Below, in pieces: positions 1 through 64,000 of a DNA stretch of 64,000 bases. Source of the DNA: Anaeromonas frigoriresistens. Its GTDB lineage: Bacteria > Bacillota > Clostridia > Tissierellales > SIT17. Under the pieces are notes generated by a model. That model saw only the letters and a list, made by a program, of their open reading frames with translations, was not told the DNA's origin and did no database searches. The translations under genes and the position numbers were made by a program. Positions within the stretch are counted from its first letter, which is position 1. Every line of letters begins with the position of its first letter. The stretch spans positions 434,001-498,000 of the forward strand of contig NZ_WSFT01000053.1 of the NCBI RefSeq assembly GCF_016820655.1, written 5' to 3'.

Positions 1-431
1 TTTTTAAGTATATATCTATCTTTGTTAGTATCATATTCAATTTTACCATAATGTCCTGTTGCAACATAATAGGCTCCTAGTTGATTTGATCGTTTTAATA
101 ATTCTTCAAATTTTATATATCTATTACATGCAATACATGGATTTGGTGTTCTGCCCTTTCCATATTCATCTATAAAATAATCAATCACTCTTTTTTTGAA
201 TATATCTTTAAAATTCATTACATAAAAAGGTATGTCTAATTTATTTGCTACCATTCTAGCATCTTCCACTGCTGATAACGAACAACACCCTCCTTCTTTT
301 TCAATACCATTATCTTGCCATATCTGCATAGTAACTCCTATTACATTATACCCTTGTTCTTTTAATAGATATGCTGCAACAGAGCTATCAACTCCACCAC
401 TCATTCCAATAACTACTTTTTTCTTATCCAT
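1..431 (-). CDS. mnmA: tRNA-specific 2-thiouridylase MnmA, truncated by the window edge
   Basis: Only the first 143 codons are inside the window; the rest lies beyond base 1. The start ATG is at 429-431. The N-terminal PP-loop SGGVDSS (residues 11-17) binds ATP, and NPCIACNR (97-104) carries the first catalytic cysteine, C99. MnmA adenylates U34 of Lys/Glu/Gln tRNAs and replaces its C2 oxygen with sulfur. Its sulfur normally comes from a cysteine desulfurase, and iscS lies just upstream in the same direction, which fits. A terminator hairpin lies between iscU and this gene, so expression may need read-through or its own start. The identification is firm; nothing can be said about the C-terminal half. 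Confidence 0.95.
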
Positions 432-468
432 TTCTTTCACCCCACTTTATTATCCAATATATTATTTC

Positions 469-498
469 AAAAAAAAAGCTACTGTGTCAACAGTAGCT
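469..498 (-). terminator. Rho-independent terminator after iscU
   Basis: Perfect 8-bp stem AGCTACTG / CAGTAGCT (477-484 and 491-498) with a 6-base loop. It is followed on the minus strand by an unbroken run of T at 469-476. The stem includes the first base of the iscU stop codon. Confidence 0.85.
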
Positions 499-917
499 TA
501 GTGATGATGGTCTTCTTTCGGTTCAAAATCTTTTAATTCTTCTATTTCAACACCACTTTTTTCTGAATAATCTTTAAGTGCTGATTTTATAGCTTCCTCT
601 GCTAATACAGAACAATGCATCTTAACAGGTGGTAAACCGTCTAAAGCTTCAGCTACAGCTTTGTTAGTTATCTTTAATACCTCTTCTATTGATTTTCCTT
701 TAATAAGTTCTGTAGCCATACTTGATGATGCAATAGCAGATCCACATCCAAATGTTTTAAATTTAACATCTACTATTATATTATTTTCTATCTTAAGATA
801 CATTTTCATTATATCCCCACATTTAGCATTTCCTACTTCTCCTACACCATCAGCATCTTCAATTTCTCCAACATTTCTTGGATTAGTAAAATGTTCCATT
901 ACCTTCTCTGAATACAT
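498..917 (-). CDS. iscU: Fe-S cluster scaffold protein IscU/NifU N-terminal type
   Basis: 139 aa, the usual length for an IscU/NifU_N scaffold on which [2Fe-2S]/[4Fe-4S] clusters are built with sulfur from IscS. The three ligand cysteines are visible: KCGD (C33, with the conserved D35), FGCGS (C58) and HCSV (C102). The start ATG overlaps the iscS stop in a TAATG junction, implying translational coupling to its sulfur donor. The tail ends in an acidic/His cluster (KEDHHH), also common in clostridial homologues and possibly metal-binding; that is inference. The gene is third in iscR-iscS-iscU and is followed by a terminator, then mnmA. Confidence 0.95.
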   Translation of the reverse strand: MYSEKVMEHFTNPRNVGEIEDADGVGEVGNAKCGDIMKMYLKIENNIIVDVKFKTFGCGSAIASSSMATELIKGKSIEEVLKITNKAVAEALDGLPPVKMHCSVLAEEAIKSALKDYSEKSGVEIEELKDFEPKEDHHH

Positions 918-2092
918 TATTTGTCCTCCTTTACTCTTTCATACAACGGTGACATATCTCTTAACCTCTGTACTATCTTTGCTAAATTTTCTATTACATA
1001 ATCTACTTCTTCTTCAGTATTAAAATCTCCTAGAGATAATCTTAAAGAACCATGAGCTATTTCATGAGGTAACCCCATAGCTAATAGTACATGAGAAGGA
1101 TCTAATGACCCCGAAGTACATGCTGATCCACTGGATGCTGCTATGCCAACCATGTCTAAACTTAGTAACAAGGCTTCACCTTCTATAAACTCGATTGATA
1201 CATTTACATTACCAGGTAATCTTTTTTCTGGATGACCGTTTAATTTTACATAACTAATCTCATTCATTATACCTTTTATTAATTTATTTCTTAAATATAT
1301 TAAATTTTCATTGTGAGATTCTAAATTATTATATGCTAATTCTAATGCTTTAGCTAGACCCACAATGGCTGCTATATTCTCAGTACCAGCCCTTCTATTT
1401 CTCTCTTGTGCTCCGCCATGTATATAAGGATTAAGTTTTACACCTTTTCTGATGTATAATGCTCCTACCCCTTTAGGTCCATAAAATTTATGAGCTGATA
1501 AAGATAAAAGATCAACTCCTAATTCATCTACATCAATTTCTATATTTCCAACTGCCTGAACAGCATCTGTATGAAAATAAATGTCATTATCCTTAGCAAT
1601 TTTACCTATTTCTTTAATAGGCTGTATAGTTCCAACTTCATTATTTGCATATATTATACTAATTAATATTGTATTTTTATTTATTGCTTTTTTTAAATCA
1701 TCTAAGCTTATCATTCCATATTCGTCAACATCCAAATAAGTAACTTCAAACCCATTTCTTTCTAGATATTGACAAGTATGAAGTACTGCATGATGTTCAA
1801 TTTTTGTTGTTATAATATGATTACCCTTATTCTTATTTCCTAGAGCTACCCCTTTTATTGCCCAGTTATCTGATTCAGATCCTCCACTAGTAAAGTAGAT
1901 TTCTCTAGAACTTGCTCCTAATATCTTAGCTACAAGATCCCTTGATTCATCAATAGCTTTTTTTGAATCTCTTCCTCTTCTATATATACTTGAAGGATTG
2001 CCATAATTTTCAGTAAAATATGGTATCATACTTTCAACTATTTCTTTTTTTACAGGTGTTGTGGCCGCATTATCCATGTATACATCTCTCAT
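917..2092 (-). CDS. iscS: Cysteine desulfurase IscS/NifS
   Basis: 391 aa PLP enzyme that takes sulfur from L-cysteine as an enzyme persulfide for Fe-S assembly and tRNA thiolation. The PLP lysine sits in SAHKFYGPKG (K202) and the persulfide cysteine in SSGSACTSGS (C325). The N-terminal YMDNAATTPV motif is typical of the family. A longer frame opens upstream at 2143, but the ATG at 2092 is preferred: an AGGAGG-type ribosome-binding site lies just before it and the protein then starts MRDVYMDNAATTP, as in homologues. The stop overlaps iscU by one base. The short active-site loop is the NifS/IscS (group I) type. Confidence 0.94.
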   Translation of the reverse strand: MRDVYMDNAATTPVKKEIVESMIPYFTENYGNPSSIYRRGRDSKKAIDESRDLVAKILGASSREIYFTSGGSESDNWAIKGVALGNKNKGNHIITTKIEHHAVLHTCQYLERNGFEVTYLDVDEYGMISLDDLKKAINKNTILISIIYANNEVGTIQPIKEIGKIAKDNDIYFHTDAVQAVGNIEIDVDELGVDLLSLSAHKFYGPKGVGALYIRKGVKLNPYIHGGAQERNRRAGTENIAAIVGLAKALELAYNNLESHNENLIYLRNKLIKGIMNEISYVKLNGHPEKRLPGNVNVSIEFIEGEALLLSLDMVGIAASSGSACTSGSLDPSHVLLAMGLPHEIAHGSLRLSLGDFNTEEEVDYVIENLAKIVQRLRDMSPLYERVKEDK

Positions 2093-2164
2093 CAAATGTA
2101 TCTCCTCCTCATTCATCATATTGTCTACCCATTTTCCAAGCAAATAGTAATTTAATTTTTATTG

Positions 2165-2614
2165 TTATATATAAAACATATAACTCTTATTTTTATTAAT
2201 TTCATCTTGTTCATCAACCATGTCTTGTAAAGTAACAGTATCAATAACTTGATTTATGCTATCTCTAATCTTCTTCCATACTCCTCTAGTTACACAGTAT
2301 TCTCCTCTATCACAGTCAAGAGGTTCTCCTTCTATTACACAGTCTGAAGGAGCAATATTACCTTCTAATGATCTAATAACATCACCTACAGTAATTTCTT
2401 TTGGTTCGCTAGATAAAAGATATCCTCCTTGAGCACCTCTTACACTATTCACTAACCCATCTTTTCTTAATGTAGCAATTAATTGTTCTAAGTAATGTTC
2501 TGATATGTTTTGTTTTTCTGCAATATCTTTAAGAGGGATAGGTCCTTCTCCAAAGTGTAAAGCTAATTCAAACATAGCCTTAAGCCCATACCTACCTTTT
2601 GTAGATAGTTTCAT
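2165..2614 (-). CDS. iscR: Rrf2-family transcriptional regulator, IscR-like
   Basis: 149 aa winged-helix Rrf2 protein, the expected length. The N-terminal start MKLSTKGRYGLKAM and the helix-turn-helix around residues 28-50 are typical. Three cysteines (C92, C101, C107) in SDCVIEG...LDCDRGEYC form the Fe-S cluster ligand set of IscR. It heads the operon iscR-iscS-iscU, so autoregulation in response to Fe-S status is the natural model. Some Clostridia use a related CymR regulator for cysteine metabolism, but the three-Cys loop and the isc neighbours favour IscR. Confidence 0.9.
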   Translation of the reverse strand: MKLSTKGRYGLKAMFELALHFGEGPIPLKDIAEKQNISEHYLEQLIATLRKDGLVNSVRGAQGGYLLSSEPKEITVGDVIRSLEGNIAPSDCVIEGEPLDCDRGEYCVTRGVWKKIRDSINQVIDTVTLQDMVDEQDEINKNKSYMFYI

Positions 2615-2662
2615 TCTATCACCCTTTCAAATCCCTAGTATATCGCCTGGAATTATGGTTTT

Positions 2663-2691
2663 AGTATATTATATCCGACTATCTTTGTCAA
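2663..2691 (-). promoter_or_regulatory. Sigma-A promoter of iscRSU
   Basis: A consensus -35 TTGACA (2686-2691) is separated by exactly 17 bp from -10 TATACT (2663-2668), about 50 bases before the iscR start. The 8-mer ATATACTA occurs at 2662-2669, overlapping the -10, and again at 2636-2643. These copies could be part of a regulator site, but the match to a known IscR operator was not verified. Confidence 0.75.
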
Positions 2692-2786
2692 GATTCAGTC
2701 AAAGTTATTTTTATTACATTTTGTTTAGAATATAGTGTACAAAAAGTTCAATACTCCTAGTTATTATTAATTAATAATTATCCTTG

Positions 2787-2830
2787 TATATAATAAAGGA
2801 TGAGCATTAATGCTCATCCTTTATTATATA
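2787..2830 (-). terminator. 44-bp perfect palindrome, terminator of the GT2 gene
   Basis: Every base from 2787 to 2808 pairs with 2809-2830; the GC-rich core is GGATGAGCAT. It begins 5 bases after the glycosyltransferase stop codon. The flanks are A on one side and T on the other, so it could terminate in both directions. Confidence 0.8.
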
Positions 2831-2834
2831 CAAT

Positions 2835-3545
2835 TTAAAAATTAATATATTCTTTAAAATCCTCATATTTCCCTATTATTTTACATAATTTTATATAATA
2901 TTCATTGTCTATCTTCCAAGTATGGTCGTTTTTAAATGTATGTCTTATATATACAAAATCCTCCTTATCTGACGAATATATTGGTATTTTATTCTTTATA
3001 CAATCCTTGCAAAATTGAACATCTTCACCTAATGATTTATCGACAAATCTAACAATATCAAATACACTCTTCTTAAATATTAATGTAGGTCCTTCTACCC
3101 TTCTTACAAAAGTATTTTCTCTATTCACATTCCTAAGTGCTAATATCTTAGCATCTTCAAAATAAACATAATTTGTGGATTTACCAATAACTAATGTATC
3201 TTTTTTCTTCATAGTATTTATAGAGTTCATTAAATAATTCATGCCATAGTAATCATCATCATCAAATTTTGCAATGATATTGTAATTACTTTTTTCTACT
3301 GCAAAATTTAAACATTTACCTAATGATATTTTCTCATCTAATACATATATATAAATATTTTCATGATTTTTGAACTTATTTATATACATTTCTTTTCCAA
3401 TATGATTATTATTTATAACAATTATTAACTCTTTGTTTTCATATCTTTGAGTTGTATAGTTACTAAATATATTATCTAACATTCTTCCTTTGTTGGTGAT
3501 AGTAATAACAGATACTCCATCCATTGAGACCTTATTAGTTTCCAT
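2835..3545 (-). CDS. Family 2 glycosyltransferase (GT-A fold), possibly spore-surface
   Basis: 236 aa, soluble, with no membrane segment. The N-terminus VSVITITNKGRMLDNIFSNY and the DDDD run at residues 95-98 (AKFDDDDYYG) are the nucleotide-sugar and metal-binding features of GT-A family 2 glycosyltransferases. LGEDVQF near residue 173 resembles the acceptor/catalytic-base ED motif. Donor and acceptor cannot be told from sequence. Upstream, CATAAACT (3572-3579) matches the -10 form CATANNNT used by mother-cell sigma factors, though the -35 is poor. With the unusual proteins at 3.7-6.1 kb it may modify a spore-surface component; that is inference. Confidence 0.75.
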   Translation of the reverse strand: METNKVSMDGVSVITITNKGRMLDNIFSNYTTQRYENKELIIVINNNHIGKEMYINKFKNHENIYIYVLDEKISLGKCLNFAVEKSNYNIIAKFDDDDYYGMNYLMNSINTMKKKDTLVIGKSTNYVYFEDAKILALRNVNRENTFVRRVEGPTLIFKKSVFDIVRFVDKSLGEDVQFCKDCIKNKIPIYSSDKEDFVYIRHTFKNDHTWKIDNEYYIKLCKIIGKYEDFKEYINF

Positions 3546-3711
3546 AACTCACCACCAAATACATTTATTTTAGTTTATGCTTATTCATATGTATATAGTA
3601 GCATTATTAAGTATTAGATTTAAAGAATAATAAGAATATCCTTTCTTATATGCAACTAATTCTATTAATTTTAATATATTAATAATAAGTATATATGAAA
3701 GGATTGATTAA

Positions 3712-4005
3712 ATGAATGCTACATATATAAACAATCAGAAATATTATCTAGCAATATTTGATTCAAAAAACCATGCTATAGGATTATACTATTCATTACA
3801 AAAGAAAGGTATTAAGAAATTCAATCTTGTATCCGCTCCATGTCAATTAAAAGAAGGTTGTAATTACTCTATTAAATTTGAGAATTTAGATGATTATAAA
3901 ACAATTCAAAATTTAATTCCCAACAATAATATTGGGGTTGAATTATATGAAATCATTAGAAAAAATGGCAGAAAAGAAATTACAAAAATAGAAACTCCTA
4001 TTTAA
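3712..4005 (+). CDS. Small DUF3343-like protein (putative Se/S-carrier-like)
   Basis: 97 aa. The pattern YYLAIFDSKNHAIGLYYSL, then SAPCQLKEGC, then YSIKF resembles the small DUF3343 family, described in databases as Se/S carrier-like on weak grounds. Two cysteines (PCQLKEGC) sit where the family has them. The start ATG follows a GAAAGG sequence at 3698-3703. Its 3' end overlaps the convergent gene at 3998 by 8 bp. It is preceded by 166 bp of very AT-rich DNA shared with the divergent glycosyltransferase. Function unknown; any sulfur or selenium role is speculation. Confidence 0.6.
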   Translation: MNATYINNQKYYLAIFDSKNHAIGLYYSLQKKGIKKFNLVSAPCQLKEGCNYSIKFENLDDYKTIQNLIPNNNIGVELYEIIRKNGRKEITKIETPI

Positions 4006-5404
4006 ATATATCAACTATTTTCTGCCAAAATGATCTGTTCTTGATATTCTCAATATATTTATTTGTTTCATATATTTCAGCAGATAATTTTTCTAGCTTT
4101 AATAATGTATCTTCATTGATTCCATTTAATTTGATTAAAGTTTGAGATATAGCTAGTTTCTCCTCTATTTCTCTATTAATAATTTCATTTAGTTTTTCGA
4201 CATAGATGTTTATATCTTCATTAAATAATTCTTCTTCTAAAGGAACTAATTTTGAATCAAGTTCTTCATTAATTTTTTTTATATCTATAGTATTAAAGTT
4301 CACATCAATGTTATTAAGCTCTTCTTCAATAATTATATCTTCCTTTTTTGTTGTTTTTATTTCCTTTAGTTCTTTTTTACTTATATTATTAGAAAACATC
4401 AAAATATTAGGATATATAATATTAATATGATTTGTTATATCACCTAATATATAATTTCCGGATATATAGCTAGAGTTATTAAAATTATGCAGGTAGTTAT
4501 AATATTGAAAACTATTTAAGGATATATCCTTATTATGTATATTATTTTTATTTTCATTTTTAAATATAGCAATGGAGTTTGTTTCATTGTTTATGCCAGC
4601 TATATATATACCGTCTTTACTCTCAGTAATAATTGGTAATCCTTCTACTCTTGAATTATCAGTTGATATAAACTTCCAGTTCTTTTTATAAGAATTAACT
4701 AAGGGAAGAACTTTATGTACTATTGTTTCATTGCTTATCCAAAGGGCATGTAAATTATCTTTAGAATCTACATGAATTTCAGGACTATAATTATCTTCGT
4801 CTTCTTCAGATAATTTTGTGGGTCGATTAATCCATTTACCTAAAATACTATTATAACTAATATAATTCACGTGATGTTTTGATTCATATTTATGCAGATA
4901 GATTACATGTATATTTAAATATTTATCCTGTGCTATTGAATAAGTTTTAGTTTTATTGTGAGCTACAAAAGTTATAACATTGTTTTTTAACCAACCTTCT
5001 CTATTTACTTTTAAATGATTTATTGTCCACAGATTAGGATTAAGGACATCATTTGATAAATATAATATATCTATATTATTTTCTGTAGCTTTTATCTTAA
5101 ATTCTTTATACTTGTTTGAATTTAAATTAAACTTTTTAAGGATATTATTTTTTATATTATCTTCTTTGAGTATTGAATAAAGAAAGTTACCTTCCTTATC
5201 TAGATGGGTTATATGAATATTATCATTTTGATCTAAATCAGCACTAAAATCTATTACATTCTTTTTGATTAATGTATCAGATTTTATATTTTGATTTTCT
5301 TCATTAAATACTTTGTATAGTAATTCATTTTTCTTTGATATGAATATTATTATATACTCTTTCTTTTTTGTTAAAAACACACTCCCAATTGAACTATTTA
5401 TCAT
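3998..5404 (-). CDS. Uncharacterised protein: beta-propeller-like repeats plus C-terminal coiled coil
   Basis: 468 aa, no signal peptide, Asn/Lys/Ile rich. Residues about 1-320 contain recurrent short strands with DxxxNIHxxxL-type pieces (DQNDNIHITHLD, DKYLNIHVIYLH, DSKDNLHALWIS). These resemble sialidase/BNR-type beta-propeller blades. From about 330 the sequence becomes charged and helical (EELNNIDVNF... EEKLAISQTLI... YETNKYIENIKNR), predicting a coiled coil, and ends in SFWQKIVDIFK. No catalytic motif was recognised. A mother-cell-type promoter precedes it. I do not recognise the family; a structural or adhesive role on the spore is a guess from context. Confidence 0.65.
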   Translation of the reverse strand: MINSSIGSVFLTKKKEYIIIFISKKNELLYKVFNEENQNIKSDTLIKKNVIDFSADLDQNDNIHITHLDKEGNFLYSILKEDNIKNNILKKFNLNSNKYKEFKIKATENNIDILYLSNDVLNPNLWTINHLKVNREGWLKNNVITFVAHNKTKTYSIAQDKYLNIHVIYLHKYESKHHVNYISYNSILGKWINRPTKLSEEDEDNYSPEIHVDSKDNLHALWISNETIVHKVLPLVNSYKKNWKFISTDNSRVEGLPIITESKDGIYIAGINNETNSIAIFKNENKNNIHNKDISLNSFQYYNYLHNFNNSSYISGNYILGDITNHINIIYPNILMFSNNISKKELKEIKTTKKEDIIIEEELNNIDVNFNTIDIKKINEELDSKLVPLEEELFNEDINIYVEKLNEIINREIEEKLAISQTLIKLNGINEDTLLKLEKLSAEIYETNKYIENIKNRSFWQKIVDIFK

Positions 5405-5436
5405 AAAATCACCACCTTAAAAATTATAAATTCATG

Positions 5437-5463
5437 CACCAATATTCCTATAATTCATAATAT
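5437..5463 (+). promoter_or_regulatory. Possible sigma-K-like promoter of the 5514 gene
   Basis: CACC (5437-5440) contains the AC element and lies 16 bp before CATAATAT (5456-5463), which matches the CATANNNT -10 of mother-cell sigma factors. The spacing is slightly shorter than the Bacillus sigma-K consensus. The -10 is nearly palindromic and is shared with the divergent promoter. Confidence 0.35.
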
Positions 5464-5483
5464 GAAACTAAAGATGATTTTAT
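5457..5483 (-). promoter_or_regulatory. Possible sigma-E-like promoter of the 3998-5404 gene
   Basis: On the minus strand ATA (5481-5483), 16 bp, then CATATTAT (5457-5464) fits the short sigma-E pattern ATA-N16-CATANNNT. It overlaps the -10 of the divergent gene. Confidence 0.35.
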
Positions 5484-5513
5484 TAAAATTATTATAATAA
5501 AGGAGGATATATT

Positions 5514-6149
5514 ATGGCTAATGGTTATGATTCCGATCCTGGGGAAAATTTCGTGGATAATGACTTAAATTACGTGAAAGAACATGTATGTATTATTACC
5601 GATAAGGTATATGCCCACTGCCAGCAAAGAGAATGCTTCCCAGATATTGAACAAAAAATTGAAGGTAAATTTGAATCAATTAAATTTGGTTCAGGATTTA
5701 TTGTTCCTAATACTCTAATAGTAAGTTCCTTACCGAATAGAGACAATTTTAAAAGAGTTAGATTTACATTAAGAATACCATATGTAATTAAAAATACTAA
5801 GGGTGAAACTTTCGAAGATTTTCTTCCAGATATTTTAAAAGACATTGTTTTATTCATTCCAGACGATGTAAGAGATGAATTTGATTTTAGAATAGTTGTA
5901 GAAACTAGCTCCAAAGTTTTAGGAGACGTAGATAAATGTGATGATAAATTAAACTTTGCAGTAGGAGTTTTTATTATCGTTAAAGTAGTAGGTAGAGTAC
6001 AGTTGCTTATTCCTGCATTTGGTTTCTGCCCAGAACCACCTGAATGTGAGGAGTTTAGTCCAGAAGCAGATATATGTGAATCATTTGATTATTTACCATT
6101 CCCTGACTTCTTCCCACCTCAGTTTGAAGACCTTTACCCTGAGTATTAA
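5514..6149 (+). CDS. Cys/Pro-rich protein, candidate spore coat or exosporium component
   Basis: 211 aa, acidic, no signal peptide. The N-terminal part carries VCIITDKVYAHCQQRECFPD with three cysteines. The middle (residues about 45-165) is strand-rich and reads like a compact beta domain with FIVPNTL and RFTLRIPY. The C-terminus is Pro/Cys/aromatic rich (FCPEPPECEEF, then FPDFFPPQFEDLYPEY). A strong AGGAGG lies 8 bases before the ATG. A distant relation to SPOCS/DUF3794 spore-coat-assembly domains is possible but unproven. Spore-surface assignment rests on composition, neighbours and the promoter type, so it remains a hypothesis. Confidence 0.6.
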   Translation: MANGYDSDPGENFVDNDLNYVKEHVCIITDKVYAHCQQRECFPDIEQKIEGKFESIKFGSGFIVPNTLIVSSLPNRDNFKRVRFTLRIPYVIKNTKGETFEDFLPDILKDIVLFIPDDVRDEFDFRIVVETSSKVLGDVDKCDDKLNFAVGVFIIVKVVGRVQLLIPAFGFCPEPPECEEFSPEADICESFDYLPFPDFFPPQFEDLYPEY

Positions 6150-6186
6150 AATAATAAAGACGTGGCTAGCCACGTCTTTATTATTT
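6149..6186. terminator. 38-bp perfect palindrome, bidirectional terminator
   Basis: 6149-6167 pairs completely with 6168-6186; the core is GACGTGGCT. The ends are A/T rich on both sides. It begins on the last base of the 5514 stop codon and ends 11 bases before the stop of the convergent kinase gene, so it can serve both. Confidence 0.85.
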
Positions 6187-6196
6187 ACTACTATTA

Positions 6197-7870
6197 TTAA
6201 TTATTAGGAAATCTTACAATGAAATAGTTCCCTTCATCTATATCTAATTCTATATTTCCACCGTTCTTTTCAATTAATTTCTTTACAATATATAATCCTA
6301 ATCCCCTATCTTTTTTCCCTTTAGTTGAAAACCCTTTATTAAAAATATTTTCTCTAATTTCTTCACTGATTATAGGTGTATTATTGTATATACTAAAAAC
6401 GTACTCTCCTAAATCTTCATATATATTTATTTTTAACAACTTATGATCTTCTTCTGAAGTCTCTAAGGCTTGTATAGCATTTTTCAATAAGTTTGTTAGT
6501 ATTTTTGATAGATCGTATAAATTAACACCAATCTCTTCTGATAGTTCTGTAGAATTTATTTCCACATCGATTCCAGAGTTTTTAGCCTTATTTATAGCAG
6601 AGTATATAGTTGCTTCAATTTCAGGAATACCAATTTCATATCTTGATGTTATTGTTCTTCCTTCCTTAACTACATCTGTTAAATATTTTTTTGCTCGTTC
6701 TGGTTGTTTCAATTCCAGCAACCCTTGGATGATTTGTAAATGATTGAAAAAATCATGCTTATACATTCTAAGTTTACTATTCATGTCTTCCATTACTTCT
6801 AACCTATAACTAGACATTTCTTTCTCCGTTATAAGTCTAGAAAAGAATAACAACTCAAATATTATCCATAAAGATATCACTAATCCTACAAACCCTAATA
6901 TTAAAAAGCTATTAAATAAAGATTTCTTTGTCTCTCCTAAAACATCATCTAGTGATTGTAGTGTCGATAAATACCATCCATCCATAGAATTAATTTTAGA
7001 AACATCTAATAATGCAGTGCCATTATTATATTTTATCTCTTTTGTTTGAATATCTTTGCTATCATTAATCATTTCTTTAACTTTAGAAGAAACACCTAGT
7101 TTCTCTTCATTACTAAATAATATTTTTCCATCCTTATTATAAATAGAAATATCATCTATATCATTTATTGGTATATCTTTATATAAGGCGTTAATTGCAT
7201 CAATGTTTAATATAGTAACTAGTATTCCAGTCTGAGTTGTTTTATCTCTTCCTTGCAATCCTTTTTTATCTATAATATCTTGAGGTAATACATAGTATAG
7301 TTTTTGAAGTATAATAAGACTTTCCTTATTCTCCTCCGCTAAAAAGTCCCTTGTTGTATCACTATAATCCCAAATTTGATCTTTATCACCATTTAAAAAA
7401 TCTTTATAAAACTTTGACTTTAATAATTCATTCTCATTTATCTGACGATTCCCTTCACTTGAAAAAAAGTTTCCTGCATTACTTACATATGTCAATTGAT
7501 TAATAAAATAACTTTTATTATTAAAATCAGTTAACCTGTTTTGTAAATATATATCTATTCTTTGTTGATATTTTTCATCTACTTCATCATATTTATTTAG
7601 AGAAGCATTCGATCCATTATCATCCGCTATTTCAGTTACAATTTCTTTTAAGTTACTTAAATTATAATCTATCGACTGAGTGGTTTTATATAATACTTGC
7701 TCTAATGATTCAATTCTTTCTGTTTTTATAGTTGATATGGTACTTCTATAGATTATAAAAATATTTAGAATTATCGGTATGTAAATTAACAATAACATCA
7801 ATACAAGAAATCTAGTTCTTATTTTTTTATCCTTTATTACATTTGTTAAAATTTTTCTCACTATGTTCAC
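6197..7870 (-). CDS. Orphan membrane sensor histidine kinase with Spo0B/CitA-type dimerisation domain
   Basis: 557 aa. The first membrane helix is at about 19-43, followed by a large extracytoplasmic sensor of about 270 residues that looks Cache-like, and a second helix at about 316-341. The phospho-acceptor region is YKHDFFNHLQIIQGL, the RHDxxNHL form of CitA/DcuS and Spo0B-like kinases. The ATPase part has an N box (LTNLLKNAIQAL) and a G box (KDRGLGLYIVKKL). CitA-type kinases usually sit beside a response regulator; none is here. Orphan kinases of spore-forming Clostridia may phosphorylate Spo0A, but nothing in the sequence proves that here. Confidence 0.8.
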   Translation of the reverse strand: MNIVRKILTNVIKDKKIRTRFLVLMLLLIYIPIILNIFIIYRSTISTIKTERIESLEQVLYKTTQSIDYNLSNLKEIVTEIADDNGSNASLNKYDEVDEKYQQRIDIYLQNRLTDFNNKSYFINQLTYVSNAGNFFSSEGNRQINENELLKSKFYKDFLNGDKDQIWDYSDTTRDFLAEENKESLIILQKLYYVLPQDIIDKKGLQGRDKTTQTGILVTILNIDAINALYKDIPINDIDDISIYNKDGKILFSNEEKLGVSSKVKEMINDSKDIQTKEIKYNNGTALLDVSKINSMDGWYLSTLQSLDDVLGETKKSLFNSFLILGFVGLVISLWIIFELLFFSRLITEKEMSSYRLEVMEDMNSKLRMYKHDFFNHLQIIQGLLELKQPERAKKYLTDVVKEGRTITSRYEIGIPEIEATIYSAINKAKNSGIDVEINSTELSEEIGVNLYDLSKILTNLLKNAIQALETSEEDHKLLKINIYEDLGEYVFSIYNNTPIISEEIRENIFNKGFSTKGKKDRGLGLYIVKKLIEKNGGNIELDIDEGNYFIVRFPNN

Positions 7871-8037
7871 CTCTATGTTTTATATTGCCCAGGAAATTGA
7901 TTATCACTGAGTTGTAGCGATTATTGTCATATATAGTATAATAATAATAAGTACAGTTGAAATATGTCGCATAATGCATTGATAAGATTATACCAAATAA
8001 TTCATGAAAATAAAATGTTAAGAATATTAAATTAATG

Positions 8038-8065
8038 TTGAAAATTTTATAAGAAGAGATATAAT
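8038..8065 (+). promoter_or_regulatory. Sigma-A promoter of gdhA
   Basis: TTGAAA (8038-8043), 16 bp, TATAAT (8060-8065). Transcription would start near 8072, immediately before the first ribosome-binding site at 8074-8080. Confidence 0.65.
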
Positions 8066-8089
8066 CTATAGTTGGAGGGGTTACAAATT

Positions 8090-8107
8090 ATGAAAGGAGC
8101 TGATTAA
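8090..8107 (+). other. Five-codon leader ORF (MKGAD) coupled to gdhA
   Basis: ATG AAA GGA GCT GAT TAA abuts the gdhA ATG directly (TAAATG). It has its own strong GGAGGGG site 9 bases upstream (8074-8080), and its codons 2-4 contain the AAGGAG site used by gdhA. It may raise or modulate gdhA initiation. It is too short for any family match. Confidence 0.4.
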
Positions 8108-9474
<1,367 letters not shown>

Positions 9475-9479
<5 letters not shown>

Positions 9480-10389
9480 CTTGTGATAACTCCTTAGCTA
9501 GTTTTGATCCAACTCTTGCATTGTTATAAACAAGTTCTATATTAGATTTTAGACTTTCTCCTTTAGTTATTTCCTTTATCTTAGACAATAAAAATGGAGT
9601 TGTTTCTTTTCCCTTAATATTTTTTTCTTCTGCTTCATTTAAAGCATCACTTATAGCATTATTTATCTCATCAAAATCCATTTGATATTCTTCTGGTATT
9701 GGATTTCCAATAACTATACCGCCTTTTATATCTAAATCCCATTTTACTTTTATAGCTTTTGCTAATTCTAATTCATTATCTACAGAATAATCAACCTTAA
9801 AACCACTTTTCCTTGTGTAAAATGCTGGAAATTCCTCTGTTCCAAAGCCAATGACTGGTACTCCATGGGTCTCAAGATATTCTAATGTTAGTCCTATATC
9901 AAGGATTGATTTAGCGCCGGCACATACTACTGCCACATTAGTATTAGCAAGTTCCATTAGATCTGCTGATATATCGAAGGTATCCTGTGCATTTCTATGA
10001 GCTCCTCCTATTCCTCCTGTAGCAAATACTTTTATTTTGGCTAGGTCAGCTATTATCATTGTTGATGCCACTGTTGTTGCCCCATTTAATCCTTTGGATA
10101 TGATAAAAGGTATATCTCTTCTACTAGCTTTTTTAACATCCTTTGCCTTAGCTAAGTATTCTAATTCATCATCAGTTAATCCAACTTTGATCTTACCATT
10201 TAAAATTGCAATAGTAGCAGGAATACTTCCATTCTCTCTAATTATTTCCTCCACTCTCCTAGCAGTTTCTACATTTTGTGGATAAGGCATGCCATGGGAT
10301 ATTATAGTAGACTCTAATGCAACTACTGGTTGATTATTTTCTAGTGCCTTTTTAACTTCATCTTTGATTTCTATATATTTATTTAACAT
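9475..10389 (-). CDS. psuG: Pseudouridine-5'-phosphate glycosidase PsuG
   Basis: 304 aa, full length for the IndA/PsuG family. It splits pseudouridine 5'-phosphate into uracil and ribose 5-phosphate by breaking the C-glycosidic bond. Diagnostic stretches are VALESTIISHGMPYPQN near residue 22, ASRRDIP near 89 and VFATGGIGGAHR near 120. Its start overlaps the end of psuK by 7 bp, so the two form one salvage unit (kinase first, then glycosidase). Together they recycle the modified base from RNA turnover. Confidence 0.93.
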
Positions 10390-11474
10390 ATTTTCATCTC
10401 CTTAATTAATTTACTTATATTGTTTACTGAGACATTTCTATTAACAGTATTTTCATCACTCATAGCAAGGATAGAGCCGCCTATAGAAAATATTACTTGA
10501 TCCTTTATACTCCAATTATTATAGTGACCATAGATTAAAGCCGCCATAAAGGCATCTCCTGCTCCTGTAGCATTAATCACTTCTATTTCCGGGCTTGGTA
10601 TATGACCAGAATGATATTGGTCTTTATAATATACTCCATCTTCTCCTAAAGTTATAATTATATTCTTAACTCCTTTACTTAAGAAGTAGTTCCCTGCTCT
10701 TTCTAAATCTTCTTTTGATCTGATTTCTATTCCACTCAAGATTTCTGCTTCATATTTATTAGGTTTAATAGTATGAAACTTATCTATAATCTCTTTTATT
10801 TTTAATGATTTAGTAGTAGAGACTGTATCAATAAAAATATCTTTTTCACCATAGTGGTTAACTATATACTCCAAAGTTTCTTTAGGTAAATTAGTATCTA
10901 AAATTATACCTTTTGAATTTTTGATAGTATTTGACTTTTCTCTTAACAAATCAATAGTTATTTCATTAAATATCTCCATTGAAGAAATAGCTACATTCAT
11001 ATCACCTTCACTATCTAATATTGATAGATATGTTGATGTAGGATATTGTTCCGTTACTAATATATTGTTAGTAGATATACCTGAACTTTGCAATTCATTT
11101 AATATTTTTTTCCCATAAATATCATTACCAACTGCTGAAATAAAATTAACTTTCATCCCTAGTAATGAGAGATTTTCGGCAATATTTCTACCTACACCTC
11201 CTACAGAAAGCTTTATTTCTCCCGGATTAGAATCCTTTGGTATAAGGTTTTCATAACTGAAGCCTTGTAAGTCTATATTACTTCCGCCAATGACTACTAT
11301 GTCATCAGTATTTAATATATAACCTCGTCCTTTAATAAGTCCTTTCTTTATTAGATTGGTTATATGAACTGCTACAGATGATCTTTTAATTGACAAGATA
11401 TCTGCCAACTCCTGTTGGCTTATTAAAGGATTTTCTCTAATTAGATTTAGTATTTCTTTTTCTCTATCAGTCAT
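10383..11474 (-). CDS. psuK: Pseudouridine kinase (PfkB family) with N-terminal winged-helix domain
   Basis: 363 aa. Residues 1-55 are a winged helix (MTDREKEILNLIRENPLIS, then QQELADILSIKRSSVAVHI). The rest is a PfkB/ribokinase-type sugar kinase with DIVVIGGSNID at its start, SVGGVGRNIAENL and the anion-hole motif NATGAGDAFMAAL at the C-terminal end. It phosphorylates pseudouridine for PsuG. The HTH suggests the same polypeptide could also control this operon, as in other HTH-PfkB proteins; that is inference. The substrate is inferred from the overlapping psuG. Confidence 0.88.
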   Translation of the reverse strand: MTDREKEILNLIRENPLISQQELADILSIKRSSVAVHITNLIKKGLIKGRGYILNTDDIVVIGGSNIDLQGFSYENLIPKDSNPGEIKLSVGGVGRNIAENLSLLGMKVNFISAVGNDIYGKKILNELQSSGISTNNILVTEQYPTSTYLSILDSEGDMNVAISSMEIFNEITIDLLREKSNTIKNSKGIILDTNLPKETLEYIVNHYGEKDIFIDTVSTTKSLKIKEIIDKFHTIKPNKYEAEILSGIEIRSKEDLERAGNYFLSKGVKNIIITLGEDGVYYKDQYHSGHIPSPEIEVINATGAGDAFMAALIYGHYNNWSIKDQVIFSIGGSILAMSDENTVNRNVSVNNISKLIKEMKIC

Positions 11475-11570
11475 TTTTTCACCAACTTTTGTTTATTTGA
11501 ATAAGCTTATGTTTATATTATACATGTTCTCTTTTATTATTTCAAGTACTATTATTTTTTAAAATAAAAA

Positions 11571-11590
11571 GAGAGACATATCCGTCTCTC
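11571..11590 (-). terminator. Terminator of rarA
   Basis: GAGAGAC / GTCTCTC stem of 7 bp with a 6-base loop, followed on minus by TTTTTATTTT. Confidence 0.85.
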
Positions 11591-11605
11591 TAAGTATTTA
11601 TTATA

Positions 11606-12877
11606 TTAACTCTTTTTATTCTCTCTGATACTTTTTTGGAATTCCTTAAATTTTAACTCTAGCTTATTGTTTGCTGGTTCATAGTACTTCTTATCTTTTA
11701 TATTATCTGGTAAATATTGTTGCTTAACATAATGATTAGGATAAGAGTGAGGATATTTATACTCAGTTCCTCTCCCTAATTTTGAAGATCCTTTATAATG
11801 ACTATCTTTTAGATGTATTGGTATATCACCAATATTACCTAAATCAATATCTTTCAGAGCTTTATCTATGGCATTTATAGCTGAGTTTGATTTAGGTGAA
11901 TTAGATAATAAAATAACTCCCTGAGCAAGTGGAATTCTAGCTTCTGGCAAACCTAATTTAATAGCTGCTTCTACACAACTATGTATTATTGTAATTGCAT
12001 TAGGATAAGCCAATCCGATATCTTCTGATGCGATAACTAAGAGTCGTCTACAAATAGAGGTCAGATCTCCGGCTTTAATCAGTCTAGCAAGATAATGTAT
12101 CGAAGCATCTACATCACTACCTCTGATAGATTTTTGAAAAGTACTGAGAGTATCGTAGTGATTATCCCCAAATTTATCATAATTAAATCCTGAGGTTTGA
12201 GTACTTTCTTTTGCTGTGTCTATATCAATACATATTGGTATCTTATTAATAGAATAATATATAGCTGACTCTAGGTCATTCAATCCTCTTCTTAAATCTC
12301 CATTGGACATAGTTGCTATATATTTAAGAGCTTCCTCTTCATAATTAATAGTTTTATTTATAATTTCTTTTTCAGCTAAGTCAATACCCCGTTTTAATCC
12401 TTCCACAATATCTTCAATTTCAAGTTTCTTGAATTCAAAAATAGTGGATCTACTAATGATAGCATTAAATATTGTAAAATACGGATTCTCCGTTGTACTA
12501 GAGATCAATGTTATCTGTCCATTTTCTATGAATTTTAATAAAGATTGTTGCTGTTTTTTATTAAAATTTTGAATTTCATCCAAATAAAGTAGTATACCAT
12601 CTTTAGCTAAAAAAGTGTCTAGTTCACTGATTATATTTTTTATATCTTGGACTGAAGCATTAGTAGCATTAAGTTTATATAACCTTTTATTTGTAGAATC
12701 AGCTATAATATTAGCCACAGTAGTTTTCCCTGTACCAGGAGGACCATAAAAAATCATGTTTGGAATATGCTTAGACTCTATAATATTCCTCAATAATCTC
12801 TCTTTTCCTAATATATGCTTTTGCCCAACAACTTCTTCTAGTTTTTTAGGTCTCACTATGTCTGCTAACGGTTTCAT
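11606..12877 (-). CDS. rarA: Replication-associated recombination protein A (RarA/MgsA AAA+ ATPase)
   Basis: 423 aa AAA+ ATPase related to clamp-loader subunits, acting at stalled forks. Walker A GPPGTGKTT lies near residue 45, Walker B ILLYLDEIQNF near 98, and sensor 1 TENPYF follows. The C-terminal MgsA tetramerisation region (LPEARIPLAQGVILLSNSPKS and YKYPHSYPNHYVKQQYLP) distinguishes it from RuvB and DnaX. It is monocistronic between two strong terminators and has the normal length. Confidence 0.94.
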   Translation of the reverse strand: MKPLADIVRPKKLEEVVGQKHILGKERLLRNIIESKHIPNMIFYGPPGTGKTTVANIIADSTNKRLYKLNATNASVQDIKNIISELDTFLAKDGILLYLDEIQNFNKKQQQSLLKFIENGQITLISSTTENPYFTIFNAIISRSTIFEFKKLEIEDIVEGLKRGIDLAEKEIINKTINYEEEALKYIATMSNGDLRRGLNDLESAIYYSINKIPICIDIDTAKESTQTSGFNYDKFGDNHYDTLSTFQKSIRGSDVDASIHYLARLIKAGDLTSICRRLLVIASEDIGLAYPNAITIIHSCVEAAIKLGLPEARIPLAQGVILLSNSPKSNSAINAIDKALKDIDLGNIGDIPIHLKDSHYKGSSKLGRGTEYKYPHSYPNHYVKQQYLPDNIKDKKYYEPANNKLELKFKEFQKSIRENKKS

Positions 12878-12894
12878 TCTATCACCTTTTTCGT

Positions 12895-12934
12895 AATTTT
12901 AAGGATATAAGATTAATCTTATATCCTTAAAATT
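12895..12934 (-). terminator. 40-bp perfect palindrome, terminator of ltaE
   Basis: 12895-12914 pairs fully with 12915-12934; the core is AAGGATATAAGATT. It overlaps the last bases of ltaE and ends in TTAAAATT/AATTTTAA tails. Confidence 0.75.
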
Positions 12935-13964
12935 ATATTATTTGATTTAACTTTTCAATTGTATATTCAATATCTTCATCTGTTATATAATAATGGGTTA
13001 CAAAACGTATTATATCATTAGTAATAGAAGATGCAAGAATTCCTTCTTCTTTCATTTTATCTACTAATTCATTTGATGAATAAGGTGTATCTTCTACATT
13101 GATCATTAAAATGTTTGTTTGTACAGTTTCATCATTTATTTTAACGCCTTTTATCTTATTTAACCCTTCAGCTAATTCCTTTATTCTAGTATGATCTTCA
13201 GATAATCTCTCTACCATATTAGTTAATGAAATGATACCTGCCGCTGCTAATATACCTCCTTGTCTCATACCTCCACCTAGCATCTTTCTTAAGCGTCTTG
13301 CTTTATCAATAAATTTCTTCTCACCTGCTAAGATTGAACCTACTGGAGAACATAGACCTTTAGATAAACAGAACATTAATGAATCTGTATATTGAGTTAA
13401 TTCTTTAACATCTACACCTAATGCCACTGCAGCATTAAATACTCTTGCTCCATCTAAATGTACTGGAATGTTATTTTCTTTAGCTATATCAAATATTTCC
13501 TTCATTCTACTAGGAGGAACTACTACTCCTCCAGCCATATTATGAGTATTCTCCATACATATTAATCCTGTCTGGGAGTGATGTATATCATCATCCTTAA
13601 CTATAGCATTTCTAACATCCTCTGGATTCATGATTCCATTTTCACTTTTAATTGGTCTTGCTTGCAGCCCAGCTAAAAAAGATAATCCACCTACTTCATA
13701 TCGATATATATGAGCCCAATCTTCTAATATAACCTCCTGACCTCTATCCGTATGGCACAATAAAGCTAGTTGATTACCCATTGTTCCAGTAGGAACAAAT
13801 AGTGCGGATTCTTTACCTACTATTTCACTAGCTAATTTCTCTAATTTGTTGATTGTAGGGTCCTCTCCATATACGTCATCCCCAACCTCTGCATTATACA
13901 TAGCTTTTCTCATTTCTTCTGTAGGCTTAGTCAAAGTGTCACTTCTAAAATCAATTGTTCTCAT
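12933..13964 (-). CDS. ltaE: Low-specificity L-threonine aldolase
   Basis: 343 aa PLP fold-type I enzyme cleaving threonine (and allo-threonine) to glycine plus acetaldehyde. RSDTLTKPTEEMRKAM at the N-terminus, HLDGARVFNAA near residue 168 and the PLP lysine in FCLSKGLCSPVGS near 199 are family signatures. It has the expected full length. In a Stickland-type organism the glycine made could feed glycine reduction; that step is not encoded in this window. It is apparently monocistronic. Confidence 0.93.
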   Translation of the reverse strand: MRTIDFRSDTLTKPTEEMRKAMYNAEVGDDVYGEDPTINKLEKLASEIVGKESALFVPTGTMGNQLALLCHTDRGQEVILEDWAHIYRYEVGGLSFLAGLQARPIKSENGIMNPEDVRNAIVKDDDIHHSQTGLICMENTHNMAGGVVVPPSRMKEIFDIAKENNIPVHLDGARVFNAAVALGVDVKELTQYTDSLMFCLSKGLCSPVGSILAGEKKFIDKARRLRKMLGGGMRQGGILAAAGIISLTNMVERLSEDHTRIKELAEGLNKIKGVKINDETVQTNILMINVEDTPYSSNELVDKMKEEGILASSITNDIIRFVTHYYITDEDIEYTIEKLNQII

Positions 13965-14009
13965 ATGTTTTCCTCCTCATATTAATATTACTTATAATTA
14001 TATCATTTT

Positions 14010-14957
14010 TTATATGTTATATAATTGTTTAATGTATTTTATTTCTCTATTTATTCCTTTTTCTATATCTGTTTTTTTATCTCTAAACATTATCTTTTCA
14101 TAAAGATTAGTACATGCTTTAGTATTTATTTGTTCCTCTATTAATGGTTCTGTATATACAATTTTACCTTTTTTATTAAGCATATTTTCTATAATACTTA
14201 TTGAATCATTAACACTTAAAGAATAGCCTTCTCCTATATTAATAATTTCATCTACAAGTTCCCTTTGAAGTAAATGAACAATAGAATCTACTACATCCTC
14301 CACATAAACAAAGTCTCTTCTCTGTTTGCCATCTCCATATACGATAATATCTTCATCAAGTAAAATACTTTTAATAAACTTATGAAATGCCATATCAGGT
14401 CTTTGATGGGGTCCATAGGTAGTAAAAAATCTCAGGTTTATAATATCAATATCATATCCATTACCATAATAAGTAGCAAGACTCTCTCCTGCTAACTTAC
14501 TAACTCCATACAAAGATATTGGTCTTGGATTAGTTATTTCTGACATAGGTAGTATTCCAGTTTCTCCATAAACAGTGGATGATGATGCATATATGAATTT
14601 TTTTACTCCCTTATTTTTTATAGCTTCTAAAATTCTCTGAGTAGCAACAATATTATACTTTATATATTCATCAAAATTTACCTCACTACAGTAATTAACT
14701 CCAGGGATATCAGCTAAATGAATGACACTTTCTATATTTAAACCTTCAATTAGTTGTTTCATACTTGGGTCTAATATATTATTTTCTAAAAAAATAAAAT
14801 CAGGGTCTCCTAACAAATTTTTTATATTAAATTCTTTAATCCACTTATCATAATTGTGATAAAAATTATCAACCCCTAATACTTTATGTCCATGATGTAA
14901 AAGAGCCTCACATAATTTACTCCCAATAAAGCCAGAAGCTCCAGTAACTAAAATCAT
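14010..14957 (-). CDS. NAD-dependent nucleotide-sugar epimerase/dehydratase
   Basis: 315 aa extended short-chain dehydrogenase. The NAD-binding GxxGxxG is ILVTGASGFIGSKL at the N-terminus. The catalytic S/Y-K set is SSSTVYGE and the YGVSKLAGE triad motif near residue 150, and RFFTTYGPHQRPDMAFHKF follows. It is most like UDP-glucose/UDP-glucuronate 4-epimerases. The exact sugar cannot be fixed. No glycan genes flank it directly, so its pathway is open; it could supply the glycosyltransferase 11 kb away. Confidence 0.83.
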   Translation of the reverse strand: MILVTGASGFIGSKLCEALLHHGHKVLGVDNFYHNYDKWIKEFNIKNLLGDPDFIFLENNILDPSMKQLIEGLNIESVIHLADIPGVNYCSEVNFDEYIKYNIVATQRILEAIKNKGVKKFIYASSSTVYGETGILPMSEITNPRPISLYGVSKLAGESLATYYGNGYDIDIINLRFFTTYGPHQRPDMAFHKFIKSILLDEDIIVYGDGKQRRDFVYVEDVVDSIVHLLQRELVDEIINIGEGYSLSVNDSISIIENMLNKKGKIVYTEPLIEEQINTKACTNLYEKIMFRDKKTDIEKGINREIKYIKQLYNI

Positions 14958-15018
14958 AAAAATACCTCCTCATTAATATTATTTATTATCAATATATGAA
15001 ATGAAAAGGTATTTTGTT

Positions 15019-15348
15019 TTAAATGCTTTTACGAATAAATTTTCCAGAGATAGGATATGAATAATCTTCATCATTAAAAACTTTTATCGCTGCAATAATC
15101 GGGAAAATTAATGCAACTAAGCCTACAGCTATTAATAATGGTATGCCAATTAAAATAATAACTAAAATACCAGAAATCGTTGCAGCAATTAATAGTATAA
15201 TATGAAATCCTAAGGCTTCCATTGCTTGAGTTTTTACATATCCATCTTTTGAAATTAATAAAATCACCAATGGAATAATTATTGGCAGAGATACAAATAC
15301 TGCTAAATGACTAGCAGCAGATAATAATTTTTGTTCAGTAGTCAACAT
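15019..15348 (-). CDS. DUF4870 (Tic20-like) small membrane protein
   Basis: 109 aa. The pattern is LSAASHLAVFVSLPIIIPLVI, then ISKDGYVKTQAMEALGFHI, then two further hydrophobic helices, and IIAAIKVFNDEDYSYP at the end. This is the arrangement of DUF4870 proteins, with about three membrane segments. Function unknown. It is a stand-alone gene between orr and the epimerase gene. Confidence 0.75.
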   Translation of the reverse strand: MLTTEQKLLSAASHLAVFVSLPIIIPLVILLISKDGYVKTQAMEALGFHIILLIAATISGILVIILIGIPLLIAVGLVALIFPIIAAIKVFNDEDYSYPISGKFIRKSI

Positions 15349-15405
15349 TTCTTCACCTCATTTCTTATTTACTATTATAATATTATAAATGGATGTAATA
15401 AAGTG

Positions 15406-16470
15406 CTAAATTATTTCCTTAGAAACATACTCAGAAGTCATTAGTTTTAATATACCACCATAATTAATATTAAATAATACCTCATCACCAACTTTATATA
15501 TAGTATTTGATTCAGTTATATCTATTATTAAATGGTCACTACTTTCTCCTATTATTGAAATACTATTATCCTCTGGTATTAAATCATCAATATCAATATC
15601 TTGTTTTCCAATAGCGCATATTGCTCTTTTTCTATTCCCTTTATCTATAAAAGTTGGTTTTCTGCCAAAAGCATCCATTCCTATTTCACCTAAGGGTAAA
15701 GATGGCTTTTCTTTTAATTCTATTATTTCAGCTGCTAATTTAAAACAATCATTATTTGTTCCACTTATTTGATGACCAAAGGCAGTTTCTCTACCTAACA
15801 CTAGCGCCTCCCCAAGTCTTAATTGATTTATTTCCTCAGGCATTTCACCCGTCTCTATTAAATGTAATGAAGAGGAGTTCCCCCCAGATAGTATTTCTAA
15901 CTGTATATTAAATTCTTCTTCAACTTTCTTTTTGATTGTAGATAATCTGTTTAGATTATCTTTTCGTGGTATGACTCCTCCATAACAAGTAAGATTAGTA
16001 CCAAATCCAATTAATCTAACTCCTTTAAGATTAAGAATTATTTTAACCAAATCATATATTTTATCTTCTGCAAATATACCTTCCCTTAAATCTCCTAAAT
16101 CTATCATCAAAATAATATCATGAACTTTTTTTTGTTTAATTGCAGCAATTGAAAGACTTTCAATTGTTTCTTGTTCGGAATTCAAAGATATATCTGCATA
16201 TTTTACTACTTCATCAACCTCAGATATCTGAGGTAATCTTAACATTAACTTTGGAACAGGTATATCATATAGTCTCTTAATATTTTGTATTCTTGAGTCG
16301 GCTAAAAATCTCATTCCACCCTCAACATATATTTTTGCTAATTCTTCATTTCCACAGAATACCTTTGTTACTCCTCCAGGACTTATATTACTCTTTTCAC
16401 AAATTTCAACAAGTCTTTCTACATTTTTTTTAAATTTATCTTTATTAATAATTATTTTAGGATATGACAT
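15406..16470 (-). CDS. orr: Ornithine racemase (alanine racemase N-terminal fold)
   Basis: 354 aa PLP enzyme. The PLP lysine is K36 in GGVTKVFCGN. The HDIILMIDLGDLREGI, GTNLTCYGGVIP and LRLGEALVLGRETAFG stretches are typical of the Orr/YhfX type rather than true alanine racemase. It converts L- to D-ornithine, the substrate of the OraSE mutase encoded just upstream. A weak hairpin at 16495-16523 separates it from the preceding gene, which may lower its expression relative to the operon. Confidence 0.9.
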   Translation of the reverse strand: MSYPKIIINKDKFKKNVERLVEICEKSNISPGGVTKVFCGNEELAKIYVEGGMRFLADSRIQNIKRLYDIPVPKLMLRLPQISEVDEVVKYADISLNSEQETIESLSIAAIKQKKVHDIILMIDLGDLREGIFAEDKIYDLVKIILNLKGVRLIGFGTNLTCYGGVIPRKDNLNRLSTIKKKVEEEFNIQLEILSGGNSSSLHLIETGEMPEEINQLRLGEALVLGRETAFGHQISGTNNDCFKLAAEIIELKEKPSLPLGEIGMDAFGRKPTFIDKGNRKRAICAIGKQDIDIDDLIPEDNSISIIGESSDHLIIDITESNTIYKVGDEVLFNINYGGILKLMTSEYVSKEII

Positions 16471-16494
16471 TTATATACCTCCTCATATTTTCAA

Positions 16495-16523
16495 AACAAG
16501 CCCAACCATAGGCTGGACTTGTT
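16495..16523 (-). terminator. Hairpin between the mutL-like gene and orr, possible attenuator
   Basis: AACAAGCCCAACC (16495-16507) pairs with GGCTGGACTTGTT (16511-16523) through 13 positions, two of them mismatches in DNA that become G-U pairs in RNA. The T tract is short and broken (TTTTG), so termination may be partial. Confidence 0.5.
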
Positions 16524-16535
16524 ATTAAATCACCA

Positions 16536-17900
16536 CTATATATTTAAGCTTTTCTTTAGTAAAGATAATGCTGCTTCAGGATATTTCTTTGATAAGACAC
16601 CTAATGAAGCCATAATGTAATTATTGTCAACTAATATTTGAGTTTCTCTATTTGGAAATAAATCATTTCCTTTATTATTTTCAGCAATAGACTTCATAAT
16701 TTCTATTCTACTTGGAAGCCTCGTCAATGCTCCGCCAGTTCCAACTATATATTTAATATTTGTTAGATCTTTTCCTTCTGCTATAGTTTTTTTGCCAGAA
16801 GCTCCATATAGATCTCTAAATTTACCGGCATGCCTTCTAACAGAAGTAATTACTGCTTCCTTAGTAAGTTCCTCTACAAACCTTTTCTCCATTTCATTTG
16901 ATGGTATAGGTTTATGATTTTCAATTAATTCCTCAAGCTTTTGGGAAGAAATATCTAGATTAGTTACTAATTCTTCTAATCCTATTCTTTCAACAATATT
17001 CTTCATATTAACATATACACCTAAGTCACCTTCTACCGTTCTTTTAGCTATTGGTTCAGGACTTATTAATATTCTATTAACCTCTTCACTTCCTTCTGTA
17101 ACTGAATGTAGGTCAGTAGTGGCACCTCCTACATCTAGGGTTATAAGATCACCTATCTCTTCTTTTAATAGCTTAGATGCTAACATAACCGCTCCTGGAG
17201 TAGGTATTATAGGGCCGTTCACCATCTCCCTTACTTTCATCATTCCCGGTGCATGTATAATGTGTTCTTCAAATACATCTTGTATTACCTTCCTAGTAGG
17301 CTCTATATTTAATTTATCTATTTTTGGATATACATTTTCTACTATATATAGCTTGCAAGGTGTATCTTCAAATATTAATTTAATTTCTTCTATATTTTCA
17401 ATATTCCCTGCATATATTACTGGTACATCTAAATTTAACTCAGCAATTTTTTCTGCATTATAAATTGCTGTATCACGTTCTCCGTAATCTACTCCCCCTG
17501 CTATTAGTATGATATTCGGATTTACTTCCTTTATTTGTTTTATATCCGTTCTTCTTAGTCTACCTGCTGTTACTTGGTGAATGTTTGCACCCGCACCTAA
17601 TGCAGCTTCTTTAGCAGCTCTTACGGTCATATCATATACTAATCCATGAACTGTCATCCGAAGACCTCCAGCTGCTGAACTGGTAGCTATTAATTCATCA
17701 TATACAATATCTTCTACTCCTAATGACCTTTTTAAATCATCAATTGCTTTGTTTAAACCAATATTAACATCCCCCTCGTTAACACTGGTGGGAGCTTGCC
17801 CCTGTCCTATAAATTTAGGACAAGAGCTATAAATATCATTAAAAGCATTTATTACTGTTGTTGTACTCCCTATTTCAGCAACTAAAATATTAGTTTTCAT
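16536..17900 (-). CDS. GlmL/MutL-like accessory ATPase of the ornithine aminomutase operon
   Basis: 454 aa ASKHA-fold protein of the GlmL/MutL family found beside B12-dependent carbon-skeleton mutases and aminomutases; not the mismatch-repair MutL. AEIGSTTTVINAF (phosphate loop) opens the protein, ITLDVGGATTDLHSV is the second phosphate motif, and VGTGGALTRLP lies near the C-terminus. A role in reactivating or chaperoning the cobalamin enzyme is generally proposed, not proven. The ATG at 17900 overlaps the oraE stop by 11 bp and has a GAGAGAAG site; an upstream TTG in frame (17918) is less likely. Confidence 0.85.
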   Translation of the reverse strand: MKTNILVAEIGSTTTVINAFNDIYSSCPKFIGQGQAPTSVNEGDVNIGLNKAIDDLKRSLGVEDIVYDELIATSSAAGGLRMTVHGLVYDMTVRAAKEAALGAGANIHQVTAGRLRRTDIKQIKEVNPNIILIAGGVDYGERDTAIYNAEKIAELNLDVPVIYAGNIENIEEIKLIFEDTPCKLYIVENVYPKIDKLNIEPTRKVIQDVFEEHIIHAPGMMKVREMVNGPIIPTPGAVMLASKLLKEEIGDLITLDVGGATTDLHSVTEGSEEVNRILISPEPIAKRTVEGDLGVYVNMKNIVERIGLEELVTNLDISSQKLEELIENHKPIPSNEMEKRFVEELTKEAVITSVRRHAGKFRDLYGASGKKTIAEGKDLTNIKYIVGTGGALTRLPSRIEIMKSIAENNKGNDLFPNRETQILVDNNYIMASLGVLSKKYPEAALSLLKKSLNI

Positions 17901-20100
17901 TTTTTCTTCTCTCTTCAACTAATTTAGTAGCAACATGAACTCCTTTCGTCCCTCTTCCAAAGCCAGCATCCATACCACTTTCTACAGCTATTTCTGGTGA
18001 AACCTGAGTTCCTCCTGCTAAGATTGTTATCTTATCCCTTATACCTTTTTCTATAGCCAATTCATGAATTTTTCTCATGTTTTTATAGTGTACATCATCA
18101 TGACTTATTATTGTAGACATTAATATTGCATCGGCATTAAGTTCTATAGCTGCATCAATTAGTTTCTCTACAGGAACTGATGTACCTAGATAATTACATT
18201 CAATACCGTATTTTTCTATTCCACCGTGCTTAATATCTATTATTTCTCTAAGACCAACTGAATGTTCATCTTCTCCAACAGTACCTGCTACAATTGTCAT
18301 AGGATTTTTATCTATATCTTCTCTGATCTCATCATCAGTCATTATATTAGGTCTTGGAGGTATAACTAGCTCAGCAGTATCTATAGAGAATGCTACCTTA
18401 CCTTTTATTTCTACTCTAGTACCTTCAGATGTTTGCATAATTTCTTTATGGATAACTTCAACATCAACTAAGCCCATTTTTTTACCAATTTCTATAGCAG
18501 CGAACTCTGCAGTTCTTTCATCAGTTGGTAAGAAAAGAGTCGTTTGAACTATTCCGTCACCTTTCCATTCCATCTCAGGTTTGATCTTTGTTGATTCTCT
18601 AAATTCTTTAGTTTCTTCTAGTCTAACATTTACGTTATCATTTTCATCTAACTCATCAATATAAACTATTTTATCTGCATTCTTTAATGTATCTCCATCT
18701 ATAAGAGTTGATGGGTCATTAACTGCTGATTCATCGTATTGAGCTACGTTATTATATCCAAAGAAAGCTGTAACTGGTGCCATATAATCTTCATCTCTTT
18801 CATATACAGTACCTTCACCAATTCCTCCATCTATTTTTCTTGCAATACCATCTCCATTTCTTTCTGGATATTGCCCAGAATCTACAAAGAATCCATCTTC
18901 TACAGCTTTAAAATATCCTCCAGCTTCAATGATTTCTTCCATAAATAGTATAGATCTTTCTTTAAGTTCTCTTACTTTATCAGCAAGTTCTCCTTTATCT
19001 CTTTTAATTTCTACCATTTCAGTTAATCCATCCATACCAACTAATGCTTGTTTAGCTGTATCAGTACCTTCTATATTATATATATGCCACGGTACATTTC
19101 TTCCTTCATCAGGAGTTATAGTAGATTGAATTTCTGCTCTAGTTAATTTAGAAATCAATAAGTTTAAAGTATGGGTTACTGTAGCTTCTCTTGTAGATGA
19201 TCCCATATATTTCGTATTCTGTTGAGCTCTCATCTTATATTCTCTAAACAGTTCTCTTAAAGCTACTGCATAAGGTAAATCTAACCTCATACATGGTGCT
19301 GGAGGAGCTGTTGGTGGTACTGTTGATAATGCAATATTCTCTTTCTTCATTCCTGCTTTTACAGAGAATATTGAGTTTAGCGCGTGTTGTACCATTAATT
19401 CAGGCATAACTTTCCATGCTTCTCTAGCTGTTGCATTTGCATTATGTGCTCCATCTATCTGAGCTATTTCAGCCCAAGCCATTACCTTTTTAGCATTAGC
19501 AGCATCAACGAAAGATCTTATCATATTTATATTTCTATATAAAACATTATATTGAGGATCTTGATGAGCTCCATTTACTCCTTCTTCAGCATACATAACT
19601 GCTATCTCAGGACCTGCTACTCCACTTACATAAGAATGATAATTAATTGGTCTACCTACTTCATCCTCTATAATGTCCAATGCTTTTCTCTGTGCTCTAA
19701 CTTGCTTTCTAGTAATAGGTATACCACCTATTCCCTGAGGAGTGCCTTCTATAAGTCCATCAAAATGACTTTGTCCTGCAGTTCTTATAACCATAATATG
19801 ATCTGCTCCATGCCATGCTGCCATTCTCATTCTTCTAATATCATCTTCAAATCTTCCAGATGCTATTTCAGTAGTTATAACACTTGTTGGCTGTGGATCA
19901 ATATCATTAAAATAATGTGCTGATGGTAACGGTTGGCTTTGATCTAAGTTTTCAGCAGTATCATAATACTCAAATTGTCCTATCTTTCTTTTTTGGCCAG
20001 TACCTTTTCTCCATGTCCAACCTGTTCTTCTTGGTCTATATTTATCTAAGTCTTTTAATAGTTCTTTTATATCTAATTTTTCGTTTGGTTTAAGCTCCAT
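17890..20100 (-). CDS. oraE: D-ornithine 4,5-aminomutase, large subunit OraE
   Basis: 736 aa AdoCbl- and PLP-dependent subunit that moves the 5-amino group of D-ornithine to C4, giving 2,4-diaminopentanoate. The C-terminal B12 domain carries the DxHxxG motif (EDEHSVGLREI), with the base-off histidine, and then LNADAILMSTIISHDD. The N-terminal barrel begins RPRRTGWTWRKGTGQ. The start at 20100 is chosen because GGAGG sits 8 bases before this ATG, inside the end of oraS. The in-frame GTG at 20109 overlaps that ribosome site. Confidence 0.96.
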   Translation of the reverse strand: MELKPNEKLDIKELLKDLDKYRPRRTGWTWRKGTGQKRKIGQFEYYDTAENLDQSQPLPSAHYFNDIDPQPTSVITTEIASGRFEDDIRRMRMAAWHGADHIMVIRTAGQSHFDGLIEGTPQGIGGIPITRKQVRAQRKALDIIEDEVGRPINYHSYVSGVAGPEIAVMYAEEGVNGAHQDPQYNVLYRNINMIRSFVDAANAKKVMAWAEIAQIDGAHNANATAREAWKVMPELMVQHALNSIFSVKAGMKKENIALSTVPPTAPPAPCMRLDLPYAVALRELFREYKMRAQQNTKYMGSSTREATVTHTLNLLISKLTRAEIQSTITPDEGRNVPWHIYNIEGTDTAKQALVGMDGLTEMVEIKRDKGELADKVRELKERSILFMEEIIEAGGYFKAVEDGFFVDSGQYPERNGDGIARKIDGGIGEGTVYERDEDYMAPVTAFFGYNNVAQYDESAVNDPSTLIDGDTLKNADKIVYIDELDENDNVNVRLEETKEFRESTKIKPEMEWKGDGIVQTTLFLPTDERTAEFAAIEIGKKMGLVDVEVIHKEIMQTSEGTRVEIKGKVAFSIDTAELVIPPRPNIMTDDEIREDIDKNPMTIVAGTVGEDEHSVGLREIIDIKHGGIEKYGIECNYLGTSVPVEKLIDAAIELNADAILMSTIISHDDVHYKNMRKIHELAIEKGIRDKITILAGGTQVSPEIAVESGMDAGFGRGTKGVHVATKLVEERRKNEN

Positions 20101-20464
20101 GGTTGTCACCTCCAGAAAATATATTCATTGCTGCATCCCATAATTCACCATCTAATAGTTTTAGACCTGTTTCTCTAATACTTAAGTTATTATCTTTTGC
20201 AACTCTATATATTACATGTCCTACACCTTTTCCAATTAATCCTCTATCTATTGCCCCTTCAACTATTGCTTTTGCTTCTATACTAGAAAAACCCATTCTC
20301 ATAACTACTGATCTCTCTATTGAAGGACTAGTATTTTTTGAAGCTAAATCCACCATCGGATCTACTATTTTCTCTGCTAATTCCCAAAACTTTGCTTCTA
20401 ATTGTTCTTCTGTTAAGTCAGCTAAATGTTTTCTTCTTTGGGCGAAATCATCTGCTCTCTTCAT
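20090..20464 (-). CDS. oraS: D-ornithine 4,5-aminomutase, small subunit OraS
   Basis: 124 aa, matching the ~12-13 kDa small subunit. It is helical, with RADDFAQRRKHLADLTEEQL at the N-terminus and LLDGELWDAAMNIFSGGDNH at the end. It forms the heterotetramer with OraE. The stop codon lies inside the oraE start region (11-bp overlap), coupling synthesis of the two subunits. Confidence 0.95.
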   Translation of the reverse strand: MKRADDFAQRRKHLADLTEEQLEAKFWELAEKIVDPMVDLASKNTSPSIERSVVMRMGFSSIEAKAIVEGAIDRGLIGKGVGHVIYRVAKDNNLSIRETGLKLLDGELWDAAMNIFSGGDNHGA

Positions 20465-20478
20465 TTACGACACCTCCA

Positions 20479-21897
20479 TTAATATTTAACGTTTAATTCG
20501 TCTAGTACGCTCTTTACAAATTCTACACTCGACTTTGTGTCATTAGCTAAGAATTCTAAATCTATTTCTTTAACCTCTACACTTTCATTGTTACTAATAC
20601 AATTCTTAATATAGGATTTTTTGATTTTATTTAAGTCTAAGTCTCTAGCCTTAATATAACTAGGATCTTTTGGTAATATAATATTTTCTCCAGGTATTTC
20701 ATCTGTCGGGTTACCAACTTCTATTTTCACTCCATTTTCCTTTGCAAAGGAAAGTTGAGGTTGAATATGTTTACCTGCTCCAGTATATTCAGTTTCTTGA
20801 ACTACAATAATTTTATCTTCATCAAGTTCTTGAGCTAATGAAAACGCTGCAGCTAAAGAAGTATTACCAGCTGGGCCTCTTTCTAAACCTTCTAATTGTG
20901 CTAGAGCTTCTGTCATATAAAATACTTCCCCTTGATTAACTGTTACATATCTATCCATATATCTTAAAGGTCTAGCGGCAGATCTAGGAACATCTGATCT
21001 ATCTGGCCAAGTTGCAAAAGGAATGCCAAATCCAGTATGTCCTGTAGTAAAGGACTTTTTATTAAATTGAGTATCGCTAGCCATGTGAAGTCCCTTTAGA
21101 TTAACACTAGCACCTATCATCTCTACGTTTTCTGCTCCTGCCTTAATAAGCCCTCTAGCAGTACCAGTTAAATTCCCTCCTCCTGCATTAGTAGCAACTA
21201 CAACATCCGGATCTCTACCTTCTAATTCCCTAAATTGCATTGCTAATTCATAACCTAATGTTTCAACTCCAGCTATACCGAAAGGAGTATATAAAGATGC
21301 ATTAAAGTATCCAGTTTCTTCTAATAACTTTAGAAATGTATAGAATAGTTCAGGTCCTACGGTTAGTTGTAATACCTCCGCACCATAAGCTTCACATTTT
21401 CTTGCCTTTTCTACAATTTCAGGTTGTCCTACACCTCTTGAATCATAACATTCTTGTATAATAATACATTTAAGACCTAGCATTGCAGCTTGACTAGCTA
21501 CTGCTGCTCCGTAATTACCACTTGTAGCAGCTATAACTCCTTTGTATCCATTTTTCTTAGCATGGTATACACTAGTTGCAGCTCTTCTAGCTTTATAGCT
21601 TCCAGAAGGATTTGAGGCTTCATCCTTTATAAATATTCTTGCCCCTTTACCTTTTGGAGCAAACTTTCTAGCTAATTCTGTTATATTTTTCAATTCTAAA
21701 ATTGGAGTATTTCCAATCCCAGTTTCTTTTTGAGTCTTTTGAATCTCTTGAAGACTATAACCTGTTTTATGCATCATTTCGTCATAACCAAATGCAATAC
21801 CCTCTGACTCAAAGTTACCATAGTCAATACCTACAGCTTGTTTCATAATTTCATTTTTACGGCCCATAACCCCACTATAGCTCATATCTTTACTCAT
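20479..21897 (-). CDS. ortB: 2-amino-4-oxopentanoate thiolase, large PLP subunit OrtB
   Basis: 472 aa fold-type II PLP protein resembling threonine synthase. The PLP lysine is in NPSGSYKARRA (K102), and the glycine-rich phosphate loop is NAGGGNLTG. With OrtA it cleaves 2-amino-4-oxopentanoate with CoA to acetyl-CoA and alanine. The ATG at 21897 is preferred over an in-frame GTG at 21909, because AGAAGGTGG lies just upstream. It overlaps the end of ortA by 8 bp. Confidence 0.94.
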   Translation of the reverse strand: MSKDMSYSGVMGRKNEIMKQAVGIDYGNFESEGIAFGYDEMMHKTGYSLQEIQKTQKETGIGNTPILELKNITELARKFAPKGKGARIFIKDEASNPSGSYKARRAATSVYHAKKNGYKGVIAATSGNYGAAVASQAAMLGLKCIIIQECYDSRGVGQPEIVEKARKCEAYGAEVLQLTVGPELFYTFLKLLEETGYFNASLYTPFGIAGVETLGYELAMQFRELEGRDPDVVVATNAGGGNLTGTARGLIKAGAENVEMIGASVNLKGLHMASDTQFNKKSFTTGHTGFGIPFATWPDRSDVPRSAARPLRYMDRYVTVNQGEVFYMTEALAQLEGLERGPAGNTSLAAAFSLAQELDEDKIIVVQETEYTGAGKHIQPQLSFAKENGVKIEVGNPTDEIPGENIILPKDPSYIKARDLDLNKIKKSYIKNCISNNESVEVKEIDLEFLANDTKSSVEFVKSVLDELNVKY

Positions 21898-22204
21898 CTT
21901 TAGCACCACCTTCTAAAAGGCTTCTCAATTGTCTACCTACATACAATAGCTCTGGAACACATTTTCCATAACTATGGTCATAATAAGGATTGATTTCTAA
22001 TAATTTCCCTTTAATTTTTCTTCCTATATATGTTTCAACTTCTACCACATCACCAATTTCAGCTTCCTCATTAATTAAAAAACCTTTATCCCACATTTCA
22101 AGGGGCACTTTTTTAGTGTCTTCAGGAACTTGAGGAGCTCTTTCAGATGGCTCTAATATTACATTATATATTCTTACCCAGTCTCCTTTTTTTGCACAAC
22201 TCAT
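21890..22204 (-). CDS. ortA: 2-amino-4-oxopentanoate thiolase, small subunit OrtA
   Basis: 104 aa partner of OrtB, about the size of known OrtA proteins. It starts MSCAKKGDWVRIYNVILEP and contains KRKI-like basic strands and DHSYGKCVPELLYVGRQL. No catalytic motif can be assigned by eye. It lies 8 bases after the ord stop, and its end overlaps ortB. Confidence 0.93.
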   Translation of the reverse strand: MSCAKKGDWVRIYNVILEPSERAPQVPEDTKKVPLEMWDKGFLINEEAEIGDVVEVETYIGRKIKGKLLEINPYYDHSYGKCVPELLYVGRQLRSLLEGGAKDE

Positions 22205-22212
22205 ATTTATCC

Positions 22213-23256
22213 CTACTTTCTAATTAAATCTCTCATATCTCCCATAATTGCTCTTGGTACTGGTAGATCTATCATAGTTTTAAGTCCAGCTGGTGCATTT
22301 ATAACATGAGGTATCATATTTACACACATTGCAATAGTACCTAAACCACCTTCAACCTCTGGTTTAATTGACATATTTACTTCTGGTGTTCCTTTGATTC
22401 TTATATAATCCCCTGTATGAGTACCTTCCATCTCAGGCTCTATTTGTTGTGGATGTTTCATATCTATCTTAACTTCACCATCAACATATCCTTGCCCAGT
22501 CATATTAACACCTGCTACATTACCTGCTTTAGCAAATCCATAAGGAGATTTTCTATCTATACTAGTTACAATTGGTTTCATTTGTTGATCTAATTTCTCA
22601 ACATTCCATCCTATTGCATCTCCAATCATTTTTATAGATTCAGCAAAACCAACATGTCCTGCTAATGAACCATCTTCAACACCTTTTTCAAACTCTTCTA
22701 CAGTTATACCTACACCTTGTTCTTCCATAACTGCTTCACCAAATGGAGATAAGCTATTTACTCTTTCTGCCTCTATATGCTCAACTTCAGTCATACATCC
22801 TGTTAGACAAACAACCAATAAGTCCATAATTAATCCTGGGTTTATTCCAGTACCTAATACAGACACTCCATTAGCTTTTGCAATCTCGTTAAGTTCTTTT
22901 GCTAGTTCTGGATCTTGAGCTTTAGGATAAGCCATTTCCTCTGCTGTTGAAATTATATTTATCTTATTTTCTAATAATAACTTTAACTTAGGAAAGGTTT
23001 TCCTTGTGAAAGAATCTGTAGCAACTAATGCTATATCAGGCTTCATATTGATTACGTCATCTATTTCTGGAGTTATTTTAACCTCTGGACTATCTCCTTT
23101 TTCAACATTTAAAACTTCAAATATACTTTTATTTACTCTAGTATCATGTCTATCACATACACCTACTATTTCAACACCCTTCTTCTTTAATAACATTTTA
23201 GCCATTCCACTTCCCATAGCTCCAAATCCCCATATACCTACTTTAATATTTTCCAT
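22213..23256 (-). CDS. ord: 2,4-diaminopentanoate dehydrogenase
   Basis: 347 aa oxidoreductase with an N-terminal Rossmann motif VGIWGFGAMGSGMAKML, related to dihydrodipicolinate-reductase-like folds. It oxidatively deaminates 2,4-diaminopentanoate at C4 to 2-amino-4-oxopentanoate with NAD(P)+. It is first in the operon ord-ortA-ortB-oraS-oraE-mutL-like-orr, the arrangement known from ornithine-fermenting Clostridia. A sigma-54 promoter sits 45-60 bases before its start. GGAGG lies 8 bases before the ATG. Confidence 0.95.
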   Translation of the reverse strand: MENIKVGIWGFGAMGSGMAKMLLKKKGVEIVGVCDRHDTRVNKSIFEVLNVEKGDSPEVKITPEIDDVINMKPDIALVATDSFTRKTFPKLKLLLENKINIISTAEEMAYPKAQDPELAKELNEIAKANGVSVLGTGINPGLIMDLLVVCLTGCMTEVEHIEAERVNSLSPFGEAVMEEQGVGITVEEFEKGVEDGSLAGHVGFAESIKMIGDAIGWNVEKLDQQMKPIVTSIDRKSPYGFAKAGNVAGVNMTGQGYVDGEVKIDMKHPQQIEPEMEGTHTGDYIRIKGTPEVNMSIKPEVEGGLGTIAMCVNMIPHVINAPAGLKTMIDLPVPRAIMGDMRDLIRK

Positions 23257-23300
23257 TAAAAAGCACCTCCAAAATTTATATTATTCACACCCATATTTAA

Positions 23301-23316
23301 TGCAAATAGCTTGCCA
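23301..23316 (-). promoter_or_regulatory. Sigma-54 (-24/-12) promoter of the ornithine operon
   Basis: Minus-strand TGGCAAG-N4-TTGCA (23301-23316) has the invariant GG and GC exactly 10 bp apart, close to the TGGCAC-N5-TTGCA consensus. It lies 45 bases upstream of the ord ATG and directly downstream of a gene for a sigma-54 activator. Confidence 0.88.
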
Positions 23317-23407
23317 AGTTTCCAATTTGTCAGAATATTATAGGAATTGGCTTAATTACAACTACTTAAGTTTATACATTTTATGTATAATTATATAAAA
23401 TACACAA

Positions 23408-23453
23408 AACCGCAAAAAAATTTGCGGTTATTTATGCAAATTTTTTTGCGGTT
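23408..23453. repeat. 18-bp-arm inverted repeat: terminator of the activator gene and/or its binding site
   Basis: The arm at 23408-23425 pairs perfectly with 23436-23453. Inside it are two CCGCAAA...TTTGCGG-type dyads (23408-23429 and about 23435-23453). It starts at the activator's stop codon and lies 90-140 bp upstream of the -24/-12 promoter. That position fits either a terminator or enhancer sites for the sigma-54 activator. Confidence 0.6.
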
Positions 23454-24858
23454 ATATTATTTCATATTTTTTTAACTTATGTTGTAAAGTTTGTCTTTTT
23501 ATATTGAGACCTCTAGCTGTAGCAGATATATTATAATTCCATTTTATTAGTTCATCTTTAATAATGCTTTTTTCAATCATAGATAATGTATCATTCAAAG
23601 ATTCACCCTTATTGATATTCATAATGTCTTTCTGTATTTCTTTATTGACTGAATTAAAGTCTTTTATATAATCTGGAAAATGTTCAAGCTGCAATACATG
23701 TTCATCCGTTGCTATGAAGTTCATTGCTCCTTCAATCATGTTCTCTAATTCTCTTACATTTCCTGGCCAGTTATAGTTATTAAATAATTGTTTAACATCT
23801 CTAGAAATCATCCATACATCTTTATCTAACCTTCTATTATATTTTCTTATAAAAGCCTCCACTAACAAATTTAAATCTCCAATTCTCTCCCTTAATGTAG
23901 GTATATTTACATATATAACATTTAGTCTATAGTATAAATCCTTTCTTAATCTTCCATTTTCTATTGCTTCTTTAGGCGATTCATTGGTAGTTGCAATAAT
24001 TTTCACATCTACTGGAATATCCTTAAGGCCTCCAACCCTTCTAATATAACCTTCTTGGAGCACTCTTAATAATTTAGACTGTAATGTCATACCCATTGAG
24101 TTTATCTCATCTAATAGAAGCGTGCCCCCATTAGCTTGTTCAAACAATCCTGGTCTATCAATTGCTCCTGTAAACCCACCTTTTACAGTTCCAAATAGAA
24201 TACCTTCTAAGAGTTGTTCTGGTAAAGCTGCACAATTTTGGGCTACAAAGGGGTATTTTTTTCTTGAGCCCGAATAATGTATGCTTTGTGCAAATAATTC
24301 TTTTCCTGTGCCTGTTTCACCATATATCAATACACTAGATGAAGAATTAGAGGCTTTTTTTGCTATATTAATTGCTTTTTTAAAGTTATCCGTTTTTCCG
24401 ATAATATTATCAAAAGTATATTGTTTGCTTTTCACATTAACTTTGTCCACACTTTTATTGTTTAATTCACTTCTTAATTCTAATAATTCTTCGGAAAGCT
24501 TTTTTATCTTCGTAACATCCCTACCGATCTCAACCGCACCTATTAAGTCCTCTTTATAGAAAATTGGTATTGTAGTATTAACAGAAGATATCTTCTCTCC
24601 TTTATAGTTTAAATATGTTTGTCCTCTATTTATAATGGCTCTTCCAGTTTTCATTACAGTAAATAATGTACTAGACTCTTCATCTAGAGATGGAAAAATC
24701 TCTAGTAATTGTTTACCTATAATATTTTTCCTTTCAATTCCTTCTAATTGTTCCATGGCCTCATTATATATTATTGTTTTTCCTTCTTTATCTATTACAT
24801 GAATACCTTCATCTAAATACTGCAAAATATTGGGCAGTATTAAGCTTTCAATTTTCAT
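23452..24858 (-). CDS. PAS-domain sigma-54-dependent activator of ornithine fermentation (RocR-like)
   Basis: 468 aa. A PAS domain at about 10-115 could sense a ligand. The AAA+ domain at about 145-380 has Walker A YGETGTGKELF (about 179-189), the sigma-54 contact loop as GGFTGA (227-232) instead of the usual GAFTGA, and Walker B GGTLLLDEIN (244-253). A Fis-type HTH (SATARGLNIKRQTLQHKL) ends the protein. The organisation and AAA+ sequence resemble RocR. Being directly upstream of a -24/-12 promoter, it is the probable activator of the ord operon; ornithine or a breakdown product is the likely but unproven signal. Confidence 0.88.
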   Translation of the reverse strand: MKIESLILPNILQYLDEGIHVIDKEGKTIIYNEAMEQLEGIERKNIIGKQLLEIFPSLDEESSTLFTVMKTGRAIINRGQTYLNYKGEKISSVNTTIPIFYKEDLIGAVEIGRDVTKIKKLSEELLELRSELNNKSVDKVNVKSKQYTFDNIIGKTDNFKKAINIAKKASNSSSSVLIYGETGTGKELFAQSIHYSGSRKKYPFVAQNCAALPEQLLEGILFGTVKGGFTGAIDRPGLFEQANGGTLLLDEINSMGMTLQSKLLRVLQEGYIRRVGGLKDIPVDVKIIATTNESPKEAIENGRLRKDLYYRLNVIYVNIPTLRERIGDLNLLVEAFIRKYNRRLDKDVWMISRDVKQLFNNYNWPGNVRELENMIEGAMNFIATDEHVLQLEHFPDYIKDFNSVNKEIQKDIMNINKGESLNDTLSMIEKSIIKDELIKWNYNISATARGLNIKRQTLQHKLKKYEII

Positions 24859-24919
24859 TCAGCATCATCCTTTTATTATTCTAATATCATTATATAAAAA
24901 ATATTAGTTTTTTTAAACC

Positions 24920-24954
24920 AAATAAAAGGATACCATAAAAGGTACCCCTTTATT
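24920..24954 (-). terminator. Terminator of phoR
   Basis: Imperfect stem pairing AAATAAAAGGATACC (24920-24934) with GGTACCCCTTTATTT (about 24941-24955); a TTTTATTT tail follows on minus. It overlaps the phoR stop. Confidence 0.75.
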
Positions 24955-26710
24955 TTTCTTCAATTGGTATAGCTACTTTGAATTCCGTTCCTTCATTTAT
25001 TTTACTCTTTACTTTAATACTTCCTTTGAATGCAATAACAATATGTTTTACTATAGCTAATCCTAATCCTGTACCCCCTACTCTTCTAGAACGAGCTTTA
25101 TCAACTCTATAAAATCTCTCAAACAATCTCTCAATATGTTCTTTTTCAATTCCAATTCCAGTATCTTTTATTTTTATTATTAATTCACTATCTATGGTAT
25201 AGGCTATAATCGTTACCTTTCCATTTTCAGTTGTATATTTAATGGCATTATCCACTAAATTAATCATCATTTGTTTAAACCAACCTCTATTTCCATAAAC
25301 ACTAGGCAAGTTTCCATTAATCTTGTTTACTATTTCTATATTTTTCTTTTTGGCTAATTCTGATAGAAAATCAACAACTTCATTAATTGCATTATTAACA
25401 TTTATATCTTCTTCATTAAGTATATTTTTATTATTTTCTATATCTGATAAAACTAACAAATCTTGTATTAATGAGTTTAGTCTGGATGCTTCTATATCAA
25501 TGATATTTAAAAACTTATCTCTTAATTCAATATTGTTAGCTGCACCCGCTTTTAGAGTTTCGACGAATCCTTTTATTGATGTAAGAGGAGTTTTTAATTC
25601 ATGGCTTACATTAGCTACAAAATCTTTTCTCATTCTTTCTAATCTTCTCATTTCCGTTACATCCTGTAGTATTATAAGAACACCAATTTTTCTATTAGGA
25701 TCATTTGCAAGTTTTATTGGATTAGTATAAACTCTCATAACTCTTGTTATAGGGTAATTTATCTCTATTTCTATATTACTTTCCATATTATCATGTAATA
25801 AATTTTCTATATCATCGTCCAATTTATTATTTCTAATAACCTCTAGTAAAGATTTTCCTTTTACTTCATTCTCTTTAATCTCAAACATTTTTTCTGCAGT
25901 AGGATTAATAAACATTATTTTTTTATAATTATCCAAAGCTATAACTCCATTTATCATACTCTTTAATATGGCTTTTAAATTGGTATTACTATTGCTTAAT
26001 TCTTGTATATTTGCTCTTAACTCCGTACTCATAATATTAAAGTTTTCAGCTAATAAACCTAATTCATCATCACTTTGAAAATACACTTTTTCACCATAAT
26101 TACCTTGAGTAATACTTTTTGTGGCTTTTGAAAGTTCTTCTATTGGATAAGTTACCCTATTTATATATCTTACTGCTAATATTATAGCAATAAAAAGTCC
26201 TGCTAAAGCAGATATGAAAATGTTTCTAACAAGATTTCTTGTATATTCTGCTATATCCTTTAATGGGACAGCTAATCTTATAACAGCAAGGCTTGAATTA
26301 TTATCTTTAAATGGAACCGCCACATAATACATGTTTTTATCCAGTGATTTGCTATATCTCTGACTTACTCCAATTTTATCCTTATAAGCTTTTGATATTT
26401 CTGGTCTATCTTTATGATTTTCTAATAAATCAATATTTATATCAGAATCTCCTATCACTTCACCTTCTTTGTTAATAAATGAAATTCTAGCTCCTATTTC
26501 CTTGGAGTAAGTATCTGCAAAAATATTTAAATCATCATCCTCAATATTTTGAGATTTAAGAAACTGGCTTATTAGTCTCGAATTAGATTCTAATTGTTCT
26601 TCAACACTATTTATATAATTAAGTCTTACTAAACTAAGGGATAAAGATCCTGTAGTTATCACTCCGATCAAGATTAATATAGAAAATATAATAAATATTC
26701 TTTTCTTCAT
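24950..26710 (-). CDS. phoR: Phosphate-regulon-type sensor histidine kinase
   Basis: 586 aa. Membrane helices lie at about 4-27 and 163-183 with an extracytoplasmic loop of about 135 residues. A HAMP domain, a PAS domain (about 245-350), HisKA (NVSHELKTPLTSIKGFVETL) and HATPase (DTGIGIEKEHIERLFERFYR, then GTGLGLAIVKH) follow. This is the architecture of PhoR/WalK kinases. It lies 11 bases after phoP. The pst operon 27 kb away carries PhoP-type boxes, which supports a phosphate role, although WalK-like kinases look similar. Confidence 0.85.
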   Translation of the reverse strand: MKKRIFIIFSILILIGVITTGSLSLSLVRLNYINSVEEQLESNSRLISQFLKSQNIEDDDLNIFADTYSKEIGARISFINKEGEVIGDSDINIDLLENHKDRPEISKAYKDKIGVSQRYSKSLDKNMYYVAVPFKDNNSSLAVIRLAVPLKDIAEYTRNLVRNIFISALAGLFIAIILAVRYINRVTYPIEELSKATKSITQGNYGEKVYFQSDDELGLLAENFNIMSTELRANIQELSNSNTNLKAILKSMINGVIALDNYKKIMFINPTAEKMFEIKENEVKGKSLLEVIRNNKLDDDIENLLHDNMESNIEIEINYPITRVMRVYTNPIKLANDPNRKIGVLIILQDVTEMRRLERMRKDFVANVSHELKTPLTSIKGFVETLKAGAANNIELRDKFLNIIDIEASRLNSLIQDLLVLSDIENNKNILNEEDINVNNAINEVVDFLSELAKKKNIEIVNKINGNLPSVYGNRGWFKQMMINLVDNAIKYTTENGKVTIIAYTIDSELIIKIKDTGIGIEKEHIERLFERFYRVDKARSRRVGGTGLGLAIVKHIVIAFKGSIKVKSKINEGTEFKVAIPIEEK

Positions 26711-26721
26711 TTTATTGCCCC

Positions 26722-27408
26722 TTATTTTACCTTATATCCTACACCTCTAATAGTCTCTATTAAATGATTCGTATCATTAAGCTTTTTTCTCAGATGTCTA
26801 ATGTGAACATCAACAGTTCGTGTTTCACCATAAAAATCATATCCCCATATTTTATCTAAAAGGTAATTTCTTGATAGAACTTTCCCTCTATTTTCTGCCA
26901 ATACCTTTAATAATTCAAATTCTTTTAGAGTAAGTTCTTTAACTTCATTATCTATGCTCACCTCGTGACTTTCTATATCTATAATAATATTATCAATTTT
27001 TATTATATGGGCTTCTTCTTCAACTTGAATATTACTAGATCTTCTTAATACAGCTTTAATTCTTGCAACTAACTCTCTAATCCCAAAAGGCTTTGTAATA
27101 TAGTCATCTGCTCCCAATTCAAGGCCTATTACTTTATCAGTTTCTTCTCCTTTAGCGGTTAACATTATGACTGGAATATCCTCTGTATCTTTATTTCTTT
27201 TTAGTTTCTTACAAACTTCCATCCCGTCCAAAATGGGAAGCATTATATCTAATAATATTAAATCTGGAGTTTCTTCTAAAGCTTTCTTATAAGCTTCATT
27301 ACCATCAAATGCTGTAATTATCTCATACCCATTACTCTCTAAATTATACTTAATAAGCTCCACTATATGTTCTTCATCATCTACAACAAGTATTTTCCCG
27401 TAACTCAT
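26722..27408 (-). CDS. phoP: OmpR-family response regulator, PhoP/PhoB-like
   Basis: 228 aa. The receiver domain has VVDDEEHIVELIKY (acidic pocket), LILLDIMLP (phospho-Asp), LTAKGEE and YITKPFG (conserved Lys). The C-terminal winged helix ends WGYDFYGETRTVDVHIRHLR. It is followed by its kinase and preceded by pgeF with only an 11-base gap, so phoPR is probably transcribed from upstream. It probably binds the TTAACA-type repeats before pstS and pstC. Confidence 0.87.
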   Translation of the reverse strand: MSYGKILVVDDEEHIVELIKYNLESNGYEIITAFDGNEAYKKALEETPDLILLDIMLPILDGMEVCKKLKRNKDTEDIPVIMLTAKGEETDKVIGLELGADDYITKPFGIRELVARIKAVLRRSSNIQVEEEAHIIKIDNIIIDIESHEVSIDNEVKELTLKEFELLKVLAENRGKVLSRNYLLDKIWGYDFYGETRTVDVHIRHLRKKLNDTNHLIETIRGVGYKVK

Positions 27409-27419
27409 ATCTGATCCTC

Positions 27420-28238
27420 CTACTCTTTCAATTTAATTATTGCAGCCATTCTTCCAGTACTACCATTTTCTTTTCTATATGAATATAGAATTTCATTGTT
27501 ACAACTAGTGCAAATTTTACTTATTATAATATTTCTACCCTTAATTCCTTTTTCCTTCAAGACTTCCCTGTTAGCCTGCCACAAATCCAAATGGTAACTG
27601 TCTTCATCTGTTGATTTTATCACGTTATTAAGGTTTGTAAAATTTGTGTTAAATCTATTAACTACATCTTCATTTACTGTATAACAACAAGGTCCTATTG
27701 ATGGGCCGATCCCAACTAATATATCATCTAACTCACAACCAAAATTCTTTATTAATATATCTAACATCTTACCACCAATTTTATCAACTGTGCCTCTCCA
27801 ACCAGCATGAGCTAATCCTATAACTTTATTTTTAGGATCTAGAAAAAATAAAGGTACGCAATCAGCAAAAAAAGTTACTAGTGCAATTCCCTTTATATTT
27901 GTGACTAATCCATCTACCGAATTATAATCTCTATCTTTAATAAGACCCTTACCCATATCTTCTTGTTTAACTATCCTAATATTAGTTTCATGAATTTGAT
28001 TTGATAATACCATCTTATCAATTGAGGTATCCAAAACATGAGAAATTCTAGTAAAGTTCTCAATTATATTATCTGTTAAATCACCTATATTTAATCCAAA
28101 ATTTAGACTAGTAAATGGTCCTTCACTCATGCCACCATCTTTAGTTGTAAATAGATGATCTACTACACCTGTATCTTCAAATCTATCTATAGTAAAATAT
28201 TTAATTTTATTTTTCTTTTTAAAACTAAATCCTGACAT
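27420..28238 (-). CDS. pgeF: PgeF/YfiH (laccase-domain) peptidoglycan-editing factor / purine nucleoside phosphorylase family
   Basis: 272 aa with the Cu/Zn-site motifs of the family: FFADCVPLFFLDPKN, GLAHAGWRGTVDKIGG and GPSIGPCCYTV. Members of this family have been given several activities (multicopper oxidase, purine nucleoside phosphorylase, removal of wrongly incorporated L-Ser from muropeptides). The sequence does not choose between them. Its place downstream of the sigG region matches ylmD of Bacillus. Confidence 0.88.
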   Translation of the reverse strand: MSGFSFKKKNKIKYFTIDRFEDTGVVDHLFTTKDGGMSEGPFTSLNFGLNIGDLTDNIIENFTRISHVLDTSIDKMVLSNQIHETNIRIVKQEDMGKGLIKDRDYNSVDGLVTNIKGIALVTFFADCVPLFFLDPKNKVIGLAHAGWRGTVDKIGGKMLDILIKNFGCELDDILVGIGPSIGPCCYTVNEDVVNRFNTNFTNLNNVIKSTDEDSYHLDLWQANREVLKEKGIKGRNIIISKICTSCNNEILYSYRKENGSTGRMAAIIKLKE

Positions 28239-28260
28239 AATTTACCTCCACCATTAAAAT

Positions 28261-28284
28261 AATAGGCTCAAAAATGAGCCTATT
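28261..28284 (-). terminator. Terminator of nrdR
   Basis: AATAGGCTCA (28261-28270) pairs with TGAGCCTATT (28275-28284) around a 4-base loop. It overlaps the nrdR stop codon; the following tail is ATTTTAATGG. Confidence 0.75.
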
Positions 28285-28735
28285 TTTCATCTAACAATTT
28301 CTTTAATTCATCCATAAATGTATTGATATCTTTAAATTGTCTATATACTGATGCAAACCTAACATATGATACCTCATCAATATTCTTTAAACTCTCCATG
28401 ACCATTTGACCTATCGAATCAGCAGATATTTCTTTTTCCAAAGAATTATTTATATTTTTCTCTATATCATCAACTATTTTTTCCATATCTTTCATAGAAA
28501 CAGGTCTTTTCTCACAAGCTCTTATAATACCATTTAATAGTTTATTTCTATTATAAGGCTGTCTAGTTCCATCTTTTTTTACTACCACTATAGGTATCTC
28601 TTCAATTTTTTCATAAGTAGTAAACCTTCTATTGCACTTAATACATTCTCTTCTTCTTCTTATTGACTGATTCTCATCTGTAGGTCTAGAATCTACAACT
28701 TTTGTTTCATAATAATCGCAATAGGGACATCTCAT
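28280..28735 (-). CDS. nrdR: Ribonucleotide reductase repressor NrdR
   Basis: 151 aa, normal length. An N-terminal zinc ribbon [17 protein letters not shown]...[12 protein letters not shown] has four cysteines in two CxxC pairs. The ATP-cone domain starts at about residue 49 ([20 protein letters not shown]). It binds ATP/dATP and represses ribonucleotide reductase operons. No NrdR box could be confirmed by eye in the window. Confidence 0.96.
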
Positions 28736-28831
28736 ATAATCCTCTCCAAACTGTATATTATTTATCTAAATTATTTAATATACATTAATTATAGTTTAAA
28801 TTAATATGATTGTCTAATTATTTTCAGTTTA

Positions 28832-29107
28832 TTACCTTCTTTGATCATTATCTATAAAATCTTTATACTCTTCAGAATTAATATTAACTAATATTACTTC
28901 TCTACCTATTCTAACAATATCTTTCCATTCAATAATTATATTGTTTGATTTACTAAAGAAACTCATTATTCCTCCGGGTTTAGGCATTATGATAGCTTTT
29001 ATCTTTGCTTCTGCTAAATCTATTTCAATATCACTAATTAGACCTAATTTAGACCCATCTACTACATTTACAATCTCTTTTTCTCTCAATTCAGATGCTT
29101 TAATCAT
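28832..29107 (-). CDS. PRC-barrel protein YlmC/YmxH
   Basis: 91 aa. A single PRC-barrel domain, with IKASELREKEIVNVVDGSKLG and SDIEIDLAEAKIKAIIMPKPG, matches the small sporulation-associated YlmC/YmxH proteins located downstream of sigG in Bacillus and Clostridia. Function is unknown. It is separated from sigG by the sigG terminator. Confidence 0.85.
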   Translation of the reverse strand: MIKASELREKEIVNVVDGSKLGLISDIEIDLAEAKIKAIIMPKPGGIMSFFSKSNNIIIEWKDIVRIGREVILVNINSEEYKDFIDNDQRR

Positions 29108-29185
29108 ATTTTCACCTTCTTATCTTTTTATATATATTTATATTAACTTGTCTTAAAATATTCCTAAATAAAATATAAAAGAATA

Positions 29186-29223
29186 AAAAGCTGGTGTAGA
29201 ATATATATTCTACACCAGCTTTT
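29186..29223 (-). terminator. 38-bp perfect palindrome terminating sigG, containing the stop codon
   Basis: 29186-29204 pairs completely with 29205-29223; the core is AGCTGGTGTAGAAT. The last codons and TAG of sigG (29210-29212) are inside one arm. Confidence 0.85.
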
Positions 29224-29983
29224 GCATATGTTTTAAAGCAGTTTTTTCTAATCTTGATACTTGTGCTTGAGATATTCCTATTTCTTCCGCCACTTCCATT
29301 TGAGTCTTTCCTTCATAAAACCTTAAGTTTAATATTAGTTTTTCTCTATCATTTAATCTCCTTAAACCTTCTCTTAAAGCTATTCCTTCTAACCAAGTTT
29401 CATCTTCACTCTTTTCATCACTTACTTGATCCATTACATATATAGCATCTCCACTATCATGATATATAGGCTCAAATAAAGATATAGGATCTTGAATTGC
29501 ATCTAAAGCAAATACCACATCTTCTTTAGGTAAATCTAATTCCTTAGCTATTTCAGAAATTGTTGGTTCTTTTGAATTTTTATTTATTAACTGATCTCTC
29601 ACTTGTAATGCTTTATATGCAATATCCCTTAAAGATCTGCTAACTCTAATTGAATTATTATCTCGTAAATACCTTCTTATTTCTCCAATAATCATAGGTA
29701 CTGCATATGTGGAAAACTTAACATTTTGACTCAAATCAAAATTATCTATAGCTTTAATTAGTCCTATACATCCAACTTGGAACAAATCATCAACATGCTC
29801 GCCTCTTTTATTAAATCGCTGTATCACACTTAACACTAATCTTAAATTCCCTTGAATGAACTCATCTCTAGCTGACATATCACCTTTATGAATTCTGTCA
29901 AATAATTTTCTCATTTCTTTATTAGTTAATACAGGTAATTCTGCTGTGTTTACCCCACAAATTTCGACTTTATTAATGTACAC
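29210..29983 (-). CDS. sigG: Late forespore sporulation sigma factor SigG
   Basis: 257 aa sigma-70 family protein. The N-terminal NKVEICGVNT is the hallmark of SigG and separates it from SigF. Region 2 (DLFQVGCIGLIKAIDNFD, KFSTYAVPMIIGEIRRYLRD), region 3, and region 4 HTH (EGKTQMEVAEEIGISQAQVS) are intact. The start is GTG at 29983, giving MYINKVEICG as in homologues. It directs late forespore transcription. It lies downstream of sigE but is separated by a terminator and a sigma-F-like promoter. Confidence 0.95.
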   Translation of the reverse strand: MYINKVEICGVNTAELPVLTNKEMRKLFDRIHKGDMSARDEFIQGNLRLVLSVIQRFNKRGEHVDDLFQVGCIGLIKAIDNFDLSQNVKFSTYAVPMIIGEIRRYLRDNNSIRVSRSLRDIAYKALQVRDQLINKNSKEPTISEIAKELDLPKEDVVFALDAIQDPISLFEPIYHDSGDAIYVMDQVSDEKSEDETWLEGIALREGLRRLNDREKLILNLRFYEGKTQMEVAEEIGISQAQVSRLEKTALKHMQKLV

Positions 29984-30025
29984 TTATGTTCATTCCCTTC
30001 TTGATGATCTACCCCTTTCATTATC

Positions 30026-30054
30026 AATTATTACCTTATCAATGTATTTTATAC
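30026..30054 (-). promoter_or_regulatory. Candidate sigma-F/sigma-G promoter of sigG
   Basis: GTATA (30050-30054), 14 bp, GGTAATAATT (30026-30035). The -10 matches GGNRANANTT fully and the -35 matches GYWTA. The spacer is one base short of the usual 15. Known spoIIIG genes are read by sigma-F and sigma-G, so the position is right. Confidence 0.45.
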
Positions 30055-30164
30055 TTAGGTTAATGTAATTACATGAACTTTTATTAAATATATTTAAATG
30101 GCATAATTTAAGTTAAAAATGTAAATAATATAATACTAATCTTATTGTTTATAAATAAAAGAAA

Positions 30165-30188
30165 AACATACAGATATATCTGTATGTT
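30165..30188 (-). terminator. Terminator of sigE
   Basis: Perfect 24-bp palindrome AACATACAGATA/TATCTGTATGTT followed on minus by TTTTCTTTTATTT. It overlaps the sigE stop. Confidence 0.8.
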
Positions 30189-30921
30189 AAACCATTTTAC
30201 TAATTTCTTTTTTGAGCCTTCTTACTATTCTTTTTTCTAAACGGGAAATATATGATTGTGATATTCCTAAAATATCAGCTACTTCTTTCTGAGTTTTTTC
30301 TTGTCCTATTGCTTTAAGTCCAAATCTGAGTTCCATAATTTTACGTTCTCTCTTAGTTAATTTCTCCATAGCTTCAAATAATAATTCTTTATCTATTTCT
30401 TCTTCTAATAATTTAAATATTATATCGCTATCTGTGCCTAAAATATCGGACAATAATAATTCATTTCCATCCCAATCAATATTTAATGGTTCATCAAAAG
30501 ATATTTCAGATTTTGTTTTATTATTCCTTCTTAAGTACATAAGTATTTCATTTTCTATACATTTAGATGCATAAGTTGCTAGTTTAATTTTTTTGTCAGG
30601 TTTAAATGTATTAACAGCTTTTATAAGTCCAATAGTGCCAATAGAAATTAAATCTTCAATACCAACTCCAGTATTTTCAAACTTTCTTGCTATATAAACC
30701 ACCAATCTTAAGTTTCTTTCTATTAATATTGTTTTTATAGAATCATCATCCTCTAATTTAGAAACAAGATATCTTTCTTCTTCTGGCTCTAGAGGTGGTG
30801 GTAATACTTCACTTCCACCTATGTAAAAAATCTCCTCAGAATCAAATAATCCAATTTTTTTCAAAAATCTGATGTATTTAATTTTTATTTTAATCTTTAA
30901 TATTCTCCAAAACTTTTTCAA
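30187..30921 (-). CDS. sigE: Early mother-cell sigma factor, pro-SigE
   Basis: 244 aa. The basic, hydrophobic pro-sequence [17 protein letters not shown] is followed by [19 protein letters not shown], where SpoIIGA cleaves in homologues. Regions 2 and 4 are complete ([35 protein letters not shown]). A TTG start at 30921 is preferred: GGGGG lies 8 bases before it and the protein then starts MKK like Bacillus SigE. A GTG at 30936 lacks a ribosome site. It lies directly after its processing protease gene. Confidence 0.93.
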
Positions 30922-30936
30922 TCCAAACGCCCCCAC

Positions 30937-31836
30937 TTAGTTTATTATTTCAGGATGTAATAAAGCCACATAATCATTATCCTTAGTTAGATGATTATTA
31001 TATATCCCTATGACAATATTTGATATTTTTCTATCCTCATCACTCTCTAATATAACTTCATCAGGTTTAAATCCTAACAACATACCATTATCCATACCAA
31101 TAGACTTAAATGGTATTAACCTAAATTTAAGTATCTCATCCTCTTTATACATTACTTCTGAAATTAAGTTTAAATCATTCTCACTATATCGTGTGAAAAT
31201 TTCTTGTATTGATATGGGTAATATTTCTTTAATTGCACTGAATTCTACAACTATTACTGGAATATTAGTTATAGGATCCATTAATGAATTACCTGTATCT
31301 ACAAGACCTTTCAATTTTGTTTTTTTATTCTGTAGCTTTACAGTTAAGTTTATATACATATTCTGTTTACTCAACTTACTATAAATATATTGAAAAGCTA
31401 TCTTAAAAAATAGTAATGAGATAATTATTCCAACAACTAAAAAACCAGGATTAAATCCAGCAATATCTCTTATATAAAAAATTCCTTTTCCAAAATATAT
31501 TCTTGAATTAGTTAGATAGAATAAGGCAAAGGATCCTCCAGCAAATACAAAAGATACAGTATAGAAAGTTGTGAATAATTTAATGAATTTCTTCAATTTA
31601 ATTGGATTATAAGCTACTATAATTAATAAAATTGATATACATATTTTAGCAATAAAATTAGACATAAAATATAAACTCGGAACAAATACCAAAAGTGTAT
31701 ATATAGCTCCTATTAATGCTGATATTATCAATCTTATATTTGATGTATCAGTTCGTGTAAATCTTTTAGTAACATATAATATTATGAAATTTATTATAAA
31801 GTTTTCTAATAATAAATACTCAGCATAGATATACAA
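30937..31836 (-). CDS. spoIIGA: Sporulation sigma-E processing peptidase SpoIIGA
   Basis: 299 aa. The N-terminal half has about five membrane helices (EYLLLENFIINFIILYV onwards). The C-terminal half is an aspartic protease-like domain with GLVDTGNSLMDP, the DTG catalytic motif, near residue 195. It cleaves pro-SigE at the sporulation septum. The start is TTG at 31836 with AAGGGGG seven bases upstream; no better start exists. Its stop lies just before the sigE reading frame. Confidence 0.93.
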   Translation of the reverse strand: MYIYAEYLLLENFIINFIILYVTKRFTRTDTSNIRLIISALIGAIYTLLVFVPSLYFMSNFIAKICISILLIIVAYNPIKLKKFIKLFTTFYTVSFVFAGGSFALFYLTNSRIYFGKGIFYIRDIAGFNPGFLVVGIIISLLFFKIAFQYIYSKLSKQNMYINLTVKLQNKKTKLKGLVDTGNSLMDPITNIPVIVVEFSAIKEILPISIQEIFTRYSENDLNLISEVMYKEDEILKFRLIPFKSIGMDNGMLLGFKPDEVILESDEDRKISNIVIGIYNNHLTKDNDYVALLHPEIIN

Positions 31837-31975
31837 CCGAAAGCCCCCTTGAAATTATTTTTTATCTATGCATATTAAACATGCCTATATAAACTTCTAT
31901 TCAATCAATATTATTCTTATGATTATTATATTAAATATTTACTCAGAAATATGTCAGAAGTTGAAGTCGAAAAAA

Positions 31976-32003
31976 GACCCATTTCATAGAAAATGAAATG
32001 GGC
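31976..32003 (-). terminator. Terminator of ftsZ
   Basis: GACCCATTTCAT pairs with ATGAAATGGGCC around a short loop, followed on minus by six T. It separates ftsZ from spoIIGA. Confidence 0.88.
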
Positions 32004-32014
32004 CCCAATTTTTC

Positions 32015-33118
32015 TTATTTATTTGTCCTTCTTCTTAAAAAAGTTGGTATATCTAATTCATCATTAGAGTTATCTTCGGTATTATTATTCTTCAAATCTT
32101 CTTTAAATTCCTCTTTTTTAGGAATCTGTTTATTAATAGGATTTAAAGAACTATTTTCTTTAGGATTATTATTAAAACCAGTTGCAATGACAGTAATTTG
32201 AATATCATCCTTTAGACTCTCATCTACAACTGCTCCAAATATTATATTAGCATCTGGATCAACTGATTGTTTTATCAAATCCGCTGCTTCATTTACCTCA
32301 AATAAACCTAAATTTGATCCGCCAGTAATATTTAATAATACTCCTTTAGCTCCTTCTATAGAAGTTTCTAATAGCGGACTATGTATTGCCTGTTTAGCAG
32401 CTTCAGTAGCTCTATTTTCTCCATTAGCTCTACCAATTCCCATATGAGCTAATCCTTGGTCTAACATTATAGTAGTTACATCAGCAAAGTCAAGATTAAC
32501 CAACCCAGGTACTGCAATTAAATCAGATATACCTTGTATACCTTGTCTTAAAACATCATCTGCTATTTTAAATGCAGCCATAATTGATGTTTTCTTCTCA
32601 ACCATTTGTAATAATCTATCATTTGGTATAGTTACTAAAGTATCCACTCTACCTTTTAAATCTTCAATACCCTTATTAGCATGAGTCATCCTTCTTCCGC
32701 CTTCAAACATAAAAGGTTTAGTTACAACTCCCACTGTCAATATACCCATTTCTTTTGCTACTTCTGCAACTACAGGAGCAGCACCAGTCCCTGTTCCACC
32801 ACCCATTCCAGCAGTGATAAATACCATATCAGCTCCTTCTAGAGCTTCTTGTATTTCATTTCTACTTTCTTCAGCAGCCTTTTTACCTATTTCAGGATTA
32901 GCTCCAGCACCTAAACCTCTAGTTAATTTGTCACCAATTTGAATTTTGGTATCAGCCTTTGATGAATGAAGGGCTTGTCTATCAGTATTAACAGCAATAA
33001 AGTTTACTCCTTTAACGCCTTCTTCTATCATTCTATTAACTGCATTATTTCCTCCACCACCTACTCCGACTACTTTTATCTGAGCGAATTGTTCCATATC
33101 TACATCAAATTCAAACAC
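32015..33118 (-). CDS. ftsZ: Cell division GTPase FtsZ
   Basis: 367 aa. [15 protein letters not shown], the tubulin signature [10 protein letters not shown] near residue 108 and the T7 region NLDFADV are all present. The C-terminal peptide [11 protein letters not shown] is the site that binds membrane anchors such as FtsA or SepF. No ftsA lies nearby, although ftsA usually sits before ftsZ. It probably has its own promoter: an extended -10 (TGGTATGAT) lies at 33279-33287. Confidence 0.97.
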
Positions 33119-33278
33119 GATTTAACCCCCTTATTACTGATAAATTGTCATTTTTATTACATTGTTAGAATTTTCACTGTGTATAAAAAAATACCTTTTA
33201 ACATACATATATTCTACATATATTTCTATTTTCCTGCTAGATTATCAATATAGTTTAAAAAACCTATATTTAATTTTT

Positions 33279-33287
33279 ATCATACCA
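33279..33287 (-). promoter_or_regulatory. Possible extended -10 promoter of ftsZ
   Basis: TGGTATGAT fits TGnTATnnT. The -35 region 17 bp upstream (CATTTA) is weak. The 215-bp gap between the sbp hairpin and ftsZ is otherwise AT-rich without clear signals. Confidence 0.3.
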
Positions 33288-33335
33288 TACATTTATCCAT
33301 TTAAATGACTTTAAAACTAGAAGATTTTAGCAATT

Positions 33336-33371
33336 AGTAAAACACTGATAATATTATATCAGTGTTTTACT
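33336..33371 (-). terminator. Hairpin after sbp
   Basis: AGTAAAACACTGATA pairs with TATCAGTGTTTTACT (15 bp) around 6 bases. There is no clear T tract afterwards, so termination may be partial. It overlaps the sbp stop codon. Confidence 0.55.
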
Positions 33372-33723
33372 AGTCATTCAAATGGTTTTTGTTGAAAAAA
33401 TATCTTCTTATAATAGCAAAATTATTAAATAACCTCATACCAAAAGCAAATATAGCAGCATAATATAAAGGTACTCCTAATTTATCACCTATATATGCTA
33501 GTAAAGCTGCTAAAATAGCATTTCCAATAAATCCAGAAATAAATATCCCTGCATTAAATTTATTTGCTAATGATGCTCTAACTCCTCCAAAAACAGAATC
33601 CATACAAGCTAAAATTGCTACTGACATATAAGTAGAATAACTTAATGAAAATGTTACTGGAACATATAAACCAACAATGACTCCTACAATAATACCGATT
33701 AAAGCAATTATCATACTATTCAC
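33370..33723 (-). CDS. sbp: Small basic protein Sbp (DUF1290)
   Basis: 117 aa membrane protein with about three helices: IALIGIIVGVIVGLYVPVTF, AILACMDSVFGGVRASL and ILAALLAYIGDKLGVPLY. This is the DUF1290/Sbp family typically located between the DUF881 genes and ftsA/ftsZ. Function unknown. It overlaps the preceding DUF881 gene by 8 bp. Confidence 0.88.
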   Translation of the reverse strand: MNSMIIALIGIIVGVIVGLYVPVTFSLSYSTYMSVAILACMDSVFGGVRASLANKFNAGIFISGFIGNAILAALLAYIGDKLGVPLYYAAIFAFGMRLFNNFAIIRRYFFNKNHLND

Positions 33724-34432
33724 CTTCTTCTACAGGTTGCATATATTTTATATCTAAACTATTATTATATCTTGGAATAACAATATAATTTCTTTCTTCA
33801 CTTTCTACCCTTAAACCTCTACCATCTTTTAAATATCTACCATAGGTCCCTGGAGCATTAATTGCTGCAGATAGTTTTCTAGGGTTTCCAATAGCATATA
33901 TAGTAAACGGAGCCGGTAGATTTTTATTATTAACTCTCAATACTGGACCGTTACATTGAACAGCAGAAGTGTGTATTAACCGCTCACCTCGGACACTCAT
34001 GGCCTCAGCTCCAGCTACCTTTAAATCATTTATTATATTTTGTATATCTCCCTCATGTACAATACTACTATCATCCCATTCTTCATTAAATTTCTTATCA
34101 CTATCATTAATTGTTAATATCAAACCTGGACCTTCTAAATCATTAAATCCACCAAAGTTTTTTATTTTTTCAATATCTTTTTCTAAGATTTCTACAACAT
34201 CTTTAGTATCTGCATCTTTTAGCTGATCTAACTTCTTGTCTTGTTCATTAATTAATATTTGAATATTTTCAATTTCACTTTTGGTTTTATTAACTTCTGC
34301 TTGAGTTTCCTTTATAGTTGATAAAGGAACATATGAATTTTCTCCAATATTATTTCTAATCTGATAGGGTATTATTATCCCTAAGGCAATACACATAATA
34401 AAAATGATTCCATTGATAACATATTTATTCAT
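33716..34432 (-). CDS. DUF881 division-cluster protein (YlxX/YlxW type), copy 2
   Basis: 238 aa. One N-terminal membrane helix (about 5-23), a coiled coil of about 45 residues (EVNKTKSEIENIQILINEQD), then the DUF881 domain with GPGLILTINDSD, AGAEAMSVRGERLI, INAPGTYGRYLK and IPRYN. It is probably extracytoplasmic. Role in division-cluster Firmicutes is unknown. It lies 19 bases after a second, related gene. Confidence 0.87.
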   Translation of the reverse strand: MNKYVINGIIFIMCIALGIIIPYQIRNNIGENSYVPLSTIKETQAEVNKTKSEIENIQILINEQDKKLDQLKDADTKDVVEILEKDIEKIKNFGGFNDLEGPGLILTINDSDKKFNEEWDDSSIVHEGDIQNIINDLKVAGAEAMSVRGERLIHTSAVQCNGPVLRVNNKNLPAPFTIYAIGNPRKLSAAINAPGTYGRYLKDGRGLRVESEERNYIVIPRYNNSLDIKYMQPVEEGE

Positions 34433-34451
34433 CCTAAGACCTCCTTAAGGC

Positions 34452-35177
34452 CTATTCTTCTGAAGATACTGGTCGAGCATATTTAAATTCTTTTATTTCT
34501 GTATATCTTGGAATAGTAATATTATCCTTTTTAGTCATTTCTATTTTAAAACCATACCATTCCATTAAATCAATTGGAGATGAAGACATTCCTAATGTTG
34601 ACTCAAAGTTTTCTACAGGTCCTATAGCTTTTATTACTATAGGTACTCCAATTGCTTTATTATTAAAATTAATGTTATCCCCTGCAATTGTCATCTCAGA
34701 AAATGATGTATACCTTAAATCATTAATAGAAATTGCCTCTGCACCTGAAACATTTAAGTAACTGATAATATCTAATAAATATGAGTAATAATCTACTATA
34801 GTTGTATACTCTGTCTGTTCACCATTATACTCTGGATTATTTATTTTTATTTCTATTCCAGGTCCTTCAACTTTCTTATATCCAGCAAACATCTTGTATT
34901 TAAGTAATGACTCTGAAAGCTCCTTTACATAGTCACTTTCTTGAGATGCCTCATTTTCATATTTCTTTACCTTATTTTCTAAATTGGTTAACTCATTCAT
35001 CAAAGTTTCCTTTTCACTTTCAAGTTTTGTCAATTCTTCGACTAACTCTCTATTTTTTTGAGTCGGAATAAATCCTTGCCCTACAATACTATTAACAGTT
35101 TTATATTGTATAGCTATTATTACTCCTAATAATATACATACTGCTATTATTAATCCCTTAGATATCCAACTTTTCAT
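34452..35177 (-). CDS. DUF881 division-cluster protein (YlxX/YlxW type), copy 1
   Basis: 241 aa, paralogous in layout to the next gene: N-terminal helix (about 8-23), a coiled coil (RELVEELTKLESEKETLMNE), then a DUF881 domain with GPGIEIKINNPE, SGAEAISINDLR and IPRYTEIKEFKYARP. The two copies share the motif order but are only moderately similar, so the duplication is old. Confidence 0.87.
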   Translation of the reverse strand: MKSWISKGLIIAVCILLGVIIAIQYKTVNSIVGQGFIPTQKNRELVEELTKLESEKETLMNELTNLENKVKKYENEASQESDYVKELSESLLKYKMFAGYKKVEGPGIEIKINNPEYNGEQTEYTTIVDYYSYLLDIISYLNVSGAEAISINDLRYTSFSEMTIAGDNINFNNKAIGVPIVIKAIGPVENFESTLGMSSSPIDLMEWYGFKIEMTKKDNITIPRYTEIKEFKYARPVSSEE

Positions 35178-35193
35178 TAATTACCTCCTAGTC

Positions 35194-35946
35194 CTATTTT
35201 ACAATAATAGGATTCTTCCCCTTATTTAAATGAATTTCTTTAGCTAAAATTTCTTTTTTCTGTAAATCATTAACTATTTCATCTATAAGTCTTAATTTAT
35301 ATTCTATATCATTTAACCTACCAAATGCAATATTTGTTCCACTATTTAGTACTAATGTAATATCATCTTCTTTCTGTACTATGCTCTGAATTACAAAGGA
35401 ATATTTGTTTTTATTACATAAATTTAACATTTGTAGAATCTTTTTTATAGGTGCAAATTTTTCAAAATTAATTTTTTCAGAAGTTTTAACAATTATTTTC
35501 TCATCACTTTTTAGTATTGGTAACTGTTTTTCTTTCAATTCTGATAAGATATTGAGCACATAACCTTCATTGTCAATATATATATAAGTTCCATTATTAT
35601 TATATACTAATGTTTCTTTTCTTTCTTTTAATTCTACATTGACTCGATCAGGAAATCTCCTGTTAATTTCAACATCTTTAATATAAGGATGTCTTAATAA
35701 ATTATTTTCTGCTGTATCTATATCAATTTTAAAAACATTTTCTCCTATATTTAAACCAGAAGCCAATAATACCTTTTCATCATTTAATACATTATTGCCT
35801 TCAATATCTATATTTTTAATATGAAAAAAAGTTGTCTGGGTTAATACAATAATAAATAATATAGCTAATAAAAGTAGTGACAATATTAATAACGTTAACC
35901 TTTTTTTCTTTTTAACTTTTCTATCAACTCTAGATTCTCTTCCCAT
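35194..35946 (-). CDS. divIB: Cell division protein DivIB/FtsQ
   Basis: 250 aa. Short basic cytoplasmic tail (MGRESRVDRKVKKKKR), one membrane helix at about 17-38, then a POTRA domain (FFHIKNIDIEGNNVLNDEKV, NIGENVFKIDI, PYIKDVEINRRFPDRVNVEL) and the FtsQ/DivIB beta domain. It belongs to the FtsQ-FtsL-PBP division complex. It lies between murA and the DUF881 genes. Confidence 0.9.
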   Translation of the reverse strand: MGRESRVDRKVKKKKRLTLLILSLLLLAILFIIVLTQTTFFHIKNIDIEGNNVLNDEKVLLASGLNIGENVFKIDIDTAENNLLRHPYIKDVEINRRFPDRVNVELKERKETLVYNNNGTYIYIDNEGYVLNILSELKEKQLPILKSDEKIIVKTSEKINFEKFAPIKKILQMLNLCNKNKYSFVIQSIVQKEDDITLVLNSGTNIAFGRLNDIEYKLRLIDEIVNDLQKKEILAKEIHLNKGKNPIIVK

Positions 35947-35977
35947 GTTAAATCCCCCTATGGCTTGTACATAATCT

Positions 35978-36002
35978 AATAAGCAGCTAAAAGCTGCTTA
36001 TT
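35978..36002 (-). terminator. Hairpin between murA and divIB
   Basis: AATAAGCAGCT pairs with AGCTGCTTATT (11 bp) around 3 bases, overlapping the murA stop. There is no T run after it, so it may be an RNA-stability or partial termination element. Confidence 0.5.
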
Positions 36003-37251
36003 CAATCCTCCTAATATTAGCTCCTATGGAAGTAAGATTTTCTTCTAATTTTTCATATCCTCTATCAATATGATATATATTATCGACAATTGTAGTACCT
36101 TTAGCCGCCAATCCAGCTAATAATAAACATGCTCCACCCCTTAGGTCCTTAGCTGTTACTTTTGCTCCTGTTAATTGACTAACGCCTTTAATGACAGCTA
36201 CATTACCAACAGTTTTTATATTTGCTCCCATTCTAACTAATTCTGGAACATGCTTAAATCTATTCTCGAATATCGTCTCTGATATGATACTAGTACCATT
36301 GGCTATAGTTAATAAAGACATAACCTGAGCTTGCATATCTGTGGGAAAGCCAGGATAAGGGATAGTTTGTAAAGACTCAATAGGACTTATTATTTTTGGT
36401 CCTATAATCTTTAGAGTAGTACAGTTATTATAAATGAGACATCCAGCTTCCCTAAGTTTTGCTATAATTGATTGGATATGATCTACTTCAATATTTTTTA
36501 ACACAACTTCTCCACCGGTTATACCTGATGCCACCATATATGTTCCAGCAACAATTCTATCAGGAATTATGGTATGTTCTACACTATTTAAGTGATCAAC
36601 TCCATCTATTCTTATTATACTTGTTCCTGCACCATATATCTTCCCACCCATAGCATTTAAATAATTCTGCAAATCAATTATTTCAGGTTCCTTAGCAGCA
36701 TTTCTAATTATTGTAGTACCCTTTGCTTTAATGGCTGCTAACATAATATTTTCTGTAGCTCCAACACTAGGATAATCTAGTTGAATATCGGCACCTTTTA
36801 AGTTATTTCCTTTACAATAGATGAACCCATGAGACTCCTCTATCTCTGCACCTAATTCTTTTAAAGCTTTTAGATGGAAATCGATAGGTCTAGGTCCTAT
36901 TTCACACCCACCAGGATAACTTACTTCAACCTCTTGACATCTAGCTAGCATTGCACCCATTAGTATAATTGAAGATCTCATTTCTCTTACAAGTTCCTCA
37001 GGTATTCTTACTGTATTTAATGTTCTAGAATCTACAGTTACTATATTATCTACTCTATCCACTTTACATCCTACAGCTCTTAATATTTTTATCATTACCT
37101 TTAAATCACTAATATCAGGCACATTGAACACAGTATTTATATCGTTATTTAATACTGTAGCAGCTAAAATAGGTAACACAGAATTTTTTGCACCACTTAC
37201 TGCTATTTCTCCTGCCAGTTTTTTTCCGCCTTCTATTATATATTTAGACAT
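35998..37251 (-). CDS. murA: UDP-N-acetylglucosamine 1-carboxyvinyltransferase MurA
   Basis: 417 aa, standard length. It adds enolpyruvate from PEP to UDP-GlcNAc, the first committed step to peptidoglycan. The catalytic cysteine is present in the loop PGGCEIGPRPIDFH, so fosfomycin sensitivity is expected. The frame extends upstream to 37329, but ATG at 37251 gives MSKYIIEGGKKL as in homologues, with GGAGG 7 bases upstream. That ribosome site can pair with a complementary sequence after murG. Murein clusters often carry murB here instead. Confidence 0.95.
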   Translation of the reverse strand: MSKYIIEGGKKLAGEIAVSGAKNSVLPILAATVLNNDINTVFNVPDISDLKVMIKILRAVGCKVDRVDNIVTVDSRTLNTVRIPEELVREMRSSIILMGAMLARCQEVEVSYPGGCEIGPRPIDFHLKALKELGAEIEESHGFIYCKGNNLKGADIQLDYPSVGATENIMLAAIKAKGTTIIRNAAKEPEIIDLQNYLNAMGGKIYGAGTSIIRIDGVDHLNSVEHTIIPDRIVAGTYMVASGITGGEVVLKNIEVDHIQSIIAKLREAGCLIYNNCTTLKIIGPKIISPIESLQTIPYPGFPTDMQAQVMSLLTIANGTSIISETIFENRFKHVPELVRMGANIKTVGNVAVIKGVSQLTGAKVTAKDLRGGACLLLAGLAAKGTTIVDNIYHIDRGYEKLEENLTSIGANIRRIE

Positions 37252-37255
37252 CATT

Positions 37256-37324
37256 ACACCTCCATAATATGCAATAGTTCTATGTAAACTATATATATAT
37301 TTTATGCATATCTTAAGGAGGTGT
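37256..37324 (-). promoter_or_regulatory. Predicted RNA hairpin masking the murA ribosome-binding site
   Basis: In the mRNA ACACCTCC (37317-37324) is fully complementary to GGAGGTGT (37256-37263), which contains the murA Shine-Dalgarno. Inside, ATATGCA pairs with TGCATAT, and ATAGTT with AACTAT. The left arm starts 8 bases after the murG stop, so a ribosome ending murG would open it. Confidence 0.55.
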
Positions 37325-37332
37325 GACATTGA

Positions 37333-38436
37333 CTATATAAGTTCCAAAATTATATTATATATTCTGTCAGTGGAATCCCTATTTCCTAACTTTTTACTAT
37401 TAATAGCCATTTTATCTAATTTATCTTCATCTTGCAATAATGTAGTCAATTCATAATTTAATTTATCTCCAGTAACTTCACTATCTAAAATCATTATTCC
37501 TGCCTCAGCTTTTTCAATAGCTCTAGCATTAAACTCTTGATGATTACCAGTAGTATAACCTTTTGGGATTATTATACTTGGTATACCGGTTGCTGTAACT
37601 TCAGCTAAAGTTATAGCTCCTGCACTAGTTATCACTAAATCAGCTATACTTAATCCTTTTGGCATGTCATAAAAATATGGAAGAACCTTTATATTTTCTG
37701 GTAATGTTTTGATGCCTTTACTTCTTAACTGTTTCATAAAAGTTTCATAATGTCTTTTTCCCGTAATATGAAGTAGTTGAATGTCATGATTATTAATATT
37801 TTTCTCTATAATTCCTACTACTGAATCATTTAAACTTTTCTGTCCTCCACTACCTCCTAGTGAAATTACGAACTTCCTATGTTTATCTATATTTAATTCT
37901 TTATATGCTTCATCTTTATTAACATTAAAAAAATCTATTTTTACTGGGTTTCCTGTGATTGTTACTTTTTCACTATTTTTGAAGTACTTTTTACTTTCTT
38001 CAAAACTTGCCGCAATTCTATCAACAAATTTAGAAAGAATTCTATTTGTAGCTCCCGGAAGCGCATTTTGCTCATGTATTAGGGTAGGTATGTTCTTTAA
38101 AGATGCCATAAACACCACTGGACCACATACATATCCACCTGTACCTACAACTACATCAGGAGAGAATTCTTTTATTACTTTTCGAGCATCATTTAAGCCT
38201 AAGAATAGTTCTTTTACCGACTTGGCAGTATCTATAGATAGCTTTCTCTCAAACCCTTTAACTCTTATTCCCTTAAAATTAAAACCTTCTCTCGGTACTA
38301 ATTCTGACTCCATACTATTATGTGTTCCTACATAGAGGATCTCCGCTTCAGAGTTTTTTTCTCTTATCTTTTTAGCAATGGCTAAGGCAGGAGATATATG
38401 TCCTCCTGTTCCTCCTCCTGTAATTAAAAATTTCAT
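37333..38436 (-). CDS. murG: UDP-GlcNAc:lipid I transferase MurG
   Basis: 367 aa GT-B glycosyltransferase making lipid II at the inner membrane face. The N-terminal GGGTGGHISPALAIA and the C-terminal donor site SAGAITLAEVTATGIPSIIIP, TTGNHQEFNA are the classic motifs. It lies 6 bases after the FtsW/SpoVE gene. Its stop codon is 81 bases before the murA start and may be coupled to it. Confidence 0.96.
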   Translation of the reverse strand: MKFLITGGGTGGHISPALAIAKKIREKNSEAEILYVGTHNSMESELVPREGFNFKGIRVKGFERKLSIDTAKSVKELFLGLNDARKVIKEFSPDVVVGTGGYVCGPVVFMASLKNIPTLIHEQNALPGATNRILSKFVDRIAASFEESKKYFKNSEKVTITGNPVKIDFFNVNKDEAYKELNIDKHRKFVISLGGSGGQKSLNDSVVGIIEKNINNHDIQLLHITGKRHYETFMKQLRSKGIKTLPENIKVLPYFYDMPKGLSIADLVITSAGAITLAEVTATGIPSIIIPKGYTTGNHQEFNARAIEKAEAGIMILDSEVTGDKLNYELTTLLQDEDKLDKMAINSKKLGNRDSTDRIYNIILELI

Positions 38437-38442
38437 CTAGTT

Positions 38443-39543
38443 TCAACTCCTATCTAACTTTGTATGTCTAGAAATATTCAATAATATTCCAATTCCTGCC
38501 ATAAATACCAATAGAGATGTTCCCCCAGCGCTAACAAAGGGTAGTGGTATTCCTGTTGGTGGTAATGAACTAGTAACAACTCCGATATGTACTAAAGTTT
38601 GTATGGATATTAATGCAGTTATTCCTGAGGCTAAATAGCATCCAAATAAATCCTTTGCTGATAGTGCTATCTTTATTCCCCTCCAAATAATAATTAAAAA
38701 AAGTAATATTATTATTACGCTACCTATAAACCCTAACTCTTCTCCAATTATAGAAAAAATAAAGTCATTATAAGGTTCTGATAAATAAAAAAACTTTTGT
38801 TTGCTTTGACCTAATCCAGCTCCAAACAATCCTCCAGAACCTAATGCATACAATGATTGAATTACTTGCCATCCGTCTCCTGTAGGGTCTTCAAATGGAT
38901 GTAAAAACACTGTCATTCTTCTAATTCTATAACTTTCACCTATAATTGCAAAACCTAAAGCAGTTACTCCAATCATTCCCAATCCTATTAAATGACTCAT
39001 TTTAGCTCCTGCAATAAATAACATTGCTATTAATGTAACTGCCAAAGTGGCACTAGTACTTAAATCTGGTTGTATTATTATTAGTCCAGCAGAAAAAGAA
39101 ATTAACATTAGAGCAGGCAAAAGACCTTTTTTAAATTTTCTAATATCATCTTTTTTCTTGGCTAAAAAAGTGGCCATTAAAATTATTGAACCTAACTTTA
39201 TAGCATCTGAAGGCATTAAAGTATATCCAAAAACTTTAATCCATCTTGTAGCACCACCAGCTTCAAACCCTAAAGGTGTAAATAAAAGAGCATTTAGAAC
39301 TATACACCCTAGAAATATTATTTTCGATAATCTACTTAATATCCAATACTTAAAATTCATAAAAAAAATCATAACAAAAAAACCTAAAACAGCAAAAACC
39401 AACTGCTTTATTAGATAATGATAAGGATTACCTAATTTATAATCGGCATCGGGGTAACTAGAACTAAATACCATTACAATCCCTATAAACACTAAAATGA
39501 TTGTAGTAATCATTAATGTAAAATCACTAGCCTTTTTGGGCAT
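38443..39543 (-). CDS. ftsW: SEDS-family peptidoglycan polymerase FtsW/SpoVE
   Basis: 366 aa with ten predicted membrane helices. YPDADYKLGNPYHYLIKQL after helix 1, the large loop with FLHPFEDPTGDGWQVIQSL, and GIPLPFVSAGGTSLLVFM near the C-terminus are SEDS signatures. In this cluster position Bacillus has spoVE, so it could serve vegetative division, the spore cortex, or both. It overlaps murD by 17 bp. Confidence 0.93.
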   Translation of the reverse strand: MPKKASDFTLMITTIILVFIGIVMVFSSSYPDADYKLGNPYHYLIKQLVFAVLGFFVMIFFMNFKYWILSRLSKIIFLGCIVLNALLFTPLGFEAGGATRWIKVFGYTLMPSDAIKLGSIILMATFLAKKKDDIRKFKKGLLPALMLISFSAGLIIIQPDLSTSATLAVTLIAMLFIAGAKMSHLIGLGMIGVTALGFAIIGESYRIRRMTVFLHPFEDPTGDGWQVIQSLYALGSGGLFGAGLGQSKQKFFYLSEPYNDFIFSIIGEELGFIGSVIIILLFLIIIWRGIKIALSAKDLFGCYLASGITALISIQTLVHIGVVTSSLPPTGIPLPFVSAGGTSLLVFMAGIGILLNISRHTKLDRS

Positions 39544-40903
39544 TGTGAATCCTCCTTATATCATGTATAAGATTTTTAAACTCATTTCCTCTTATTTCAT
39601 AATTACTATACATATCCCAACTAGCAGATGCAGGAGATAATAATACATTACTCCCCGGGGTAGCTATAGCATAAGCCTTATTTACTGCTTCTTTCATGTT
39701 ATTAACCAAGTAAATATTCTCTATCCCCTTTACTTTTGCAATTTTTTTAATCTTATCTTTTGTTTCTCCTAATAATATTAATGATGAAACTTTATTATTG
39801 AAAGAATCAACAAACTCATCATACTCTGAGTTTTTATCATATCCTCCAGCTATGAGTATTATAGGTGAATCAAGTGCCTTCACAGCCTGAATAGATGCAT
39901 CTGGATTAGTTCCTTTAGAATCATTATAATATTTAACTCCATTAATCTTTTCCACATATTCTAACCTATGCTCTACTCCTTCATAAGAAGAAATTGAGTT
40001 TCTCAAATTATTGATATCTATATCCATAGCTAAGGATATACCTATTGTAGTCATTATGTTTTGTATATTATGCTTACCAGGTATCTTGATATCATCAATG
40101 TTTATTATATTAATATTCTTAATACCGTCACTATATACAATATTATTACAATCTATAAAAATACCTTTTTCTAACTTTTTATTTTGACTAAACCAAATAA
40201 TTTTAGAATGAATTTTATCTTTCAGTTTTTTCACATCTTCATCATCATAATTCAATATTGTAAAATCATTTTCATCTTGATTTTGAAAGATTTTTGCCTT
40301 CGACATTATATAATTCTCATAATTACCATGCCAATCAATATGATCAGGTTTAAGATTTATTATAGCACTAACGTCAGGTTTAAATTCAACAGTATTTTCT
40401 AATTGGAAACTGCTAGTTTCAATAATAAAATAATCTTCTTCATTTGAATTAACTAGTTCCCATAGAATTCCTACTCCAATATTTCCTGTTACATGAGTTG
40501 GTTTATTATCTTCTTTAAACACTTTTCCAACTAATGTGGTAGTAGTTGTCTTCCCATTAGTACCTGTAATTGCAATGAATTTATTATTGAATAGTCTATA
40601 TCCTAGTTCAATATCAGTAATTACTTCAATATTATTTTTAATTGCATTCTTAATAATTGGAACTGAACTCCTTATACCTGGACTCTTAATAATTAAATCT
40701 ATATTGTCTAAATTTATTTCATTGCAGCCTAAATAATATTTAATGTCTATATATTCTAATTCTTTTATATACTTTTCTAATTCTTTTTCATTTTTAGAAT
40801 CATTTATTATAATATTAGCTCCCAATTTATTCAATGCTTTAGCAGTAGCTACTCCACTTATACCTAAACCTAATATTAAAATATTTTCATTCTTTATATT
40901 CAT
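39527..40903 (-). CDS. murD: UDP-MurNAc-L-alanine:D-glutamate ligase MurD
   Basis: 458 aa Mur ligase. The P-loop ITGTNGKTTTTTLVGK lies near residue 112, the domain-2 histidine is in IINLKPDHIDWHGNYENY, and the C-terminal domain has YNDSKGTNPDASIQAVKAL. It lies 13 bases before the next frame in the chain mraY-murD-ftsW-murG. Confidence 0.95.
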   Translation of the reverse strand: MNIKNENILILGLGISGVATAKALNKLGANIIINDSKNEKELEKYIKELEYIDIKYYLGCNEINLDNIDLIIKSPGIRSSVPIIKNAIKNNIEVITDIELGYRLFNNKFIAITGTNGKTTTTTLVGKVFKEDNKPTHVTGNIGVGILWELVNSNEEDYFIIETSSFQLENTVEFKPDVSAIINLKPDHIDWHGNYENYIMSKAKIFQNQDENDFTILNYDDEDVKKLKDKIHSKIIWFSQNKKLEKGIFIDCNNIVYSDGIKNINIINIDDIKIPGKHNIQNIMTTIGISLAMDIDINNLRNSISSYEGVEHRLEYVEKINGVKYYNDSKGTNPDASIQAVKALDSPIILIAGGYDKNSEYDEFVDSFNNKVSSLILLGETKDKIKKIAKVKGIENIYLVNNMKEAVNKAYAIATPGSNVLLSPASASWDMYSNYEIRGNEFKNLIHDIRRIHNAQKG

Positions 40904-40916
40904 AGTATCACCTACT

Positions 40917-41891
40917 CTATATATAATATCTTAGTGCTAATAAACCCACTAAACATAATCCTACAGTCGCCAACCAAAACACCGTAACAACTTTAGTTTC
41001 TTTCCAACCAGATAATTCATAGTGATGATGAAGAGGACTCATTTTAAATATTCTCTTGCCTGTTAATTTAAAACTTAGTACTTGAAGAATAACTGATAAG
41101 GTCTCTGCAAAATATATACCTCCAACAATTGGTAGTATAAGAGGTATCTTCATAATAATTGATATAGCAGCTATAGCTCCACCTAATGCTAATGACCCTG
41201 TGTCACCCATAAAAACTTTTGCTGGGTGGGAGTTATATTTTAAAAATCCAAGACATCCTCCAGCTAAAGCAGCACTAAATACTGTAACTGTACTGTAACC
41301 CATTTTTAATGCAACTAAACTAAAGAATGATAATACTATTAAGGTTACTCCCGTTGCTAAACCATCTAATCCATCAGTTAAATTAACACTATTAACTGTT
41401 CCAACTACTACAAATACTATAAAAGGAAGATAAATAATCCCTAAATCCAAATAAAAGTTATTTAAAAAGGGTACTATTACCTCAGTTCCTTCTGATGCTG
41501 TTCTAGTTTGATATATAACTAAAATCACTGCTATAAAAATTTGACCTAATAATTTTTGATATGCCCTTAATCCTAAATTTCTTTTAAGTACAACTTTTAT
41601 AAAATCATCTATAAATCCAATAGCTCCAAATCCTAAAGTAGCAAAAATTAAAATAATTAAATCTTGATTCACTATTCCAGAAGTTAAAGAAGTAATAATT
41701 GCTGCTATTAAAAACATCAAACCTCCCATTGTTGGAGTTCCGCTCTTTTTTATATGACTTTTTGGTCCTTCAGCTCTTATGCTTTGTCCTACCTTCAACC
41801 TTCTTAATAATGGAATAGTAATAGGTCCTAATATTAATGTTATTATAAATGAAATCGCAATAATTCTAATTATATCTAAATAGTCTATCAT
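40917..41891 (-). CDS. mraY: Phospho-MurNAc-pentapeptide transferase MraY
   Basis: 324 aa with ten membrane helices. It attaches the UDP-MurNAc-peptide to undecaprenyl phosphate (lipid I). FIDDFIKVVLKRNLGL, NLTDGLDGLATGV and FMGDTGSLALGG carry the active-site aspartates and MSPLHHHYELSGW is the loop E signature. ATG at 41891 has GAGGAG 8 bases upstream; an in-frame TTG at 41909 is less likely. It lies 41 bases after murE. Confidence 0.96.
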   Translation of the reverse strand: MIDYLDIIRIIAISFIITLILGPITIPLLRRLKVGQSIRAEGPKSHIKKSGTPTMGGLMFLIAAIITSLTSGIVNQDLIILIFATLGFGAIGFIDDFIKVVLKRNLGLRAYQKLLGQIFIAVILVIYQTRTASEGTEVIVPFLNNFYLDLGIIYLPFIVFVVVGTVNSVNLTDGLDGLATGVTLIVLSFFSLVALKMGYSTVTVFSAALAGGCLGFLKYNSHPAKVFMGDTGSLALGGAIAAISIIMKIPLILPIVGGIYFAETLSVILQVLSFKLTGKRIFKMSPLHHHYELSGWKETKVVTVFWLATVGLCLVGLLALRYYI

Positions 41892-41931
41892 TCTTGTTTC
41901 TCCTCTCAAGTTATCTCAGTTTTTTATGTCT

Positions 41932-43392
41932 CTAATTTTTATCTAGTTTATTAAGTATCTGTGTAACAATTTTAAATTCATTAAATTCATAGGTTTCACC
42001 ATTAATTATTTGATAGGTTTCATGTCCTTTTCCAAGAAGTAATATAATATCCTTGGGTTTAGCATTTTTTATAGCATATTCAATCGCCTTTCTTCTATCT
42101 GGGATTATTTCATATATACAGGATTTTTCATCTAGCCCTATAAGGATTTCTTCTATAATATCTTCAGTTTTTTCCGATCTAGAATTATCACTAGTTAATA
42201 CACAAAGATCTGAATAATATGAAGCAATTTCTCCCATCTTCGGTCTTTTAGTCTTATCCCTATCTCCTCCACAACCAAATACAGTAACAATTCTTCCTTG
42301 TGCAAATTCCTTTACAGTCTTTAGTACATTATCAAATCCGTCAGGAGAATGTGCGAAATCTATTATAACATCAAATTCTCTATTTATAGGTAATACTTCA
42401 AATCTGCCCTTTACCCCTTTTATTTTTTCTAACCCTTTTTTAATAGTTTCTAAACTAACCCCCATTGCTACAGCACAGCTAGTAGCAGCTAATGCATTGT
42501 AAATGTTAAAAAGTCCAGGGGTTGTCATGTTAATATCTATGGTGCCTTTAGGGGTTTGTATGTCAAATTTAATTCCTTTTACTGAAAGCTCTAGATTTTC
42601 AGCCCTTATATCTCCAGATTGAAGACCATAAGTTATTAGTTTAGTATCTACATTCTCAAGTTCTTTAATCATTTGCTTGCCATATATATCATCCGAGTTA
42701 ATTATATTAAAATCTTTAGTCATGTAAAATAATTTAAGCTTTGCTCTCATATAATTTTCAATAGTCTCATGAAAATCAAGATGTTCTGCAGATAAGTTGG
42801 TAAATACTCCAATATTAAAATTTATTAAATCTACTCTATTTAATTCAATAGAATGAGAAGAAACTTCCATTATGCAATTACTAATTTTCTCTTTAATCAT
42901 ATTATTAAAAAACTTCTGGAGGTGTAGGGATTCTGGAGTAGTATTATTAGTTTTAATTGTTTTATTTTCTATATTACTTCCTAGAGTACCTATAATACCA
43001 ACTCTATCTTTTTCTTCTAGAATAGATTTAATAAAATATGTTGTAGAAGTTTTGCCATTTGTTCCTGTAATACCAATAACGTTTAGATTTCTGGAAGGAT
43101 TATTATAAAAGGAATCAGATATATGTGCCAACGCCTTCCTTGAATTTTTAACTTTTATGATAGGTATATCTCTATCTAATTCAATACTATTCTCTACAAC
43201 TAAAGCTTTGGCTCCATTAGCTACTGCCTCTTCTATAAAATCATGTCCATCTACTTTAAAACCTGATATAGCTACAAATAAAGTATTTTCCTTTACTTGC
43301 CTAGAATCAAAAACTATTCTATCTATTTCTACATCTGTATCTCCCTTTATTTTTGTATAGTCCATATTTCTAATAATTTCAAATAGGTTCAT
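41932..43392 (-). CDS. murE: UDP-MurNAc-tripeptide synthetase MurE (diamino acid specificity uncertain)
   Basis: 486 aa Mur ligase adding the third, diamino acid of the stem peptide. Residues about 1-95 are the UDP-binding domain, GITGTNGKTSTTYFIK near 105 is the P-loop, and NLSAEHLDFHETIENY follows. The specificity motif near residue 405 reads SDNSRSE rather than DNPR of meso-DAP enzymes; the arginine is kept, so DAP is still likely but lysine or ornithine cannot be excluded. The upstream 115 bp contain two TATAAT boxes (43409-43414, 43451-43456), suggesting a separate promoter. No murF follows. Confidence 0.92.
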   Translation of the reverse strand: MNLFEIIRNMDYTKIKGDTDVEIDRIVFDSRQVKENTLFVAISGFKVDGHDFIEEAVANGAKALVVENSIELDRDIPIIKVKNSRKALAHISDSFYNNPSRNLNVIGITGTNGKTSTTYFIKSILEEKDRVGIIGTLGSNIENKTIKTNNTTPESLHLQKFFNNMIKEKISNCIMEVSSHSIELNRVDLINFNIGVFTNLSAEHLDFHETIENYMRAKLKLFYMTKDFNIINSDDIYGKQMIKELENVDTKLITYGLQSGDIRAENLELSVKGIKFDIQTPKGTIDINMTTPGLFNIYNALAATSCAVAMGVSLETIKKGLEKIKGVKGRFEVLPINREFDVIIDFAHSPDGFDNVLKTVKEFAQGRIVTVFGCGGDRDKTKRPKMGEIASYYSDLCVLTSDNSRSEKTEDIIEEILIGLDEKSCIYEIIPDRRKAIEYAIKNAKPKDIILLLGKGHETYQIINGETYEFNEFKIVTQILNKLDKN

Positions 43393-43507
43393 GATTACAC
43401 CTCTCTAAATTATACTAAATAAATAATATCAAAAAAAATGATTATATTCTATTATAACATTATTAAATTATATTTATAATAATGAAAATTTCCATATATT
43501 TTAAAAA

Positions 43508-43540
43508 AGGCAACTATCAAACATCCGTCTGAAGTTGCCT
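43508..43540 (-). terminator. Terminator after the class B PBP gene
   Basis: AGGCAACT / AGTTGCCT, 8-bp stem with a 17-base loop, followed on minus by six T. It separates mraZ-rsmH-ftsL-pbp from the murE unit. Confidence 0.8.
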
Positions 43541-43546
43541 AAGCTT

Positions 43547-45754
43547 TTAATCTAAATTAATTTCTTCTAAACTTATTCTAACCTCTGTATTATAATCCAC
43601 AATTGTACCAGCTTTAGGTGATTGCGAAACTACATTACCTTTTCCATCAAATTTAAAGTTTATATCAATACTGTTTAGTATCTCTATTGCTTCATTTTGA
43701 TCTTTACCTATTAAATTAGGTACTATACTGCTACTTTTTTCAATAGGTGTTGACTCTATATATAATTCAATAATTTGACCTTTTTTAACTTTTGTACCTG
43801 CTTTAGGTAATTGATCCTTAACAATATCTTCTGATTTAGGTGTTACTATATCTGTTACATGTTTTAATCCTATTTCATTTAATTTTTTAGAGGCTTCAGA
43901 TATACTTAAACCTTCCATATCGGGTATTTCTATTAAGCTAACTTCAAATTCTTTCTTTTCTTCCTCAGTTAATACAGGTTGATAGTCTAAGTAGTCTAAA
44001 GTTTCTTGAAGTATCTGACCAGCCACTGGCGCCGCTATCTGACCCCCATAATAAACCCCAGCACTAGGTTCATCTATAACTACCAACGCTACAACCTTTG
44101 GGTTATCTACGGGCGCAATCCCTGCAAAAGATGCAATATACTTACCTGGTGCATATCTTCCATCTACTACTTTTTGAGCTGTACCAGTCTTCCCTCCAAT
44201 TTTATACCCTGGTTTATAGGCTTTACCACCAGTACCTTCAGATACTACGGACTCTAATATTTGGAGTAAATTTTGTGAAGTTTCCTCTGATATAACCTTT
44301 CGAACTACTTTATCTTGAAATTGATGTATTACATTTCCTTCATTATCAGTAATTTTTCTAGCAATCTTAGGTTCCATTAGATTTCCTCCATTTGCTACTG
44401 CAGATATGGCTGTTACCATTTGTATTGGAGTAACAGATATACCTTGCCCAAACGATATCGTTGCTAAATTAACTTCTTTCATGCTTTCAAGACTTCTTAC
44501 AATTCCAGATGTTTCTCCAGTCAAGGAAATTCCTGTTTTACTGCCAAATCCAAACTTCTTAACATATTCATGCATTTTTTCTTTACCTAATTTTAAACCT
44601 ACACTTACAAATACTTCATTGCATGAATTTAATACTCCTTCTACAAAACTTTGACTTCCATGAGGATTATAATATCTCCAACATTTTATCCGTGCTCCCT
44701 TTATCTGTCTTGCAAATCCATCACAATAAAACTCAGTATTATTTGTTACGACTTTTTCTTCCAATCCAGCAGCAGAAGTTATTATTTTAAAGGTAGAGCC
44801 AGGTTCATAGTTATCATTTATAGGGAAATTTCTCCAGCTTTCGTAGAGCAAATTAGATTTTGTATCCCATGGAATTTTATCATATTTTTCTTTTTCAAAA
44901 TCTTGTAATGGCTTCCAGGGTTCCTCAGGATCAAAAATTAATGTATTTCTATCATTCGGATCATAATCTGGTTTTGTTGCCATGGCTAATAATTCCCCAT
45001 TGCTAGGATCCATCAAAATAACAGATACTTTTTTTGCTTTATTTTTTACCAAAGCTTCTAATGCTGCTTTTTCAGCTAAATGTTGTATAGTCTCATCAAT
45101 AGTCAATACTAGATTCATGCCTTTTTGTGGTTCAAAAAAACCTTGATTGTCATAGGGTAACTCTCTTTGTTTTCCATCAACTGTCTTTATCCATCGTCCA
45201 TTTATACCAGTTAGATACTTATCATATATTTTTTCTACTCCGTATAATCCAAAACTATCAATATCCGTAAATCCTAAAATATGAGCAGCAAAATTCCCCA
45301 TAGGATAATATCTTTGATTATCATCAACAATTTCTATGCCTTTGATTTTTTTGGTTCTTAATGCATCAGCTACATCTTTACTTATCCACTTTTTAATAAT
45401 TACAAGGCTTTGCTTTTTGGTTATAGATTTATAAATATCATTTTTTTCCATATCTAATATATTTGCTAATGTGTTAGATATATTCTCAGGATTTTCAATA
45501 TCTGCTGGTCTACACCATACTGTATAACTACTTACACTAGTCGCAATAACATTATTATTCCTATCATATATAATACCTCTTTTAGCTGGAACTGGTATAT
45601 CTCTTGTCCATTGCTCTAATGCATCTTCTCTAAGTTTTTCACCTTTAATTATTTGTATTTGTGCTAATCTACCCATTAATAAAATTAATGAAATCAAACA
45701 AAAGAACAAAGTAAATACCAATCTTTTTTTAGTAGTTACACTTGGTGAAGACAC
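43547..45754 (-). CDS. Class B penicillin-binding protein with two PASTA domains (SpoVD/PBP2B-like)
   Basis: 735 aa. Membrane anchor at about 11-33, dimerisation domain, and transpeptidase with S320-TFK, SCN (377-379) and KTG (522-524) active-site motifs. Two PASTA domains follow at about 606-665 and 670-735 (IPDMEGLSISEASKKL; VPNLIGKDQNEAIEIL). It cross-links septal or cortex peptidoglycan with FtsW. Only one class B PBP lies here, while Bacillus has pbpB plus spoVD. Start GTG at 45754 with GGGGG nine bases before it. Confidence 0.92.
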   Translation of the reverse strand: MSSPSVTTKKRLVFTLFFCLISLILLMGRLAQIQIIKGEKLREDALEQWTRDIPVPAKRGIIYDRNNNVIATSVSSYTVWCRPADIENPENISNTLANILDMEKNDIYKSITKKQSLVIIKKWISKDVADALRTKKIKGIEIVDDNQRYYPMGNFAAHILGFTDIDSFGLYGVEKIYDKYLTGINGRWIKTVDGKQRELPYDNQGFFEPQKGMNLVLTIDETIQHLAEKAALEALVKNKAKKVSVILMDPSNGELLAMATKPDYDPNDRNTLIFDPEEPWKPLQDFEKEKYDKIPWDTKSNLLYESWRNFPINDNYEPGSTFKIITSAAGLEEKVVTNNTEFYCDGFARQIKGARIKCWRYYNPHGSQSFVEGVLNSCNEVFVSVGLKLGKEKMHEYVKKFGFGSKTGISLTGETSGIVRSLESMKEVNLATISFGQGISVTPIQMVTAISAVANGGNLMEPKIARKITDNEGNVIHQFQDKVVRKVISEETSQNLLQILESVVSEGTGGKAYKPGYKIGGKTGTAQKVVDGRYAPGKYIASFAGIAPVDNPKVVALVVIDEPSAGVYYGGQIAAPVAGQILQETLDYLDYQPVLTEEEKKEFEVSLIEIPDMEGLSISEASKKLNEIGLKHVTDIVTPKSEDIVKDQLPKAGTKVKKGQIIELYIESTPIEKSSSIVPNLIGKDQNEAIEILNSIDINFKFDGKGNVVSQSPKAGTIVDYNTEVRISLEEINLD

Positions 45755-45772
45755 TTAAGAAGACCCCCTTGA

Positions 45773-46237
45773 TTAATTAACTATATTATTTATAATTTTA
45801 CCTATTAGGTTATTATTTTCAGCTGTGTTTTGGAGGTTCTCTTCTGTTGTATTAGCTAAAGCTATAGTACTACCCTCATTTACATCTATATATACCTTTT
45901 GATTTTCACTAGGATAATTCATATTTAGACTACTTATAGCAACTTCTTCTATCCATCTAGAATCTTTAACTCTTTCCAAGTTTATTGTAATGTTTTGCTT
46001 TTCCTTTTCTAGATTAGTCACTTCAGTTTGTAAAGAAGAAAAATCATATTGTAGTTTTGATATATGTGCAAATCTTAGTAATACCACTATTGCTATAGTT
46101 AGTAAACCAGAAGCATATAAAAATAATTTCAGTTTTATAAGGGTATTATTTTTTTTGGGTTTTTTATTCCGCTGTGGCTTTTTAATCTTTTCTTCTTTAT
46201 ACTCATAGTTTTGAAACTCTTTTCTTGCTACTACCAA
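45773..46237 (-). CDS. ftsL: FtsL-like division protein
   Basis: 154 aa. Basic cytoplasmic tail (KIKKPQRNKKPKKNN), one membrane helix at about 36-57, then a coiled coil (LQTEVTNLEKEKQNITINLE) and SRWIEEVAISSLNMNYP. The topology and position between rsmH and the PBP gene identify it as the FtsL/DivIC-type partner of DivIB, although sequence conservation is low. Start TTG at 46237 has AAAGGGG upstream. It lies 30 bases after rsmH. Confidence 0.83.
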   Translation of the reverse strand: MVVARKEFQNYEYKEEKIKKPQRNKKPKKNNTLIKLKLFLYASGLLTIAIVVLLRFAHISKLQYDFSSLQTEVTNLEKEKQNITINLERVKDSRWIEEVAISSLNMNYPSENQKVYIDVNEGSTIALANTTEENLQNTAENNNLIGKIINNIVN

Positions 46238-46267
46238 TTTTATTCACCCCTTTGTTTTTTTAGAACC

Positions 46268-47200
46268 CTATATCTTTTCTGCTATTCTAAGTTTTGCACT
46301 TCTTGACCTTGGATTATTTTCTAATTCTTCTTCTGATGCTATTATAGGTTTTTTATTTATTATTTTAATTTCTCTTCTTTTATCACACTTACATACTGGA
46401 AATTCTTTGGGACAGACACATCTTTTATATAAATGTTTATATGTTTCTTTTACAATCCTATCCTCTAAAGAATGAAATGTTATTATACACAATCTACCAC
46501 CTGGGTTTAAGAATTCCACTATATCATTTATAGTATCCTTTAATATGTCTAACTCTTTATTAACTTCAATTCTTATAGCCTGAAAGGTTCTCCTTGCAGG
46601 GTGAGGCCCATCTTTTCTTGCTCCTTTAGGAATAGCTTTTTTTATGATATCTACAAGATCTCCTGTTGTTCTAATCTCTTTTTCTTTTCTCTCTTCTACT
46701 ATAAACTCAGCTATTCTTTTCGCCCATCTTTCTTCTCCAAAATCTGAAATTATTCTATTTAATTCATCTAAACTGTAATTGTTTACTACTTCTTTAGCTG
46801 ATAATTCTTCTTCTTTATTCATCCTCATATCAAGAGGAGCATCTTGATGATAGGAAAACCCTCTCTCCCCTGTATCTAATTGATGAGAAGAAACCCCTAA
46901 ATCTAGTAACATTCCATCGATTCTATCAATATTTAATTCTAATAATATATCTTTTATATTTTTAAAATTATTATGTACTAAAATAGATTTATCTTCATAT
47001 TCCTTTAGAACTTCTCTAGACTTATTTATTGCATTCATATCTTGATCTATTCCTATGAGCTTACCATTATCAAGATGTTTTACTATTTCTTTGGAATGTC
47101 CTGCACCTCCCATAGTGCCATCTACATATATTCCATCCTTCTTTATATTTAATCCTTCTATACATTCATCCAGCAACACCGATATATGCTTAAATTTCAT
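46268..47200 (-). CDS. rsmH: 16S rRNA m4C1402 methyltransferase RsmH
   Basis: 310 aa, full length. It N4-methylates C1402 in 16S rRNA using [29 protein letters not shown] (SAM motif I), [20 protein letters not shown] and [16 protein letters not shown] are family signatures. It lies second in the cluster after mraZ, as in most bacteria. Confidence 0.97.
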
Positions 47201-47238
47201 CTATTTCACCTCAAGTATATTATTCTCAACTATTTTAT

Positions 47239-47670
47239 CTATATCCCTAGTTCTGCCATTTTTTCAGCTATATTTTCATAACTTAAATCATCATCATCAT
47301 TATAGTCTTCCCATTCACTACTACTCCAGATCTCAACTCTATTTGAAACTCCAATAATTGTAGTTTCTTTATCTAGCTTAGCATGATCTCTTAGATTGCT
47401 AGGAATCAATATTCTTCCTTGTTTATCTAATTCACATTCTGTTGCTCCCGAAAAGAAAAACCTTACAAAAGCTCTAGCATCTTTCCTTGTTAATGGTAAT
47501 GTTTTTAATTTATTTTCAAGAATATTCCATTCTTCTAGAGGGTATACGAAGAGACAATTATCTAATCCTTTGGTTAAAATAAAGGACGTTCCTAAATTCT
47601 CTCTGAATTTAGCGGGTATTATTATTCTTCCTTTTTTATCGATAGAATGATTATATTCACCTATAAACAT
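47239..47670 (-). CDS. mraZ: Division-cluster transcription regulator MraZ
   Basis: 143 aa with two AbrB-like domains: [21 protein letters not shown] at the N-terminus and [20 protein letters not shown] from about residue 77. It forms rings and represses its own operon by binding tandem GTGG-type repeats. Such repeats lie right in front of this gene. The C-terminus is acidic ([11 protein letters not shown]). Confidence 0.96.
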
Positions 47671-47679
47671 ACTCTTACC

Positions 47680-47723
47680 CCACTTTTATGATTTTTACAC
47701 CACATCTCTCCACTTTATACCAC
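47680..47723 (-). promoter_or_regulatory. mraZ: MraZ-box array (GTGG repeats in 10-bp phase)
   Basis: On minus, GTGG occurs at 47720-47723, 47710-47713, 47700-47703 and 47680-47683: three at exactly 10-bp spacing and a fourth two turns further. The first two and the last are AAAGTGG, the form reported for Firmicute/Mollicute MraZ. They start at the -10 and run toward the start codon, where repression is plausible. Confidence 0.75.
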
Positions 47724-47752
47724 TTTATATTACTTCTATAATTGTTTGTAAA
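47724..47752 (-). promoter_or_regulatory. Sigma-A promoter of the mraZ operon
   Basis: TTTACA (47747-47752), 17 bp, TATAAA (47724-47729), immediately adjacent to the first MraZ repeat. Confidence 0.65.
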
Positions 47753-47878
47753 ATCCTTTTAATTATTTAATATTTTTTTAATTTTTTTATGAGTCTTTAG
47801 TACTAAATAACCAATTTACCTTAATAAATAAAAAATTCAGATTTTTTTATTTACCATTGAATTTTACACACAATAAAA

Positions 47879-47912
47879 AAAGGATATTTTGATAGCTATC
47901 AAAATATCCTTT
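47879..47912 (-). terminator. Terminator of the Spo0E-like gene
   Basis: Perfect palindrome AGGATATTTTGATAG / CTATCAAAATATCCT followed on minus by seven T. It touches the stop codon. Confidence 0.88.
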
Positions 47913-48069
47913 AATTCTTTATATTATTTTTTTTATAGTTAGCATAGTATTTTATGATTAAATCATCTAAGGCAACACTTAATCTGTATATTTCGTCATA
48001 GTTTGCATTATTTAATATAAGTCTATTAAGCTCGTCCCTTAAATAGTCAATTTTGTCGTCAATTGTCAT
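47911..48069 (-). CDS. Spo0E-like aspartyl-phosphate phosphatase
   Basis: 52 aa. Two short helices, with KIDYLRDELNRLI and SVALDDLIIKYY, matching the S-x-x-L-D-x-L-I motif with which Spo0E-family phosphatases dephosphorylate Spo0A~P. The frame is open to 48135, but ATG at 48069 is preferred: GGTGGGTGA lies just before it and known members are about 50-85 aa. It has its own good promoter and terminator. Such a protein would delay sporulation. Confidence 0.8.
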   Translation of the reverse strand: MTIDDKIDYLRDELNRLILNNANYDEIYRLSVALDDLIIKYYANYKKNNIKN

Positions 48070-48100
48070 ATTATCACCCACCAATTTTAAAGGTGACTTC

Positions 48101-48129
48101 ATTTTATTACTGAAATAATATATTGTCAA
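48101..48129 (-). promoter_or_regulatory. Sigma-A promoter of the Spo0E-like gene
   Basis: TTGACA (48124-48129), 17 bp, TAAAAT (48101-48106), 31 bases before the preferred start codon. Confidence 0.75.
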
Positions 48130-48259
48130 TTTCATTTATCGTCAAAATTATTCAATATTATTATAAAAACATAAAGTATCTTCAATATACTTCATATTCT
48201 TTCATTTTTCTACCTATATTCTATAATAAGATCCATTGCTTACAAAAATCGACAGTTAT

Positions 48260-48991
48260 CTACATCTTTCTTTTTCTTTTTACAAAAAAAACGCCTAACG
48301 AAACAACTATCAGTCCTATGCTTATTAATTGAGCAACTCTAAAAGGACCATACATCAAACTATCAGTTCTTAATCCTTCAATGAAAAATCTTCCTACTGA
48401 ATAAAAAGCTAAATAAAGTAAAAATACTTCTCCCTCAACTTCTTTTTTATTTTTACGATACCATAGTAAAAATATAAACACCAGTACATTCCATATTGAT
48501 TCATATAGAAATGTTGGATGAACATTAACACCCTCTACTGTTATAGCCCAAGGTAAATCTGTTTCTCTACCATATGCCTCTTGATTCACGAAATTTCCCC
48601 ATCTACCTATAGCTTGACCTAATATTATGCTAGGAGCGGTTATATCTGCTACTTTCCAAAAACTAATACCCCTTACTTTACAAAAAATAATAGCAGTTAA
48701 TACACTCCCTATTATTCCTCCATGTATTGCTAACCCACCAGATCTTATATTTATCATTTTCATAATATCACCTTGGTAGTAATCCCATTGGAATATTACA
48801 TAATAAAGCCTCGCTCCTACAATTGCCATAGGTATTGCAAACAATAACATGTTTATTAATTCTTCTTCATCAAATCCAACCCTCTTAGATTCTTTAATAG
48901 CTAGAATAGTACCTAGAACCATCCCTGTGGCTATAAAAATACCATACCATCTAACTCCCACTCCAAATATTTCAAACGCTATGGGGTTCAT
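48260..48991 (-). CDS. lgt: Phosphatidylglycerol:prolipoprotein diacylglyceryl transferase Lgt
   Basis: 243 aa with about seven membrane helices. The Lgt signature GRWGNFVNQEAYGRETDLPW is present (residues about 130-150), along with GGLAIHGGIIG and HPTFLYESIWN. It lipidates the cysteine of lipoproteins such as the pstS and acidic lipoprotein products in this window. An operator-like inverted repeat lies in its leader. Confidence 0.96.
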   Translation of the reverse strand: MNPIAFEIFGVGVRWYGIFIATGMVLGTILAIKESKRVGFDEEELINMLLFAIPMAIVGARLYYVIFQWDYYQGDIMKMINIRSGGLAIHGGIIGSVLTAIIFCKVRGISFWKVADITAPSIILGQAIGRWGNFVNQEAYGRETDLPWAITVEGVNVHPTFLYESIWNVLVFIFLLWYRKNKKEVEGEVFLLYLAFYSVGRFFIEGLRTDSLMYGPFRVAQLISIGLIVVSLGVFFVKRKRKM

Positions 48992-49011
48992 ATATATACC
49001 CTCCCTAATAT

Positions 49012-49045
49012 TTAGTAGCTACCAGTCTTAACTAGTAGCTACTAA
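49012..49045. repeat. Inverted repeat in the lgt leader, possible operator
   Basis: TTAGTAGCTAC (49012-49022) and GTAGCTACTAA (49035-49045) are perfect inverses 12 bases apart. Each arm also contains the self-palindrome GTAGCTAC. It lies directly downstream of the -10 element. Confidence 0.55.
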
Positions 49046-49046
49046 T

Positions 49047-49075
49047 AAATTATAATATTTTTATATTAAAGTCAA
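49047..49075 (-). promoter_or_regulatory. Promoter of lgt
   Basis: TTGACT (49070-49075) with either TAATTT at 17 bp (49047-49052) or TATAAT at 15 bp (49049-49054). Confidence 0.5.
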
Positions 49076-49081
49076 TCCACC

Positions 49082-50374
49082 TTAATTAGGTTTTATAACA
49101 GATAAAGTATAATTATCCTTGGTAAAGTGAGTTTTAAATCTATTTTCTATATCCTCAAATTTAATATCCTTTAATATATTTAAATAATTCAATAAAGTTG
49201 TATTATTAAACGTATATTTTATAAAACTATTTGCTATATATTCCAAAGAGTCAAAATTCATGATATGATGACCTATCATTTTATTTTTAATTCTAATAAA
49301 ATCCTCTTCATCTAGACCCTTCTCTTTTAAATTAGTAATATTTTCTATTATTTTCTTTGCTACTTCTTTAGGATTATCGGATTGACCTCCTATAATTGAA
49401 TGAGAGTATGTTTTGCTTGCTATAAATTGAGCACCAAAACTATTATTAATAATTCCACTCTCATACATTTCTTCATAAAATTTTGTTCCTGCACCAAAAA
49501 GCATATCTAATAATAGATTTGTCATTATTTCCTTTTTTACTAATTTATCTCCATCATATCCGATGTCATAATCCTTAAATCCAATATTAAATAAGGGAGT
49601 AGAGACACTAAGATTTTCTTCAATATACCTATCATTTATTTCTTTAGGTTCAATAGGATATTGTCTATCAATCTCTTGAATATCATTATTTCTATCTCTC
49701 TTTATAGTATCGTCCACTATTTTAATTGCTTTCTCGAAATTTATATCTCCCACTATAAATAGAGCCATATTAGAAGGATGATAAAAAGTGTTATAACATT
49801 TATATAATGTTTCTTTATCAATATGGGATATACTATCCACAGTACCTGCTATATCTATTCTAACAGGATGGTTTTGATACATACCCCTTAAGCAATTAAA
49901 GAACACCTTCCAGCTAGGATTATCTTCATACATTTTAATTTCTTGAGCTATTATCCCCTTCTCTTTATTTACATTCTCATCTGTGAAATATGGACTTTGA
50001 ACAAAAGAAACTAATAGTTCAAGATTCTCATAGAATTTATCTGTACAAGAAAACAGATAAGCTGTTTGATTAAAATTTGTATAAGCATTTACATAGGATC
50101 CTAATTCGGAAAACCTATTAAATATATTACCTTCCTTTTCTTCAAATAATTTATGTTCTAAAAAATGAGCTATACCTTCAGGAACTGTTATTGGATCCTT
50201 TTCTCCAATAGGAACAAAAACATTATCGTTCGAACCATAATTTGTAGCAAATACAGCATATTTTTTAGTAAAGCCTTTTTTGGGTACAAAATATACTTTC
50301 AATCCATTTTCTAATACATGTAAAAAAGATTCTTCTTTCAAATTTTCGTTTTTTATAGTACTTATATTGTCCAA
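49082..50374 (-). CDS. M16-family zinc peptidase, active subunit (YmfH-like)
   Basis: 430 aa pitrilysin-fold protein. The inverted zinc motif HxxEH is intact in GIAHFLEHKLFEEKEGN (residues about 70-86), and the distal glutamate region follows. It lacks a signal peptide, so is cytoplasmic. With the adjacent gene, which lacks the zinc motif, it forms the usual two-gene pair (YmfF/YmfH in Bacillus). The substrate is unknown. Confidence 0.88.
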   Translation of the reverse strand: MDNISTIKNENLKEESFLHVLENGLKVYFVPKKGFTKKYAVFATNYGSNDNVFVPIGEKDPITVPEGIAHFLEHKLFEEKEGNIFNRFSELGSYVNAYTNFNQTAYLFSCTDKFYENLELLVSFVQSPYFTDENVNKEKGIIAQEIKMYEDNPSWKVFFNCLRGMYQNHPVRIDIAGTVDSISHIDKETLYKCYNTFYHPSNMALFIVGDINFEKAIKIVDDTIKRDRNNDIQEIDRQYPIEPKEINDRYIEENLSVSTPLFNIGFKDYDIGYDGDKLVKKEIMTNLLLDMLFGAGTKFYEEMYESGIINNSFGAQFIASKTYSHSIIGGQSDNPKEVAKKIIENITNLKEKGLDEEDFIRIKNKMIGHHIMNFDSLEYIANSFIKYTFNNTTLLNYLNILKDIKFEDIENRFKTHFTKDNYTLSVIKPN

Positions 50375-50396
50375 TTAAATACCTCCTATAGTTACT

Positions 50397-51662
50397 TTAC
50401 TGATTTTTCAAGAAATAAACAGTATCCAACATTATCTTATTCATTGCAGCTATTATATCTTCTTTGTTCACCTTATTAATAGAGTCTATAAGCTCATCTA
50501 TATCTTTATCATCTCCTGATAATACTTTACTTAAATAAAATTCTGATATAGAGAATGTATCATCTCCGACAGTTTTTATAGATGTAATTATTGCCCTTTT
50601 AGATTGCTCTATATTTTTTTCTTCAAATTCTCCTCTTTTCATAGACAGTACTTGTTCCTTTATTATTCTTAATGCATTTTCATATTTATCAAATTCGATA
50701 CCAGCAGAAATTAACATTAAAGATTTGTACTTATATGCTTTAGAATAAATATAATATGCTAAGCTTTCTTTTTCCCTTACATTTATAAATAGCTTAGAAT
50801 CAGGTCCTCCTCCTAGAATATAATTGCCTACAAGAAAAGCACTATATAATTCATCCTCATAAGGAATATTTGTTCTATAACCTAATGTGAGTTTTCCTTG
50901 ATTTATATTCATTTCTTCCTGAACTATCTTTTCTTCAATATTTTCAAATACCACTTTTTCTCTTTTTAAAGTTAAGCTCTTTCTTTCATTGAAGGGAAAG
51001 AATCCTTTAATCATTTCTTTTATCATATTATTATCTACATTACTTACGATACTAATTTCAATCCTAGCTTTCTTTAAAATATCTAAATAATGTTTATATA
51101 AACTTGTTGAAGTAATATTATCTAAATCTTCAATATATCCAAATTTATAGATACTATAAGCTTCATCCTTACACATCTCTTCAATACATCTAGTAACTGC
51201 ATGTTGTTTCTTATCATTTATTCTAGAAGAAATCCTATCCTTAAGATTCTTTTCTTCTTGAGTCACATAATTTTTATTAAATCCATCTCCCTCTAACAAA
51301 GGATTATAGATTACTTCTTTTAGAACTTCTAATTTGTTTTTTAATATTTCATCAGATGAAACAAAATCTTCCAGTGGTCCTTCTATTGAAAATCTTATAG
51401 CGTGTTTTTCTCCTTTTTTTGCAACACTGACACTCATATCTGATCCATATAACTCCTCTAATCTTCTTTCAATATCCAATGAGGTTTTATACTTTTTTGT
51501 ACCTCTTTTTAGAATTAGGGGCACTAGTGTATTACTAGTTACTTCATTTTTATCTAATGGTAGTATCAAATAAAAACTAATTAATTCAGTTTTAAACTTA
51601 TCCGTATTAATAACATTCAAATATACTCCATCATTTATCTTTTCTCTAGTTCTATTTAACAA
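50397..51662 (-). CDS. M16-family peptidase-like protein without zinc motif (YmfF-like)
   Basis: 421 aa. The fold signatures (NKNYVTQEEKNLKDRISSRI, YILGGGPDSKLFINVREKESLAYYIYSKA with the R/Y substrate-binding pair) show the M16 family, but no HxxEH occurs where expected (ILPLDKNEVTSNTLVPLILKR). It is therefore probably the non-catalytic partner. It lies 22 bases before the active gene and 15 bases after the chelatase-like gene. Confidence 0.87.
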   Translation of the reverse strand: MLNRTREKINDGVYLNVINTDKFKTELISFYLILPLDKNEVTSNTLVPLILKRGTKKYKTSLDIERRLEELYGSDMSVSVAKKGEKHAIRFSIEGPLEDFVSSDEILKNKLEVLKEVIYNPLLEGDGFNKNYVTQEEKNLKDRISSRINDKKQHAVTRCIEEMCKDEAYSIYKFGYIEDLDNITSTSLYKHYLDILKKARIEISIVSNVDNNMIKEMIKGFFPFNERKSLTLKREKVVFENIEEKIVQEEMNINQGKLTLGYRTNIPYEDELYSAFLVGNYILGGGPDSKLFINVREKESLAYYIYSKAYKYKSLMLISAGIEFDKYENALRIIKEQVLSMKRGEFEEKNIEQSKRAIITSIKTVGDDTFSISEFYLSKVLSGDDKDIDELIDSINKVNKEDIIAAMNKIMLDTVYFLKNQ

Positions 51663-51677
51663 AATTAACCCTCCTAT

Positions 51678-52859
51678 TTAATTCCAGTTTTGAATATAAA
51701 CATATTCAATTCTACTGACTATCTCATTTAACAAGTTATTATCTACAAGAAAACCATCTATTACCTTTCCTTCTACTCCCTCAGGGAATTCAATTTGATC
51801 CTTTATTTCATTGTATATATCTATCTTTACTAATTCATTTAATTGAGGATCTACTACTACGCATACCATTTCAGAAATTCCATATTCAAATAATTCATTA
51901 CTTTCAGATATGAAGTCTGGATCTAAATTATTATACCATGATAGTTTTATTTTAGAAGAATCGATCTTTAATTCTTGAATCAGCTTTTCTTTAATTTTAC
52001 TACGAAACATTATGTTTTGCTTTATAGCATCTACATTATCAATCTTATTATTAATATTTTTATCTATTCCTATCAAATTAATTCCTACTTTGTTCATATT
52101 TTCAGAATTAATTTGAACTAAGTTTACATAAGATTGAATAAGCGACTCACTAGACCACAATGTCTCTGTGTATTTGGTTTCCACATCATAATTATATAAT
52201 TTTAATTTAGATATTCTTTCTTGTAAATTTATCATATTATCATCTTCAACCAAAAACATTGGAACAACTATTATTTTTTTATACCCATCTTTTAATATTT
52301 CTAATATTTCATTTTCTAAGTAATTATCATCATATAGATAAGTTAGATATAATTTATAATTATCCTTTAAAATATTTTCTAATTTATTATACATAATTAT
52401 ACTTTTCTTTTTATAGTCGCTTTTTCCTAAGTCTTTATATAATTGTTTTGTCTTATATAACCTATAAGGATAAATTAATATATCTTTTTTTTGTTTTCTC
52501 AAAATAATATTTCTCATTTCTTTATCAATTGAATACCTAGGTGCCTCCCCTGAGTAAACCATTAATACAGCGGTTTTATCTCTTTTCTCATTTGACTCTT
52601 CAATTTTATCAGATATATTATAAGCATTAATAAATAGTATAATAAAGATTAACAAATATACTAATAGAAATATTGATATAGATTTTATTATTGAAAAATA
52701 CACCTTTTCCTTTAAAAATTGTAATAGTTTAGTTACAGAGAACATGAAAGTCAAAATGAAGAAATTTTCAATCGGGTCTTTGTAACACATATACATTAAT
52801 AAAGATAATACAATAAGAAATATCAACGTATATTTATAATATTTTCTATTCTCATCCAT
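51678..52859 (-). CDS. Membrane-anchored ferrochelatase-like protein of unknown function
   Basis: 393 aa. Three hydrophobic stretches at about 9-26, 30-46 and 58-80 precede a soluble part of about 300 residues. That part looks chelatase-like: TAVLMVYSGEAPRYSIDKEM resembles the ferrochelatase start, and YKKIIVVPMFLVEDDN the central strand. The second half LSWYNNLDPDFISESNELFE, MVCVVVDPQLNELVKIDIYNE resembles the C-terminal lobe. The histidine that normally follows the central strand is absent. Activity is doubtful. It shares an operon with the M16 pair. Confidence 0.55.
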   Translation of the reverse strand: MDENRKYYKYTLIFLIVLSLLMYMCYKDPIENFFILTFMFSVTKLLQFLKEKVYFSIIKSISIFLLVYLLIFIILFINAYNISDKIEESNEKRDKTAVLMVYSGEAPRYSIDKEMRNIILRKQKKDILIYPYRLYKTKQLYKDLGKSDYKKKSIIMYNKLENILKDNYKLYLTYLYDDNYLENEILEILKDGYKKIIVVPMFLVEDDNMINLQERISKLKLYNYDVETKYTETLWSSESLIQSYVNLVQINSENMNKVGINLIGIDKNINNKIDNVDAIKQNIMFRSKIKEKLIQELKIDSSKIKLSWYNNLDPDFISESNELFEYGISEMVCVVVDPQLNELVKIDIYNEIKDQIEFPEGVEGKVIDGFLVDNNLLNEIVSRIEYVYIQNWN

Positions 52860-52904
52860 ACTATTCCTCCAAAATATCTAATACTTATATTTATGTTATG
52901 AAAC

Positions 52905-52960
52905 AAAGCTTTTATGAAGAAAATCCAGCGAAATCGCTGGATTTTCTTCATAAAAGCTTT
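52905..52960 (-). terminator. Exceptionally long hairpin terminator (27-bp perfect stem)
   Basis: 52905-52931 pairs without mismatch with 52934-52960 around a 2-base loop. It lies between the lipoprotein gene and the chelatase-like gene; the core is AATCCAGCGA. Confidence 0.75.
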
Positions 52961-52980
52961 TTAGTTTTGGATTATTATTT

Positions 52981-53538
52981 TTATTCTGCTCCATTAGGAG
53001 TTAATCTATCAATTAAATCTTCTAGATCATCCCCAAAGTCTTCTATAGGATCTCCTTGTCTAACGTTTTGTGCTATTTCATTAATCCTATCAAATAAATC
53101 TTCTTCAGCAGATATATAAACTTCTGTAATATTTTCATCTTCCTCTTTTACTTTAGTTTCTATATCTTGCCTCATTTGATCAGAGACTTCTCCATCTGTA
53201 GTATCTGCAGCATCAATCCCTACAAATGCTGTATTGTCTCTTACAACTACAGTTGCATCATTAATACCTTCCATTTCTACTATACTGTCTGCTATCATTT
53301 CACTATTATCATTCATAGCTCCATCCATATCTTCCTCAGTATCATCCGTCATGTCGTTATCTTCCATGCCTTCATCAACGCCTTCATTCATATCATCATC
53401 AGTTTCTGGATCATCATATGAATCTACATTGTCATTATCCTCAGGCTCTTCTTCTTCTGGTTGACAACCTATACTTATAGCTGTAACCATAAGTATAATT
53501 AAAAGTATGATACTAAATTTATTAAATTTTATTTTCAT
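52981..53538 (-). CDS. Acidic sporulation-type lipoprotein (YhcN/YlaJ-like)
   Basis: 185 aa. A signal peptide with lipobox-like AISIGC (C25) is followed by about 60 very acidic residues (EEEEPEDNDN, DDDMNEGVDEGMEDND). The folded part at about 80-185 has SIVEMEGINDATVVVRDNTAFVGID and EVYISAEEDLFDRINEIAQ, typical of YhcN/YlaJ sporulation lipoproteins. It is probably mother-cell or forespore membrane associated; function unknown. It lies alone between two terminators. Confidence 0.78.
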   Translation of the reverse strand: MKIKFNKFSIILLIILMVTAISIGCQPEEEEPEDNDNVDSYDDPETDDDMNEGVDEGMEDNDMTDDTEEDMDGAMNDNSEMIADSIVEMEGINDATVVVRDNTAFVGIDAADTTDGEVSDQMRQDIETKVKEEDENITEVYISAEEDLFDRINEIAQNVRQGDPIEDFGDDLEDLIDRLTPNGAE

Positions 53539-53613
53539 ATTTACACCTCCTGTAATTATTATTTCATAATTTCTAAAATTTATTATTGTATTTTAAAATC
53601 AGAGTATAAAAAA

Positions 53614-53638
53614 AGACTCTACTTTTAAAGTAAAGTCT
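53614..53638 (-). terminator. Terminator of the pst-phoU operon
   Basis: AGACTCTACTTT and AAAGTAAAGTCT form a stem with one mismatch, followed on minus by seven T. It overlaps the phoU stop. Confidence 0.8.
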
Positions 53639-54284
53639 AATATTCAACCCTAATTCCACTTACCATATATATTATTCTTTCGCATATATTAGTAGTATGA
53701 TCTGCAATTCTTTCAATATATCTACCTATAAACAATAAATTAACAACTTGAGTCATTATTTCTTTGTTTTGTGTTAACATTTCTAATAATTCTAAATAAA
53801 TTTTTTCATATATATCATCTATCTCATCATCCATTTTAGCAGCTTCTTTTGCTAATTCTATATCTTTTTTTACAAAACTATCAAGACTTTTCCTTATCAT
53901 TTTTTTAGATATATTAGCCATTCTAGGAATATCTATCAAAGGTTTAATATAATCTTCTTTACTTAACTTTTTAGTAACTTTTGCTATATTAACTCCATGA
54001 TCTCCTATCCTTTCAAGATCTGTGATTATCTTTAGAATAGCACTGATATCTCTTAAATCTTTAGCCATAGGTTGTTGCAAAGCTATAAGTTCTAAACATT
54101 TCTTTTCTATTTTTATTTCCATTTCATCAACTCTATCATCTAATTCTATAACTTTATCAGCTAATACATCATCTTGTTTTAACAATGAATCAATAGAAAT
54201 ATCAATCATTTCTTCTACCATAACTCCCATCTTAAGCAAAGAGTCATGTAAATTTTCAAGTTCTTTATCAAAATATTTTCTCAT
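53637..54284 (-). CDS. phoU: Phosphate transport accessory/regulatory protein PhoU
   Basis: 215 aa all-helical protein with the two metal-binding repeats of the family (IKIEKKCLELIALQQPMAKDLRDI, then ILKIITDLERIGDHGVNIAK, and the second IGRYIERIADHTTNICERI). It links the Pst transporter to PhoR signalling. It is last in pstC-pstA-pstB-phoU, 11 bases after pstB. Confidence 0.95.
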   Translation of the reverse strand: MRKYFDKELENLHDSLLKMGVMVEEMIDISIDSLLKQDDVLADKVIELDDRVDEMEIKIEKKCLELIALQQPMAKDLRDISAILKIITDLERIGDHGVNIAKVTKKLSKEDYIKPLIDIPRMANISKKMIRKSLDSFVKKDIELAKEAAKMDDEIDDIYEKIYLELLEMLTQNKEIMTQVVNLLFIGRYIERIADHTTNICERIIYMVSGIRVEY

Positions 54285-54295
54285 ATAAACCCTCC

Positions 54296-55051
54296 TTAAC
54301 CAAATCTACCTGTAATATAATCTTCTGTTCTTTTATCCTCTGGACTCGAGAATATTCTTGACGTTTCACCGTATTCTACTAAATTACCCATTAAGAAAAA
54401 AGCTGTATTGTCTGATATTCTTCCTGCTTGTTGCATTGAGTGAGTCACTATTACTATAGTGTATTTATCTTTTAGTTCTTCAATCAATTCTTCTATCTTT
54501 GATGTAGCAACTGGATCTAATGCGGATGTAGGTTCATCCATTAATAAAACATCAGGTTTCATAGCAAGTGCTCTAGCTATACATAGTCTTTGTTGTTGTC
54601 CTCCAGATAATGACCATGCTGAAGAATCAAGTCTATCTTTTACTTCTTCCCATAAAGCTGCATCCTTCAAGCTAGTTTCAACTATTTTATCTAATTCTGA
54701 TTTCTTTTTAATACCATGTCTTTTTGGCCCAAATACTACATTTTCATATATAGATTTAGGAAATGGATTTGGTTTTTGAAATACCATCCCTACTTTTTTT
54801 CTTAATTCAACCACATCTACTTTGGGAGAATATATATCTTGACCATCATATATTATTTCTCCAGTGTGTTTAGTTCCATCTATTAAATCATTCATACGAT
54901 TCATCGTTCTAATAAATGTAGATTTACCACAACCTGAAGGTCCAATAAATGCTGTTACTTTCTTTTCTTCTATCTCAATATTTATATCATTTAAAGCTTT
55001 AAAATCTCCATAATAAAAATCTAAATTCTTAACGTTTATTTTAACACTCAT
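54296..55051 (-). CDS. pstB: Phosphate ABC transporter ATPase PstB
   Basis: 251 aa. Walker [20 protein letters not shown], signature [15 protein letters not shown] and Walker [14 protein letters not shown] are intact. The [17 protein letters not shown] context is specific to PstB. It powers high-affinity phosphate uptake. Confidence 0.97.
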
Positions 55052-55067
55052 CCTTAATCCTCCTGTT

Positions 55068-55928
55068 CTATCCTTTAATACGATTCTGATATTTATTTCT
55101 AAGAATTATAGCTACTGCATTGGCTCCTAATAATAAAACTAATAAAATAATTATAGCTCCTGCTGCTAAATCATGAAATTCAGCTTTAGGCATACTTGAC
55201 CAGTTATAAATCTGAATTGGTAATATAGTAAATTTATCAAAAACACTTTTAGGCGTAAATGCTATAAATGAAACTGCTCCTACCATTAGTACTGAAGCAG
55301 TATCTCCTAAACCTCTAGCAATAGCTAATATGGATCCTGTTAAAATTCCAGGCAATGAATAAGGTAATACTACGCCTTTAATTACTTGCCATTTAGTTGA
55401 TCCTAAGGCATAGGCCCCATGTCTTAACTCTTTAGGTACGCTTTTTATAGCTTCCTGGGCTGCTACTATAATAATAGGTAATATAAGAAGTGTTAAAGTC
55501 AAAGCTCCAGATAAAATACTTCTTCCAAACCCAAATAAATGTACAAATATTCCTAATCCTAATATACCAAAAACAATAGATGGAACTCCTGCTAGATTAG
55601 CAATATTTAGTTTTATAATTCTTGTTAATAAATTTCTATCATCAGAATACTCTTCTAGATAAAGGGCTGAACCTACACCTATTGGTAATGAAAAGATAAT
55701 TGTAAGTCCTATAATCCATATACTTCCTGATAATGCAGCTTTTATTCCAGCTTTTTCTACAAATCTCGAAGTATAATTAGTAAAAAAATCTATACTTAAA
55801 TATTTAAATCCATCCTTAAATATATCAAATAATAATATACCCAGTATAATCAAAGCAAATAAAGTTACCGAGAATACTAAGCCGTGAAAAAAATTATCCA
55901 TTAATCTTCTTTTCTGTAGATTAGTCAT
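55068..55928 (-). CDS. pstA: Phosphate ABC transporter permease PstA
   Basis: 286 aa with six membrane helices and the permease EAA motif ([21 protein letters not shown]). [20 protein letters not shown] and [12 protein letters not shown] are typical. It overlaps pstC by one base and works as the PstC partner. Confidence 0.95.
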
Positions 55929-56854
55929 TAATATTCCTCCCTGTACTTCTTAATTATCATTCGAGCAATAATGTTCATAAATAATGTCATTAAGAATAAT
56001 AGCATTCCTACAGCAAATATAGTTTTATATATAAGTCCACCATGAGTAACATCTCCTTTAGCTACCTGTACAATAAAAGCTGTCATTGTTTGAACACTCT
56101 CTAAGGGGTTTAATGTTAATTTTGGTGTAGAACCTGCTGCTAATGTAACTATCATTGTCTCTCCGATTGCTCTAGAAATTGCTAATACAAAAGAAGATAT
56201 TATACTAGATAAAGCCGCTGGTATAACTACCTTTGTAGACACTTCAAACTTGGTGGATCCTAATGCATATGCAGCATGTCTTATTTCATCTGGGACTGCT
56301 TTCATAGCATCCTCACTTAGGGATGAAATCATTGGAATAATCATGATTCCTACTGCAATACTACCACTTAACGCATTGAATATATTAATAGTTGGGAAAA
56401 AAATCTTTAATATTGGTGTGATAAATGTCAGAGCAAAATATCCATATACTATAGAAGGAATACCTGCCAATATTTCTAGTAAAGGCTTAATAACTTTCCT
56501 TGTTCTATCAGAAGCATATTCACTAAGATATATAGCACTTCCTAATCCTATTGGTATTGCTACAACGCTACCATATATTGCAATCATCAGAGTTCCTGCA
56601 ACTAGGGGTAGTACTCCAAACTTAGGATTTGCAAATAATGCAGTCCATTCAGTCCCAGTTAAAAAGTCTATAATTGAAACCTCTCCGAAAAATGCTATTG
56701 TTTCTTTAGATAAAGTAGCTACAATACCTATTGTAGTGAAAATAGATAGAGATGCTAATACTAATAAAATCGTTGATATTGATTTTTCTTTCATTCTTCT
56801 TCTTTTTTTCTCTTTATTATCTGTCATATTTGACTTCTCTTCATAAGTAGCCAT
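55928..56854 (-). CDS. pstC: Phosphate ABC transporter permease PstC
   Basis: 308 aa with six membrane helices and the motif [22 protein letters not shown]. The basic N-terminus NKEKKRRRMKEK precedes helix 1. ATG at 56854 has AGGGAGG 8 bases upstream and is preferred to the in-frame TTG at 56887. It is first in pstCAB-phoU, with its own PhoP-box promoter, separate from pstS. Confidence 0.95.
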   Translation of the reverse strand: MATYEEKSNMTDNKEKKRRRMKEKSISTILLVLASLSIFTTIGIVATLSKETIAFFGEVSIIDFLTGTEWTALFANPKFGVLPLVAGTLMIAIYGSVVAIPIGLGSAIYLSEYASDRTRKVIKPLLEILAGIPSIVYGYFALTFITPILKIFFPTINIFNALSGSIAVGIMIIPMISSLSEDAMKAVPDEIRHAAYALGSTKFEVSTKVVIPAALSSIISSFVLAISRAIGETMIVTLAAGSTPKLTLNPLESVQTMTAFIVQVAKGDVTHGGLIYKTIFAVGMLLFLMTLFMNIIARMIIKKYREEY

Positions 56855-56891
56855 ATTTAAATCCTCCCTTATCTCATCAAGATACAACCTT

Positions 56892-56956
56892 ATTATATTT
56901 TATTTAATTGCTCTTGTTGTTTACTGAAGGTTAATGATGTGTTAATTCTAGGTAAA
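56892..56956 (-). promoter_or_regulatory. PhoP-box promoter of pstCAB-phoU
   Basis: Four TTAACA-like repeats on minus begin at 56951, 56940, 56929 and 56918 (plus-strand GGTAAA, TGTTAA, GGTTAA, TGTTTA), exactly 11 bp apart. A -10 TATAAT (56892-56897) lies 20 bp beyond the last. The architecture is identical to that before pstS. Confidence 0.75.
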
Positions 56957-57076
56957 GTACTGAATATGAATGAATATTCTTTATAAAAAAAGTAAATATA
57001 TATAGAATAAACTTAAAAATACTCTTTTAATTGTTAACTATATTGTATGTAATCCTACCACTTTCTAAACAAATAA

Positions 57077-57102
57077 AAGAAGAACCCAACTGGGTTCTTC
57101 TT
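57077..57102 (-). terminator. Terminator of pstS
   Basis: AAGAAGAACCCA pairs with TGGGTTCTTCTT (12 bp) around 2 bases, followed by TTTTATTTG. Confidence 0.88.
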
Positions 57103-57111
57103 GCTAACTAA

Positions 57112-58086
57112 TTACTTTAATTTATCTAATTCTTCTTTATATCTCTCAGGAGATAAAGCAACATATCCTGTTGTAGGTACTATGTCTGGACCATTGTTCA
57201 TATAGTACTCTACAAATGCTTGTACTTGTGATTCATTATTATAATGTTCTGTATTTACATAGATAAATATTGGTCTTGCTAAGGGAGTGTACTCTCCACT
57301 TCCTATATTCTCTGGAGTAGGCTCAACTCCATCTATTTTTAGTGCTTTTAACTTATCTTGATTTTCTTCATAATATGCAAATCCAAAATATCCCATTGCA
57401 TATTCATCACCAGCAACACCTTGTACTAACACGTTATCATCTTCACTTGCAGTAAAGTCAGTTCTTACTGCTCCTCCTTCTCCATTTATTGCTTCAGTAA
57501 AGTAATCAAATGTACCGGAGTCAGTTCCAGGACCGTATAATTTAATTTCTTCTTCTGGCCATTCTGATCTTACATCGCTCCATAACTTCACATCACTGTC
57601 AGGTTCCCAGATTTTGTTTAATTCTTTAACTGAGATGTCATCTACCCAGTCATTATTAGGGTTAACTACTACAGAAATACCATCAAGAGCTACTGTTAAT
57701 TGTTCAAATTCAATACCATTTTCTTCAGCCTTTGCAGCTTCTTCATCTTTCATATTTCTAGAAGCATTACTTATGTGTGTCTCTCCTGTTGTAAATCTTT
57801 TCATTCCTCCCCCTGTTCCAGAAACTCCTACTGTTACTTGTACCTCAGGATTTTCAGCTTGGAATTCTTCTGCTATAGCCATTGTTATTGGATAAACTGT
57901 TGAGGAACCATCAGCTTCTACTGATCCACTTAAATCACCATTTGTTTCCTCTTTATCTGTTGTTTCACCATCTCCTGTGTCTTGTGTTTCCTCCCCCTCA
58001 TCAGTTCCACATCCTGCGAATATTGATACTGATAATAGTAATACTAAAAATAATGCAATTAATTTTGAACTTAATACTTTTCTCAT
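57112..58086 (-). CDS. pstS: Phosphate-binding lipoprotein PstS
   Basis: 324 aa. Signal peptide with lipobox FAGC (C26), acidic linker (GDGETTDKEETNGD), then a PBP-like phosphate-binding domain: ADGSSTVYPITMAIAEEFQ, VSGTGGGMKRFTTGETHI and GPGTDSGTFDYFTEA contain the phosphate ligands. It delivers phosphate to PstCA. It is monocistronic with a terminator. Confidence 0.96.
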   Translation of the reverse strand: MRKVLSSKLIALFLVLLLSVSIFAGCGTDEGEETQDTGDGETTDKEETNGDLSGSVEADGSSTVYPITMAIAEEFQAENPEVQVTVGVSGTGGGMKRFTTGETHISNASRNMKDEEAAKAEENGIEFEQLTVALDGISVVVNPNNDWVDDISVKELNKIWEPDSDVKLWSDVRSEWPEEEIKLYGPGTDSGTFDYFTEAINGEGGAVRTDFTASEDDNVLVQGVAGDEYAMGYFGFAYYEENQDKLKALKIDGVEPTPENIGSGEYTPLARPIFIYVNTEHYNNESQVQAFVEYYMNNGPDIVPTTGYVALSPERYKEELDKLK

Positions 58087-58131
58087 TTAAATAACTCCTC
58101 TCAACATTTATTTTTTTATCTGACATTAAGA

Positions 58132-58196
58132 ATTATAACACCTTATTTTTCCCTATATGTTGTGTACAAGTTAATGGGATGTTAATTAAGTGTTAA
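58132..58196 (-). promoter_or_regulatory. PhoP-box promoter of pstS
   Basis: On minus TTAACA, TTAACA, TTAACT, ACAACA (58191-58196, 58180-58185, 58169-58174, 58158-58163) have exact 11-bp periodicity. -10 TATAAT (58132-58137) lies 20 bp after the last. Confidence 0.85.
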
Positions 58197-58207
58197 TTGG
58201 GTTTGTA

Positions 58208-58236
58208 TTGAAGTTAATCTGTATATACTGTATAAT
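58208..58236 (+). promoter_or_regulatory. Sigma-A promoter of ychF
   Basis: TTGAAG (58208-58213), 17 bp, TATAAT (58231-58236), divergent to and just beyond the pstS PhoP boxes. Confidence 0.7.
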
Positions 58237-58292
58237 TTACACTAGTGTTAATTTATATGTATTGAAGGAATTAATTGAAAGGAGATTTATAT

Positions 58293-59384
58293 ATGAAATT
58301 AGGTATAGTTGGATTGCCTAATGTAGGAAAGTCTACATTATTCAATGCCATTACAAAAGCAGGCGCAGAATCTGCTAATTACCCATTCTGTACAATAGAG
58401 CCTAATGTAGGTGTTGTATCAGTCCCTGATGAAAGACTTGATAGACTAACTGAAATGTTTGGATCACAAAAAAAGCTACCTACTGCTATTGAGTTTTTTG
58501 ATATTGCAGGACTAGTTAAAGGAGCAAGTAAAGGTGAGGGGTTAGGTAATAAATTCTTATCCCATATTAGAGAAGTAGAAGCAATAGTACACGTGGTAAG
58601 ATGCTTTGAAGATGAAAATATAACTCATGTAGAAGGAAGTATTGATCCATTAAGAGATATTGAAATAATTGATTTAGAGCTTATTTTATCTGATCTAGAA
58701 ATAATGAGTAGAAGATTATTCAAAACAGAAAAATTAGCCAAAAGTGATAAATCATTATTGAAAGAACTAGACATAACAAAAAAAATTGTTGAAGTTCTAG
58801 AAGAAGGAAAACCAGTAAGAAGTATTGATTTCAATGATGATGATAGTATTTTTGTTAAGCATTTAAATCTTTTATCAAATAAACCAGTATTGTATGCTGC
58901 TAATATATCTGAAGAAGATATAATCAGTGGTAGTGAAAATGAACATCTATTAGCTTTAAAAGAGCATGCTAAAAACGAAGTATCTGGCTTAATAACAGTC
59001 TGTGGTAAAATTGAATCAGAAATAGCTGAACTAGAAGATGATGAAAAAGAGATGTTCTTAGAGGAATTAGGACTTAAAGAATCTGGACTAGATAGATTAA
59101 TAAAAGCTAGCTATGATTTACTAGGATTAATATCCTTCCTAACAGCTGGACCAAAGGAATCTAGAGCATGGACCATTAAAAAAGGGTGGAAAGCACCTCA
59201 AGCTGCTGGGAAAATCCATACTGATATGGAAAAAGGGTTTATAAGAGCCGAAATAGTAAGCTTTGAAGACTTAGATAATGCAGGAAATATGGCTAAAGCA
59301 AAAGAACAAGGACTTGTTAGACTTGAAGGCAAAGAATATATAATGAAAGATGGCGATGTAGTAGTATTCAGATTTAATGTATAA
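58293..59384 (+). CDS. ychF: Obg-like ATPase YchF
   Basis: 363 aa. G1 [15 protein letters not shown], switch [20 protein letters not shown] and the C-terminal TGS domain ([19 protein letters not shown]) are typical. The family prefers ATP and associates with ribosomes. ATG at 58293 follows AAAGGAG; an in-frame TTG at 58275 is less likely. It is one of the few plus-strand genes, and monocistronic. Confidence 0.96.
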
Positions 59385-59426
59385 AAAAATTCCCTTTACA
59401 ATTAATTGTAGAGGGAATTTTTTTAT
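59381..59426. terminator. Bidirectional terminator between ychF and the YaaR-like gene
   Basis: TTCCCT...AGGGAA with an inner TACAAT/ATTGTA stem, flanked by A7 and T7; it overlaps both stop codons. Confidence 0.9.
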
Positions 59427-59854
59427 ACATATATATTTAATAATAAACCTTCTATTTCACCAACTATTTTCAATAGATTTAATCTTTTATTTTCTCCTTC
59501 TAACATATCATCAGTTAAATCCATTAATTTATCATCTACTTTAGATACAATCTTTAATATCCTAGATCTCCCACCTCGCCTAAACCCACCTCTTTTATCT
59601 AAGTCTAAGCCTGACTCTACTGCTTCATCTAGAAAAGCTTTAATCTTTTTTTTATAATCAAAAAGATTTTCAATAGTTCTTTTTTGAGCCAATTGTTTTC
59701 CTGATTCTGTAATCTCTGATATGATTTTATATATACGTTCTAAACTAGCATCATTAGTTTTTTTCTCTATAACTTCTTGAAATGAAATCCCAGTATTGTT
59801 CTTTGTATTATTAATTACATCTATATTTTTCATTCCCACTCTATCTACTTTCAC
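59423..59854 (-). CDS. YaaR family protein (DUF327)
   Basis: 143 aa, helical. SFQEVIEKKTNDASLERIYK at the N-terminal part and LFDYKKKIKAFLDEAVESG, RGGRSRILKIVSKVDDKL are the DUF327 features. Function unknown; in Clostridia it occurs near flagellar or DNA-maintenance genes. Start GTG at 59854 with AGGAG seven bases upstream; it lies 10 bases after the FhlB-like gene. Confidence 0.8.
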   Translation of the reverse strand: MKVDRVGMKNIDVINNTKNNTGISFQEVIEKKTNDASLERIYKIISEITESGKQLAQKRTIENLFDYKKKIKAFLDEAVESGLDLDKRGGFRRGGRSRILKIVSKVDDKLMDLTDDMLEGENKRLNLLKIVGEIEGLLLNIYV

Positions 59855-59864
59855 TATATCACTC

Positions 59865-60155
59865 CTATGCCTCTCCCTCTAAATCCTGTAACAATAAAAA
59901 CACCTCTGCTATTACAGAATATAATTGAGGAGGTATATTTTCTCCTAAATCCATGTCAAGTAAATTTCCTAATAAAGATATATCTTCTTCCAATGGAATA
60001 TCTCTTATTTTGGCAATTTCTATAAGTTCTTCTGCCATTTTTCCTTTTCTTCTTGAAACAATTTCCGGTAAGGAATCAGTGGCATTATCATAATGGACTG
60101 CAATGGCTCTTTTCTCTTTAAAATTGTTCTTAAAATTAAACCTTTTATTATTCAT
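59865..60155 (-). CDS. FlhB C-terminal-domain homologue (FhlB/YlqH type)
   Basis: 96 aa. KEKRAIAVHYDNATDSLPEIVSRRKGKM followed by AEELIEIAKIRDIPLEED corresponds to the cytoplasmic domain of FlhB/EscU export switch proteins, but without membrane helices or an NPTH autocleavage motif. Start overlaps the upstream gene (ATGA). A substrate-specificity role in flagellar export has been proposed for FhlB; no flagellar operon is visible here. Confidence 0.8.
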   Translation of the reverse strand: MNNKRFNFKNNFKEKRAIAVHYDNATDSLPEIVSRRKGKMAEELIEIAKIRDIPLEEDISLLGNLLDMDLGENIPPQLYSVIAEVFLLLQDLEGEA

Positions 60156-62038
60156 ATTCTTATGTCTAACCCCTTTCTAGAGGAATTATATTCATCCTGT
60201 ATGCTTGTAGGTAACATTGATGATTTATCTTCTTCTTTCTGTACCTTTGATAATTTCTCATATCTAATTCTTCCTACATTATATCCTATATCTTTTAATT
60301 TTTCTATGAATCCATCTTCTATAAGTGTTATCTTATCTTTTATTTTATTATCATCATTTCTTATGGTTATCTCCAAGTTCCTATTTTTTGAATTTATTAA
60401 TATACCAGTTTCTCCTAATTTATTAGTCTCTATTAAAAAGTATAAACTACTATTTTTCCAATCTAATTTTTCATTTTCTTTATTTGAATTAATAAGTAAT
60501 TTAATATTTTCAATCTTACCTACTAAATTAATAGGTATATCAAAAAACATAGTTTGCACGGGATTACTGTTTTCTGATTTGTTTAATAGTTGTTGTCCAT
60601 TAAGGTTGTCTAATACTTTTACTATACTTGATATATCCTTAATACTTTTATTGTTCTGATTGATAATTTTTAATAAATTTCCTTTTAAATTATCTTCTAA
60701 ATTATTATTTTTTAAATTAAATAATTCTTCATTCAATATATCATTTTCATAATTTAATCCTAGTCCTTTTATATAATCATAGGCTTCTCTAGATCCTGTA
60801 GGAGGACTCTTTATAAAATCATATAAAGAACTAATAATATTTTTCTCATCACTAAAATTTTTGTTTATTTCATTTGTAATCCCATATACAACTTTCTCTT
60901 CAGAGGCTTTAAACTCTAATCCATTTAAATCTTTCTTTATTTCTCCTATTAGAGTTTTTGCATCATTTATATTATTTTGTAATACTAAAATTTTTGCCAT
61001 ATCAATTTTGCTACTTATTTTTATTAATTTTTTCTCGGTCATCATATCTGTATATAGGGTAATATCACTTTTAAGTAATTTTCTATTTAAAAGATCTAGA
61101 CTGTTTTCTAGATTTTGTTTTACTTCCTCTTTTGCAATAGTATTATCAAATAAGACAGTATCCATATTTCTTACTAAAGTTTGTTTTAATTCTTTAAAAT
61201 TCTCAGTTATAAGATTCATTTTTTCAGTAACTACAGTCATTATTATTTTGTTTTGTCTATTCGTTTCCATATTAGTTATGTTTTTAGGTATTGAATTCAT
61301 ACCTATACTATTATCTATATTTACTTCTAAGTCTTTGGTTAATATGTTATTATCTAAAAAATTTTCATCATTATCCTCTACAATTTTTTCTATTATATGA
61401 TTGCTTATATCATCGCTAACCTCTTTAACTGATTTTAAGTCTATTATATTTTCTTCTTCTACCTCTGTTATAGATGTATCTATAGGAATGCTTAATTCTT
61501 CTATAATATTGTTTAAACTTACATCTATACCTTCTCCATATAATGCTTCCTTAATGGCAATTATATTTTTAAAAGTTATATCTATATCTTTATTAATTAA
61601 TCTATTGATTATATCTATCTTTTCTTTTAAAGGCAATGAATCTTTTCTTATAAACTCTTTAATATGCTCAATATCTTTTTTAGTAAGATTAATTCCCTTA
61701 TTCTTAAGATTTTTAATTATTACTTCTAATTCCTTTTTATCTATTCCTTCAAGATTATCCAATACTTCAGTGTTATTTTCTACCTTATTCACTTCCACAA
61801 AATCTACAGATATGCTGTCTGAGTTAATATTAGTAATTTGTATCTTCCCTCTATTATCATTTACTCCTTCTAATCCTTTGTTAAAAGTTGCTTTTATGTC
61901 CTTTCCATTGATATTAATTATAGCGGTATCCTTGGATAATTTTTCTTTTAAAGTAAAGCTTACTATACTTCCAGTTTTAAGTTTAGTATCGGTATTTAAT
62001 TTCTGATATTTGTTATTTAATAAATTCATTATATTCAT
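60152..62038 (-). CDS. Large uncharacterised protein, possible FliK-like C-terminal domain
   Basis: 628 aa, Asn/Lys/Ile/Glu rich, no signal peptide. The N-terminus has a small beta domain (TGSIVSFTLKEKLSKDTAII). The middle is a low-complexity helical region with tandem LTKKDIEHIKEFIRKD, ISFKNII-type segments. The last 130 residues (FFDIPINLVGKIENIKLLIN, SLYFLIETNKLGETGILINS) read like the C-terminal hook-length control domain of FliK. The neighbour FhlB and the Bacillus ylqG-ylqH arrangement support a flagellar-export link. Start ATG at 62038 has GGGAG upstream. Confidence 0.65.
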   Translation of the reverse strand: MNIMNLLNNKYQKLNTDTKLKTGSIVSFTLKEKLSKDTAIININGKDIKATFNKGLEGVNDNRGKIQITNINSDSISVDFVEVNKVENNTEVLDNLEGIDKKELEVIIKNLKNKGINLTKKDIEHIKEFIRKDSLPLKEKIDIINRLINKDIDITFKNIIAIKEALYGEGIDVSLNNIIEELSIPIDTSITEVEEENIIDLKSVKEVSDDISNHIIEKIVEDNDENFLDNNILTKDLEVNIDNSIGMNSIPKNITNMETNRQNKIIMTVVTEKMNLITENFKELKQTLVRNMDTVLFDNTIAKEEVKQNLENSLDLLNRKLLKSDITLYTDMMTEKKLIKISSKIDMAKILVLQNNINDAKTLIGEIKKDLNGLEFKASEEKVVYGITNEINKNFSDEKNIISSLYDFIKSPPTGSREAYDYIKGLGLNYENDILNEELFNLKNNNLEDNLKGNLLKIINQNNKSIKDISSIVKVLDNLNGQQLLNKSENSNPVQTMFFDIPINLVGKIENIKLLINSNKENEKLDWKNSSLYFLIETNKLGETGILINSKNRNLEITIRNDDNKIKDKITLIEDGFIEKLKDIGYNVGRIRYEKLSKVQKEEDKSSMLPTSIQDEYNSSRKGLDIRI

Positions 62039-62113
62039 GTCTTCACTCCCTAATTTGCTTCATTAAATATATCGACAAATTTAGGTATTATGTTTAGTAT
62101 ATATAAAATAAAA

Positions 62114-62137
62114 TAGTCAGGTCTAAAGACCTGACTA
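62114..62137 (-). terminator. Terminator of the pduL-deoC operon
   Basis: TAGTCAGGTCT / AGACCTGACTA, 11 bp with a 2-base loop, followed by TTTTATTTTATA on minus. Confidence 0.9.
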
Positions 62138-62143
62138 AATATA

Positions 62144-62809
62144 TTAATAATCTGAATTTCCTTTTTCACCTTTTACTATAGCTACTGAAGAACTGGCTCC
62201 TATTCTTGTTGCTCCAGCCTCAACCATCTTTTTAGCTGTTTCTATATCTCTAACTCCTCCAGAAGCTTTTACACCTAATCCCTCACCTACAGTTTTTCTC
62301 ATAAGGGCAACGTCTTCAAATGTAGCTCCCCCTGTTGAAAATCCAGTGGAAGTCTTAACATAGTCTGCTCCTACTTCTTTAGATAATTTACATGCTATTT
62401 CCTTTTCTTCATCTGTTAAAAGACATGCTTCTATAATTACTTTTACTAACTTATCTCCTGAAGCACTTACTACCGCTTTAATGTCTTCTTTAACTAAGTC
62501 ATAATTTTTATTTTTTAGTTCTCCAATATTTATAACCATGTCTATTTCATCTGCGCCTTTTTTAATAGCTTCTTTAGTTTCAAAAGCTTTAACCTCTGGA
62601 AGAGTACTTCCTAGAGGAAATCCCACTACAGATGTTACCTTAACATTACTACCCTTTAACTGTTCTGCTACATACTCCACATATGAAGGATTAACACAAA
62701 CTGAAGCAAAATTATACTCCCTAGCTTCATTACAAACTTTTTCAACCTGTTCTTTAGTCGTATCAGGTTTAAGAATAGTATGGTCAATCATTGATGCTAT
62801 ATTATTCAT
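62144..62809 (-). CDS. deoC: Deoxyribose-phosphate aldolase
   Basis: 221 aa TIM-barrel aldolase cleaving 2-deoxyribose 5-phosphate to glyceraldehyde 3-phosphate and acetaldehyde. The Schiff-base lysine lies in [25 protein letters not shown] and [15 protein letters not shown] are also typical. It lies 13 bases after pduL. The acetaldehyde formed may be oxidised to acetyl-CoA, for which PduL is the phosphotransacylase. Confidence 0.95.
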
Positions 62810-62822
62810 TATATAACCTCCA

Positions 62823-63395
62823 TTATTTAATTAATTCTACACTCATACCATTTTTAGCTCCACATGCATTTCCCTCTTCTACGTCTACATGCATTTCAAG
62901 AGCATAACTAGGGCTTACTCTTACTAATACATTCTCAAAAGTAACACCTCTATCTCCTGGAACTCTAACTTTAACTCTATCCTTATCTTTTACATCGAAC
63001 TTTTCTGCATCATCAGTATGCATATGGATATGTCTTAATGCTGCTATTATACCATTTTCTATTTCTACTTCTCCCTTTGGTCCTATGATTTTTGCTCCTG
63101 GAGAACCTTCTACATCTCCAGAATCTCTAACTGGAGGTACAACTCCAATTTTAAATCCATCTGATAAAGATATTTCTGCCTGTGTATTTCCTCTTGCTGG
63201 TCCTAATACTCTAACTCCTTTTAATGTACCTTTTGGTCCTACAATATCAACCTTTTCTTGAGAAGCATATTGTCCTGGTTGAGAGAGATCTTTAAATTTA
63301 TTTAATTCATATCCTTCCCCAAAAAGCTTGTCTATATGTTCCTGGGATAGATGAATATGTCTGTTAGATAATGCTATTGGTAATTCCTTTTTCAT
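62823..63395 (-). CDS. pduL: Phosphate propanoyltransferase / phosphotransacylase PduL
   Basis: 190 aa PduL-family enzyme, exchanging acyl-CoA and acyl-phosphate. Zinc-ligand motifs [11 protein letters not shown] near the N-terminus and [11 protein letters not shown] near residue 119 are present; the inner [10 protein letters not shown] fits. There is no microcompartment-targeting extension and no shell gene nearby, so it is probably cytosolic and acts on acetyl-CoA or propionyl-CoA. It forms a unit with deoC. Confidence 0.92.
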
Positions 63396-63572
63396 ATTAA
63401 ATTCCTCCTAGTTTTTTATTCCTATATTTATTGTTTACCCAAAAAACAATTTAATTTATCTATGTAACAAATATTTTATATTATTTTGAGTATCTTCTTT
63501 TTTCATAACTTACATTATAAAACTTTTTATTGTAAAAATCAAATCATTATACTTTCTGTTTTATAATATAAA

Positions 63573-63642
63573 TATAATATTGATTTCTTCTCTCTTAAAG
63601 TGATACTATTAAAAGAGGTTATTAAGCAAAATCAATATTATA
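63573..63642. repeat. Inverted repeat in the leader of the thioredoxin-like gene
   Basis: TATAATATTGATTT (63573-63586) and AAATCAATATTATA (63629-63642) are perfect 14-bp inverses 42 bases apart, ending just before the ribosome-binding site. It may be a leader RNA structure or operator. Confidence 0.5.
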
Positions 63643-63655
63643 CTAGGAGGTAATT

Positions 63656-63886
63656 ATGAATATTAAAATTTTAGGTCCAGGTTGTAAAAAATGTGAGAAA
63701 CTTTATAATCTTACTAATGAAGTTTTAGATGAACTTGAAAAACAAGCCAACATTACTAAAGTAACAGATTTTAACGATATTGCTTCCTATGGAGTCATGA
63801 AAACTCCAGCTTTAGTAATAGATGAAAACGTTAAATTTTCTGGAAAAGTTCCTTCTAAAAAAGATCTGAAAAAATTATTAAAATAA
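63656..63886 (+). CDS. Small thioredoxin-like redox protein (TM0996/MTH895 type)
   Basis: 76 aa. The active-site CXXC is GPGCKKCEK (C10, C13) after the first strand, and VMKTPALVID contains the conserved cis-proline. This is the thioredoxin_3 (redox-active disulfide protein 2) family. Partners are unknown; members often sit next to permeases or arsenic genes. It lies 13 bases before a second small redox gene with in-frame TGA. Confidence 0.88.
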   Translation: MNIKILGPGCKKCEKLYNLTNEVLDELEKQANITKVTDFNDIASYGVMKTPALVIDENVKFSGKVPSKKDLKKLLK

Positions 63887-63899
63887 AGGAGGTAATATA

Positions 63900-64000
63900 A
63901 TGGATATTAAAATTTATGAAATGGTATGCTGAGGTGGTAGTAAAATTGCGCCCATCGTTGATGAGGCTTTAGAAAAGTTAAATTATGACTTTGATTTTGA
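63900..64000 (+). CDS. Probable thioredoxin-like selenoprotein (partial), TGA read as selenocysteine
   Basis: ATG at 63900 with AGGAGG seven bases before. The frame reads MDIKIYEMVC, then TGA (63930-63932), then GGSKIAPIVDEALEKLNYDF to the window end. Cys10-Sec11 sits where the neighbouring thioredoxin-like protein has its redox cysteine (residue 10). The sequence after TGA is coherent protein with no further stop in the 22 codons visible. A hairpin fitting the bacterial SECIS rules follows the TGA. It continues beyond base 64000. Alternative: a nonsense mutation or sequence error. Confidence 0.65.
63950..63967 (+). promoter_or_regulatory. Bacterial SECIS-like hairpin
   Basis: GCCCATC (63950-63956) pairs with GATG-A-GGC (63960-63967) with one bulged A, closing a GTT triloop whose first base is G. 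The loop starts 24 bases after the TGA, within the 16-37 range of bacterial SECIS elements. Confidence 0.5.

Follow-up and report, generated by a model that had tools for sequence, protein, structure and literature searches.

A predicted thioredoxin-like selenoprotein with selenocysteine inside the Thioredoxin_3 domain in Anaeromonas frigoriresistens and related bacteria

Does the TGA that interrupts a short thioredoxin-like frame at the very end of the 64,000-nucleotide stretch of Anaeromonas frigoriresistens DNA analysed here (the window) terminate translation, or does it specify selenocysteine (Sec)? The original prediction favoured Sec, because the TGA directly follows a Cys codon (C10-U11) and the coding pattern seemed to continue beyond it. 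The gene starts with an ATG at 63900 on the forward strand, and its in-frame TGA (63930-63932) is codon 11, after Cys10. Since the window ends within the gene and holds its 5' part (63900-64000), the contig was extended beyond base 64000: the remaining 136 bases stay open up to a TAG at the window-equivalent positions 64134-64136 (whole gene, L005:5901-6137), as had been supposed. The gene comprises 237 nt including the stop, and with TGA as Sec it translates into 78 amino acids (MDIKIYEMVCUGGSKIAPIVDEALEKLNYDFDFDIISDIQLIAKSGINKPPAITINDKVVVEGYIPTVEELVEKLKEI). An AGGAGG at 63887-63892 (+), within the 13-base gap between the gene and an upstream gene for a CxxC protein, is presumably its ribosome-binding site. 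With TGA treated as a stop, no ORF of at least 60 aa is found at this place on the same strand, so that ordinary gene calling likely misses the gene.

The TGA could instead be a premature stop, which would make the locus a pseudogene or a 10-residue leader peptide followed by the remainder of a decayed thioredoxin gene. TGA is apparently a real, if rare, stop in the window, where it ends 2 of 51 mechanically called ORFs of at least 150 aa. The chance probability of the 67 open codons that follow it, estimated from the window's stop-triplet frequency, is about 0.0085. Re-initiation would not rescue the protein, because the window gene has no in-frame ATG, GTG or TTG between the TGA and codon 59. 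In all 9 pairs tried, the portion beyond the TGA has a dN/dS of 0.13-0.33; this purifying selection indicates that it is translated and useful. Since 18 genes from 16 genomes also have the TGA at this very codon, we regard decay or a leader peptide as extremely improbable.

These 18 homologous genes with TGA at codon 11, the window gene included, are a lower bound (at least 18 genes, at least 16 genomes), as part of the class and phylum matches was translated. Across the order (249 genomes), a search reading through every stop codon yielded 15 genes in 13 genomes, own included, all with an inner TGA and none with TAA or TAG; two of these genomes (G215 and G216) each carry a second tandem copy. 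The class search (391 genomes) added G451 and G570, and a search of genome contigs added one locus in an Acidaminobacter MAG. In the class search 14 of 30 loci were translated, and an inner TGA occurred, among the matches listed, in the window genome, G451, G570 and G232; G232 was rejected, its TGA lying at the end of the match, where it was taken as an ordinary stop, with none inside the shorter match. In the phylum search (398 genomes) 17 of 29 new loci were tried for translation (one of the loci, L090, is without a readable start); among the matches listed, TGA occurred in the window genome, G909, G816, G690 and G232, and the TGAs of G909 (L103) and G816 (L118) are ordinary stops, which removed both as candidates. 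No relative was present among 99 pattern matches in viral contigs. In plasmids there were two matches, at an identity of 30-34%, whose annotations name thioredoxin family and redox-active disulfide proteins.

All 18 genes continue past the TGA, and the window protein shares 36-64% identity with the 15 other Sec rows of our alignment (A3). Sec11 is present in 18/18, preceded by Cys in 14, Gly in two, Phe in one and Ser in one; the four proteins with another residue than Cys before Sec have no Cys at all. Most members have the motif C-U-G-[G/Y/F]-[S/N], while in both tandem copies, and likewise in the G026 and G027 genes, an insert of two residues follows Sec (CUSTSxSK). In L033 and L035 the second, tandem Sec gene lies downstream of the main one and has the insert motif CUSTSMSK. 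The search for Cys homologues at the TGA, which the original prediction had suggested as a check, gave one among the matches read, in G553 (L063), with TGC at the Sec codon (MNIKIFEVVCCKGGKLEN).

A tree of 94 proteins places all 18 Sec proteins, together with the Cys protein of G553, on one side of a branch with 100/99 support and the 75 CxxC paralogues on the other. Because these paralogues were collected by their CxxC motif from loci in hand, the tree shows separation from the gathered CxxC set only; it is based on 79 columns, its inner order is unsure and its bootstrap had not settled. The G553 protein sits on a long branch and joins the Sec protein of L061, from the same bacterial family, with weak support (81/27).

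Sec insertion presupposes a host able to perform it, and the genome check that the original prediction named turned out in its favour: contig C52 carries selA (639.9 bits), selB (364.2), selD (400.7) and tRNA-Sec (72.5), each above its family cut-off, and selD itself has an in-frame TGA (motif SGUAAK). C52 differs from the contig of the window, in an assembly listed as 99.15% complete with 3.57% contamination. Across the order, selA was found in 13/13 genomes with the Sec gene versus 163/249 genomes overall, and it is also present in the three Sec-gene genomes from outside the order (3/3). In G553, the genome with the Cys homologue, no selA match was obtained at E 1e-60, a search in which three other genomes tested alike did match. 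The Sec and Cys forms thus track the presence and absence of selA, with one genome on the Cys side and 16 related genomes on the Sec side, whose counts are not independent; that the Cys version was found only where selA was not also speaks against a premature stop. In the three sister species of the genus selA is likewise present, and their relatives of the Sec gene are all of the CxxC type, so the genus can dispense with the Sec gene. If a suppressor or a changed code instead placed a different residue, for example Trp or Cys, at the TGA, the frame would be just as open, whichever residue stood at position 11. Against such a reading are the complete Sec system and the two long ORFs of the window that TGA still seems to end, and a further argument comes from the RNA.

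A hairpin with a G-first apical loop had been predicted 24 bases downstream of the TGA, and it is present at 63950-63967 on the forward strand (GCCCAUC-GUU-GAUG(A)GGC), its apical loop GUU (63957-63959) starting 24 nt after the TGA with G first. Of 200 shuffles, 3 did as well as its energy of -6.4 kcal/mol; folded without constraint, the 50-nt stretch in the window gene is unremarkable (z = -0.56). We scanned the family for hairpins of the bSECIS type, with a G in the first two loop places, a spacing of 16-37 nt and a stem of 4-16 bp. The scan, which is not the published bSECIS program, bases its score on the hairpin only and tolerates a single bulge or mismatch, and as it seeks only hairpins of this type, energies were compared with controls. 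A G-first hairpin with loop, spacing and stem of this kind follows the TGA in 18/18 genes, with a spacing of 21-30 nt (29-30 where the insert is present). The mean best energy is -6.2 kcal/mol in the 18 genes versus -0.5 in dinucleotide shuffles and -0.55 in the 75 CxxC paralogues scanned from the matching codon; hairpins of -5 kcal/mol or lower occur in 15/18 Sec genes versus 7/75 paralogues (6/75 at a spacing of 20-31 nt). For the three weakest hairpins (L028, L037 and L038), 25-32 of 200 shuffles were as good. The bSECIS check nevertheless fell short in one respect: the published model, according to a figure legend, sets a minimum free energy of -7.5 kcal/mol or lower (PMC13188914, Fig. 2), a value reached by only 5/18 hairpins and missed by that of the window gene.

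Pair counts across the family gave 83.3% paired cells and 8 compensatory cells, versus at most 47.6% and 0-4 in slid controls; as many pairs with both sides changed were seen in 48 of 500 shuffles. RNAalifold predicted no consensus pair on the 18-row family alignment, and we retain the hairpin despite this result because the per-gene scan and the pair counts support it. Rfam, searched with a low threshold, yielded 12 matches, each with less than half its gathering score and none of them credible for the hairpin. The case for a bSECIS-like element is therefore modest for the single window gene and stronger for the family comparison. The same scan found no hairpin in the TGC homologue (L063); with this SECIS-like element accompanying the TGA genes and not found in the TGC homologue, insertion of another amino acid seems hardly credible. 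We return to Sec as the preferred reading. Decoding of the UGA by SelB and tRNA-Sec, aided by the hairpin 24 nt downstream, is strongly supported by the sequence comparisons, and the gene very probably encodes a selenoprotein with Sec at residue 11. Of the outcomes named beforehand as speaking against the prediction (homologues ending at the TGA, missing sel genes, a further stop soon after), none came true.

What kind of protein would this be? The window Sec protein matches PF13192 (Thioredoxin_3) with 46.6 bits, above the gathering cut-off of 24.8, the domain beginning at residue 1, and it matches TIGR00412 with 44.9 bits, below the curated cut-off of 62. One of ten relatives scanned passes that cut-off (L061, 66.1 bits); 10 of the 11 Sec members scored, the window protein included, are thus below it. 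Unlike the 75 paralogues, the window protein has no CxxC, and its Sec stands one place after the first CxxC position. An AlphaFold2 model with Cys for Sec has a mean pLDDT of 94.2 and a pTM of 0.83, and places residue 11 in the loop preceding helix 17-26. The best match among solved structures is MTH895 (1ilo; Foldseek E 1.2e-3, TM 0.71), with none at E 0.001 or better; a sequence profile of alignment A3, which also includes CxxC rows, matches 1ilo at E 1.4e-19.

The upstream gene (63656-63886, +) encodes a 76-aa thioredoxin-like protein with the motif GPGCKKC, in agreement with the expectation of a Cys protein of the same fold. Scores of 107.4 bits for TIGR00412 (cut-off 62) and 103.1 for PF13192 identify it clearly as belonging to the MTH895/ArsE family and place it in one Pfam family with the Sec protein. 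Such a CxxC partner lies directly upstream of the Sec gene in 7/16 loci (own, L028 and L033-L037), and 9/16 have no adjacent Cys partner. The upstream partners form one clade (support 95/95) together with one other row, L090. The idea of a paired Cys/Sec relay is hence borne out in part, as far as the gene pair goes, in 7/16 loci; an exchange of electrons between both proteins would be conjecture.

An ArsP_1 permease gene adjoins the Sec gene or the Cys/Sec pair in 6/16 loci. Five of these permeases (L033-L037; also L123-L126 and L128), encoded upstream of the Cys/Sec pair, have an in-frame TGA of their own at SPF-U-SCST, and the permease of G451 (L136) has Cys at the place of this Sec. In G570 (L062, oriented 1147-1455) a gene that reads as ArsR-like lies directly upstream of the Sec gene. 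Near the Sec gene of L061 (oriented 2783-3094) there is a late-starting frame, peroxiredoxin-like by its sequence, which may be the remainder of a Sec peroxiredoxin. Absence of neighbours is provisional, because about 1.5 kb per side was read in most loci.

These surroundings bear on two readings of the function, which compete over the role of the protein and leave Sec insertion untouched. It could be a general redox protein, a seleno-thioredoxin or -glutaredoxin acting on peroxides or protein disulfides, with the permeases incidental. This fits the 10/16 loci that have no permease within the flank read, and it fits the window genome, where the neighbours of the Sec gene read, from their sequence, as pduL-like and aroA/aroB genes; in G026 the Sec gene also lies between pduL-like and aroB-like genes, without a Cys partner. 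The ArsP_1 permeases in 6/16 loci and the ArsR-like gene in one more argue against a purely general role, as does an MTH895/ArsE relative encoded elsewhere in the window genome. That genome encodes its two ArsP_1 permeases on other contigs (C25 and C38), neither with an in-frame stop; on C25 (L006:6843-8520, -) an ArsR regulator, the permease in its Cys form (CSC motif) and a CxxC MTH895/ArsE protein stand together without a Sec protein. We consider the general redox reading a real possibility that falls somewhat short of even chances. A role of the Sec protein in a redox or metal(loid) relay, in our estimate, could as easily be right as wrong, and its link to permease-mediated export is a tentative proposal.

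By its sequence the protein is a small thioredoxin-fold member of the MTH895/ArsE (Thioredoxin_3) superfamily whose CxxC active site has given way to Sec at residue 11. Under the relay reading, Sec11, the only conserved chalcogen, located in the loop that precedes helix 1, could be a soft nucleophile or a soft ligand. It could form a Se-S link, to the neighbouring Cys10 where this is present and otherwise to a partner thiol; alternatively, it might form a Se-metal(loid) bond. The upstream CxxC protein would reduce the Sec protein or accept its cargo, and in relatives with an ArsP_1-type permease in the operon the Sec protein may serve that permease. These roles of Sec11, of the CxxC partner and of a soft metal(loid) or related cargo are what we infer. 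As four members lack any Cys, a selenenylsulfide between Cys10 and Sec11 of one chain cannot serve the family in general; Sec11 more probably forms a Se-S link to another molecule or ligates directly. For the same reason the usual mechanism, an exchange in which both chalcogens belong to a single chain, is closed to these 4/18 members.

More speculatively, at least five genomes might encode a selenium-dependent transport module, an operon for an ArsP_1-type permease with Sec, a CxxC thioredoxin-like protein and either one or two thioredoxin-like proteins with Sec. The window gene would then represent a soluble Sec carrier, and a soft element would be passed from selenol to selenol and exported. 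We think this unlikely enough to be put forward only as a suggestion. Were it true, the cargo would be a metal(loid), or a selenium or sulfur species, and the members without Cys would show that a lone Sec suffices. Because five relatives link the Sec protein with a Sec permease, the role of selenium in metal(loid) or redox transport becomes testable through three or four small genes.

How does the predicted protein compare with known selenoproteins? A recent review lists 119 selenoprotein families and subfamilies (PMC13188914, 2026), and its Table 1 has no entry with a matching motif and Sec place. Our literature search, beyond whose reach were two papers by Haft on Sec neighbourhoods, returned no account of a CUGG-type Thioredoxin_3 selenoprotein. 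Within the literature searched, the description of the protein as new thus holds for the subfamily; the nearest relatives described so far, in Brachyspira, carry Sec elsewhere. Brachyspira Sec.1 and Sec.2 are thioredoxin-like PF13192 selenoproteins (Santesmasses 2017, PMC5330540), which have in common with the window protein the Pfam family, the small size, an in-frame TGA with a bSECIS and clustering with a Cys homologue, the Brachyspira cluster consisting of one Cys and two Sec genes. According to the published description, their Sec lies in a short N-terminal extension (column 26, with the domain starting at column 53; PMC5330540), and the review table gives their motifs as CxU/UxC (PMC13188914). 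The window protein is set apart from this description in that it has no extension and its Sec is inside the domain (residue 11 of 78).

With MTH895/ArsE (TIGR00412; 1ilo) the family shares fold and length, and TIGR00412 matches 20/20 rows of A3 at E 0.01 or lower; the difference is that Sec replaces the CxxC. SaoT, listed in the review table as a small thioredoxin-like selenoprotein of the Sec-assisted organometallic (SAO) system with a UxxC motif (PMC13188914), resembles what is predicted for the window protein. The window protein, searched up to E 1, has no match to the SaoT model (NF040730, cut-off 65 bits); of the A3 rows 2/20 match it, the best at E 8e-4. For the transporters, Table 1 of the review has an SO_0444 family efflux transporter with UxC (PMC13188914), which the five neighbouring permeases resemble in having U-S-C where related permeases have C-S-C; the one of the five that was scanned scored 95.5 bits for SO_0444 (cut-off 300) and 126.5 for SaoE (cut-off 325). 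Judged by its sequence, the Sec gene thus encodes a new Sec form of a familiar type of small thioredoxin-like protein, and it represents a separate subfamily in which Sec occupies another position of the thioredoxin fold.
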